Positions 1 through 49,470 of a stretch of DNA of 49,470 nt are shown here, piece after piece. The stretch spans positions 1-49,470 of the forward strand of contig JAJDNV010000270.1 of the NCBI GenBank assembly GCA_022340545.1, written 5' to 3'. The notes under the pieces are model-generated. The model did no database searches, was not told where the DNA came from, and saw only the letters and a program-made list of their open reading frames with translations. Source of the DNA: Acidobacteriota bacterium. Its GTDB lineage: Bacteria > Acidobacteriota > Vicinamibacteria > Fen-336. The position numbers and the translations under genes were made by a program. Position 1 is the first letter of the stretch. Each line of letters opens with the position of its first letter.

Positions 1-1468
1 ACGGTGTCGCCGTGGCCGGCGATCCCCTCCTCCTCGTACAACTCCTCTCCGTGGTCGCCGGTGACGACGACCACCGTCCTCTCGAGAGCGCCGCCGAGGC
101 GGAGGGAGTCGAGAAGGCGGCCGATCGCCCGGTCCGTGGCCCGAATCGCGCCGTCGTACCGGGCCCGGACCTGGCGCACGTCCTCGTCGGACGGTCGCGT
201 CTCCCCCGCCACCGGCGGGACATGGTAGAGGTACCGGCCCTTGTAGTCGCCGGCTCGCCAGAGGTAGTCCGGGTACGGAGCCACGTATGGGAAGTGGGGC
301 GTGGAGAAGAAGACGATGCCCGCGAACGGTCGGTGGGCGTCGCGGACGTGGGTCAGGGTCTTGTCCACCAGCCACTCAGGATCACTGATGCTCGCGAGGT
401 TGCGCCACTCCGGCAGGACAGCGCGAACTGACGCGAGTCGGAGGAATGGAAGCGACCAGGGGTGGGCAGCCAGGACGGTTGATCGGGCGAGCCGGTCGGC
501 GGTGAGGGTCGGGGCGTCGATCGTGTCGAGCCCGGCGCGGAAGCGCGGAAAGATGTCCCCCGCGAAGTCCGAAACCACGAAGGTCCGGTAGCCACGATCG
601 CGCAGCTCGGACATGAACGTCGGTCCCAGGTCCTGACGCGATTCGACGCTCGGAAACATCGTCCTCACGCCCGTGTGTCTCGGCTCACGCCCGGTGAGAA
701 GAGACACCCAGCTCGGGAACGTCCGCGCCACCGGGGTGAAGGCGTGCAGGAAGAGCGTGCCCTGGCCGGCGAGCGCCGAGGTTCGCGGCATCACCTCCGT
801 AGACTCGATGCGGTCCGAGCGGAGCGAGTCGAGGGCGAGGATCAGGACACTGGGCCGGCCGTCCCTCGGGGGGGCCTGGCGGTTGGCCGAGCGGAGTGCG
901 CCGCCGGCGAGCGCGACCGCGGCCAGAGCACCCACGGCCGGGGCGAGCCAGCGCCCCCGCAGGCCGCGCACGTGCGGGGCAACGCGACGCACGACGGCCA
1001 GGCCCGCGGCGAGGAGAAGGAGCAGGAAGAGCCCGTCGAAGACGAGGGGGCCCAGCCCGTGTGTCGCCAGCCACTGCAGGCCCGCGCGCCACCCCCCGGA
1101 GAGCCACCACGAGTCGGCATAGATCTGCGGGTAGCGCCCCATCATCGCCATCAGCGCGAGGCCGTGGGCGGTCAGCACGAAGGCAGCGGCGGTCAGTCCG
1201 CGGCGCATTCGCGAAGGGCCCACGTCTGTGGCGAACGCGACACCGGCGAGCGTTCCGAGGAGGACGCCCGCCAGCAGGTGCAGCGCGAGCAGGCGGACCT
1301 CGAGCGAGACGACTGCGGGCAGGGCGAGGTCCAGGAGGCGGCTCTGGGCCTCGGCGTCGGAGACCCCGGCGAAGCTGAGTCGGCTCAGGGAGAGGACGTC
1401 ACCGAGCCACAGGGCGAGCGACACCGCGGCCCCGACGAGGCCCGACTCGAGAAGGGCTCGGCGTTTGC

Positions 1469-1472
<4 letters not shown>
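1..1472 (-). CDS. Membrane-anchored sulfatase/phosphoglycerol-transferase family protein (C-terminus outside window)
   Basis: I translated this frame directly. It opens at GTG 1472, whose last bases overlap the stop of the upstream gene (GTGA), and it stays open to the window edge for 490 codons. Roughly the first 200 residues hold four or five hydrophobic segments. The alkaline-phosphatase-superfamily catalytic domain follows. It has the metal-binding strand with ALDSLRSD near residue 212, a nucleophile region ARTFPSW near 250 (Thr rather than the Cys of formylglycine sulfatases), HFPY near 395 and the metal site TGDHGEE near 471. The Thr suggests a phosphodiester-type transferase or hydrolase rather than a classical sulfatase, possibly acting on lipid or polysaccharide head groups outside the membrane. 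Substrate unknown. The missing part is the C-terminal end of the catalytic domain. Confidence 0.85.
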
Positions 1473-7487
<6,015 letters not shown>

Positions 7488-7488
7488 C

Positions 7489-9015
7489 GTGAACCGGGCC
7501 GAGTGGGCGCGCCCGGTCGTCCTCACCTGGCTGCTGCTCGGCGCCCTCACCGGGTCGCTTCTTCTCCGAGCCGCCCTCAGCCCGCCCCCCGGGACGGTCT
7601 TCGTCGGAACCTTCTACTACGTCGACGACTTCTACAACTACCTGAGCTACGCGCAGCAGGCCGAGGACGGAGCCCTCGTGTTCCGCAACAAGCTGGCCTC
7701 GCCCACGCTGCCCGCGGCCCTCGTCAACCTCGAGTGGCTGCTCGTGGGCTGGCTCTCGCTGCTGTTGGGCGGGGCGCCGCTCGTGGCCTATTGGCTCCTG
7801 GGCCTTCTGGCCCTCGCCGGTTTCGTCGTCGTCGTCGATCGCTGGCTGGTGCGGGGCGGGCTGCCGCCTCCCCGGCGCCTGGCCGGCCTGTGGCTCGTGT
7901 TCACCGGCGGGGGCCTCGGCGGTCTGCTCGTCGCGACGGGGCGGATCGGCGGGTTGCGGCCGTACGACGTCTTCGCCGGCCTGTATGCCTTCGTGGAGAC
8001 GGTGGCCAACCCCCACTTCGTTCTCGGCACGACGCTGCTGGCGGCGGCGCTCGCGGCGTTCGCCGCCGACCGTCCGGGCCGGGCGGTCCTGCTTGGGACC
8101 GTTCTCGGCCTCGTCCGCCCCTACGACGCCGCCCTGCTGGCCGGGGTCGAAGGCCTGGCCGTGCTCGTCCGCTGGCCGGCGCGAGAGTGGCCGCGACGGC
8201 TCGTCCCGGTGGCCGCGCTCGCGCCCGTCCTCGCCTACAACGCCTGGGTCTTCCTCTGGAGCCCCGGGTTTCGCGTCTTCTCGAGCCCGCGCTATGCCGG
8301 CTCCGTTCCGTCCCTGCTCGAGCTTGCCATCGCCATCGGGCCCGCCGTCCTCGCCGCCCTCGCCACGCTCCGGATCCGCTCCGACCGGGACGTCGTCGCG
8401 GGACGACACCGGCTCTACCTCGCCCTGTGGGCGGGGCTCGCGATCCTGTTGGTCGTCCTGCACCCGGTCTCCTTCTCGCTGCAGTTCCTGGCCGGGGTCG
8501 GCGTCCCCCTCCTCGTCCTGGGCGCGATCGGTCTCGGGCGAATGCGGAGGGGAGTGCTCGAGGCGGCGGTTCCGTTGTTCGCGATCACCGCGCTCGTGGT
8601 GACCTGGCGCCTGGCCGGGCCGCACCCCTCCCACGTCCCGGCCTCGCGGTGGCGCGTGGCCCAGGCGCTCCGCGCCGTCTGCCGGCCGGGCGAGCTCGCG
8701 CTGGCTCCCCCCGACATCGGGTTGTACCTGGGCGGCCTCAGCCCCTGCTGGCCCTATGTCTCGCACCGCGCGTCGCCGGAGCACGACTCCCGGGACGCGG
8801 CGACTCGGCGTTTCTACTCCAGCTCACCGATCGACCGCGGTCGCTTCCTCGAAGAGGCCGGTATCGCCCATGTCGTCGTGCCCCGCGACTGGCCGAGTGG
8901 CGGCCTCCCCCCGCGAGCCCCGTACCGGCGCCGCCTCGAGATCGAGGGACCCGACGGCGGCCTCGCCGTCTACTCTCGGACCGCCGATGCCCCGCCTCGC
9001 GCGGGCTCGCCGTAG
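7489..9015 (+). CDS. Polytopic membrane protein, GT-C-like, function unknown
   Basis: The protein has 508 residues and starts at GTG 7489, two bases after the kdsA stop. It has about nine to eleven hydrophobic segments. An extracytoplasmic loop after the first helix contains YYVDDFYNYLSYAQQA, an acidic-aromatic arrangement typical of GT-C glycosyltransferase-like proteins. A soluble C-terminal part begins near residue 385 and includes GELALAPPDIGLYLGG and HVVVPRDWP, as in the carboxy ends of many Leloir-independent glycosyltransferase relatives. No named family was recognised with certainty. Its place inside the Kdo run suggests a role in envelope sugar transfer, by context only. Confidence 0.7.
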   Translation: MNRAEWARPVVLTWLLLGALTGSLLLRAALSPPPGTVFVGTFYYVDDFYNYLSYAQQAEDGALVFRNKLASPTLPAALVNLEWLLVGWLSLLLGGAPLVAYWLLGLLALAGFVVVVDRWLVRGGLPPPRRLAGLWLVFTGGGLGGLLVATGRIGGLRPYDVFAGLYAFVETVANPHFVLGTTLLAAALAAFAADRPGRAVLLGTVLGLVRPYDAALLAGVEGLAVLVRWPAREWPRRLVPVAALAPVLAYNAWVFLWSPGFRVFSSPRYAGSVPSLLELAIAIGPAVLAALATLRIRSDRDVVAGRHRLYLALWAGLAILLVVLHPVSFSLQFLAGVGVPLLVLGAIGLGRMRRGVLEAAVPLFAITALVVTWRLAGPHPSHVPASRWRVAQALRAVCRPGELALAPPDIGLYLGGLSPCWPYVSHRASPEHDSRDAATRRFYSSSPIDRGRFLEEAGIAHVVVPRDWPSGGLPPRAPYRRRLEIEGPDGGLAVYSRTADAPPRAGSP

Positions 9016-9120
9016 AACGCTCGGCCCCGGTCCTCGCCGTTCACCGGGCCCTCTGCGGCACCCCGCGCCCGCCAGCGTCGCGCCGGGGTCTGGCGACGAT
9101 CCGGGGTAGGATTGACCCGC

Positions 9121-10080
9121 ATGTCCCGTGACACCGCCCGCAAGGTTCTCGAGATCGAGTCCGAGGCCATCCGGGAGCTGATCCCGCGCCTGGACGAGAG
9201 CTTCGACCGGGCGGTCGACACCCTCCACGCCTGCTCCGGCCGGGTGGTCGTCAGCGGGATGGGCAAGAGCGGGCTCATCGGACAGAAGATCTCCGCGACC
9301 CTCTCCTCCACCGGGACGCCCTCACTGTTCCTCCACCCCGCCGAGGCCACCCACGGGGACCTCGGCCGCATCGTGAAGGGCGACGTCCTCGTCGCGCTCT
9401 CCAACAGCGGCGACACCGAGGAGCTTCTCGCACTCGCAAGCTGGGTCAAGCGGTTGGGCTCGCCGCTCGTGGCCCTGACCGGCAACCCACGCTCCCCTCT
9501 CGCACAGGTCGCCGACGTCCACCTCGACGTGTCCATCCAGATCGAGGCCTGCCCGCTGGGGCTTGCGCCCACGGCTTCGACCACCGCCGCACTCGCCATG
9601 GGCGACGCCATGAGCATGGCCCTCCTCGAAAGGAGGGGCTTCACCGTCGAGGACTTCGCAGTGCTCCACCCGGGGGGGCGGATCGGGAAGAGGCTCCTGC
9701 AGGTCCAGGATCTGATGCACACCGGCGACGCCATACCGCGGGTGCAGCCGGACACGACCATGAAGGATGTGCTCTTCGAGATGACCCGAAAGCGCCTCGG
9801 CCTCACGACGGTCACCGAGGCCGACGGGACGCTCGTCGGGATGATCTCCGACGGAGACCTCCGCCGTCTCATGGAGAAGCACGGCTACTCGCTCCTCGAC
9901 CGACAGGCCGCCGAGTGTATGACGAGGAACCCTGTTCTCGTGGGCCGCCACGAGCTCGCCACCGCGGCCCTCGACCTGCTCGAGGCGCGCAAGATCACGT
10001 CGCTGCTCGTCGCCGACGAGGAGGGCCGCATCGAAGGGGTCCTCCATCTCCACGACCTGTGGAAGACGGAGATGGTCTGA
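9121..10080 (+). CDS. kdsD: Arabinose-5-phosphate isomerase (KdsD/KpsF family)
   Basis: The enzyme converts ribulose 5-phosphate to arabinose 5-phosphate, the substrate of KdsA. The 319 residues form a sugar isomerase (SIS) domain followed by two CBS domains. SIS motifs are SGMGKSG near residue 44 and ALSNSGDTEE near 95. Also visible are CPLGLAPTASTTAALAMGDA and HPGGRIGKRLL, which are characteristic of this family. The CBS pair starts at the segment VQDLMHTGDAIP near residue 199. ATG 9121 is chosen over an in-frame TTG three codons earlier because MSRD fits the usual N-terminus. A 105-base spacer without clear signals separates it from the membrane protein gene. Confidence 0.95.
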   Translation: MSRDTARKVLEIESEAIRELIPRLDESFDRAVDTLHACSGRVVVSGMGKSGLIGQKISATLSSTGTPSLFLHPAEATHGDLGRIVKGDVLVALSNSGDTEELLALASWVKRLGSPLVALTGNPRSPLAQVADVHLDVSIQIEACPLGLAPTASTTAALAMGDAMSMALLERRGFTVEDFAVLHPGGRIGKRLLQVQDLMHTGDAIPRVQPDTTMKDVLFEMTRKRLGLTTVTEADGTLVGMISDGDLRRLMEKHGYSLLDRQAAECMTRNPVLVGRHELATAALDLLEARKITSLLVADEEGRIEGVLHLHDLWKTEMV

Positions 10081-10158
10081 ATGGTTGTCGAGGCCACCTT
10101 TCCCGCGCGCGGGGACAGGGAGCGCGCGGCCGCAGCCGTCGGGCTGAGCCGGTCGTGA
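10081..10158 (+). CDS. Tiny ORF between kdsD and lapB (25 codons), doubtful
   Basis: An ATG directly follows the kdsD stop and opens a 25-codon frame that ends four bases before the lapB ATG. The peptide is Arg/Ala-rich with no recognisable domain. kdsC often lies at this position in Kdo operons, but no convincing KdsC sequence appears in any of the three frames here. Translation would bring ribosomes from kdsD to lapB. It could equally be chance. Confidence 0.2.
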   Translation: MVVEATFPARGDRERAAAAVGLSRS

Positions 10159-10162
10159 GGGC

Positions 10163-11353
10163 ATGACCGACACGGCGCTCCTGGCCGTCCTCATCGCCGG
10201 CGTGGGCGGGATCCTGGCGGGCCGGGCCTGGGCGGCGAGCCGGGAGCGGAGCCCGCGGGAGGGCCGCCCCGCGTTCCGCGCGTCTCCCCACTACACGCAG
10301 GGGCTGCACTACCTCGCCACCGGGCAGCTGGACCCGGCGACCCACGAGCTGGCCAAGGTCCTCCGTGAGCACCCGGACGCGGTGGAGGTGCAGCAGGTCC
10401 TGAGCCATCTCCATCGGGAGGTCGGACAGGTCGAGAAGGCCATCGATCTACACCGCACGCTCCTGGCCCGATCGGATCTCACGCGCGCCGAGCGCGCCCA
10501 CGCCCTCGCCAGCCTCGGTACGGACTATCGTCGGGCCGGCTTCCTCGATCGCGCCGCCCAGGCCTACGACGAGGCCCTCGAGGTGGACCCCCGGAATCTC
10601 CTCGCCCTCGAGGGGCAGCAAAAGCTGTTCGAGGAGCGGCGGGAGTGGCGGCAGGCCTATGAGGCCCAGACCCGCCTGGCCCGGCTGCGCAAGTCGGACG
10701 ACGGCCTCGTGCTCGCCTACCTCCAGACGGAGATGGGTCACGAGGCGGCGCTCGCCGGGCTGTGGGAGGAGGCTGAAGCCGCGTTCCGGACCGCCCTCTC
10801 TCTCGACCAGCGGGCCACACCCGCCTACCTGGCCCTGGCCGACCTGTGGGCGGAGCGCGACCCCGCCCGCACAGCTTCGATTCTCGAGAGCGCGATCGCG
10901 GCGGCGCCGGAGCGCGCCTATCTGGCTTTCGCGCCGCTGGAGAAAGCCTACGCCCGCAGCGGCGAGCACTCGCGCTTCGTGGATCTGTGCGAGCGGCTGA
11001 TCGAGCAGGATCCTCGCGACTGGCGGGCCCGCCTCGCCCTGGCTCGCCATCTGAGAGCCGAGGGGCGCCCCGGAGAGGCGCTGGGCCTCCTCCTCCGGGC
11101 GCTCGAGTCGAACCCGCACGTCCTGCTCGTTCACCTCGAGGTCTGGAGGACGCTGCGGGCCCTTGGCCAGCTCGGACCGGATGAGCAACGCTACGTGACG
11201 ACCGTCGAGGAGTCGGCCCTGTATGTCGATCCCCACATCTGCACGGTCTGCCGCTATCGGGCCGACGACATGCTCTGGCGCTGCCCCCACTGCCACGAGT
11301 GGAACACCTTCGTGGAGGAGCGCGTGGGCCCCGCCGCCGGCGGCCAGGTGTAG
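10163..11353 (+). CDS. lapB: LapB/YciM-like TPR protein with C-terminal zinc-binding domain
   Basis: In E. coli LapB sits at the inner membrane and tunes lipopolysaccharide synthesis by directing LpxC to FtsH. This 396-residue protein has the family layout. There is one N-terminal membrane helix (residues 5-25), then a run of TPR repeats from about 45 to 340 (for example GLHYLATGQLDPATHEL and YRRAGFLDRAAQAYDEAL). A rubredoxin-like metal site with CTVC and CPHC pairs lies near residues 358-375. Length and order match LapB. The neighbouring Kdo genes support a role in lipopolysaccharide assembly. The start is ATG 10163. The gene ends 25 bases from the convergent coaE stop. Confidence 0.88.
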   Translation: MTDTALLAVLIAGVGGILAGRAWAASRERSPREGRPAFRASPHYTQGLHYLATGQLDPATHELAKVLREHPDAVEVQQVLSHLHREVGQVEKAIDLHRTLLARSDLTRAERAHALASLGTDYRRAGFLDRAAQAYDEALEVDPRNLLALEGQQKLFEERREWRQAYEAQTRLARLRKSDDGLVLAYLQTEMGHEAALAGLWEEAEAAFRTALSLDQRATPAYLALADLWAERDPARTASILESAIAAAPERAYLAFAPLEKAYARSGEHSRFVDLCERLIEQDPRDWRARLALARHLRAEGRPGEALGLLLRALESNPHVLLVHLEVWRTLRALGQLGPDEQRYVTTVEESALYVDPHICTVCRYRADDMLWRCPHCHEWNTFVEERVGPAAGGQV

Positions 11354-11378
11354 CCGGCCGCCCGCGCGGGCCCCGGCT

Positions 11379-12626
11379 TCAGCCGAGCCGTTCGGCGAGA
11401 CTCACGAGGGCCGGATCCGCGTCGGCGGGGGCGACGCCCAGCGCCATCCCCACGAGACCTCCGGCCAGGGCGGGCTCCCCGCGAGCCGCCTCGGCCGCCT
11501 CCCGTGCCGCGCCCGGGTCGTCCGGGTGGAGCGAGGCCGCCTCCAGGGATCGTCGCACCCGCGGCGCCGGGGCGGCACCCCCCCAACGGCGGGAGCGCCC
11601 CGCCCATTCGTCGTGTCGGCCCGCGATGCCCTCCACGCGGCCCGACGACGCCACCGCGAGCACGGCCAGCGCTGCTACGGCGGCCGCCACCACCGCGTCG
11701 GAGGCGTCGTGGGTGAGTCGGGTCAGCGAGGCCGCGGCGCCCAGGATCCAGTCCTCATCCCGCCCGCGGCCGAGGGCCCACAGCACCAGGGGGACGGCCA
11801 GGTTCTCGGGCCAGGGTTCCCCCTCGTCCGGCCGGGCGGCGCGGTACCAGGGGCCGGCCGCGGGTGGCCGAAGTCGCCGCGCGAGCGCCGACATCTCCAC
11901 CCCTCCCCGCTCGGCCAGGACCTCGACGAACGTCGCCGGATCGAGTCCCCGGGGGCCACCGCCAGCACCGTGCACCAGACCGCCGAGCACTCGCGCCCTC
12001 GGGGGCGAGCGTGAAGGGTGCGAGTGCGCCGCCTGCGCTCGCAGGTCCCGCGCGAGGTCGTCCGCCGCCGCATCGGTCTCGGACAGCGAGCCGGACGTGT
12101 CCACCTCGAGGTGGGCGAAGCGGCGTTTCTGCGCGATTGGCATCTGGGAGTCGATCCGCGCCCGGGCCGCCGTCGCCGGGATCGCGTCGCGCGCCATGAG
12201 ACGCTCCTGCTGCACACCCGCCGGGCAGTGGACGACCACGAGGCGATCGAACCGCAGGTGGACGCCCGCCTCGACGAGCAACGCGGCGTCGCTCACGAGC
12301 ACGTCGCGTCCTTCGCCTTCGAACCGCGCGGCACGACGCGCCTCTTCCTCGCGGACGCGGGGGTGAACCAGGGCGTCGAGGCGGGACCGCGCGGTGGGAT
12401 TGCCGAAGACGAGGCTCCCGAGCGCCTTCCGGTCGATCGTCCCGTCCGCGGCCAGGATGTCGGCCCCGAACGCCGCGACGACGTCCTCGAAGGCGGGGCC
12501 GCCCGGGGCCATGACGTCGTGAGCCACCACATCGAGGTCGAGCGTGGCCAGGCCGGCGGCGGCGAGCCGGCGCAGGACCGTCGTCTTCCCGCAGGCGATC
12601 CCGCCGGTGAGGCCGACCCGGAGCAT
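11379..12626 (-). CDS. coaE: Dephospho-CoA kinase fused to a degenerate ADP-ribosylglycohydrolase-like domain
   Basis: CoaE phosphorylates dephospho-CoA in the last step of coenzyme A synthesis. Residues 1-200 are a full CoaE: P-loop GLTGGIACGKTT at 5-16, DLDVVAHDV near 31, HPRVREEE near 90 and VLVSDAALLVEAG. The frame continues without a stop for another ~210 residues, giving 415 in all against about 200 for CoaE. The extra part resembles the helical core of ADP-ribosylglycohydrolases (ARVLGGLVHGAGGG, ENLAVPLVLWAL, SLTRLTHDASDAV, ALAGGLVGMALG). The usual GDALG and Asp-Thr-Asp metal residues are not visible, so it is probably a non-catalytic relative. The start is ATG 12626, 14 bases after the folD stop. 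Confidence 0.85.
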   Translation of the reverse strand: MLRVGLTGGIACGKTTVLRRLAAAGLATLDLDVVAHDVMAPGGPAFEDVVAAFGADILAADGTIDRKALGSLVFGNPTARSRLDALVHPRVREEEARRAARFEGEGRDVLVSDAALLVEAGVHLRFDRLVVVHCPAGVQQERLMARDAIPATAARARIDSQMPIAQKRRFAHLEVDTSGSLSETDAAADDLARDLRAQAAHSHPSRSPPRARVLGGLVHGAGGGPRGLDPATFVEVLAERGGVEMSALARRLRPPAAGPWYRAARPDEGEPWPENLAVPLVLWALGRGRDEDWILGAAASLTRLTHDASDAVVAAAVAALAVLAVASSGRVEGIAGRHDEWAGRSRRWGGAAPAPRVRRSLEAASLHPDDPGAAREAAEAARGEPALAGGLVGMALGVAPADADPALVSLAERLG

Positions 12627-12640
12627 CGTGGGCCCGCCCC

Positions 12641-13552
12641 TCAGGCGACCGTCGCGGCGGCGGCTCTCACCGTGTTCTTGATGAGGAGCGCGACGGTGAG
12701 GGGCCCGACGCCCCCCGGGACCGGGGTGAGAGCGCCGGCCACGCGGGCCACCGAGGGGGCGTGGACGTCGCCCACGAGGGCGCGGCCCCTCTTCTCGAAG
12801 CCGGGGAGCCGGGAGGGGTCGAGAAGGTCCCGGGCCTCGGCGGGGTCCTCGACCGTGTTCATGCCCACGTCCACCACCACCGCACCGGGCTTGACGAAGT
12901 CCGCTCGGACGAAGCCGGCGCGACCGATCGCGGCAACCAGCAGGTCCGCTTCGCGGGCGACCGCGGCGAGGTTGGCCGTCTTCGAGTGACACACCGTGAC
13001 CGTGGCGTTGCCGTGCATGAGGAGCAGCGCCATCGGCTTTCCGACGGTGTCGCTGCGGCCGATCACGACCGCGCGCTTGCCGGCAACGCCGATCTCGTGG
13101 CGGGCCAGGAGCTCCATGATGCCGGCGGGGGTGCAAGGCACGAAGCGGGGACGCTTCTGCACCAGGCGCCCGACGTTCTCCGGATGGAAGCCGTCCACGT
13201 CCTTGGCCGGGTCCACCGCATCGAGCACGCGGGTTGCATCCACCTGGGACGGCAGCGGAAGCTGGACGAGGATGCCGTGAATGTCCCGCCGGCCGTTGAA
13301 ATCCACGACCGCGGCGAGGACGTCTTCGGTCGTGACGGTGGCGGCCAGACCTCGCGTCTCGTGGTGCATCCCCAGCTCCTCGCAGGCCCCGGTCTTGTTC
13401 CGGACGTAGACCACGGAAGCGGGATCTTCGCCGGCCACAATCACCCCCAGACCCGGGCGAGCTCCCGCGGCCGTGAGTCGCTCCACCTCTTCTCGAAGCT
13501 CCGCCCGGATCGCCTGTGCCGTCGCCTTCCCGTCCAGTCGCTGCGCCGTCAC
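12641..13552 (-). CDS. folD: Bifunctional methylenetetrahydrofolate dehydrogenase/cyclohydrolase
   Basis: FolD interconverts 5,10-methylene-, methenyl- and 10-formyl-tetrahydrofolate. The protein has 303 residues and starts at GTG 13552 with a clear AGGAGG ribosome site nine bases upstream. Family motifs in order are GEDPASVVYVRNKTGACEE with the catalytic Lys, QLPLP, KDVDGFHPENVG, CTPAGIMELL, VIGRSDTVGKPMALLL (Thr where Ile or Val is common), DVGMN and PVPGGVGPLT. It lies 14 bases upstream of coaE and is probably co-transcribed with it. A 68-base spacer separates it from the GT-C-like gene. Confidence 0.97.
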   Translation of the reverse strand: MTAQRLDGKATAQAIRAELREEVERLTAAGARPGLGVIVAGEDPASVVYVRNKTGACEELGMHHETRGLAATVTTEDVLAAVVDFNGRRDIHGILVQLPLPSQVDATRVLDAVDPAKDVDGFHPENVGRLVQKRPRFVPCTPAGIMELLARHEIGVAGKRAVVIGRSDTVGKPMALLLMHGNATVTVCHSKTANLAAVAREADLLVAAIGRAGFVRADFVKPGAVVVDVGMNTVEDPAEARDLLDPSRLPGFEKRGRALVGDVHAPSVARVAGALTPVPGGVGPLTVALLIKNTVRAAAATVA

Positions 13553-13620
13553 CGTTCGCGCCTCCTCTCGTTTCCGCCGCCGGGGATCGGGGCGATCATA
13601 AGGCCGACGCCTCGCGACAC

Positions 13621-15282
13621 TCAACGCCCGTCGTCCTCGGGCGCGCGCAGGATCCCGCGCGATGCCGGCACTGGGCCGTCGCGCACGATACGCTCGAAGG
13701 GCGCGTACCGCGCCCCCGGGGGGAGCGGCGGCAGTACCCCTTCGGGCCAGCGCGGACGCACCTCCGCCGCGCCCGCCGCCCCCGGCCCCACCACCACCAG
13801 CGCATCCCAGGGATGGAAGCTCGGCCGGACGCCCCAGGGCCCCCGGTTCAGGGGCCAGGGCGCGATGGCGACGCCCGCTGGGGTGAAAGACCAAGGGTAG
13901 AGCATGTCGTTTCCGTCGGGGACGAGGCCCAGGGCCTGCCCCGGGTAGAGGTAGCTCACGGCGTGGCGGAAGGTGAAGCTCAACGGCCAGACCCGTGTGC
14001 TGTCGATCAGCAGCACGAGGGTCCCCGGCTTCAGTCCCGGTGCCTCGCTCACCAGACCACCGAGCGTCCGGTACTGCTGGGGATAGACCCCCTGAACGGT
14101 GTCCCACTCCCGCTGCAAGGCCACGGTGCGGCCGGCGCCAACCGCCACGACCCAGGCGCCGAGCGCCAGGGTCGCCGCCCATGCCGTCCGGCGGGGCCCG
14201 AGCGAGCTCAGCAGGACGATGAGGCCGGCCAGGGCGAGACCGAAGCCGGGCCCCGACAGGATCTGCGTTCGGGACGGGGTCTTGATGGCGAGGGTCAGGG
14301 CGAGGCCAGCGTGGGCGGAGGCCGCGAGGAGCAGGCCCGCCCCCAGCGCCCGAAGCGCCGCGCCGCGGGCCGAGGCCACGGTCGCCGGCGGTCGCGCACC
14401 CCACGTCTGCGCCGCGACCGCGAAGGCGAGGAACGCGGCCACCGCCAGGACGACCGCGGGCGCCCACAGCTCGGCCGGAGGGCTCGTCACGAGCGGCCCG
14501 GCCTGCATCCACAGGAGCTGTGCCAGCCGGGCCAGGGCCCGGACGGGGTGAGGGTCGAGACCGAGAGCTCCTTGTTGATAGGACGGAGCCCCGGTGAGCA
14601 TCGGCCGCAGGGCCAGGGCCAGCTCGAGGGCGACGGTGCCGTACCACACCACTAGCCAGCCCGCCAGCCGCCGTCGATCGGGCCAGGCCGCCTCCGCAAC
14701 CAGCAGCGGGGCCACGATCAGGACCGGAATGACGCTCTCCACCCCCCGGGCCGCGACGAACCCCAGCAGCGCGGCCAGGACGAGGAGGTCCCGGCGGCGC
14801 CGGTGCCAGGACTCCACGAAGAGCGTGAGGGCGGCCATCGTGCAGAGGGTGAAGCCGGTGTAGCTGCAGCTCAGGACCCCCGAGAGGCGAAGAGCGTCGA
14901 GCGGCGCCCAGCCCACGGCAAAGACACCGGCCAGCAGCGCGAGGCGCGGAGACGCAGGCCACAGTCGGCGGGCCAGGACCGTAGTCAGGAACGCCGCCCC
15001 GCAGAGGTAGAGCCCGCTGAAGAGCCAGTACGCGCGAAGATCATGGGGCCAGGACTGGGAAGCGATCACCGTCCAGAGCAGCACCAGGGGGCGGTTGGCG
15101 TAGGGGAACGCCAACACGCCCCTCGAGCTGAGGTCGATGAGCAGCCACTCGTCGGCGCCCCCGAAGTTCGTCGACCGGACCCAGAACCACTGCGTCCAGA
15201 AGACGGCGGCGACCGCGCCCAGGGTCAGCAGCAGGCCCCACCGCTCTGGGTTTCTGCTTCCCGACCTGCCCTCTGCCGTCAG
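13621..15282 (-). CDS. Polytopic GT-C-like membrane protein, probable CTG start
   Basis: About 553 residues with some eleven hydrophobic helices and a soluble tail (HPWDALVVVGPGAAG). The first loop contains FGGADEWLLIDLSSRG, an acidic pair after helix 1 as in GT-C glycosyltransferases. No in-frame ATG, GTG or TTG lies close to the first helix. A CTG at 15282 overlaps the upstream stop as CTGA and sits six bases after an AGGAGGAGG ribosome site. A GTG 16 codons further upstream lies inside the methyltransferase gene and lacks such a site. Context with the methyltransferase and YfhO-like genes suggests surface glycan or lipid modification. The family is not firmly recognised. Confidence 0.7.
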   Translation of the reverse strand: MTAEGRSGSRNPERWGLLLTLGAVAAVFWTQWFWVRSTNFGGADEWLLIDLSSRGVLAFPYANRPLVLLWTVIASQSWPHDLRAYWLFSGLYLCGAAFLTTVLARRLWPASPRLALLAGVFAVGWAPLDALRLSGVLSCSYTGFTLCTMAALTLFVESWHRRRRDLLVLAALLGFVAARGVESVIPVLIVAPLLVAEAAWPDRRRLAGWLVVWYGTVALELALALRPMLTGAPSYQQGALGLDPHPVRALARLAQLLWMQAGPLVTSPPAELWAPAVVLAVAAFLAFAVAAQTWGARPPATVASARGAALRALGAGLLLAASAHAGLALTLAIKTPSRTQILSGPGFGLALAGLIVLLSSLGPRRTAWAATLALGAWVVAVGAGRTVALQREWDTVQGVYPQQYRTLGGLVSEAPGLKPGTLVLLIDSTRVWPLSFTFRHAVSYLYPGQALGLVPDGNDMLYPWSFTPAGVAIAPWPLNRGPWGVRPSFHPWDALVVVGPGAAGAAEVRPRWPEGVLPPLPPGARYAPFERIVRDGPVPASRGILRAPEDDGR

Positions 15283-16205
15283 CGGGATCCTCCTCCTCGC
15301 GCCGCCACTCCGATGATCGACGAGCCGAAGGGCAACGAGCACGTCCGAAGGAACCGGCGCTCCAGCCCGAGGAGCGCCCGGAGCATTCCGTTGACCACCG
15401 GCACGACGCGGAACTCCAGATCCTGTCGTTCCCGGCTCCGTCGCCACGAGCGGGGCAGCAGGCCCGTGAGCGCGCGTATCGCGAGCAGGGGCGGCACGAG
15501 CGGCGCCATGAAGTGGGTCAGGAGCCGCACCTCGAAGCCCGCCTCCTCCAGCTTCGTCCGCAGCTCGCGACGGCGGTATCGACGACGGTGACAGGCCAGC
15601 TCATCCCTCTCGTCAAAGAGAAAGGGGTGGGCGGGCACGGTCAGGACGAGGACGCCGCCCGGGGCCAGGCTGTCGTGAAGGAAGCGCAGCATCCCACGGT
15701 CGTCGTCGAGGTGCTCCAGCACGTCGAAGAGCGTGAGGAGCCGGTACCCGGGCCCCAGCGGCGGCAGCCGCCCCTCGTCGACCAGGACAAGGGGCGCGGC
15801 GACACGCCGACGGACGAGCTCCAGGCTCTCCGCGTATGCGTCGCAGGCCCCGGCCAGCGCCACACCGTGCCCGGACAGGTACTCGAGGAGCCCGCCACTC
15901 CCGCAGCCGATGTCGAAGAGATGCCGCTGGTCGAGATCGGAAACCGAGCGCCGGAGGGTCTCGAGCACGATCTCGCGCCGGGCAACGAACCAGAAGTGGC
16001 GCGCCTCGACACGGTCGAGCGTGTCGAAGTAGTGGGGATCGTAGTTCGGCGTGCCCGCCCGCCCGAGGGTCAGGCGCAGGATCCCACGATCGACGGGGTA
16101 GCGGGCGCCGCATCTCGCGCAAGAGGCCGCACCGGCGCCGGCGGTGAGCAGCATGCGGCAGCTCGGACAGACCAGCGACAGTCCCGACCCCGCCGCCCCC
16201 GTCAT
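15279..16205 (-). CDS. SAM-dependent methyltransferase with N-terminal zinc-ribbon
   Basis: The protein has 308 residues and starts at ATG 16205, overlapping the stop of the YfhO-like gene (ATGA). Residues 8-32 carry two Cys pairs (CPSC and CARC), a Trm112-like zinc ribbon often joined to class I methyltransferases. The SAM site is LFDIGCGSGGLLEYL near residue 96, followed by acidic DAYAES and the post-motif LLTLFDVLEHLDDD near 160. The C-terminal third is hydrophobic in places (LVPPLLAIRALTGLLP), as in methyltransferases of glycolipid or quinone-like substrates. The enzyme target is unknown. Flanking membrane glycosylation-type genes suggest an envelope substrate. Confidence 0.85.
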   Translation of the reverse strand: MTGAAGSGLSLVCPSCRMLLTAGAGAASCARCGARYPVDRGILRLTLGRAGTPNYDPHYFDTLDRVEARHFWFVARREIVLETLRRSVSDLDQRHLFDIGCGSGGLLEYLSGHGVALAGACDAYAESLELVRRRVAAPLVLVDEGRLPPLGPGYRLLTLFDVLEHLDDDRGMLRFLHDSLAPGGVLVLTVPAHPFLFDERDELACHRRRYRRRELRTKLEEAGFEVRLLTHFMAPLVPPLLAIRALTGLLPRSWRRSRERQDLEFRVVPVVNGMLRALLGLERRFLRTCSLPFGSSIIGVAARGGGSR

Positions 16206-18544
16206 CCCCGGCGCCTCACCGGCCCGGCGGCCGCCCAGGCAGTCAGCCCGACGAGAACGGACAGCCCGGTGAGCACCAGCCCCGGCCACAGCCCCGGCGG
16301 GTCGTAACGAAGGAGAACGTCGTGCTCCCCCGCGGGCACCGGCACCGCGCGGTGCTTCCCGTTGGCCCGGACCACCGGGACCTCGGCGTCGTCCACCCAC
16401 GCGCGCCATCCCCGGGCGAAGCTGGCCCGCACCACGAGGTAGCCGGTCCCGTCGGCTTCGACCCGGTAGCGCTCGGCGCCGGGGACGGCCGCGATCCGGC
16501 GGGCCCGGCCCACCCGGCAGTCGGCCCGCGGTCCCTTTTCGAGACCCACGTCGCGCGTGCCGTCAAAGCCGTCACGGTACGGGACCCCAAGCGCCATCTC
16601 ACCCACGGGTGCCGGCACCACGCGGCAGGCGATGTGGGCCCGCGGCCAGGGGCGGGCGAGCCGATAGACATGGAGAGCCAGGCCCGGCGGGCCCGCGGGC
16701 ACCGTGGCCATCTCCTCGAGCTCGGGATCGACCAGGGGGTCGAGGCTCACCACCCGGCTCACCGCGGCGTTGCGCAGCCACGGGAGCAGCCGGGCCACGG
16801 CTTCCGGCGCGTAGTTGTCCGGCCCCAGCTCCCGCGCCCGCGGAACGAAGGACGTCAGGTCCTTCGCCTCAGGTGTCTCCACCCGGTCGATGATGTTGCT
16901 GTAGGGCGCGAGGACCTGTCGGCTGAGAAAGGTCCCGGCCAGCGTGAGCCTCGGGCCCCCGCGCGCGAGAAACGCACCGAATGCCGGGCTGTGATCGAGT
17001 CCGTACGAGAAGACTCGCTGTCCTTCCAGGTCGTCGAGATGCAGCGCCGTCATCTCCGGGAGCGGGTCGAAGAACGAGGCCCGGGTCTGTGGGTTGAGCC
17101 CGGCCCCGGCCCGAACCAGATCGCCGACGGCCAGCGCCGACGCGAGGGCGGTGGCCAGCCCGAGAGCCAGCCGCCCCCGCCGCACCGCGACCGCAAGCCC
17201 GCCACACACCGCCGCGGCAAGGACCACAAACGCCGCGTCCCTCGCCACGACCTCGGTGAGCCGTGGCCAGAAGTCGTTTTCGACGCCCGTCCAGGACACG
17301 AAGCTCGGTGTTGGGGCCGTGAACACTGCAGCCAGAGCGATCGCGAGAGCCGCCCCGGCGCCGGTTCCGGCCGCGAGCCAGGTCCACGACTTCGGCTCCC
17401 GTCGAAGCCGGTCGACACCAAACGCGCCGGCGATGGCGATCGCCAGGTAGGGGAGCAGTACCGCCTTGCTCGGAAAGCGGAAGGCCTCGGCCAGTGGCAA
17501 GTGGGCCAGGAGCGGGGCCAGCCCCCCCCACTCTCCCAGCGCATACCACAGGCCGAGCCCCCCGAGCGCGAGGAGCACGACGCGCGTCGCGCGGGCCATG
17601 GCCACGAACCCGAGTCCGGCGAAGGCCAGGGCGACGGGCCCGACGTACAGGCTCAAGAAGTAGGGCAGACCCTTGCTGAAGAACCGCCCGCCCCACCACG
17701 CCTCCGCCGGGGCCTGGGGGACACCGAAGAGGTTCGGCAGCAGCGTCTGCAACAGAACCGCCGGGTGCACCGCGTTCCCGAGGCGGACGTCGGGCGCGAA
17801 GCCGGCCCCGCGCACGGTCTCCGGCAGCAACCCCAGCGTGAGGGCCAGCGGCAGGCCGGCCAGGCCGATCCCCAGCCCCCCGGCACCGAGGAGACGCAGC
17901 CCGGCCCTGCGCCGGGATCCATCGCTCATGCCGAGGAGCACCCCCAGGACCGCCGCCTGCCCCACGAACTCGACGGCAAGGGTCGAGAGACCGAGGGCCA
18001 GAACCGCCCCCGCAACCACCATGCTCCGACCACCTTCCCGGGCGGCCCGGCGCAGGAGCCCGGCGATGAAGGGGGCGAGGGCCAGCGCCTGCAGGAAAAC
18101 GTACAGGTTCAGGGTCGACAGGGCGAAGCCCCCGAGGGCGTAGACTGCCCCGCCCACGAACGCCCCTTCCCGGGAGGCGCCGAGCTCGCGGGCGAGCCAC
18201 CAGGCCCCGAGAGCCGCCAGCGGAAGGTGGAGGGTCAGCAGCCACGAGACGAACACCGGGTCCGGCCACAGCGCATGCAGCAGGTCGGGGGGGTAGAGCG
18301 CAGGGGTCTGGAAGGAACCCTCAAAGATGAAGGGGTTCCAGACCGGGAAGCGCCCCTCGCGGATCTCGCGCGCGGCGAAGAGCCGGAGGGGATAGAAGGT
18401 CGCGGTGAAGTCGCGGAAATAGTACGTTCGGAGGGGAAGGCCCGCGGCCAGGTCCGGCAGGAGGGCGACGGGAACGAGCAGGGCGGCAAGCCAGCGACCC
18501 CACCCCCGCTTGGACGAGGAGGGCGGGGAGGGCACGCGGGTCAC
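16202..18544 (-). CDS. YfhO-type large membrane protein
   Basis: The protein has 780 residues and a GTG start at 18544 that overlaps the accC stop (GTGA). It has about twelve membrane helices in the first two thirds, then a periplasmic part. The N-terminal loop has [14 protein letters not shown] followed by [13 protein letters not shown], and the C-terminal end has [15 protein letters not shown] and [15 protein letters not shown]. This pattern is typical of YfhO/DUF-type proteins, some of which take part in lipoteichoic acid or envelope glycosylation in Firmicutes. The role here is unknown. Its tail-to-head overlap with accC places it, the methyltransferase and the GT-C-like gene in the accBC transcript. 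Confidence 0.8.
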
Positions 18545-19902
18545 GAAGCCGCGGTCGCCTTCTTCGGGGCCAGGAAGCGCTCCATGAAGCGGGTGTCGAA
18601 TGTCCCCGCCACGAAGTCGGCATCGTCGAGAATCCGCCGGTGGAGGTCGATGTTGGTCTTGATGCCCTCCACCACCATCATCTCGAGACAGCGCCGCATC
18701 CGGGCGATCGTCTCCGCCCGGTCACGCCCGTGCGTCATGAGCTTGGCGATCATGCTGTCGTAGTACGGCGAGATGGCACAGCCCTCGTGCGCAAACGTGT
18801 CGACTCGCACACCAGGCCCTCCCGGCTGGTGGAAGTGCTCGATCGTCCCCGGGGACGGCACGAACGTGACGGGATCCTCCGCGTTGATGCGGCACTCGAG
18901 CGCGTGCCCTTCGAAACGGACCGCCTTCTGGCTGAAGGACAGCGGCTCCCCCGCCGCCACGTGGATCTGCTCCTTGACGAGGTCGCGGCCGGTCACGAGC
19001 TCGGTGACCCCGTGCTCGACCTGTATGCGCGTGTTCATCTCCATGAAGTAGAAGCTGCCGTCGTCGTCGAGGAGGAACTCGATGGTGCCCGCATTCGCGT
19101 ATTGCACCGCCGCGGCCGCCTCGACCGCCGTCCTTCCCATCTTCTTGCGCAGCCGTGGGCTCAACACCGTCGAGGGAGCCTCCTCGATGATCTTCTGGTG
19201 GCGGCGCTGGATCGAGCACTCGCGCTCCCCAAGGTGCACGACGTTGCCCTTGCTGTCCGCCATCACCTGCACCTCGATGTGCCGCGGGCCCTCGACGTAC
19301 CTCTCGATGTAGACGTCCGGCACCCCGAAGCCGGCCTGGGCCTCCGCCTGCGCCGCCCGGAAGGCCTGGGCGAGGTCACCGGGACTGCGCACGATCCGCA
19401 TGCCTCGCCCCCCCCCTCCGGCCGAGGCCTTGAGGATGACGGGGAACCCGATGTCACGGGCGACCCGGACCGCCTTCTCTTCGTCTTCCACGACGCCGTT
19501 CGAGCCCGGCACCACCGGGACACCCGCCTTCATCATGGCCTTCTTGGCCCGGCTCTTGTCGCCCATCAGCCGGATGGCCTGCGGACCGGGGCCGATGAAC
19601 TTCAGGTTGCACGCCTCGCAGATCTCGGCCAGGTATGCGGACTCGGAGAGAAAGCCGTACCCGGGGTGGATGGCATCCGCCCCGGTGATCTCCGCTGCGC
19701 TGATGATCGCGGGGATGTTGAGGTACGAGTCGATGTTTCGCGGGGGTCCGATGCACACCGCCTCGTCGGCGAAGCGGACGTGGAGGCTGTTCGCGTCCGC
19801 CTCGGAGTACACGGCCACGGTCTTGACCCCGAGCTCCTTGCACGCCCAGAGGACGCGGAGCGCGATCTCCCCGCGGTTGGCGATCAGGATCTTCTTGAAC
19901 AT
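18541..19902 (-). CDS. accC: Biotin carboxylase subunit of acetyl-CoA carboxylase
   Basis: AccC carboxylates biotin on AccB using ATP and bicarbonate, the first step of fatty acid synthesis. The protein has 453 residues from ATG 19902, the usual length. Motifs are [17 protein letters not shown] at the N-terminus, HPGYGFLSE near residue 85, the ATP-grasp Gly-rich loop [12 protein letters not shown] near 160, [15 protein letters not shown] and [11 protein letters not shown] near 288-298. It follows accB by 28 bases and ends overlapping the YfhO-like gene. AccA and AccD are not in the window. Confidence 0.97.
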
Positions 19903-19930
19903 CGTCCCCGGAGCGCGTCTCCGCCCGTGG

Positions 19931-20446
19931 TCAGGCGGGTCGAACCGTGAAGAGGGGATCCCCGTACTGCACGGGCTGTCCGTTCTCGGCGTGGATCTTC
20001 ACGATCTCGCCGGCCACCTCAGCCTCGATCTCGTTCATGAGCTTCATGGCTTCGATGATGCAGAGGACCTGCCCGACCTGCACTCGATCGCCGACGTTCA
20101 CAAAGGGCGGCGAGTTCGGGTCCGGGGCGCGATAGAAGGTCCCGACAATGGGGCTGGGCACCGGGGAATCGCCGTTCGCCTCGGACTCTTCCGCCGCTTC
20201 CTCCGACATCGCGTCCCCGATCGCGGCGGCTCCGGCGGCGGGCCCGCCCACCGCTCCGGCGACTGGAGCCGGAGGAGCCGGGCTCGGTGGGGCCGCGAGG
20301 ACGCTCCCCGGCGGCGCGGGGGGAGCGGGTACCGGCGGGCTCGAGCGGCAGACGCGCAGCTTGACTCCGTCGTGCTCGAGCTCGAACTCCGTGATCTCTT
20401 GCTCCTCCAGGATCCGGAGAATGTCCTTGAGCTCGGAAAGATCCAC
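19931..20446 (-). CDS. accB: Biotin carboxyl carrier protein of acetyl-CoA carboxylase
   Basis: The protein has 171 residues and a GTG start at 20446. The N-terminal part ([20 protein letters not shown]) is the AccB dimer-type helix. It is followed by a Pro/Ala-rich linker (residues 45-90) and the biotinyl domain. Lys in [11 protein letters not shown] near residue 136 is the biotin attachment site. AccB carries the carboxyl group between AccC and the carboxyltransferase. A well-matched promoter lies about 45 bases upstream, so accBC is transcribed apart from the pilus-linked genes upstream. Confidence 0.96.
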
Positions 20447-20490
20447 GCGGTCTCCTTGGGGGCCCTGCGGCCGTATCTCGAAAGGCAGCT

Positions 20491-20519
20491 ATTATTTGCG
20501 CCGTCCGGGACCTTGTCAA
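20491..20519 (-). promoter_or_regulatory. Sigma-70 promoter for accBC
   Basis: On the minus strand, a perfect TTGACA (20519-20514) and AATAAT (20496-20491, five of six) are separated by 17 bases. It is the best sigma-70 match seen in the window. Transcription would begin near 20484, giving a leader of about 38 bases before accB. Confidence 0.7.
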
Positions 20520-20558
20520 GGATCGGGCTCGCGGCGGGCGGCTCGGTCCGCGCCGGTC

Positions 20559-20921
20559 CTACTCGAACTCCTCGCGCAGGCTCAGGCCGGCGAGCCGCAG
20601 GGCAAAGCGCGCCCGCCCGATGACGGCACCGGGGCTGAGCGCGGCGAACAGGAAGTACTCGGGCGTGATGGCCACGAGAAGGGTCGTCATCCGGTCCGTC
20701 ACGACCGCCAGCTCTTGCAGCCCCCCCAGGCCGGTGTCTCCGGCCGTCGACAGGCTGGCCCGCAGCAGGGTCGTGTGCTCCGCGGCCACCGCCTCCAGGT
20801 CCGGGGCGGGGCGGACGGCGAGCTTGTCGATGGGAATGCCGTCGGTGCCGATCACCATGAGCACCTCGACCTCCGGCACCCGGCTGGCGATCTGCTTCAA
20901 GGCCTCCCCGAAGCTGGCCAT
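20559..20921 (-). CDS. Roadblock/LC7-domain protein
   Basis: A single-domain protein of 120 residues from ATG 20921, three bases after the TPR gene stop. The fold is suggested by FGEALKQIASRVPEVEVLMVIGTDGIPI, a central GLGGLQELAVVTD and the end LFAALSPGAVIGRARFALR, all typical of roadblock/LC7 proteins. Known relatives include MglB, which acts on the Ras-like MglA to set pilus polarity in Myxococcus. No small GTPase gene is visible here. Its place at the end of the pil-linked run suggests a pilus or motility role, as an inference. It ends about 40 bases before the accBC promoter. Confidence 0.8.
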   Translation of the reverse strand: MASFGEALKQIASRVPEVEVLMVIGTDGIPIDKLAVRPAPDLEAVAAEHTTLLRASLSTAGDTGLGGLQELAVVTDRMTTLLVAITPEYFLFAALSPGAVIGRARFALRLAGLSLREEFE

Positions 20922-20924
20922 CCC

Positions 20925-22454
20925 CTACCTCCCCTGCACGATGGCCAAAAGGGCCTCGAGGCGTGCAATGGTGCGCTCGAGGACGCGGCGCCGCGACGCG
21001 CGCCCGTCAACTTCGGCCGGCGGCCGGGTCGGCCCCCCGCTGACTGACGCCTCCGCCTCGGCCTGGATCTCGGCCAGCCGGGCTCGTGCGGCCTCGTTGC
21101 CGGGCTCCCCCGCGATGACCTCCCGGTAGACCGCGATCGCCCGGTCGAGCAGCCCCTGCTGGAAGTACAGCTCCGCGAGGGTTCCCGAGGAGAGCGGCTT
21201 CCCCGTCTTGTCGGCCGGCTCCAGCGAGGCCGTCGCGGGGACTGGCGCCGGGGGCGTCCCTTCGGCCGGCGGCTCGACCACCGACGGCCGCTCGGTCGCG
21301 AGCAGGGACGGTTCGGCCTCGGGAGGCTCGCGCGGGGCCGCCTCCGGTGCGGGCAGCTCCACCGCCGGAGGCGGGGAGTCGGCGAGCGGCGGCGCAGCCT
21401 CCGGCGTGGGCGGTGGCGGCTCCGGCGTGGCGGCTGGCGGCTCCGGCGAGGCCGACGGCGGCGGTTCGGGTGCGGCCGGCCCCTCCCCGTCGACACCCGC
21501 CTCTTCGCGGGCGCCGGTGACGGCCGCCCCTCCCTCTGCCTCCAGGCCCGCGGGAGTCGTCACGCTGCCGGGCGGCACCGTCGGTGGGAGGGATTCGTCG
21601 ATAGCCGCGTACTCTGCCGCCCTCGAGGACGGCAGCGTTGGCGCGAGGTCGCTGTCCGGTGGAGGCTTCGCCTCCCCGGCTCCCCCCCGGCCCGGAAGCG
21701 TGCCCGGCAGGCCCTCCTCAGCGCCCCGGGTTCGCGCTGGCAGCGTCGACTCTTCCTTCGAGGGTTCGCCCGCCGGCGCTCGCCCCCCTTCCGCCGGCGG
21801 CGCCGTCTCTCTCGACGCGAGGGCCCGCTCGGTCGGCGGTGGCATCGGCGCCCGCACACCCCCCCCGGGGTCTCCCGGCATGCGAATGCGGATCGTCGGC
21901 GGGAGCCCCGGCTCCTCCGCGCCTGCTCCCGCGGGCGGAGGCGGCGGCGCGTCCTGCCGCCTGACCGCCTTCATGGGCTTCGTGAGGTCCGCGCTCCGCC
22001 CTTCCGATGCACGCGCATCGTCCGCGCCTTCTCCCCCCTTGGCTGGCGCCCCCAGCCGCTCCTGAATGGCCTGAATCCGGGCCTCCACGTGTCGGTCGGA
22101 CGGTGCCATCTCCAGCGTCTTGCGGTACTGGAGCACGGCGCCCCCGAGATCGCCCAGTGTCTCCAGGGCTTCTCCCAGCAGCCGGCTCGCGAGGATGTTG
22201 TCGGGTGCCCCCTTGACCGCGGCGTCCAGCTCGGTGCGGGCCGCCGCGGGATCTCCGGAGTCGAGGAGGGCGCGGCCGAGGGTCAGCCGCGCCGAGGGGT
22301 AGTCCGGATGGCGCTGGAGACCGGCCCGGGCGACGCCGATCGCCTCCTCGAGCTCCCCTTCCTTCCGGAGCTGCTCGGCCAGCTGAGCGAACAGGCGGGA
22401 TTCCGGATCACGCTCGATCCGACGCCGGAGCTCCTCGATTCGGCTGTCAGCCAC
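20925..22454 (-). CDS. TPR protein with long Pro/Ala/Glu-rich linker
   Basis: The protein has 509 residues from GTG 22454. Residues 1-135 form TPR-like helices (LFAQLAEQLRKEGELEEAIGV, SARLTLGRALLDSGDPAAAR). Residues 140-420 are low-complexity, rich in Pro, Ala and Glu, and probably disordered. A second TPR-like unit follows (LAELYFQQGLLDRAIAVYREV near 430), then a short coiled-coil end (ERTIARLEALLAIV). No signal peptide is visible, so it is probably cytoplasmic. It is three bases from the roadblock gene and 52 bases from the upstream lipoprotein gene. It may be a scaffold for pilus or motility proteins. Function is not established. Confidence 0.8.
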   Translation of the reverse strand: MADSRIEELRRRIERDPESRLFAQLAEQLRKEGELEEAIGVARAGLQRHPDYPSARLTLGRALLDSGDPAAARTELDAAVKGAPDNILASRLLGEALETLGDLGGAVLQYRKTLEMAPSDRHVEARIQAIQERLGAPAKGGEGADDARASEGRSADLTKPMKAVRRQDAPPPPPAGAGAEEPGLPPTIRIRMPGDPGGGVRAPMPPPTERALASRETAPPAEGGRAPAGEPSKEESTLPARTRGAEEGLPGTLPGRGGAGEAKPPPDSDLAPTLPSSRAAEYAAIDESLPPTVPPGSVTTPAGLEAEGGAAVTGAREEAGVDGEGPAAPEPPPSASPEPPAATPEPPPPTPEAAPPLADSPPPAVELPAPEAAPREPPEAEPSLLATERPSVVEPPAEGTPPAPVPATASLEPADKTGKPLSSGTLAELYFQQGLLDRAIAVYREVIAGEPGNEAARARLAEIQAEAEASVSGGPTRPPAEVDGRASRRRVLERTIARLEALLAIVQGR

Positions 22455-22506
22455 GGTGCCTCGAGAGGTCTGGGGTCCCCACCCGTGGCCCGGGTCCCCT
22501 AGTGCC

Positions 22507-22986
22507 TCACCGCTGGATGATCTCGATCGTGCTCAGGTAGTCGCGTGCGGCATCGAAGCCGTAGGCCCGGACGCCAATCGTGGCCGTGGTGATCGCCGTT
22601 CCCGCCACGTAGATGACGCTCGCCGAGCCGTCCTCGGCGGTCGCCATCACGAGACCCGTCTGCACCGGCCCGACGTACGTGGATACCGCGGCCGGCATCA
22701 TCGTCCCGTCGCCCGTCAGCAGCTCGAACAGAACCGCACGCCCCGACGCCGCCGCGCCGGTCTGGTCCCGCAGGACCAGTCGGATCTCAGCCGAGGTCAC
22801 GCCGTCGGCGTTGATGGTGTCTGGAAGCGCAACGAGGTCCGCGGAGAGGCCGGTCTCCGAAGGGCCATTGAGCGCGGGCGGGTCGTCCTTGTCGAGGGCG
22901 CAACCCGGCAGCAAGAAGATCAGGCCCACCGAGAGCACGGCGGCCGCCACCGAGCCGGGGTGCCTTCCAAGAGTCGCAACTCGCAT
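22507..22986 (-). CDS. Lipoprotein with Ig-like (Big-type) domain
   Basis: The protein has 159 residues from ATG 22986. A GTG one codon earlier is equally possible behind the GAGGAG site. The signal peptide ends in the lipobox LLPGC near residue 28, predicting a lipid-anchored envelope protein. The rest looks like a bacterial Ig-like domain: ALPDTINADGVTSAEIRLVL, the GRAVLFELLTGDG segment and SASVIYVAGTAI. Such domains are common in adhesive or structural surface proteins. It lies 20 bases downstream of another lipoprotein gene in the pil run. Not assigned to a named family. Confidence 0.75.
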   Translation of the reverse strand: MRVATLGRHPGSVAAAVLSVGLIFLLPGCALDKDDPPALNGPSETGLSADLVALPDTINADGVTSAEIRLVLRDQTGAAASGRAVLFELLTGDGTMMPAAVSTYVGPVQTGLVMATAEDGSASVIYVAGTAITTATIGVRAYGFDAARDYLSTIEIIQR

Positions 22987-23006
22987 CACCGGTTTCTCCT
23001 CGTTCC

Positions 23007-23591
23007 CTAGGTACCCGGGCAGGTCTCGTTGCTGTCGCCGTAGTTCGCGAAGTCGATCTGCATGCTCCCGCTGCCGGTGACGGTGTCACCCGACACGGTC
23101 TGACCGGAGATCGTGATCGTCGCGAACATGGTCACAACGTCGTACCCCGTAATGTTGCTGAGGGGCGGCTCCAGCTTGGCCTGTCGCCTCACGACCTCGA
23201 TCGGCACCTCGGTGGTCCCCGAGGTCGCCACGTCGACCGCCGTCGAGAGCACTCCCACGATCGTGTGGGGGACGTCCTGGTTCTCTGCGCCGCGACCATC
23301 GGACCTGGTGTACTTGACCTCGTACCGCTGGACCAGGACCGCCCCCGGGACCCGTGGCGCTTCTGCGTTCGGGTTCTTGTTCCGGACGGCGAGCGAGACG
23401 AGCACGGTGTCCGGGCAGATGACGTTGCTGTTCTCCCCGTTCCGCACGTCCGAGTCCAGAACCTCCCCGTCGTTGATCGCGGCAACGACCAGCAGAACCG
23501 AGGCCTGACTGCCCGTCACGTAGTCGGCGGTGTCGCACCCGCTGAGCGCGAAGGCCATCGCCACCGCCACTGTAGCGCCAATCATCCTCAT
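23007..23591 (-). CDS. Lipoprotein of unknown function downstream of pilQ
   Basis: The protein has 194 residues from ATG 23591, preceded by AGGGGAGGG. The signal sequence MRMIGATVAVAMAFALSGC gives a clear lipobox with Cys at residue 19. The mature part looks beta-rich (VEVKYT-like strands, PIEVVRRQAKLEPPL, TMFATITISGQTVSG) and has two further Cys, one in VICP and one in NETCPGT at the end, which might form a disulfide. No named family was recognised. It lies 56 bases after pilQ and 20 bases before a second lipoprotein. It may help place or brace the pilus secretin, as pilotin-like proteins do, but that is inference from position. Confidence 0.75.
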   Translation of the reverse strand: MRMIGATVAVAMAFALSGCDTADYVTGSQASVLLVVAAINDGEVLDSDVRNGENSNVICPDTVLVSLAVRNKNPNAEAPRVPGAVLVQRYEVKYTRSDGRGAENQDVPHTIVGVLSTAVDVATSGTTEVPIEVVRRQAKLEPPLSNITGYDVVTMFATITISGQTVSGDTVTGSGSMQIDFANYGDSNETCPGT

Positions 23592-23647
23592 CGGGCGCCC
23601 TCCCCTGAGTGTGTTGAGCCTGGAGGTCCTCATAGCTCCTCTCACCT

Positions 23648-26071
23648 CTACGATTTGACGATGCGTGGCGTGATGAACAGCAGCAGCTCGTTGTTCTGGC
23701 TGCTGACGGCCTTGTTCTTGAACAGGTACCCGAGTAGCGGGATCTTGCTCAGGAACGGCGTCTGGTTGACGGTCGTGTTCTCGGTGCTCTGGTAGATGCC
23801 GCCGACCACCGCCGTCTGGCCATCCGTGACCTGGACGATGGTTCTCGCCGACTGTGTGTTGATCGGCGGTATCCCGTTGACCAGGTTCGCGAAATCGGCC
23901 GAGTTGTTCTCGACCTCCAGCTGCAGGATCACCGTGCCCGCGTCCGTGATCTGCGGGGTGACACGCAGGGTCAGCACCGCATCCTTGAACTGCACCGTGA
24001 CGGTGTTGTTGGCGACCGTCTGAATCGGGATCTGGAGACCCTGCTTGATCTCGGCCGCCTGGTTGTTCTGGGTCGTGACCTTCGGAGTCGAGAGCAGGCG
24101 GCCGCGGCCCTGTCGCTCGAGCGCGGTCAATGCGAGGTCGAGGTTGAAGCTGCCGAGGATGTTCCCGGTCGAGATCCCGAGGGCGCTGTTGAAGCCATTG
24201 GCCGGGAGGTTCACCGCGTAGCCGCGCCCGATCGTCCCGATGCCGGCGTCGGACGAGAGGCCTCCGGGCCCGAGGTTGTCGGCGGGCAGTCCGAGCGTGC
24301 TCGGCACCCCGCTGCCGTTCAGGATGATCTGGTTGGGCCAGGACTGGTTCGTGGTGTTCCCGTAGCGCGTCGAGTTCTCCTTGCTGAAGCCCCACTGGAT
24401 GCCGAGGTCGCGCGTGAAGTTGCGGGACGTCACGACGATGCGGGCCTCGATCTCCACCTGGGGTGTCGCGGTGTCGAGCTCGGCGATGAGAGCCCTGGCC
24501 TTGTCAATGAACGACGGAAGGTCTCGGATGATGATGGTGTTCGTCCGCTCGTCGATGTTGAGCTGGCCCCTCTGCGACAGGGCTCCGGCCTGACGGAGGA
24601 CCCCGCCGAGCGTGGTCGCCTTGGCGTACGAGATACGCTTCGTGTAGTCGGCCAGCTCACCGGCGAGGGCCTTGGCCTCGGCCAGCTTGCGGCGATCCTC
24701 CTCCTCGCGCTCCAGTTCCGAGAGGGACGCGATGCGGATCACGTTCCCCTCGAGAACGCACCCAAGGGCGTTCGTCTTCAGGATCAGCTCGAGCGCACGA
24801 CCCCAGGGCACCTCGTTCAGCACCAGGGTGACCTTCCCGGACACGCCGGGGTTGACCACGACGTTCAGGCCCGAGATGTCGGCGAACAACCGGAAGATGT
24901 CCTGGAGATCCCCGTCCTTGAAGTCGAGGCTGATCGGTGTCCCCAGGTTACCGGTTACGCCGCAGGCGGTCCCGATGGCGTCGTCCTCCGGCATCGGCGG
25001 CATGTCCGGGGGCACCTCGTCGGCGGGCATCTGCGGCTCCTGGAGCGGCGGCAGGGCCAGCGGCTCGAGGGCGATCGGGCGGGGCGCAGCCTCGGCCACC
25101 ATGGGAAGGGGCTCGGCCGGCTCCGCGGGCTCCGGGCTGCGCAGCGCGGCCATCGGGGCATGCGCCGGCGGCTGGGGCTCGCCCTCCTCTCCGAAGAGGA
25201 TGCGAATCGTGTCCGCCCCCTCGACGATCCGGTAGGGCGTCTTCTCGGTCAGGTCGACGACGAGGCGGGCCACCTTGGGGGAGGCCGCACTGAACTGGCC
25301 CAGACGGACCCGGCTGACCGGGCCCTGGTCCACGTCCATGGACCGGAACGCGGGGCTCGCGGTGACGTCCGCGAAGTCGACGACGACCCGGTCGGGACCG
25401 GGAAGGGTGAAGTCCTGGTACTTGAGGCGTCCGTCGGCCTTGATGGTGAACGACGGCAGATCGCCGCTGCCCTCCTCTTGCGCCACCGCGACGATGCGGG
25501 TGGCCCGGGGACCGTCGGGGATCTCCGCCGGGGCCGACACCTCCGCCGGGGCCGGGGCCGCGCTGGGTGGGGCTGGCTCGGGGACGGAGGCCACGACCGG
25601 AGTGGCCGGGGCGGGTGCCGCCGGCTCGGGTTCGGGCCGGGGCTCGGGCGCCGGCGGGGCTGTGGCCGCGGCCGATCGCTCGAAGACGAGGGTCAGGTCC
25701 CTGTCCTTCGAGAAGATCTGGTAGGGCACCAGGCTGGCCAGGCGCACCTCGAGGCGCGCCAGGCTGCGGCCGTCGGCCCTTGCCAGGCTCGTGATGCGGA
25801 GGGACTCCACCTCACGGGTCCCCACGTCGATGCGTGCGGGGACCTGCGAGGCGTCCACCTCCGGGATGTCGACCACCAGCGTGAGCGCATCCGGGCTGTA
25901 GTACGTGTAGGCAAGCGGCCCCGTGCACTGGACGATCAGTCGCGTCGACTGCTCGTCACTCTCCTGGCGGATATCGGTGATCGTCGTCAGGGTCCCGTCC
26001 TGCGCGGGCACCGACGTCGCCAGCGCGAGGGCGGCCGCGATCAGGCAGACCCCAGCGAGCTTCACTCTCAT
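23648..26071 (-). CDS. pilQ: Type IV pilus secretin PilQ
   Basis: PilQ is the outer-membrane channel through which the type IV pilus passes. The 807-residue protein has a signal peptide (residues 1-23) and AMIN domains at about 30-120 and 200-290, which bind peptidoglycan. A Pro/Ala/Glu-rich linker follows, then a secretin N0/STN domain near 375-430 (LDFKDGDLQDIFRLFADISG), N1 repeats and the secretin domain from about 600 to 805. That last part includes TTQNNQAAEIKQG and the end KNKAVSSQNNELLLFITPRIV. The start ATG overlaps the pilP stop. It is the last of five pil genes in the usual order M-N-O-P-Q. Confidence 0.95.
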   Translation of the reverse strand: MRVKLAGVCLIAAALALATSVPAQDGTLTTITDIRQESDEQSTRLIVQCTGPLAYTYYSPDALTLVVDIPEVDASQVPARIDVGTREVESLRITSLARADGRSLARLEVRLASLVPYQIFSKDRDLTLVFERSAAATAPPAPEPRPEPEPAAPAPATPVVASVPEPAPPSAAPAPAEVSAPAEIPDGPRATRIVAVAQEEGSGDLPSFTIKADGRLKYQDFTLPGPDRVVVDFADVTASPAFRSMDVDQGPVSRVRLGQFSAASPKVARLVVDLTEKTPYRIVEGADTIRILFGEEGEPQPPAHAPMAALRSPEPAEPAEPLPMVAEAAPRPIALEPLALPPLQEPQMPADEVPPDMPPMPEDDAIGTACGVTGNLGTPISLDFKDGDLQDIFRLFADISGLNVVVNPGVSGKVTLVLNEVPWGRALELILKTNALGCVLEGNVIRIASLSELEREEEDRRKLAEAKALAGELADYTKRISYAKATTLGGVLRQAGALSQRGQLNIDERTNTIIIRDLPSFIDKARALIAELDTATPQVEIEARIVVTSRNFTRDLGIQWGFSKENSTRYGNTTNQSWPNQIILNGSGVPSTLGLPADNLGPGGLSSDAGIGTIGRGYAVNLPANGFNSALGISTGNILGSFNLDLALTALERQGRGRLLSTPKVTTQNNQAAEIKQGLQIPIQTVANNTVTVQFKDAVLTLRVTPQITDAGTVILQLEVENNSADFANLVNGIPPINTQSARTIVQVTDGQTAVVGGIYQSTENTTVNQTPFLSKIPLLGYLFKNKAVSSQNNELLLFITPRIVKS

Positions 26072-26652
26072 TGCCTCGCCTCCTCCGACGCATACAGACT
26101 CTTGCGGACCTCGCGCGACTTCACCGGCGACAGGGGATCCGTCACGTCCTGCCGGAAGGTCACGGAGGTGGCGTCCACGGCGGTGATCACACCGTCATAG
26201 AGCCGCTGCCCCGTCCTCACGAAGTACGACTTGCCGTCCGCACCGAGGAAGACGGCGATGAAGCCCGGCTGAGCGGCGACCCCGGTCCCGCCCCCGGCCG
26301 TCCTGACAACGCCCTTCAGTGCCACTTCCTGAATCAGGAACCCTTCCATCCCCGGCTTGCGCGTCTTGGGACCCCGGTCCGCGGCCACCGGGCGCTGGAG
26401 GCTCACGAAGGGGTCTCTTCGTCCCTGTGACTGATAGGTGTAGCCGCCCGTCTCCAACTCCACGTCGAGCGGCGGGCGCTCAACCGGTTCCGGCTCGGCC
26501 GCCGCTGGCGCGGCGCCGGTCTCTGCCGGTGCGGCCTCGGGAGCCGCCGCCCCCGCGGCCGGCTCCTGGGCCGCCGCCGGCCCCGGCGCCAGCCCGACCA
26601 GGCCCACCACGACCACCGCGAGCAGCAGGGTCCTCATGACGTGCCCCCTCAT
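26068..26652 (-). CDS. pilP: Type IV pilus inner-membrane lipoprotein-type PilP
   Basis: PilP links the PilN/PilO inner-membrane complex to PilQ. The protein has 194 residues, starting at ATG 26652 in overlap with the pilO stop. The N-terminus is a signal peptide ending AAAQE. No lipobox Cys is present, unlike many PilP proteins. After an Ala/Pro/Glu-rich linker come the family features GRRDPFVSLQ near residue 78, EGFLIQEVALKGVV near 102 and YFVRTGQRLYDGVI. The ATGA overlap with pilQ indicates coupled translation. Confidence 0.88.
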   Translation of the reverse strand: MRGHVMRTLLLAVVVVGLVGLAPGPAAAQEPAAGAAAPEAAPAETGAAPAAAEPEPVERPPLDVELETGGYTYQSQGRRDPFVSLQRPVAADRGPKTRKPGMEGFLIQEVALKGVVRTAGGGTGVAAQPGFIAVFLGADGKSYFVRTGQRLYDGVITAVDATSVTFRQDVTDPLSPVKSREVRKSLYASEEARQ

Positions 26653-27245
26653 CGCTGCGCCCCCGGCGCTCCGCCCTGGGGCGGTAGCTCCTGGTACACG
26701 TACGTCGTGGCCACCGCCGAGACGCTGATCGTGTTGTTGATAGTCTGCTCGCCGCGAGCCTTGATCTTGACGTTACCCATGTTGACCAGCCGCGACATGC
26801 GGCTGATGCGGTCGAAAAAGGCACCCAAGTTGTGGTAGGTCCCCTCGACGTCCACGTTGACGGGGACCTCGATGTAGAAGTCCCGCTGGGCGGTCGCAGC
26901 CGGGTTGAACCTCTTGATGGCGAGGCTGGACTGCGCCGCGAGATACTGCACGCGCCGCATGAGGTCCGGCATCTCCTTCTCCGGCGGGAGGATCCGCTTC
27001 AGCGTCTCGAGGCGCGCCTCGAGGGCCTGCACCTCCCGTTGGAACTCGGGCAGCCGATTCGCGGTTGCCTCGAGGGCGCGGATCTGCTTCTGAAGCTCGG
27101 CCAGCTGCTGCTCCTTCCGCTTCTGCTCCTCGAGGGCGTCCGAGTAGTAGAACCAGTAGAAGCCGCCGCAGATGATCGCGGCCACGAGGGCCGCCACTCC
27201 CAGCTGACCGGCGAGTGGAAGCTTCGCGAGGGCGTTGTCAGCCAT
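26649..27245 (-). CDS. pilO: Type IV pilus alignment protein PilO
   Basis: PilO forms an inner-membrane complex with PilN and PilP. The 198-residue protein has one N-terminal membrane helix (LGVAALVAAIICGGFYWFYY, residues 15-34). A coiled-coil follows (KRKEQQLAELQKQIRALEA), then the ferredoxin-like periplasmic domain (ILPPEKEMPDLMRRV, VNVDVEGTYHNLGAFFDRIS), which is typical of PilO. It starts at ATG 27245, 15 bases after the pilN stop, and ends overlapping pilP. Confidence 0.94.
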   Translation of the reverse strand: MADNALAKLPLAGQLGVAALVAAIICGGFYWFYYSDALEEQKRKEQQLAELQKQIRALEATANRLPEFQREVQALEARLETLKRILPPEKEMPDLMRRVQYLAAQSSLAIKRFNPAATAQRDFYIEVPVNVDVEGTYHNLGAFFDRISRMSRLVNMGNVKIKARGEQTINNTISVSAVATTYVYQELPPQGGAPGAQR

Positions 27246-27260
27246 TCCCGTTCTTCCTCC

Positions 27261-27896
27261 CTACCGCCCGCCCTGCGCGGGGGCCACTCCGGCGGCGGCG
27301 GCGGCCTCCGCGGCCGCTTTCTGCTTCGCCGCGACCTCGGGGTCGTTGAAGTTGCCTCGCAGGTTGAACGTCACGAGGGCGTTCGCCTCCTGGCTCGAGA
27401 CGAGCTCGACCACCGGGAACCACCCGCTGGTCTGGAGGGCACTGATGAAGTCGGCGACCGCGGCGAGGCTGTTGCTCTGCCCGCCGAAGACCACGCTCCC
27501 CCGCGTCTCGTCCATCTGGGTGAGCCACACGTAATCCGGGAGGGCCTGCGAGACCTCGTCCAGCATGTGGACCGGGCTCTTCTGCGCGGCCCGGAGCATC
27601 TCGATCACCGCGACCTTGTTCTCGAGGGTCGCCTTCTTCTGCTGAAAGGCCTTCACCTGCTGCTCGATCGCCTGCAGATCCTGGCGCCGCTTCGTGTCGG
27701 CGGCGATCCGGGTGTCGAGGTCCTTGATCTTGTTGCTCTGCAGCCACCAGGCGCCGGCGCAGAGCACCGCCGCCCCCCCGGCGAACAGGGCGAGGAGCAG
27801 GTAGCTCTGAAGCGTCCCCCCCGACGGAAGCGCCGGCCCACCGCCCGTCTTCTTCTTTGTCGCCCTCTCGGGCGCGAGGAGATTGACGCGGATCAT
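27261..27896 (-). CDS. pilN: Type IV pilus alignment protein PilN
   Basis: The protein has 211 residues and starts at ATG 27896, overlapping the pilM stop (ATGA). The N-terminal MIRVNLLAPE matches the short cytoplasmic motif that binds the groove of PilM. A membrane helix lies at about residues 31-50 (LLLALFAGGAAVLCAGAWWL). It is followed by coiled-coil and a PilN-type periplasmic domain (SPVHMLDEVSQALPDYVWLT). The C-terminal end is Ala-rich. Confidence 0.94.
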   Translation of the reverse strand: MIRVNLLAPERATKKKTGGGPALPSGGTLQSYLLLALFAGGAAVLCAGAWWLQSNKIKDLDTRIAADTKRRQDLQAIEQQVKAFQQKKATLENKVAVIEMLRAAQKSPVHMLDEVSQALPDYVWLTQMDETRGSVVFGGQSNSLAAVADFISALQTSGWFPVVELVSSQEANALVTFNLRGNFNDPEVAAKQKAAAEAAAAAGVAPAQGGR

Positions 27897-28960
27897 CGGT
27901 CACCCACCCTGCGCACGGCCAGGCCCACCGCGATCGCCGCCGAGGGCCCGATGTCGTCGAGAAAGTCCGGATCGAAGTCCTTCTCGTTGTAGCGCACGTT
28001 GAGGAAGGGGTTGAGCAGCTCGACCGGGGCATCCAGCCGGTCCCTCAGGAGGTCGCGCAGGCCGTGGACCTTGGCCGCCCCGCCGGAAAGGTAGATCTGA
28101 TCGACCCGGTCGTCCTGGCTGGTCGCCCGGAAGAAGTCGAACGTCCTCTGGATCTCGGTGGTGATGTTCTCGGAGACCGCCTGGAAGATCGAGACGAGGC
28201 TGTCGGGGGAGGCCCCATCGACCTGCTCCCCCTGCTTGAGGGCCTCCGCCTGCTCGAAAGAGAGGTTGAGGTCCTTCTGGATGGCGTCGGTATACTGGTT
28301 GCCGCCGACCGCGATATCGCGGTTGAAGACCGAGGAGCCGTCCCTGACCACGTTGACGTTCATGATGGAGGCGCCGATGTTGAGCAGCGCCACCGCCCGC
28401 CCGGGGTCGGGGACGTAGTTGACCTCGTAGCAGTTCTGAAGAGCGAAGACGTCGACGTCGACGATGATCGGGTTCCGTCCGGCCTGCGTGATCGCCGACG
28501 TGTACTCGCTGATCTTGTCCTTCTTCACCGCCACGAGGAGGACGTCCATGTTGCCGGCGGCCTCGCCGCCCTCGACCACCTCGTAGTCGAGCTGGACGTC
28601 CTGGATGTCGAACGGGATGTACTGCTCCGCCTCCCAGTGGATGGACTCGGCCAGCTCCTCCTCGCTCATCTGAGGCAGGCTGATCTTCTTGACGATGACG
28701 GCGTTGCCGGAAACCCCCGTTGCGCAGTCGGTCGTCTTGATCCGGTTGTCCTGGAACAGATTCTGGAGCGCGTCGATGACGGCGCCGGAGTCCATGATGG
28801 CGCCGTCGACGATCGCCTCGGGAGGCAGCCCCTCGAGGCCGATGTTCAGAAGCTGGTACTCGTCACCGCCTTTGCCGCCGACCTTGAGCTCCACTGCCTT
28901 GACAGCCGAAGAGCCGATGTCGACGCCGACCAGACCCTTCTTCGATCCGAAAAGACCCAC
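27893..28960 (-). CDS. pilM: Type IV pilus actin-like protein PilM
   Basis: PilM is a cytoplasmic actin-fold ATP-binding protein that joins the PilN tail. The 355-residue sequence begins at GTG 28960 behind a GGGAGAG site. ATP-fold motifs are GVDIGSSAVKAVELK at 13-27, IIVDVDVFALQNCYE near 175, LNIGASIMNVNVVRDG near 203 and the phosphate-2 loop QIYLSGGAAKVHGL near 295. The family signature EAEQYIPFDIQDVQLDY lies near 112. It is the first gene of the pil operon, with a promoter about 140 bases upstream. Confidence 0.96.
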   Translation of the reverse strand: MGLFGSKKGLVGVDIGSSAVKAVELKVGGKGGDEYQLLNIGLEGLPPEAIVDGAIMDSGAVIDALQNLFQDNRIKTTDCATGVSGNAVIVKKISLPQMSEEELAESIHWEAEQYIPFDIQDVQLDYEVVEGGEAAGNMDVLLVAVKKDKISEYTSAITQAGRNPIIVDVDVFALQNCYEVNYVPDPGRAVALLNIGASIMNVNVVRDGSSVFNRDIAVGGNQYTDAIQKDLNLSFEQAEALKQGEQVDGASPDSLVSIFQAVSENITTEIQRTFDFFRATSQDDRVDQIYLSGGAAKVHGLRDLLRDRLDAPVELLNPFLNVRYNEKDFDPDFLDDIGPSAAIAVGLAVRRVGDR

Positions 28961-28979
28961 GGGCGTCTCTCCCTCTAGT

Positions 28980-29020
28980 GAACCTGCTCGCTCCCGATGT
29001 CGTCAGCCGTTTCCAGGTTC
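28980..29020 (-). promoter_or_regulatory. Hairpin in the pilM leader
   Basis: GAACCTG (28980-28986) and CAGGTTC (29014-29020) form a 7-bp stem with a 27-base loop in the untranslated leader of pilM, just upstream of its ribosome site. No known riboswitch class was recognised. It may affect access to the ribosome site. Confidence 0.35.
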
Positions 29021-29096
29021 TCCGTCGCTTCCCGCGTCCGACCCTCAGAACTCAGTTTCAATCCACACTTATCAAAGATAGTTAAAGTTCCGCCTG

Positions 29097-29125
29097 AACG
29101 TACCATCGGCCCCAGACCATGTCAA
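29097..29125 (-). promoter_or_regulatory. Possible sigma-70 promoter for pilMNOPQ
   Basis: On the minus strand, a perfect TTGACA (29125-29120) and TACGTT (29102-29097, three of six) are spaced by 17 bases. The predicted start near 29090 gives a leader of about 130 bases to pilM, containing the hairpin at 28980-29020. No better pair was seen upstream. Confidence 0.5.
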
Positions 29126-29190
29126 GCCTTAACTGAGGATTCGGCACGTAAACCCCCGACAGCACTAGACCCCCGCCCACAGGCCCCCCA

Positions 29191-29230
29191 GGCCGCCTTC
29201 TGGCGGCCGGCCGGCCGCCTTCGGGCGGCC
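29191..29230. repeat. Two tandem hairpins with the same stem
   Basis: GGCCGCC-TTCT-GGCGGCC at 29191-29208 is followed by GGCCGCC-TTCG-GGCGGCC at 29213-29230. Both have the same 7-bp stem, and the second has a stable TTCG loop. No T-run follows on either strand, so these are not typical intrinsic terminators. They resemble REP-like elements. Confidence 0.6.
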
Positions 29231-29530
29231 CGCCGCCCCGCAGGCGAAAGGCCATTAACGGCCCGAATGGCCACGGAGGTAAGTGTCGGGTATCACAAAA
29301 CGTCGCAGAAGAGGCCAGTGATGCGAACGGACGCGACCACGCGTCCGGCCGAGCGTGAGTGGGGGTACAGGTGCCACGGCCACCAGGCCGCTCCGCCCGC
29401 GCTCTGCAGCTCCTGACGCCTACCGAAGAAAGAACGGAATACTCCGGGAACGTCGCTCCCCGCTGCGGTCCCAGAGTGGTTTGGGGTGGGGGGTCATAGA
29501 GCAGGTGCAGTTGGCCAACAGGCCTACACT

Positions 29531-29565
29531 CGCCGGCATGTCCTCTCCCTGAGGACATGCCGGCG
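29531..29565. repeat. Perfect 15-bp inverted repeat with 5-base loop
   Basis: CGCCGGCATGTCCTC (29531-29545) and its exact complement (29551-29565) flank the loop TCCCT. It lies downstream of the glpX operon. It might act as a terminator stem although no T-run follows, or it may be a dyad binding site. Confidence 0.65.
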
Positions 29566-29686
29566 GACGTGGCCTATCTCGAGCATTTCCAAGCCTGTCG
29601 GAGGCGACGCTGTCGCGTCGCGGCGTACACTCGGGGTCAACGCTCGTCTCGCAAGCTCGGCTTCGCGTCCCCCGAGCCCCCTACGT

Positions 29687-29707
29687 GGGGAGGGTTAGGG
29701 TGGGGGG
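29687..29707 (+). other. Possible G-quadruplex beside the glpX end
   Basis: Four G-runs with loops of 2, 3 and 1 bases (GGGG-A-GGG-TTA-GGG-T-GGGGGG) lie on the plus strand, 12 bases past the glpX stop. The glpX transcript would carry the C-rich complement. This is a pattern match only. Confidence 0.4.
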
Positions 29708-29718
29708 TCATTGAATAG

Positions 29719-30687
29719 TCAAAACCGCACCGCCGCCCGGGACTCGTCGTCGACGTGGATTGCGTCGATGAACCGCACCTGCCGCGGACGGGTCGTCATC
29801 ACCAGGCAATGGGCGCGGACCCCGTCGCCGAAGAACCGAATGCCCTGCAGCAGCGTCCCCCGGGTGACCCCGGCTGCCGCGAAGATGATGTTCTCCCCCG
29901 GGGCGAGGTCTTCGGTTTGGTAGACGCGGCCGAGGTCGGTGATGCCCATCTTCTTCAGGCGGTCCGCGTCCGAGGGGCGCGTCAGCACCAGGCGGCCCTG
30001 GATGGAGCCGTTCAGGCAGCGCATGGCGGCCGCGGTGAGCACGCCCTCCGGGGCCCCCCCCACCCCCATCACCGCATGCACCCCGGTGCCCAGGACCGCC
30101 GCGGAGATGCCGGCCGAGAGGTCGCCGTCCCCGATCAGCCGGATGCGGGCTCCCGCCTCTCGAATGCTGGCGATCAGCTCCTCGTGGCGGGGACGGTCGA
30201 GGACGATGATCACGAGGTCGTCCACGTCGCGATTCAGGGCGTCCGCAATCCCGGCGAGGTTTTCGGCGACCGAGGCGTCGAGATCGACCTTCTCACGTGC
30301 GGCGCCCGGAACGACGAGCTTCTCCATGTAGATGTCGGGGGCATGGAGCAAGCCCCCCTGCTCCGCCGCAGCCAGGACCGCCATCGCGCCGGAGGCACCG
30401 GTGGCGCAGAGGTTGGTGCCCTCCAGAGGATCCACCGCGATGTCCACGGAGGGGCCGTGGCCGGTGCCCACCTTCTCCCCGATGTAGAGCATCGGTGCCT
30501 CGTCGCGCTCCCCCTCGCCGATGACGATGGTGCCGACCATGTCGACGCTCTCCATCTCGCGGCGCATGGCCTCCACCGCGACCCGGTCGGCTTCCTTCCC
30601 GTCGCCCCGCCCCATCGTGCGGGCGGCGGCGATGGCCGCCCGCTCCACCACCCGGACGAACTCGAGCGGAAGGTCGGCGGGAATCAC
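29719..30687 (-). CDS. glpX: Class II fructose-1,6-bisphosphatase
   Basis: GlpX hydrolyses fructose 1,6-bisphosphate to fructose 6-phosphate in gluconeogenesis. The 322-residue protein starts at GTG 30687, overlapping the acyl-CoA dehydrogenase stop. Motifs are [18 protein letters not shown] at about 12-29, [20 protein letters not shown] with metal-binding Glu, the [12 protein letters not shown] substrate site near 90, [13 protein letters not shown] and [18 protein letters not shown] near 205. It is the last gene of the run crotonase-DUF2007-acyl-CoA dehydrogenase-glpX. Confidence 0.95.
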
Positions 30688-31886
30688 GGGAGGTACGGGG
30701 GAAGCTCCACCCGCCTCGGCTTGTCCCGCCGGTAGCCGAGGGCGTAGTCGGCCTGCATCAGCTTGTGGACCTCCCGGCTCCCCTCGTAGATGACGGCGGC
30801 CTTGCAGTTGCGGTAGTAGCGCCCGACCGGATACTCGTCGGAGTAGCCGTTGGCTCCGTGGATCTGAACGGCGTCCGCCGCCGCTCGCTCGCTGGCCACC
30901 GTGGCGAACCACTTCGCGAGCGAGGTCTCGCGGGTGTTCCGCCGCCCGATGTTCTTCATCCAGCCCGCGCGCAGCCACAGGAGCCGGCCCGCGTCATAGT
31001 CCGAGGCCATCTGCGCGATCATCTCCTTGACGAGCTGGTGCTGGCCAATCGGCACTCCGAAGGTCTTTCTCCCCTGCGCGTACGCGACCGAGGCATCGAG
31101 ACACGCCCGGATGAGGCCGGTGGCCCCGGCGGCCACGGTGTAGCGGCCGTTCTCCAGGGCGAACATGGCGATCTTGAATCCCTCGCCTTCCTCGCCCAAC
31201 CGGTTCTCGACCGGGACCTCGACGTCCTGGAGTGAGAAGCCCCCGGTGTTGCCGGCCAGGATTCCCCACTTCTCCTTGAGCGTGTACGAGTCGAAGCCGG
31301 CGAAGCCGCGCTCGAGGATGAAGGCGCTGAGGCCCGAGTGGTCGCGCTTCTTCTTCTTCTCCTGATCGGTCCAGGCGATGACCAGGAAATGGTCGGCGAC
31401 GTCGGCGAGGCTGATCCAGGTCTTCTCGCCGTTCATCACGTAGCAGTCGCCCCGGCGGACGGCCGTCGTCTGGATCCCGACCGCGTCCGAGCCGGCGTTG
31501 GGCTCGGTCAACCCGTAGGTCGCGATCTTCTCGCCCTTCGCCTGCGGGACGAGGTACTTCTGTTTCTGCTCCTCCGAGCCCCAGCACCACAACGTCATCG
31601 AGTTGAGCCCGACGTGCACGGACATCACGACCCGGAGGTGGGTGTCGACGTACTCGAGCTCCTCGCAGGCGAGGCCGAGGCTCACGTAGTCCATCCCCGC
31701 CCCGCCGTACTCCTCGGGGAGACAGATGCCCAGCAGCTGCAGCTCCGCCATCTGTCGCAGGAATGCCGGCTCGAAACGGTGGGCCCGGTCGAGGTCGTGG
31801 ATCTTCGGTGCCACCTCGCGCCCGGCCCACTCGCGAAGCGTGTCGACGAGGGCCTGGTGCTCCTCGCCGAGCTCCAGGTCGATCAC
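30684..31886 (-). CDS. Acyl-CoA dehydrogenase family protein
   Basis: An FAD enzyme of 400 residues that introduces an alpha-beta double bond in an acyl-CoA and passes electrons to ETF. It starts at GTG 31886, overlapping the DUF2007 stop. Evidence is [12 protein letters not shown] near residue 56, [12 protein letters not shown] near 123, [13 protein letters not shown] near 152 and the C-terminal [22 protein letters not shown]. The segment [10 protein letters not shown] near 368 includes the Glu of the glutaryl/isovaleryl type. Overall it resembles glutaryl-CoA or short-chain dehydrogenases of the AcdA group. The substrate is not determined. The crotonase two genes upstream would act on its product. 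Confidence 0.92.
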
Positions 31887-32158
31887 GTCTCCACGCCCCC
31901 GCCCTCCGGAGGCGCCTCCACCTCCTCGGCGAGCAGGCGATGCGCTTCTTCCGCGGACGCCGTGGGCACGTAGACTCGCACGATGGCGAAGGAGCGTACG
32001 CTGGGCAAGGGCTCCTGGCGAAAGCTCTTGTCGATCACGCGGGCGTCGATGCCCGCCTGTCTCAGGCGCCCGGCCATGAGCTCCGCCTCGTAGCGTCGGG
32101 CGACCTCGGCAACGACCTCCCAGTCCCTTCGCGGGGCCGGCTCTTGGCTTCCGCTCAA
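31883..32158 (-). CDS. DUF2007-domain small protein
   Basis: A 91-residue protein with TTG 32158 as start, overlapping the crotonase stop (TTGA). Another TTG four codons earlier is possible. The domain is recognised from WEVVAEVARRYEAELMAGRL, QAGIDARVIDKSF and VYVPTASAEEAHRLLAEE, the pattern of putative signal-transducing DUF2007 proteins. No catalytic residues are known for the family. Both neighbours overlap it by four bases, so it is translated with the acyl-CoA enzymes. Confidence 0.8.
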   Translation of the reverse strand: MSGSQEPAPRRDWEVVAEVARRYEAELMAGRLRQAGIDARVIDKSFRQEPLPSVRSFAIVRVYVPTASAEEAHRLLAEEVEAPPEGGGVET

Positions 32159-32979
32159 CGCCCCTTCCAAACGGGCTTGCGCTTCTCGACGACGGCCTTC
32201 AGCCCCTCCTCGACGTCCTCGGTGCCCAGCAGCATGTTGAGATAGACGTCCTCGGCGTGGCTCACCGCCTCGTCGAGGGGCAGGTCCAGGCCTCCGGCGA
32301 TGGCGCGACGGGCCAGCTGGACGACGGGAGGGCTGGACTCCTCGAAACGCCGGATGATTGCCGCCGCCTCCGCCTCGAGCTTGTCATCGGGAACCGACCG
32401 GGTGATGAGCCCTACGCGCTCCGCCTCGGCCGCGCCCAGCGGGGCCCCGAGCATCAGCATCTCGTAGGCGCGCTTCCGGCCGATCAGGTGCGGCAGCAAC
32501 GCGGCAGCCATCGTGTTGAAGACCGCGCCGCGGATCTCCGGGTGGCCGATCTTGACGCTCGCGCCGGCGAGGGTGATGTCGCAGCCCGCGGCGAGCAGAC
32601 AGCCGGCACCGAGGGCCGGGCCCCCGACCACTGCCAGCGTCGGCTTGTCGACCTTGGCCAGCCCCTCGAAGATGCCCCGAAAGCCCTCCAGCATCATGTA
32701 GGCACGGTCGCCGAGATGGTCGTTCAGCTCGAAGCCCGCGGAGAAGTACTTGCCGGCGGCGAGGAGGACGACCAGCTTGACGTCCCGCTGGTATTCGAGC
32801 GACTCGAGGGCCAGCCCGAGCTCCTGCATCATCTCGACGGACAGGACGTTGGCCGGCGGACGGTTCAGCGTGATCCGGACGATGCCCTGTGCCGTGTCGA
32901 GCTGGATGTGCTGGAAGGTCAGGGTCTCCTTCGGGGCGAAGGTGTCTACGTCCTGGCGGCCTTCGAGGTCTTCCACCAT
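32155..32979 (-). CDS. Enoyl-CoA hydratase/isomerase (crotonase) family protein, dienoyl-CoA hydratase-like
   Basis: The protein has 274 residues from ATG 32979. Crotonase motifs are [12 protein letters not shown] near residue 36, [14 protein letters not shown] near 76-89 (oxyanion region) and [19 protein letters not shown] near 118. The C-terminal part, with [17 protein letters not shown] and [18 protein letters not shown] ending KRKPVWKGR, resembles cyclohexa-1,5-dienecarbonyl-CoA hydratases more than fatty-acid crotonases. A benzoyl-CoA-type reductase is not in the window, so a general hydratase role is equally possible. It is first in the operon. Two TAAACT-like boxes lie upstream on the minus strand but have no paired -35. 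Confidence 0.88.
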
Positions 32980-33227
32980 GCGTGTGTCGGCCCCCTTTCT
33001 GCCCGCGGGCGATGCCTCACGGGTCGCGACAAACCCCCGTCCAATCAGAGTTTACCGCGGTCCGAAGTTTAGCACAGTCCGCCCGGCCCCGGACCCACGG
33101 CGAGCCCCGCTCGCCCGGTCCGGCGGACGGGGCCCGAGCGTCGGCAGCAGCGACAGCTGCGGGCGCGCCCCATCTGTCGCATCATGGCGAAGGTCACGGG
33201 CGTTCCCCGGGTGCGCCAGGAGGAAGC

Positions 33228-34694
33228 ATGACGCGTGTCGGAGACGTCTACCGCACCTCGCTCACACTGCTCACCGACCTCTACCAGCTCACCATGGCCC
33301 AGTCCTACTGGGCCTCCGGCACCGCGGACAAGGAGGCCGTCTTCCACCTGTTCTTTCGCAGGAATCCCTTCGGCGGCGGCTTTGCGGTGGCCTGCGGCCT
33401 CGCCCGCGCGCTCGACTGTCTTTCCGCGTTCCGTTTCGGCGACGAGGACACGGGCTACCTGGCTTCGCTCGTCGGCAACGACGAGCGGCCACTCTTCGAC
33501 CCGGCCTTCCTCCAGGAGCTGGCCGCCCTCGAGCTTCGCTGCGACGTGGACGCGGTGCCGGAGGGGACAGTGGTCTTTCCCCACGAGCCGCTCGTGCGGG
33601 TGCGCGGGCCCATCCAGCAGGCGCAGCTGCTCGAGACCGTCCTCCTCAACGTCGTAAACTTCGAGACCCTGATCGCCACCAAGGCCGCTCGCGTGTGCCT
33701 CGCCGCGCGCGGGGATCCGGTGATCGACTTCGGCCTCCGGCGGGCCCAGGGCATCGACGGCGGGCTGAGCGCCTCGCGCGCCGCCCACATCGGCGGCTGC
33801 ACCTCGACCTCGAACGTCCTCGCCGGACGGCTCTTCGGAATCCCCGTCAGCGGCACCCACGCGCACAGCTGGGTCATGTCGTTCGCGTCCGAACGGGAGG
33901 CCTTCGACGCCTACGCCGAGGCCCAGCCCAACAACTGCGTCCTGCTCGTCGACACCTACGACACGCTGCAGGGAGTACGCCACGCGGTGGAGACCGGGCG
34001 ACGGCTCCGCGAGCGGGGCCACGACCTGGCCGGGATCCGGCTCGACTCCGGCGACCTCGCCTACCTGAGCCTGGAGGCCCGGAAGATCCTCGACGGCGAA
34101 GGCTTCACGGAGACGGCGATCGTGGCCAGCAACGACCTCGACGAGCACCTGATCGCGAGCCTGAAGGAGCAGGGTGCGGCCATCACGATCTGGGGGGTGG
34201 GCACCCGTCTCGTGACGGGTGGAGACGACCCGGCCCTGAACGGCGTGTACAAGCTCGGGGCGGTGCGTCGTCCGGGAGAGGAGTGGCAGTATCGGCTCAA
34301 GGTCTCCGAGCAGGCGGTCAAGACGACGAACCCGGGAATCCAGCAGGTGCGACGCTTCGAGACGGAGGCCGGCTTCCTGGCCGACGTCATCTACGATGAG
34401 GACCAAGGGCTCCCGGAAGAGGCCGTACTCGTGGATCCCGTGGACCCGACGCGTCACAAGCGGATCCCGCCCGAGGCGCGGGCAACCGACCTGCTCCAGC
34501 CGTTTGTCCGCGGGGGCCGGGTCGTTCACGAAGGGCCGCCTCTCGCCGCGGTCCGGGCCCGGGCGTCCGATCAGCTCACGCGCCTTCATCCGGGGATCAC
34601 GCGCTTCGTGAATCCGCACGAGTACCCCGTGGGGCTGTCCGTCGAGCTTCACGAGCTGAAGACGCGTCTGGTGCTCGAGGCCCGCGGAGTCTAG
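33228..34694 (+). CDS. pncB: Nicotinate phosphoribosyltransferase
   Basis: The enzyme makes nicotinate mononucleotide from nicotinate and PRPP in NAD salvage. The protein has 488 residues from ATG 33228, preceded by a strong AGGAGGAAGC site. Motifs are [13 protein letters not shown] at 16-28, [18 protein letters not shown] near 141, DFGLRRAQG near 166, [12 protein letters not shown] and [12 protein letters not shown] near 207-218 with the catalytic His. [11 protein letters not shown] near 270 and [12 protein letters not shown] complete the phosphate site. It is separated from the divergent crotonase gene by 248 bases without other coding signs. Confidence 0.95.
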
Positions 34695-34707
34695 ACTGGC
34701 CCCATCA

Positions 34708-34815
34708 ATGCCCTTGCCCCGTCCCGGACCGCTCGCGCGCAGCGTGCTCGCGGTTCACGTCGCCACCCTCGTCTTCGTCATGCACGAGCGGGCGAAGGTC
34801 CTGCGCCCGGCCTGA
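34708..34815 (+). CDS. Small ORF between pncB and the cysteine desulfurase gene (35 residues)
   Basis: ATG 34708 opens 35 codons ending 12 bases before the next gene. The middle is hydrophobic (SVLAVHVATLVFVM) with basic residues on both sides, so a tiny membrane peptide is possible. No ribosome site is clear. It may be chance. Confidence 0.25.
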   Translation: MPLPRPGPLARSVLAVHVATLVFVMHERAKVLRPA

Positions 34816-34826
34816 GCCGCCACGCC

Positions 34827-35969
34827 ATGGACGTGGAACGTATCTACCTCGACCACAACGCGACCACCCCGCTCGCCCCCGAGGTCCTCGAGGCGATGCT
34901 GCCCTGTCTGCGCGAGGACTACGGGAACGCCTCGAGCCTTCATTGGTTCGGACAGCGGGCCCGAGCCGCGGTCGAAGTGGCCAGGGAGCAGGTCGCGGCT
35001 CTCGTCGGGGCCCAGCCTTCCGAGATCGTCTTCACCGCGAGTGGGAGCGAGTCGGACAACACCGCGCTGCGCGGCGTCGCCGCCCGGGCCCGGGAGCCCC
35101 GCCGGCGGATCGTGACCACGACGGTCGAGCACCACGCGGTCCTTCGCACCGCCGAGGCGATGCGCGACGAGGGTGTTCCGGTCGAGCTCGTGGGGGTGGA
35201 CGCCGAGGGACGGGTGGATCCGGAGAAGGTGCTGGACCTGGTCGACGAGCGCACGGCCCTGGTCTCGGTGATGCTCGGGAACAACGAGACCGGGGTGATC
35301 CAGCCGACGGGCCGGATTGCACAGATCGCGCACGAGGCGGGAGCGCTCGCGCATTGTGATGCGGTGCAGGCGGCGGGCAAGGTACGAGTGGACGTGAGCG
35401 AGCTCGACGTCGACCTGCTCACGCTGTCCGCGCACAAGATCTACGGGCCGAAGGGCGTGGGCGGCCTGTACGTCCGGCGCGGCACCCCCCTGGCCCCCCT
35501 CGTGCGGGGAGGCGGTCAGGAGCGCAACCGCCGCGCGGGCACCGTCAACGTGGCCGGCGCAGTCGGCTTCGGCGCCGCCGCCGTCCTCGCCCGCCAGCGC
35601 CTCGAGGCGGATGTGGTCCACCTTCGCGGCATGCGCGACCGCCTCGAGGCCCGGCTCCTCGCCCTCGCCGGCGCGGCCCTGAACGGCGACGAGCCCCGCC
35701 TCCCCAACACGACCAACGTGTCCTTCGAGGGCTGTGAGGCCGAGGGCCTCATGATGGCCCTCGACCTCGCCGGCGTCGCCGTGTCGACCGGAGCCGCCTG
35801 CGCCGCCGGCGGGGTCGAGCCGTCCCACGTGCTGAAGGCCATGGGCCTCCCTCCGGAGCGCGTGCAGTCCTCGCTCCGACTGTCGGTCGGTCGCGGCACC
35901 ACGGAAGATCAGGTCGACCGCGCCGCCGAGATCATCCGCACCTGCGTCGAGCGCCAACGCGCGAGGTAG
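34827..35969 (+). CDS. Cysteine desulfurase (NifS/IscS family)
   Basis: A PLP enzyme that takes sulfur from cysteine for iron-sulfur clusters or tRNA thiolation. The 380-residue protein begins at ATG 34827. Motifs are YLDHNATTP at 7-15, FTASGSESDN near 71, the VEHHAVL site near 100, LGNNETGVIQP near 151, the PLP-Lys in TLSAHKIYGPKG near 200 and STGAACAAGGVEPSHVL with the active Cys near 325. Whether it serves iron-sulfur assembly or MnmA (coded at 44.9-45.9 kb) cannot be told. No scaffold gene is adjacent. Confidence 0.93.
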   Translation: MDVERIYLDHNATTPLAPEVLEAMLPCLREDYGNASSLHWFGQRARAAVEVAREQVAALVGAQPSEIVFTASGSESDNTALRGVAARAREPRRRIVTTTVEHHAVLRTAEAMRDEGVPVELVGVDAEGRVDPEKVLDLVDERTALVSVMLGNNETGVIQPTGRIAQIAHEAGALAHCDAVQAAGKVRVDVSELDVDLLTLSAHKIYGPKGVGGLYVRRGTPLAPLVRGGGQERNRRAGTVNVAGAVGFGAAAVLARQRLEADVVHLRGMRDRLEARLLALAGAALNGDEPRLPNTTNVSFEGCEAEGLMMALDLAGVAVSTGAACAAGGVEPSHVLKAMGLPPERVQSSLRLSVGRGTTEDQVDRAAEIIRTCVERQRAR

Positions 35970-36370
35970 TGCCTGCCAGGACAACCAGGCCGCCGTCGTC
36001 AGTGCCGGAGCCGAGGCGCGCAGGGCGCGTGAGCGAGCGGGTCCTGTCCGGGGCACCGAAGCCGCCGCTCGTGCAGCGCTGGGGTCCGGCTTCGATGCCG
36101 CGGCGCCGGGCGCGGGTGGGACGTTCGTGAGTGCGCGGAGCGGGAAGTACCTTTCGCCCGCGCCGGCCGCACTCCGCGAACACGCCGCGAGTCATCCGCG
36201 CCATGTCACGGGCTCGCAGATGAGCCCGACCTCTTGCGGGCGCGGGCCTTGGTGACGTTCACCCCGCACGCCGCCCCGCGCCCAAGAAGGCCCGCGAGTC
36301 CACGCGCCCGAGCGCCCGCCTGTCCGGCGGGTGCGACGGCGGTACCGACGTTAGGGACGTTGCCGCAATA
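35970..36370. other. 401-base noncoding region between convergent genes
   Basis: No convincing coding frame on either strand. It holds a 10-bp inverted repeat (36241-36250 with 36287-36296), a 6-bp hairpin (36210-36227) and a short repeated motif that runs into the end of lipA. It is GC-rich and has no clear terminator T-run. Confidence 0.6.
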
Positions 36371-36387
36371 TCAGGGACGTGGGACGT
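36353..36387. repeat. Short direct repeat across the lipA end
   Basis: AGGGACGT occurs at 36353-36360 and 36373-36380, with GGGACGT at 36381-36387. The second and third copies contain the lipA stop region, so the last codons of lipA are made of repeat sequence. It may be a trace of a small repeat element. Confidence 0.4.
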
Positions 36388-37240
36388 GCTGCTCGGCGTG
36401 GTAAGAGGAGCGGACGAGCGGCGCCGACTCGACGTGCTCGTAGCCGAGGTCCAGGGCGAAATCGCGCAGGCGGTCGAACTCCTCCGGCGTGTAGTAGCGG
36501 ACCACGGGCAGGTGCTTCGGTGAGGGACGCAGGTACTGTCCGATGGTCAGCACATCGGTGCCCGCCGAGCGGATGGCACGGATCGTCTCCTCGAGCTCTC
36601 CCCACTCCTCCCCGAGGCCGACCATGACCCCGCTCTTGGTGAGGAGCCCGGCGGCCTTGGACCGCCCCAGAAGCTCGATCGAGCGGTCGAAGTTGGCACC
36701 CGAGCGCGCTTTCCGGTAGAGGCGGGGAACGGTCTCGACGTTGTGGTTGAGAACGTCGGGTCGCGCCTCCGCGACGATCCGGAGGGCCTCCTCGCTCCCC
36801 TTGAAGTCGGGGATGAGAACCTCGATCGCGCAGCCCGGTACCCGGCGGCGGATCTCACCGATCGTGGCTGCGAAGACCGAGGCCCCGCCGTCCGGCTGGT
36901 CGTCGCGGTTCACGGAGGTGATGACGGCGTGCCTCAGCCCCATCCGCTCCACCGCGTCGGCCACCCGCCCCGGCTCCCCCGCATCCGGGGGCGAGCCGGG
37001 CAGCCCGGTCTTGACCGCGCAGAACCCGCAGGCCCGCGTGCAGACGTCGCCGAGGATCATGAAGGTGGCCGTGCCCCGGCCCCAGCACTCGCCCATGTTG
37101 GGGCAGTGCGCCTCCTCGCAGACGGTGTGCAGCTCCAGGCCCCGCATCAGGCCCCGGAGCCGTTCGTGGCCCGGCCCCTGCGGGGCCCGGGCTCGGATCC
37201 ACGCCGGGCGGCGGAGGCGGGCCGGTGCGCTAGAGCTCAC
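36371..37240 (-). CDS. lipA: Lipoyl synthase
   Basis: A radical-SAM enzyme that inserts two sulfurs into octanoyl groups on lipoyl domains. It has 289 residues from GTG 37240, overlapping the stop of the acidic protein gene. The auxiliary cluster motif [12 protein letters not shown] is at about residues 41-52 and the radical-SAM cluster motif CTRACGFC near 67-74. [27 protein letters not shown] and [14 protein letters not shown] follow as in LipA. The conserved end RSSYHAEQ is present. LipB is not in the window. Confidence 0.97.
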
Positions 37241-37437
37241 TCTTCCTCATCCTCGTCTCCCTCATCGTCCTCGAAGTCGTCCACGTCCTCGTCGTCCCAG
37301 CCTTCGTCGTCCCCGAAGTCCTCGAAGTCGTCGGCATCGTCGTATTCGTCGTCGTCATCGAGGTCGTCGTCGTCCTCGAGCTCGTCCGAGTCCTCGTCTT
37401 CCGCGTCCCCCAGCCACAGCTCTTCGTCGCGGTTCAC
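37237..37437 (-). CDS. Very acidic small protein (Asp/Glu-rich)
   Basis: A 66-residue protein from GTG 37437, with a GGAGG site four bases upstream. A longer frame to 37506 is less likely. After [11 protein letters not shown] almost every residue is Asp or Glu, with scattered Phe, Tyr and Trp ([16 protein letters not shown]). Net charge is strongly negative. No domain is known and it is likely disordered. The stop overlaps lipA (GTGA), so it is translated with it. The same Asp-rich codons can give spurious frames, but the ribosome site and overlap support a real gene. Confidence 0.6.
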
Positions 37438-37619
37438 GTCGCCTCCTCGAGCCACCTCTTTCCACGGGGAGCGCCCGGCCGGCCACAGCGGGCGCCGCGT
37501 CTTCATTATGCTATAGCCGCTGCCGAAGGCTACGATTCGTATTATCCTCTCCCTCGTCAGCGGGCGGAGGGGATGGCCGGACCGCCCCGGGAGCCCGGGG
37601 ACGAGCAGAGGAGACCGAG

Positions 37620-38273
37620 ATGATCGTCGTCTGCCCGAGCTGCCAGTCGCGCTATCGCTTCGACGAGACGAAGCTCGGCGACCGGCCCAAGGTCAAGACC
37701 CGCTGTGCAAAATGCGGGGGCACCATCGAGATCCACAACCCCATCTCCTCGGCCACGATGCCGCCGGACATGCCGGCACCGCCTCCACCCCCGACCCCCA
37801 CGCCTCAACCACTGACACCGGCGCCTCCCCCGGCGCCCGAGGCCCAGCGCACACAGGAGACCCCGGTCCAACCCGGCGCCGCCGCCGCGCCCTCGGGCGG
37901 CGGCGGGGGCACCGCCGAGGCGACGGTAGCGGGCGGCGACGCGCACCAGATGGGGTTGCTCCAGCTCCCCACCGACCGGCGGTTCTCGCTGGCCGTCATC
38001 CAGGGCGCGGCCACCGGCCAGATCTTCCAGATCACCAAGACCCGCACCGTCATCGGCCGCTCCGGCACCGACATCAACCTCGATGACCCGGAGGCCTCGC
38101 GCCAGCACGCGGCGCTCGAGATCGTCGGCGACATCGCTGTCCTGCGCGATCTCGGCTCGACGAACGGCACCTGGATCGAGCTGGACCGGATCGAGCAGCA
38201 CCAGCTCGCGAACCAGCAGGAGTTCCGCATCGGGAGCCACGTCCTGATGTTCATCGTCACCGAGGTGGATTAG
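37620..38273 (+). CDS. Zinc-ribbon/FHA domain signalling protein
   Basis: The protein has 217 residues from ATG 37620 behind GAGGAGACC. Residues 1-40 are a MJ0042-type zinc ribbon with two Cys pairs (CPSC and CAKC). A Pro-rich linker spans about residues 45-110. The C-terminal FHA domain (residues 125-217) carries TRTVIGRSGTDINLDDPEAS, where Arg and Ser bind phosphothreonine, then RQHAALEI and LRDLGSTNGTWI. It is probably a cytosolic reader of phosphothreonine. No kinase gene is nearby. It precedes the PLP decarboxylase by two bases. Confidence 0.88.
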   Translation: MIVVCPSCQSRYRFDETKLGDRPKVKTRCAKCGGTIEIHNPISSATMPPDMPAPPPPPTPTPQPLTPAPPPAPEAQRTQETPVQPGAAAAPSGGGGGTAEATVAGGDAHQMGLLQLPTDRRFSLAVIQGAATGQIFQITKTRTVIGRSGTDINLDDPEASRQHAALEIVGDIAVLRDLGSTNGTWIELDRIEQHQLANQQEFRIGSHVLMFIVTEVD

Positions 38274-38275
38274 CC

Positions 38276-39706
38276 CTGGCCGGAGACGTCGATCTCGAGG
38301 TCTTCCGCCAGGAGGGCCGCCGGCTCGTCGACTGGATCGCAGAGTACCTGGCCGAGGGCGAGAAGCTGCCGGTGCTCTCCCGCCTCCGTCCGGGCGAGCT
38401 GCGGGAGGCGCTTCCGTCCTGCCCCCCCGAGAAGGGTGAGCCGCTCCGGGTGATCCTGGCCGACGTCGAGCGACAGATCCTGCCCGGCATCACTCACTGG
38501 AACCACCCCGCCTTCTTCGCCTACTTCTCGATCACCTCGTCCGCGCCGGGCATCCTCGGCGAGATGATCTCCGCCACCCTCAATGTCAACGGGATGCTCT
38601 GGCGGACCTCCCCGGCCGCGACCGAGCTCGAGACCGTGGTCCTCGACTGGCTCCGACAGCTCCTTGGTCTTCCCGAGGGCCGCTTCGGGGTGATCCAGGA
38701 CACCGCCTCGGCGTCGTCGCTCGTCGCCCTGGCCGCGGCGCGCGAGGCGGTTCCGGGGCTCGAGGCGCGGCGAAGAGGCCTCGTCGGCCAGGCGCGGCTG
38801 CGCATGTACACCTCCGAGCAGGCCCACTCTTCGATCGAGAAGGCGGCGATCGTGCTCGGTGTCGGGCAGGAGGGCTGCCGCAAGATCCCGGTCGACGAGG
38901 GATACCGAATGGACCCCGACGCGCTCGCCCGCGCGGTGGCCGAGGACCGGGCCGCGGGCTGGACGCCTTTCGCGGTGGCGGCCACCGTCGGAACGACATC
39001 GACCACGAGCGTGGACCCCGTTCCGGCCATCGCCGACATCTGCGAGCGGGAGGGGCTCTGGCTCCACGTGGACGCCGCCTACGGGGGAACGGCGGCGATC
39101 CTGCCCGAATGCCGGCACGTCCTCGACGGCTGCGAGCGGGCCGACTCCCTCGTCGTGAACCCCCACAAGTGGCTGTTCGTCCCGATCGACCTCTCGGCGT
39201 TCTACACGCGCCGGCCCGAGATCGTGAGATCCGCGTTCAGCCTCGTGCCCGACTATCTCCGCACACCCGAGGACGGGCTGGCGCCCAACCTCATGGACTA
39301 CGGCGTCAGCCTCGGCCGCCGCTTCCGGGCCTTGAAGCTGTGGATGGTGCTGCGTGCCTTTGGGCGCGAAGGAATCATGGAGCGGCTCCGCGAGCACCTT
39401 CGCCTTGCCGGGCTCTTCCGCTCGTGGGTCGAAGGGGACGCGGACTTCGAGGTCATGGCCCCGACCCCTCTCTCCGTCGTGTGCTTCCGCGCGCTCTTCG
39501 CCGGCCGCGACGACGCCGAGCACGACCGCCTGAACGACGAAGTGGTGGAGGCGGTCAACGCCACGGGCGAGGCCTTCCTCTCCGCGACGAAGCTCCGTGG
39601 GCGGACAGCCCTGCGGCTCGCGGTAGGCAACATCCGCACCGAGGAGCGCCACGTCCGCCGCGTGTGGGAGCTCCTGAACGAGGCGGCGGCGGCCCGGCGC
39701 GGCTGA
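38276..39706 (+). CDS. Group II PLP-dependent decarboxylase (aromatic amino acid type), probable CTG start
   Basis: A decarboxylase of about 476 residues. Family motifs are HWNHPAFFAYF near residue 74, SPAATELE near 117, HVDAAYGG near 267, the PLP-Lys in NPHKWLFVP near 297 and the RFRALKLWMVLRAFG region near 349. The first ATG/GTG/TTG in frame (GTG 38372) would remove the conserved N-terminal helix, VFRQEGRRLVDWIAEYL. That helix lies in frame upstream, so CTG 38276 is proposed. It is seven bases after AGGTGG and two bases after the FHA stop. Substrate (Trp, Tyr, Phe or other) unknown. Confidence 0.85.
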   Translation: MAGDVDLEVFRQEGRRLVDWIAEYLAEGEKLPVLSRLRPGELREALPSCPPEKGEPLRVILADVERQILPGITHWNHPAFFAYFSITSSAPGILGEMISATLNVNGMLWRTSPAATELETVVLDWLRQLLGLPEGRFGVIQDTASASSLVALAAAREAVPGLEARRRGLVGQARLRMYTSEQAHSSIEKAAIVLGVGQEGCRKIPVDEGYRMDPDALARAVAEDRAAGWTPFAVAATVGTTSTTSVDPVPAIADICEREGLWLHVDAAYGGTAAILPECRHVLDGCERADSLVVNPHKWLFVPIDLSAFYTRRPEIVRSAFSLVPDYLRTPEDGLAPNLMDYGVSLGRRFRALKLWMVLRAFGREGIMERLREHLRLAGLFRSWVEGDADFEVMAPTPLSVVCFRALFAGRDDAEHDRLNDEVVEAVNATGEAFLSATKLRGRTALRLAVGNIRTEERHVRRVWELLNEAAAARRG

Positions 39707-39727
39707 GCGGCAGCGCCTGGTCGCGAC

Positions 39728-39751
39728 TTTTTCGCGCAGGATCGCGAAAAA
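39728..39751. promoter_or_regulatory. Dyad 80-110 bases upstream of the hydrogenase promoter: candidate activator site
   Basis: TTTTTCGCG (39728-39736) and CGCGAAAAA (39743-39751) form a perfect 9-base inverted repeat around CAGGAT. The T/A runs are on the wrong sides of the stem for an intrinsic terminator. The position fits an upstream site for a sigma-54 activator. A second dyad, CGCAAA/TTTGCG, spans 39768-39797. Confidence 0.5.
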
Positions 39752-39808
39752 ACAGCCCCGCCAGACACGCAAATCGGGTCACTCGGTGCGTTTTGCGGGT
39801 TCCCGCGC

Positions 39809-39825
39809 CTGGCCGGCGTCTTGCA
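39809..39825 (+). promoter_or_regulatory. Sigma-54 (-24/-12) promoter of the hydrogenase operon
   Basis: CTGGCCGGCGTCTTGCA has GG at 39811-39812 and GC at 39823-39824 with exactly ten bases between them. It matches TGGCACG-N4-TTGCW at ten of twelve defined positions. Transcription would begin near 39836, 18 bases before the ATG. A GGAGTGA ribosome site lies between. Confidence 0.65.
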
Positions 39826-39853
39826 CGCTCCACGGGCATCGGAGTGACGTTCG

Positions 39854-40990
39854 ATGCAGCCCGGCGATTCTGTCGTGATCGAGCGCGTCGTGCTCGATGC
39901 CCTCCTCGCGGCCCTGCGTGAACGGGGGTATGAGACGGTCGGGCCGACCGTCCGTGAGGGGGCCATCGTCTACGACGAGATCCGCGCCACGTCTGACCTC
40001 CCCGCGGGGTGGACCGACGAGCAGGAGGGCGGGCACTACCGCCTCCGTCGCGACGACCGCGAGGCCCTCTTCGGCTACGCCGTGGGCCCCCATTCCTGGA
40101 GGCGGTACCTCGAGCCGCCGTCGCTGGTGCGCTGGCGGGGTCGACGAGTCGACGGAGGCTTCGAGGACGACCTGACGCCGGGGCCTCCTCCTCGCTACGC
40201 CTTCGTCGGAGTGCGGCCCTGCGAGCTGGCGGCCCTCCTCGTGAAGGACCGGATCCTCCTCGGTGACCCCGGTGCCGACCCCGACTACCGCTCCCGCCGC
40301 GAGTCCGCCTTCCTGGTCGCCGTGAACTGCGGCTCCCCCGCGGGCACCTGTTTCTGCGTCTCGATGGGCACGGGACCACGCTTCGGCCCCGGCTTCGACC
40401 TCGGCCTGACGGAGCTGGTCGACGACGCCCGGCACGACTTCGTCCTCCAGGTGGGGACCGCGCGCGGGGCGGCGGTGGTGGAGGGCCTGCCCCACCGTCC
40501 GGCCGAGCCGGCCGACCTCACGGCTGCGGAGGCGGTCCTCCGGGAGGCGGAGGGCCGGATGGGCCGCTCGCTCGAGACGGAGGGGCTCAAGGAACGGCTC
40601 GAACGATCCTACGAGAACCCGCACTGGGACGAGGTGGCGAAGCGCTGCCTGAGCTGCGGCAACTGCACGATGGTGTGCCCGACCTGCTTCTGCTCCACCG
40701 TGGAGGATTCCACCGACCTCCCGGGGACGCGGGCCGAGCGACGGCGGATCTGGGACTCGTGCTTCAGCATCGAGTTCTCCTACGTGCACGGCGGCAGCGT
40801 GCGCACGTCGGCGGGGGCCCGCTATCGTCAGTGGATCACCCACAAGCTGGCGACGTGGCACGACCAGTTCGGCGTCTCCGGCTGCGTCGGCTGTGGCCGC
40901 TGCATCACCTGGTGCCCGGTGGGCATCGACATCACCGCAGAGGCCCGGGCGATCGGCGGCCCGGCCGAAGCGGCAGGGAGCCGACCGTGA
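39854..40990 (+). CDS. hydB: Hydrogenase beta subunit, iron-sulfur (HydB/AsrA family)
   Basis: The protein has 378 residues. It is likely the electron-transfer beta subunit of a group 3b sulfhydrogenase-type [NiFe] hydrogenase. Family features are [19 protein letters not shown] near residue 116, [16 protein letters not shown] near 155 and two ferredoxin-like Cys motifs, [16 protein letters not shown] near 264 and [16 protein letters not shown] near 345. Both have the Cys spacing of 4Fe-4S clusters. It is related to anaerobic sulfite reductase subunit A, but the neighbours are hydrogenase subunits. It is first in the operon and its stop overlaps the next gene (GTGA). Confidence 0.9.
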
Positions 40991-41460
40991 CGATCCAGAG
41001 CTTCGAGAAGGTCCTCGCGGAGCACCCCTTCTTCAAGGGTCTTCGACCCGAGCACCTCGACACGCTGGTCGGGTGCGCGGCCAACGTGAGATTCACGGCA
41101 GGGGACTTTCTGTTCCGGGAGGGACAGCGCATCGACCACTTCTGGGTCATCCGTGAGGGGAAGGTGACCGTCGAGGTGTTCGTGCCCAACAAGGGTGAGG
41201 TGACCATCGAGACGGTCGAGGGCGGCGAGGTGCTGGGCTGGTCGTGGCTGTTCCCGCCGTACAAGGCCCACTTCGACGCGAGGGCCCTCACCCACGTGCG
41301 GGCCCTGTCGCTCGACGGCGCCTGCCTGCGTGGCAAGTGCGAGAAGGACACCGTCCTCGGCTACGAGTTCATGCGGCGCTTCAACCAGCTCATCGTGGAG
41401 CGCCTCGAGGCCACCCGGATGCAGCTTCTGGACCTCTACGGCGATGACGACGCCCGATAG
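40987..41460 (+). CDS. Cyclic-nucleotide-binding-fold protein inside the hydrogenase operon
   Basis: The protein has 157 residues from GTG 40987, coupled to the beta subunit gene. It is a single cNMP-type beta-roll: [12 protein letters not shown] near residue 38, [13 protein letters not shown] near 52, then [20 protein letters not shown] near 79. A helix follows ([19 protein letters not shown]). There is no DNA-binding domain, so it is not a CRP-type regulator. The ribose-contacting Glu of canonical domains is Trp here, and the phosphate-binding Arg region reads YKAHF, so the ligand is probably not ordinary cAMP. Likely an accessory or allosteric subunit; function not shown. Confidence 0.85.
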
Positions 41461-42310
41461 CGGGACCGCCCCCGTCGCGGCGCCCCCCGACCCTATGTGG
41501 CCGGAGCCCTTCGAGGTGCGGCAGGTGGCGCGGGAGACGGGAGACACCTTCACCCTGACGCTCGTCCCCAAGGTGGGATCGCAGCCTCATCCCTTCGCCC
41601 CCGGGCAGTTCAACATGCTCTACGTCTTCGGGGTGGGCGAGGTGCCGATCTCGATCAGCGGCGACCCCGACCGGCCGGAGCTCCTGGTGCACACGATCCG
41701 CGCGGTGGGGGCCACGACCCGCGCCCTTCAGAAGCTGAAGCGGGGTGACCAGGTCGGCGTCCGCGGGCCGTTCGGGACGCGCTGGCCGGTGGACCAGGCC
41801 CACGGGCAGGATATCGTTCTCGTCGCCGGCGGCATCGGGCTCGCCCCGATCCGCCCCGTCGTCTACCACGTGCTCCGGCACCGAGCCCTCTATGGCCGGG
41901 TGGTGCTCCTGTACGGCGCGCGCACACCGCACGACATCCTCTACGCCAGGGAGCTGCGAGACTGGCGCGGCCGCTTCGACGCCGAGGTCGAGGTGACGGT
42001 GGACCGGGCCACCATCGAGTGGCAGGGCGGGGTCGGTGTCGTCACCAAGCTGATCCAGCGCTCGCCCTTTGATCCGTCGAGTGCCGTGGCCATGATCTGT
42101 GGCCCCGAGGTGATGATCCGCTTCGCTTCGCTCGCGCTCGAGAAGCGGGGCATGACGACGGCGAGCATCCATGTCTCCATGGAGCGGAACATGAAGTGCG
42201 CGGTGGGCTTGTGCGGCCACTGCCAGCTCGGCCCCCACTTCGTCTGCAAGGACGGCCCGGTGTTCCGGTACGAACGCATCGAGCCCCTCTTCGGGCTCCG
42301 GGAGGTGTGA
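41444..42310 (+). CDS. hydG: Hydrogenase gamma subunit, FAD/NAD(P)-binding reductase
   Basis: The protein has 288 residues from ATG 41444, overlapping the preceding gene by 17 bases. It transfers electrons between NAD(P)H and the iron-sulfur chain of the hydrogenase. A ferredoxin-reductase beta-barrel has [13 protein letters not shown] near residue 51 and PISISGDPD near 69. The nucleotide domain follows with [14 protein letters not shown] near 128 and MICGPEVMI near 217. The [2Fe-2S] motif near the C-terminus has four Cys in the spacing C-x4-C-x2-C-x7-C ([17 protein letters not shown]), as in PyrK and HydG of Pyrococcus hydrogenase. Confidence 0.92.
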
Positions 42311-42311
42311 C

Positions 42312-43097
42312 GTGGCGCCGAGGCGGCCGAAGCTCGCCGTCTTCAAGTTCGCCTCCTGCGACGGCTGCCAGCTCACGCTCCTGAACTGCGAGGACGAGCT
42401 CCTGGCCATCGCCGGCGAGGTAGAGATCGCCAATTTCCTCGAGGCCTCGCGGGCGGTGGTCAAGGGGCCGTACGACCTCGCCCTGGTGGAAGGATCGATC
42501 ACGACGCCCGAGGACGCCGAGCGCATCCACAAGGTGCGTCGCATGTCCCGCACCTTGGTGACGATCGGGGCCTGCGCCACCGCCGGCGGGATCCAGGGGC
42601 TCCGGAACTTCAAGGACGTTCACGAGTTCGTCTCCTCGGTTTACGCGACCCCGGAGTACATCTCGACGCTCGAGGCCTCCACGCCCATCGCCCAGCACGT
42701 CCGCGTGGACTTCGAGCTGCGGGGCTGTCCGATCTCGAGGGCCCAGCTTCTCGAGGTCCTGGGGGCGTTCCTGCGGGGCCGACGCCCCAACATCCCGACC
42801 TACTCCCTGTGCTTCGAGTGCAAGCGGCAGGGCACGGTCTGCGTGATGGTGGCCCATGGAACGCCGTGCCTGGGTCCGGTGACCCAGGCCGGCTGCGGGG
42901 CACTGTGTCCGTCGTATCACCGCGGCTGCTATGGCTGCTTCGGGCCCATGGAGTCCCCCAACACCGCCTCCCTCGGGGCCCGCTGGGAGGCGATGGGGGC
43001 GGCGCGCCCCGATCTCGTCCGCGCCTTCCGGACCTACAACGCCGCCGCCATTCCCTTCCGGGCCGCGAGCGAGGCCTATGAGCAGCAAGAGCCGTAG
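42312..43097 (+). CDS. hydD: [NiFe] hydrogenase small (delta) subunit
   Basis: The protein has 261 residues from GTG 42312, one base after the gamma stop. The proximal 4Fe-4S cluster is made by [18 protein letters not shown] near residues 11-28, with Cys in [11 protein letters not shown] near 85 and [10 protein letters not shown] near 138. At least eight more Cys follow between about residues 165 and 215 ([36 protein letters not shown]), enough for two further clusters. It has no Tat signal, so it is cytoplasmic. It overlaps the large-subunit gene by 20 bases. Confidence 0.93.
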
Positions 43098-44379
43098 CCG
43101 GACCATCAAGGTCGACGCCCTCGCCCGGGTCGAGGGCGAAGGCGGCCTCACCGTGCGGCTGCGGGGAGGCAAGGTCGCCGACGTCAAGCTCCGCATCTAC
43201 GAGCCGCCCCGGTTCTTCGAGGCCTTCCTTCGCGGACGGGATTTCCGTGAGGTCCCCGACATCACCGCCCGCATCTGCGGCATCTGCCCCGTGGCCTACC
43301 AGATGAGCTCCACCCACGCGATGGAGGCGGCGTGCGGGGTGAAGGTGGAAGGCTCGCTGCGGGCACTCCGGCGCCTCCTCTACTGCGGGGAGTGGATCGA
43401 GTCGCACGCCCTGCACGTCTACATGCTCCACGCCCCCGACTTCCTCGGGTACGAGAGCGCCATCCACATGGCCGCCGACCACGCGGAGGCCGTGCAGCAG
43501 GGGCTCGAGCTCAAGAGGATCGGCAACGAGCTGATGACGCTCCTCGGCGGTCGCGAGGTCCACCCGATCAACGTCCGGGTGGGGGGCTTCTATCGGGTGC
43601 CGACCCGTCGCGAGCTGGAGCCGATGGTGAAGAGGCTCGAGCGGGCCCTCGACCTCTCGCTCGAGACCGTGCGGTTCGTGGCAGGGTTCGACTTTCCGGA
43701 TTTCGAGCGGGACTACGAGTTCGTGGCGCTGCGGCACCCCGACGAGTATCCCTTCAACGAGGGACGCGTCGTCTCGAGCCGGGGCCTCGACATCCCCGTG
43801 TCCGAGTACGAGGACCACTTCATCGAGGAGCACGTCCCCCACTCCACCGCGCTCCACTCGGTGCGCAAGGGGCACGGGGCTTACTACGTGGGTCCGATGG
43901 CGCGCTACAGCCTGAACTTCGATGCACTCCCCGAGGTGGCCCAGGCTGCAGCCAGGGAGGCCGGCCTCGGACCGGTCTGCCGCAATCCGTTCAAGAGCAT
44001 CGTCGTGCGCGCGGTCGAGCTCGTCTTCGCCTGCCACGAGGCGCTGCGCATCATCGGGTCCTACGAGCCGCCGGAGAGGCCGGCGGAGGCGGTCGCACCG
44101 CGGGCAGGTACGGGGCACGGGGCCTCGGAGGCCCCGCGGGGCCTTCTCTATCACCGGTATCGGATCGATGGGTCGGGCACGGTCGAAGCCGCGAAGATCG
44201 TGGCCCCGACCTCGCAGAACCAGAAGACAGTAGAAAACGATCTTTGGCACCTCGTGCCGTCCCACCTCGACCTGCCGAAGGACGAGCTCACGTGGCGCTG
44301 CGAGCAGGCGGTCCGCAACTACGACCCGTGCATCTCCTGCTCGGCCCACTTCCTGAAGCTGGAGGTCGTCGAGGAGTGA
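43078..44379 (+). CDS. hydA: [NiFe] hydrogenase large (alpha) subunit
   Basis: The 433-residue catalytic subunit starts at ATG 43078. The nickel-iron ligands are the N-terminal [10 protein letters not shown] (near residue 64) and C-terminal DPCISCSAH (near 416). [10 protein letters not shown] segment near residue 14 is the family's L0 motif. A nine-residue tail (FLKLEVVEE) follows His and should be cut off after nickel insertion by the protease encoded next. Group 3b is the most likely type, because of the beta/gamma/delta/alpha gene set. Nickel-insertion genes hypA-F are not in the window. Confidence 0.95.
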
Positions 44380-44933
44380 CGGTCGTGATCGGCATCGGAA
44401 ACCCCGATCGCGGCGACGACGGGGTCGGCCGCGTGCTCGCGCGCCGCCTCCGCGCCCTGGCCGCGCCCGGGCTCGAGGTGCGCGAATGCAACGGCGAGGC
44501 CACGGGGCTCATGGCGGCGTGGGAGGGCGCCAAGGAGGTGGTTCTCGTCGACGCCTGCCGCGGGGCGGGCCCCCCGGGCAGCATCCACGAGCTCGATGTC
44601 ACCAAGATCGGAGGCTCCGGCGCGCGGCCCCTGCGACACGGGTCCACCCACTCCTTCGGGGTGGCCACCGCCATCGGCCTCGCCCGCGCTCTCGTCTGTC
44701 TTCCGCCCCGGCTCGTCCTCTACGCAATCGAAGGCCGTCGCTTCGGAGAGGGCGCCGGGCTGTCGCCCGAGGCCGAGCGGGCGGTGGACGAGGTCACGAC
44801 CCTCCTCATCCGGCGCTTCCCGGGGGCGGAGCAACGACCCCAGGGTGGCCGCAGCCGATCGGCTATCGCTCGATCCAGCCACCTCCGAGGCAGACCTCGC
44901 CGTCGTAGAAGACCGCGGCCTGTCCGGGCGTGA
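44376..44933 (+). CDS. Hydrogenase maturation protease
   Basis: The protein has 185 residues from GTG 44376, overlapping the large-subunit stop (GTGA). It removes the large subunit's C-terminal tail. Family motifs are [16 protein letters not shown] at 4-19 with metal-binding Asp, [15 protein letters not shown] near 55 and [15 protein letters not shown] near 89 with His. The last ~30 codons are Arg-rich and lie antisense to the mnmA end. They may be a read-through tail rather than part of the fold, which would normally end near residue 155. The protein belongs to the HyaD/HycI family. Confidence 0.9.
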
Positions 44934-45933
44934 TCGCCCGCTGGGGCTCGTCGAAGATCACCTCGACGCGGGCCTCGCCCAGGGGACGCAGCGAGGCCGG
45001 CGCCTCCGCGTGGCGATAGCGGATCCGCACGTCGGCACGTCGCCGGCCGGTCGGCGCCGGAGCGGACAACCAGTTGACGTCCCGGGCCACGAGCCGATCG
45101 CCGAGAAGCGCGTCTTCCTCCCCAACCACGACGGTGCGCTCTTCCGGTTGGACCGCCAGCACGTAGAGCGGTCGGGGAGACGTCAGGCCAAGGCCACGGC
45201 GCTGGCCCACCGTGAAACCGTGGATGCCCTGGTGCCTTCCGAGCTCCCGGCCCGCGGCGTCGACGATCGCCCCCCCGCGGTCCGCCGGTGGCACCTGCCG
45301 CTCGACGAAGGCGGCGTAGTCGCCGTCGGGGACGAAGCAGATCTCCTGGCTCTCGGCCTTGTCGGCGACGGGCAGGTCCCGTTCCCGGGCGAGCTGGCGG
45401 ACCGCGGTCTTCTCCAGGTCGCCCACCGGGAAGAGCGCGAGCGCCAGCTGCTCCTGGGTCAGCCCGAACAGGAAGTACGACTGGTCCTTGGTGCGGTCGC
45501 GTCCCCGGAGAAGACGGTAGCGGCCCCCATCCCCGTCGCGGTCCTTGCGGGCATAGTGACCGGTGGCGACACCCTCCGCGCCGAGCGCGCGGGTCTTCTC
45601 GACGAGGCTGGCGAACTTGACCACGGTGTTGCAGTGCGCGCACGGGAGGGGCGTTCGCCCTTCGAGGTAGTCCCGTACGAACGGCGAGACGACCCCGTCG
45701 TGGAACGACTCCTCGAGCTTCATGACGTAGTGGGGAATCCCGAGGCGCGCCGCGACCGCCTTCGCGTCGTGGAAGTCCTCGAGCGCGCAACAGCGCCCGA
45801 ACGACGGCGCGGTGCCCTCCGTCTGGTCGTGGAGCTGCATCGAGACCCCGATGACGTCGCGCCCTTCCTCTCTGACCAGGGCAGCCGCCACCGAGGAGTC
45901 AACGCCCCCCGACATCGCCACGACGACCCGCAT
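44863..45933 (-). CDS. mnmA: tRNA-specific 2-thiouridylase
   Basis: MnmA puts sulfur on U34 of Lys, Glu and Gln tRNAs. The protein has 356 residues from ATG 45933. The PP-loop [15 protein letters not shown] is at 6-20. The two active-site Cys are in [13 protein letters not shown] near 99 and [12 protein letters not shown] near 195, with GHYARK near 126 and [10 protein letters not shown] near 148. The C-terminal part, with [13 protein letters not shown] and [15 protein letters not shown], fits the tRNA-binding domain. The sulfur may come from the cysteine desulfurase at 34.8 kb. Its 3' end overlaps the hydrogenase protease gene by 71 bases on the opposite strand. Confidence 0.96.
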
Positions 45934-45955
45934 CGGTCCAGTATAGGGGCGCCGG

Positions 45956-46660
45956 TCAGGTGTCCTGGCCACGCAGGTGGTCGAGGGCCCGCTGCGCCGC
46001 TTCCTGCTGCGCCGCCTTCTTCGAAGAGCCCTCTCCTTCGGTGACGAGACCGTCGTCGAGGCGGCACTCGACGCGGAAGTGGCGGCGGTGGCTCGGCCCC
46101 ACCTCGGCGGCGACGAGGTACTCGGGGACGGGTCGTCCCCGGCCCTGCAGCAGCTCCTGCAGCGCGCTTTTCGCGTCTTCGGTCGCCTCGGCGCTCTCCA
46201 CGTCCCGGGCGAACTCGTCGCGGATGAAACGGTGTACAGCCTCGAAGCCCCCATCGAGGTAGAGGGCGGCGATCAGCGCCTCGTAGGCGTTGGCCCCGAG
46301 AGCCGACTTGGACCGCCCGCCCGTCCTCTCCTCGCCCCGTCCAAGCAGGATCAGATCGGGCAGGCCGAGCTCGGCCGCGTGCCGGGCGAGGCTCGGTGTG
46401 GACACGAGGCGGGCCCGGTGCCGGCTCTTGGGGCCCTCCGCCCCATCGGGGTCGCGACGGTGGAGAAGGTCGGTCACGACGAGCCCGAGCACGGCATCGC
46501 CCAGGAACTCGAGGGCCTCGTTGTCACCGGTTCCCGAGGCTCCCTCCTCGTGGGCACGGCTGGCATGGGTCAGCGCGCGGTCCAGCAGGCCGAGGTCGCC
46601 GAAGTGGTAGCCGAGGCGACGCTCCAGGGCGTGGAGCCGTTTCTCCCTCTCGCCGGTCAC
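45956..46660 (-). CDS. rnc: Ribonuclease III
   Basis: RNase III cuts double-stranded RNA in rRNA and mRNA processing. The protein has 234 residues from GTG 46660, overlapping the phosphatase stop. The catalytic signature [16 protein letters not shown] is near residues 46-61, and metal-binding residues follow in [16 protein letters not shown] near 123. The dsRNA-binding domain fills the last 70 residues ([35 protein letters not shown]). mnmA follows 22 bases downstream. Confidence 0.96.
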
Positions 46661-48741
46661 GGGGCCGACTCTTCCTCCACCACCTTGAGCACCACCATCG
46701 TCAGGTCGTCGTGGGGGGCGGCGTCGCCCACGAAGCGCTCGACCTCCTCGACGATGCGGGCCCGGAGCTGCTCGCTCGTCAATCCCTCGCTTTCCTCGAG
46801 GATTCGTCGGAGCCGGCCCTCACCGAACAGCTCGGCGCCCTCGTTCATGGCCTCGGACAGGCCGTCGGTGAAGAAGAGAAAGAAGTCGCCCGGGTCGAGC
46901 GGGACCTCCTCCTCCTCGAGGATCCGCTCGAAGGCGTCTCCGGGGTCCAGCCCGAGCCCGAGCCCGGGTGGGGTCAGGACCCGCGTCTTCCCGGTCCGGG
47001 CCTCGAGGTGGATGAGCGGGTTGTGGCCGGCACGGGCGAAGCGCATGCGCCGCTCGGCGATGTCCACGATCGCGTAGGTCATGGTCACGAACGTCCGGGA
47101 GTCCATGCTCTCGGCGAGAATCCGGTTGGCCTCGACGAGCAGCCGGGCCGGAGAGTCGTAGATCCGGGAGAGCGAAAGCACGAGCCCCTTGAGCTCCGCC
47201 ATGTAGAGCGCGGCCGAGGTGCCCTTGCCGGAGACGTCGGCCACCAGGACCCCCATTCGGGTGTCGCTGAGCGGCAGCACGTCGTAGTAGTCGCCGCCCA
47301 CCTCCGTCGCGGGGATGCAGAGGGCGGCCACCCGCATGCCGGGGAGGGTGGAGAGCGTCCCCCCGGGGAGGAGGCTCATCTGGATCTCCCGGGCAATGCG
47401 CAGCTCCTCCTCGAGGCGCTCCTTCTCGGCTTGCTCGCGCATGAGATCCCGGATCCCACTGGACATCAGGTTGAATGACTCCGCGAGGTCTCCGAGCTGG
47501 TCGCGAGACCGGATCCGGATCGTGTGGTCGAAGTCCCCCTGCCGCAGGCGCTGTGTCCCCAACGACAGCTCGTGCACCCCTCGCGTGATCGAGCGGGCGA
47601 GCATGAGCCCGAGCATCAACGCCACGCCGTACATGACGAGGAAGACCAGGCCCACGATGCCCAGCGCAAAGAGAAGCAGGTCGGGCAGGGTCCGCGGTCC
47701 GGCCTCCCGAGGCAGGAGGCCGGGCGACAGCCTCCGCACGAGATCGAGGGGCTGATACTGAAAGGTGAGCGGCCGACCCCCGAAGACCCTCGTCTCCCCG
47801 GTCTCCCAGTCGGTGCGCGCCGGAAAGGCCACGAAGGCGAGACCCGACGACGACGCCATCGACGTGGTGGCGGTCTGGCCCTCATCCCTGATCACGATCT
47901 CGATCCCGCTTTCGGGGGGGGACGTGTCCGGCTCCCCGGCCGTTCCCGTCGTCGACCCCGTGCCCGGGGTGAAGGGGCGCGCTCCCGTTCGGCGCTCGAG
48001 CTCGGCGAAGAACCGCTCGTCTGCGGGCACGTCGACGATGAGGGCGGTCTCTTCCCGCCCCCACACCCCACGCACCACATCTCCCTTCGACGTCTCCCCG
48101 CCGGGGGCGCCCCTGACCAGGCCGGCGAAGCCGGGGCCGACCCACCAGGCCGGCAGCGCGCGAGGAGCGTCGCCCGAGGCCGCGACCACGCGACCCTTCC
48201 GCAGGAGCGTCCACGACACCTCAGGGTGACGCGCACCGGCAGGGGCGAGGCGCTCCGGGAGGACGGCGGCGGCGGCCTCGTCGCTCGCGGGCAGGCCGGC
48301 CAGGGCGCTCCGGGCATTCGCCCGCAGGATCTCGGCCTCACGATCGATGTCCTCGGTCACCATGTGCGAGGCCACCAGGCCCATGAAGAGGACCGCCCCG
48401 ATGCTCAGGAAGAGGCTCAGGAGGACAACGGGGACCAGCGCCACGAACAGGTAGGACAGGAGTAGCTTGGTCCTGATCCGCCAGAGGAAGCGTGCGGACA
48501 CCCAGCGCAGGCCACGCCAGAGCCCCCAGAGCGCGGCGATCCCGAGGACGAGATGGGCCAGAACGCTCAGGGGCGCGGGGGCGCCCAGGCCGACGAGGCC
48601 CAGCAGGGCGTCGAGCAGCCAGACGGCGAGGGCGCCGAGGAGGATGCGACCCCGCCAGGTCCCGGTCAGAGAGTGACGCAGTCTCGCCTTCAGCGGCGGG
48701 GCTGGGAGCGCGGGCGTCGCGGGCAGGACGGGGCGCACCAT
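46657..48741 (-). CDS. RsbU-type PP2C phosphatase with membrane sensor and HAMP domain
   Basis: About 694 residues from ATG 48741. An ATG nine codons earlier (48768) is equally possible and neither has a clear ribosome site. The N-terminal third has membrane helices around residues 35-125 and an extracytoplasmic sensor region follows. A third helix lies near 360, then HAMP (ITRGVHELSLGTQRLRQGDF). A short coiled-coil precedes the SpoIIE/PP2C domain (about 465-690) with EVGGDYYDVLPL and LVADVSGKGTSAALYMAELK. Such proteins dephosphorylate anti-sigma antagonists in partner-switching systems. No anti-sigma partner is nearby. Confidence 0.92.
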   Translation of the reverse strand: MVRPVLPATPALPAPPLKARLRHSLTGTWRGRILLGALAVWLLDALLGLVGLGAPAPLSVLAHLVLGIAALWGLWRGLRWVSARFLWRIRTKLLLSYLFVALVPVVLLSLFLSIGAVLFMGLVASHMVTEDIDREAEILRANARSALAGLPASDEAAAAVLPERLAPAGARHPEVSWTLLRKGRVVAASGDAPRALPAWWVGPGFAGLVRGAPGGETSKGDVVRGVWGREETALIVDVPADERFFAELERRTGARPFTPGTGSTTGTAGEPDTSPPESGIEIVIRDEGQTATTSMASSSGLAFVAFPARTDWETGETRVFGGRPLTFQYQPLDLVRRLSPGLLPREAGPRTLPDLLLFALGIVGLVFLVMYGVALMLGLMLARSITRGVHELSLGTQRLRQGDFDHTIRIRSRDQLGDLAESFNLMSSGIRDLMREQAEKERLEEELRIAREIQMSLLPGGTLSTLPGMRVAALCIPATEVGGDYYDVLPLSDTRMGVLVADVSGKGTSAALYMAELKGLVLSLSRIYDSPARLLVEANRILAESMDSRTFVTMTYAIVDIAERRMRFARAGHNPLIHLEARTGKTRVLTPPGLGLGLDPGDAFERILEEEEVPLDPGDFFLFFTDGLSEAMNEGAELFGEGRLRRILEESEGLTSEQLRARIVEEVERFVGDAAPHDDLTMVVLKVVEEESAP

Positions 48742-48771
48742 CAGGGCGAATGTAGCACCGCGACGCATTCG

Positions 48772-48800
48772 TTGACAGCAGCCGGTGCCTCGGCTAGCGT
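48772..48800 (+). promoter_or_regulatory. Possible sigma-70 promoter of the GspC-like gene
   Basis: A perfect TTGACA (48772-48777) and TAGCGT (48795-48800, three of six) are 17 bases apart. The start of transcription would be near 48807, only about six bases from the ATG, so the mRNA would be nearly leaderless. The weak -10 makes this tentative. Confidence 0.35.
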
Positions 48801-48812
48801 CGCTCGAGGATC

Positions 48813-49442
48813 ATGCTGCTTCTGCTCGTTCTGCTCGCGCAGGCTGTCTCGGCCCCGGCGGATCTGACCGCGGTCGGCGTGGTGCTCGCGCAGTCTCCGG
48901 AGCGATCGGTGGCCGTGCTGCGTTCGGACGGCCGGACGCGGGTCGTGTCGGTGGGCGACACCGTCTTTGGCGGTCGGGTCCTCACGGTGTCCAGGAACGG
49001 CGTGCGACTCGTGTTCGGTGGCGAGCGGGTGGACGTCCCCGTGCGCAGCACGGGCCCTGCACCGGCGTTCCCAAGAACGGCGGCCCAGGCTGCGGCTCCC
49101 GAGCCACCCCCCGAGGATCAACCCCCTCGGGTCATGAAGCGCGAGGAGGTGCAGCGCCGCCTCGGCGAGGAGATGAACCGTATCCTGTCCGAGACCGCGA
49201 TACGGCCGGTGACGGAGGACGGGCGCGTCGTCGGGGTACGGCTCACCCGCGTGGCCCAGGACAGCCTGCTCACCGACGCCGGGCTGCGCTCGGGCGACGT
49301 GCTCACCAACATCAACGGTACCGAGATCGACGGCATGGCCACGCTCATCAGCCTGTGGCCGCGCCTTCAGGGAGCGACCTCGCTCCTGGCGAAGGGTCTG
49401 CGCGACGGGCGTCCCTTCTCGATCTCGTTGAATCTGCAGTAG
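48813..49442 (+). CDS. GspC-like type II secretion/PDZ protein
   Basis: The protein has 209 residues from ATG 48813. It has a short hydrophobic N-terminus (MLLLLVLLAQAVSA) that may be a signal or anchor. The HR-type domain follows: DLTAVGVVLAQSPERSVAVL near residues 17-36, then VVSVGDTVFGGRVLTV and VRLVFGGERVDV. A Pro/Glu-rich linker leads to a PDZ domain with VRLTRVAQDSLLTDAGLRSGD, LTNINGTEIDG and DGRPFSISLNL. This layout is that of GspC, which couples the inner-membrane part of the type II secretion system to its secretin. The gene is shorter than many GspC. A gspD would be expected just outside the window. Confidence 0.6.
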   Translation: MLLLLVLLAQAVSAPADLTAVGVVLAQSPERSVAVLRSDGRTRVVSVGDTVFGGRVLTVSRNGVRLVFGGERVDVPVRSTGPAPAFPRTAAQAAAPEPPPEDQPPRVMKREEVQRRLGEEMNRILSETAIRPVTEDGRVVGVRLTRVAQDSLLTDAGLRSGDVLTNINGTEIDGMATLISLWPRLQGATSLLAKGLRDGRPFSISLNLQ

Positions 49443-49470
49443 TGGGCCTCCCGGCTCCGGCACGAGGGGC

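Follow-up and report, generated by a model that had tools for sequence, protein, structure and literature searches.

Why should a gene for a roadblock/LC7 protein stand at the end of a type IV pilus operon in an Acidobacteriota bacterium, and do the genes between it and pilQ belong to the same device? Myxococcus is a predator, and an MglC-type gene helps choose its front end. We assign a probability of about 0.6 to the answer that many Acidobacteriota have an MglC-like adaptor of the MglA switch, the roadblock protein, built into the pilus operon, that the TPR protein is an SgmX-like linker, and that the two lipoproteins are separate from both.

Gene order downstream of pilQ

The DNA analyzed (the window) is a 49,470-nt stretch of contig JAJDNV010000270.1, part of a metagenome-assembled genome whose named relatives belong to the Vicinamibacteria (Acidobacteriota). 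In it the following features were considered:

23648..28960, minus strand: whole pilM-pilQ run
27893-28960, minus strand: pilM (Pfam PilM_2 and NCBIfam PilM above cut-off)
27261-27896, minus strand: pilN (Pfam PilN above cut-off)
26649-27245, minus strand: pilO (Pfam PilO above cut-off)
26068-26652, minus strand: pilP (Pfam PilP 19.0 bits, under its 25.6 cut-off)
23648-26071, minus strand: pilQ (Pfam Secretin and NCBIfam PilQ above cut-off)
23007-23591, minus strand: first lipoprotein, 194 aa (predicted Ig-like beta-sandwich)
22507-22986, minus strand: second (Ig-like) lipoprotein (ATG start; a GTG one codon upstream)
20925-22454, minus strand: TPR protein, 509 aa (several Pfam TPR models above cut-off)
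20559-20921, minus strand: roadblock/LC7 protein, 120 aa, MglC-like (Pfam Robl_LC7 30.1 bits, cut-off 23)
20491-20519, minus strand: promoter-like site in the gap between the roadblock gene and accB (TTGACA-17-AATAAT, 11/12 match)
19931-20446, minus strand: accB (NCBIfam BCCP above cut-off)
18541-19902, minus strand: accC (NCBIfam accC above cut-off)

Thus pilM-pilN-pilO-pilP-pilQ is followed on the same strand by two lipoprotein genes, a TPR gene and a roadblock gene at successive spacings of 56, 20, 52 and 3 nt, just as the first-pass annotation had described. All four encode conserved proteins. The order pilQ-lipoprotein-Ig-TPR-roadblock recurred in 13 of 17 roadblock-bearing loci of class relatives, the contig starting within or just ahead of the TPR gene in the remaining four, and accB lay downstream in 14 of the 17 (contig end in the other three). 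No terminator-like site was found on the minus strand between 19800 and 29400. The promoter-like site downstream of the roadblock gene (one seen, 0.3 expected from shuffles) suggests that accBC may run from its own promoter; the same scan saw none between pilQ and the roadblock gene. accB and accC are probably conserved downstream neighbours of unrelated function.

A roadblock gene that tracks MglA

A search for an MglA-like GTPase elsewhere in the genome had been suggested, and MglA was indeed found, together with MglB and a RomR-like protein, all encoded away from the pil locus. With the genome's own MglA as probe (an Arf family search having given weak matches), seven MglA-like matches were counted in the genome. 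The RomR-like protein (the L177 frame, 593 aa) is likened to RomR by layout: a receiver domain, a proline-rich linker (24% Pro in the middle part) and a Glu-rich C-terminal helix whose tail bears one Trp with Pro nearby; weak matches to this tail occurred in 12 of 39 relatives without strong MglA. The third roadblock protein of the genome had no significant relative in a single Robl search, and five PilT-family genes scored above cut-off.

Across 396 Acidobacteriota genomes, 150 carried a roadblock profile match, part of each genome's first-look candidates being scored in these phylum-wide searches: the roadblock protein was found with MglA in 148 genomes and alone in two, MglA alone in 116, and neither in 130, four weak MglA matches (G024, G061, G171 and G436; E 3e-4 or weaker) being left out of the tally. 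The 116 genomes with MglA and no roadblock-profile match indicate that the adaptor is not required wherever MglA occurs. Within the class (60 relatives), strong MglA was found in 21 and the roadblock protein in 18, all of them inside those 21; the other 39 yielded no roadblock protein and one marginal MglA match. The genomes being related, this class-level pattern may represent one or two events.

Pil genes preceded the roadblock gene in 32 of 40 phylum loci, which were hand-picked from the 150 positive genomes so as to sample different families, strong matches being favoured. It stood behind pilQ in many families, with or without intervening lipoprotein and TPR genes, and in 12 of the 40 loci it adjoined pilQ with no lipoprotein, Ig or TPR match; therefore the TPR link is not general. 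Family f38, which contributes 32 of the 150 positive genomes at weaker scores, had the roadblock gene away from pil genes at its single inspected locus (L124), and the gene was likewise unlinked at L128 and L141. A module lying away from pil genes was thus not what most of the relatives examined revealed: the genes were tied to pilMNOPQ. The pilus-polarity role raised in the first-pass annotation gains support at the genomic level from this linkage and from the way the roadblock gene tracks MglA; as a function it may hold. In titles and abstract openings we found no paper naming a pil-linked roadblock protein in Acidobacteriota, and an earlier mention is possible.

The same loci can be read as an inherited neighbourhood, in which the roadblock protein serves general MglA polarity (gliding, protein placement) and its gene sits behind pilQ through an old arrangement, without a direct role in the pilus. 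In line with this are the conservation of accB and accC, fatty acid synthesis genes with no evident link, the three loci away from pil genes, and the part played by M. xanthus MglC in both gliding and pilus motility (PMC10329633). But the post-pilQ position is held across many families whether or not lipoprotein and TPR genes lie between, and the promoter-like site splits the roadblock gene from accB and not from pilQ; we consider this explanation unlikely.

Two lipoproteins beside a secretin

The first lipoprotein gene lay immediately after pilQ for 99 of the 105 class matches placed (among the PilQ matches listed), with or without a roadblock gene. The 106th match, a second fragment in G052, was omitted, and the six exceptions comprised three genomes with PilQ on another contig (G003, G091 and G058), two with no PilQ among the matches listed (G043 and G117) and a second copy (G146). 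In G003 a pilQ tail stands at the contig start. The first lipoprotein occurred in 41 of the 60 class relatives, and 24 of these 41 gave no roadblock match (in one of the 24, G010, the contig ends in the TPR gene).

Relatives' copies of the first lipoprotein were 28-52% identical to the window protein, and its lipobox Cys19 was invariant in 31 of 31 rows; 17 of 31 new frames were used to extend this alignment, the rest coming from genomes already aligned or being near copies or very weak, and nine frames without a clear start were excluded. For each of the two lipoproteins the lipobox Cys was invariant in 14 of 14 rows; that of the Ig-like lipoprotein reads LPGC, unusual at -2. Pfam, NCBIfam and PHROGs gave the first lipoprotein no family name (ExtH of NCBIfam was weak and far under cut-off), and a profile search gave no PDB match at E<=5. 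Its structure model is all-beta, an Ig-like beta-sandwich (pLDDT 87.1, pTM 0.79), for which fold searches returned generic beta-sandwiches (best Foldseek E 1.1e-3; best Z 9.6 for a TRAP complex subunit, followed by pilus chaperones). No pilotin was among the fold-search matches listed, which says nothing against a pilotin. The second lipoprotein has a single Big_1/invasin-like Ig domain (Pfam Big_1 and Invasin_D3, both under cut-off), and a C-terminal PKD domain was present in 11 of 14 rows, being absent in the window, L022 and L026.

Could the pair be pilotins, delivering PilQ to the outer membrane, with the TPR and roadblock proteins aiding the same assembly? The first-pass annotation had called them pilotin-like. 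The position of the first lipoprotein beside pilQ recalls Tgl and PilF/PilW, lipoproteins coded near or for the secretin, and the invariant lipobox cysteines of both proteins agree with the idea. Tgl and PilF, however, have a TPR fold; as candidates of that kind both proteins were rejected, the first being predicted all-beta and the second Big_1-like, with Big_1 and PKD domains typical of surface proteins. Moreover 24 of 126 genomes with PilQ (among the matches listed) had no first-lipoprotein match, some of the 24 being fragmented. Pilotins thus seem improbable, and we regard the lipoproteins as putative accessories of PilQ separate from the roadblock/TPR pair.

The roadblock and TPR proteins compared with MglC, MglB and SgmX

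In a profile search, the best PDB sequence relative of the roadblock protein was M. xanthus MglC, in a full-length match (E 1.3e-18, 70 bits), and MglB was absent from the 14 PDB sequences at E<=10. The separate MglB of the genome matches PDB MglB chains (E 5.6e-58) and gave no BLASTP alignment with the roadblock protein. Homologues in relatives were 38-80% identical to the window protein, which at about 120 aa is without MglB's N- and C-terminal extensions and has the predicted order H-E-E-H-E-E-E-H (model pLDDT 88.4, pTM 0.83).

Key residues of MglC were taken from PMC7949163 and PMC10329633, in which FDI is the MglB-facing surface and K104/R106/R110 the RomR surface. In a 15-row alignment, the equivalents of G27, I28, G67, E71, G103 and R106 were kept in all rows, that of D26 was D in 14 and E in one, and those of K104 and R110 were K or R in all 15. 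The Acidobacteriota protein thus resembles MglC (PDB 7ct3, 7cy1) in length, D-G-I turn, glycines, E71 and basic surface, but differs at F25 (T in 12 rows, M in three) and at S70, N75 and F102 (no conservation at the equivalents). As F25 of the FDI surface motif is not kept, we name the protein MglC-like and do not assign it as MglC. MglC of PDB 7CY1 is MXAN_5770 (PMC11112851) and PilQ is MXAN_5772 (PMC3222651); thus by tag number mglC lies near pilQ in Myxococcus too, whereas the Acidobacteriota gene lies directly within the pil run, beside the TPR gene.

In shape the predicted monomer is closer to MglB-type roadblocks (Z about 16-18 to MglB and other roadblocks, 16.7-17.0 for MglB) than to MglC (14.2), whose own trait is a helix 2 inclined by 30-40 degrees relative to other roadblocks; the model does not seem to reproduce this tilt, which counts against the MglC reading. 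This good match to MglB structures (M. xanthus, Thermus), along with the seven MglA-like matches, would fit a second, MglB-like GAP for another MglA-like GTPase of the genome. Yet the sequence matches MglC and not MglB, a clear MglB is encoded separately, and M. xanthus MglC is reported to lack GAP activity (PMC10329633); a second GAP is less probable still than pilotins.

The TPR protein is composed as follows:

about 22053-22454, minus strand: N-terminal TPRs (residues 1-134)
between N- and C-terminal TPRs, minus strand: Pro-rich variable linker
about 21057-21194, minus strand: C-terminal TPR 'TLAELYxxQG' (residues 421-466)
about 20928-21002, minus strand: conserved C-terminal segment, predicted amphipathic look (by eye)

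By profile, the C-terminal TPR was present in 20 of 21 TPR proteins with a roadblock gene and in none of eight without, the latter retaining the N-terminal repeats. The first set comprised those of the 40 phylum loci having a usable TPR match and a roadblock gene; the second was drawn from 14 loci, L048, L051, L072 and L073 (contig ends) and L068 and L075 (TPR gene outside the pil run) being omitted. The strict TLAELY pattern gave 21 of 33 with a roadblock gene beside or near and 0 of 14 without, several of these 14 being truncated at contig ends or lacking pil linkage; the profile count is preferred. The linker motif FELE is a possible RomR-like acidic peptide and is degenerate in the window.

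Such an absence is expected if the TPR protein works like SgmX (MXAN_5766; PMC7519303), whose N-terminal TPRs activate pili and whose C-terminal TPRs bind MglA (PMC11580455). Like SgmX of M. xanthus and Bd2492 of Bdellovibrio, MglA's TPR partners, the protein has TPRs at both ends, a middle without known domain and a tie to MglA presence, here through the C-terminal repeat. The likeness to SgmX is drawn from layout, with 509 aa and few repeats here against 1,060 aa; TPR proteins are common in general, which counts against it, and the gene for Bd2492 sits with tamAB and not with pil genes (PMC3983030). The set is thus nearer to a named system than the first-pass annotation supposed, its roadblock protein resembling MglC and its TPR protein SgmX in layout. 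The first-pass annotation's single dedicated module of four parts is, for all the contiguity in 13 of 17 class loci (the other four cut by contig start), by far the least probable reading: lipoproteins occur without the roadblock gene and the roadblock gene without lipoproteins, and two of the proteins are predicted to be cytoplasmic, the other two to lie beyond the inner membrane.

A pilus operon with a proposed MglC-like adaptor

In the mechanism that we infer for the MglC-like adaptor and SgmX-like linker, i) MglA, its GAP MglB and the RomR-like response regulator would mark a cell pole; ii) the MglC-like dimer would bridge MglB and the RomR-like protein via its conserved D-I and basic surfaces; iii) the TPR protein would sense the MglA/MglC side with its C-terminal repeat, while its N-terminal repeats would act on the pilus machine at its cytoplasmic base; and iv) pili would be made or activated where the switch directs. 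The two lipoproteins would work on the envelope side as partners of the pilus or of its secretin PilQ, and are kept also in bacteria without the switch.

A more tentative extension is that the pil operon holds the MglA-pilus contact itself: the TPR protein would be the bridge, its N-terminal repeats contacting PilM/PilB and its C-terminal one either MglA or the MglC-like dimer, MglA-less lineages would have trimmed exactly the switch-facing half, and the lipoproteins would form a new PilQ-associated beta-sandwich piece of the envelope. Direct SgmX-PilB or SgmX-PilM contacts went undetected in Myxococcus (PMC11580455).

Our results suggest that some of the steering apparatus of the pili is encoded in the pilus operon itself. 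The Acidobacteriota operon offers a way into the question of how SgmX and MglA contact the pilus machine in Myxococcus: if both an MglC-like adaptor and an SgmX-like linker are encoded there, the MglA-pilus contact can be searched for in a small gene-linked set, with natural lineages lacking the MglA switch as a ready comparison. Moreover a lipoprotein family tied to pilQ is defined, and genes now called hypothetical in Acidobacteriota, an abundant soil phylum, gain a testable role.

Gene order and proposed transcription of the pil run

The window is one entire contig (C319) of the source genome (5.04 Mb, 406 contigs, 93.65% completeness), and its pil genes are followed by four further genes and by accB and accC:

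18541-28960, minus strand: pilM, pilN, pilO, pilP and pilQ, then the four genes, then accB and accC
20559-23591, minus strand: first lipoprotein (194 aa), Ig-like lipoprotein (22507-22986), TPR protein (509 aa) and roadblock protein (120 aa), in this order
20491-20519, minus strand: promoter-like site, near-consensus (11/12), between the roadblock gene and accB

From pilQ through the roadblock gene the intergenic gaps were 56, 20, 52 and 3 nt. This promoter-like site, 3' of the roadblock gene and 5' of accB, was the only one found on the minus strand from pilM to accB (0.3 expected), and the same strand yielded no terminator-like site. The simplest reading of these sequence patterns is that a single transcript would run from the pil genes to the roadblock gene, with accBC transcribed separately. 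Most class and phylum loci read also had accB-accC downstream of the pil run; a functional link was not evident.

The roadblock protein was present in 18 of 60 Vicinamibacteria relatives. The complete order pilQ-lipoprotein-Ig-TPR-roadblock was found in 13 of 17 class loci, and in the other four the contig start falls within, or just 5' of, the TPR gene; accB came next after the roadblock gene in 14 of the 17, the contig ending first in three. Contigs of named genomes, recovered with the first-lipoprotein profile, had the same gene order. Loci of the wider class with no roadblock match read pilMNOPQ-lipoprotein-Ig-TPR-pepQ-accB-accC, or shorter versions. The gene at the roadblock's place there, between the TPR gene and accB (loci L055, L056, L065, L069 and others), encodes a pepQ-like M24 peptidase (family name assigned by eye from translations; M24 by Pfam for locus L128 only).

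Separate ties of the lipoproteins and the roadblock gene

The first-lipoprotein profile matched in 104 of 149 class genomes, and 99 of 105 placed matches lay directly 3' of PilQ on the same strand, 18-229 nt from the end of the PilQ match. Among the 60 relatives, 41 had this lipoprotein, and 24 of these had no roadblock match (in one, G010, the TPR gene is cut off by the contig end). Conversely, 12 of 40 phylum loci had the roadblock gene adjoining pilQ and gave no match to either lipoprotein or to the TPR protein. Thus the four genes, which the first-pass annotation had proposed as one module, do not form a single set: the lipoproteins go with PilQ, the roadblock gene goes with the pil genes, and each occurs without the other.

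Across the phylum, the roadblock profile matched in 150 of 396 Acidobacteriota genomes, under 51 family labels. The proposed co-occurrence with pilMNOPQ was borne out in 32 of 40 loci that we chose from these 150 genomes (pil genes within 13 kb upstream, same strand). Five more (L116, L119, L125, L135 and L136, four of them on short pieces) had accB or accC downstream, and three (L124, L128 and L141) had neither; in L128, TPR-roadblock-pepQ, part of the same gene run, stood apart from pil. Since family f38, with weaker scores, makes up 32 of the 150 genomes and its single locus read (L124) was unlinked, the 32/40 holds for the chosen loci and not as a share of all 150. The weakly matching roadblock of L124 (4201-4593) has a nucleoside transporter and a DUF2752 protein as neighbours.

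The first lipoprotein is predicted with good confidence (pLDDT 87.1) as an all-beta sandwich; a PDB profile search gave no solved sequence relative, and fold searches gave generic structural matches only. The second carries a Big_1/invasin-like Ig domain; 11 of the 14 rows in its alignment add a PKD domain, which the copies in the window, L022 and L026 lack. The lipoproteins may serve PilQ as an anchor or a cap, or they may bind the pilus on the cell surface.

Identity of the roadblock protein and its tie to MglA

The best solved relative of the roadblock profile (15 orthologues) was Myxococcus xanthus MglC (E 1.3e-18, near full length); the same PDB search listed 14 sequences at E<=10, and MglB was not one of them. 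An MglA-like GTPase, which the first-pass annotation had suggested seeking elsewhere in the genome, was found in a separate mglB-mglA pair, whose MglB matched MglB chains at E 5.6e-58 and gave no alignment with the window's roadblock protein. Among MglC residues singled out in two papers (PMC7949163, PMC10329633), D26, G27, I28, G67, E71, G103 and R106 were kept, with basic residues at 104 and 110; F25, S70, N75 and F102 were not conserved. On the surface that MglB turns towards MglC, R115 and K120 have conserved counterparts in the source genome's protein and K14 is replaced by Gln, assuming a numbering offset of one by our reading. Although sequence and most key residues resemble MglC, the predicted monomer (pLDDT 88.4) fits MglB and eukaryotic or archaeal roadblocks better (Z 16-18) than MglC (Z 14.2, 111 residues, 2.3 A), and the protein is therefore called MglC-like. 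A third roadblock protein (L003:1477-1830, contig C402 of the source genome), whose gene comes after one for a TPR protein and before an ftsY-like gene (called by eye from the GTPase part), gave no significant relative in a PDB search.

A strong MglA match was found in 21 of the 60 relatives, including all 18 with the roadblock protein; the roadblock was missing from the other 39, which gave a single marginal match to MglA. The three with MglA alone may all reflect assembly gaps: the contig stops in the TPR gene in G010, and neither G005 (partial PilQ match only) nor G015 (weak PilQ match only) had a lipoprotein match. In the phylum, 148 genomes had both proteins, two the roadblock only (G443, G482), 116 MglA only and 130 neither (Fisher p 4e-32, kinship ignored); thus the roadblock rarely occurs without MglA, while MglA often occurs without the roadblock. 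Seven MglA-like matches were seen in the source genome, several within reading frames of >500 codons that are possibly longer GTPase proteins.

The source genome also encodes, on contig C62, a RomR-like protein:

L177: receiver, Pro-rich middle/linker, C-terminal helix (tail) with Trp and Pro

Of the 21 class genomes with a strong MglA match, 20 also gave a strong match to its tail (E<=7.1e-12); 12 of the other 39 gave a weak one (E 2e-8 to 7e-4). The RomR-like protein is thus less sharply tied to MglA.

The TPR protein and a proposed polarity chain

In the TPR protein, a variable Pro-rich linker separates conserved TPRs at the N-terminus from a C-terminal TPR. A profile of the latter repeat, built from class members having the roadblock gene, scored >=10.8 bits in 20 of 21 phylum TPR proteins encoded next to a roadblock gene (L143 failed; 18 reached >=22 bits). 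It scored <=0.4 bits in 8/8 TPR proteins that are pil-linked but come from class members lacking that gene; these eight retain the N-terminal repeats and end in a short helix-like C-terminal stretch. Since MglA and the roadblock are both present in the wider phylum, loss in the remainder of the class would be likelier than gain elsewhere. In SgmX, according to PMC11580455, N-terminal TPRs activate pili and C-terminal TPRs bind MglA.

The system probably works as follows, each contact being taken by analogy from Myxococcus: MglA, MglB and the RomR-like protein would mark a pole, an MglC-like dimer would tie these three together, and the TPR protein would relay the signal to the pilus base.

By tag number, mglC (MXAN_5770; PMC11112851), pilQ (MXAN_5772; PMC3222651) and sgmX (MXAN_5766; PMC7519303) are likewise close in M. 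xanthus. Neighbouring tags are no proof of a shared operon, but such closeness is suggestive of an arrangement that predates the Acidobacteriota. Roadblock adaptors and TPR effectors of MglA are already known kinds; among the papers listed by literature searches, read as passages, none named the pil-linked roadblock/TPR placement or the pilQ-tied lipoprotein family. The variant seen here consists in both kinds being encoded within the pilus operon of many Acidobacteriota, in the shared pattern of roadblock and TPR C-terminal repeat, and in the lipoprotein family tied to pilQ.
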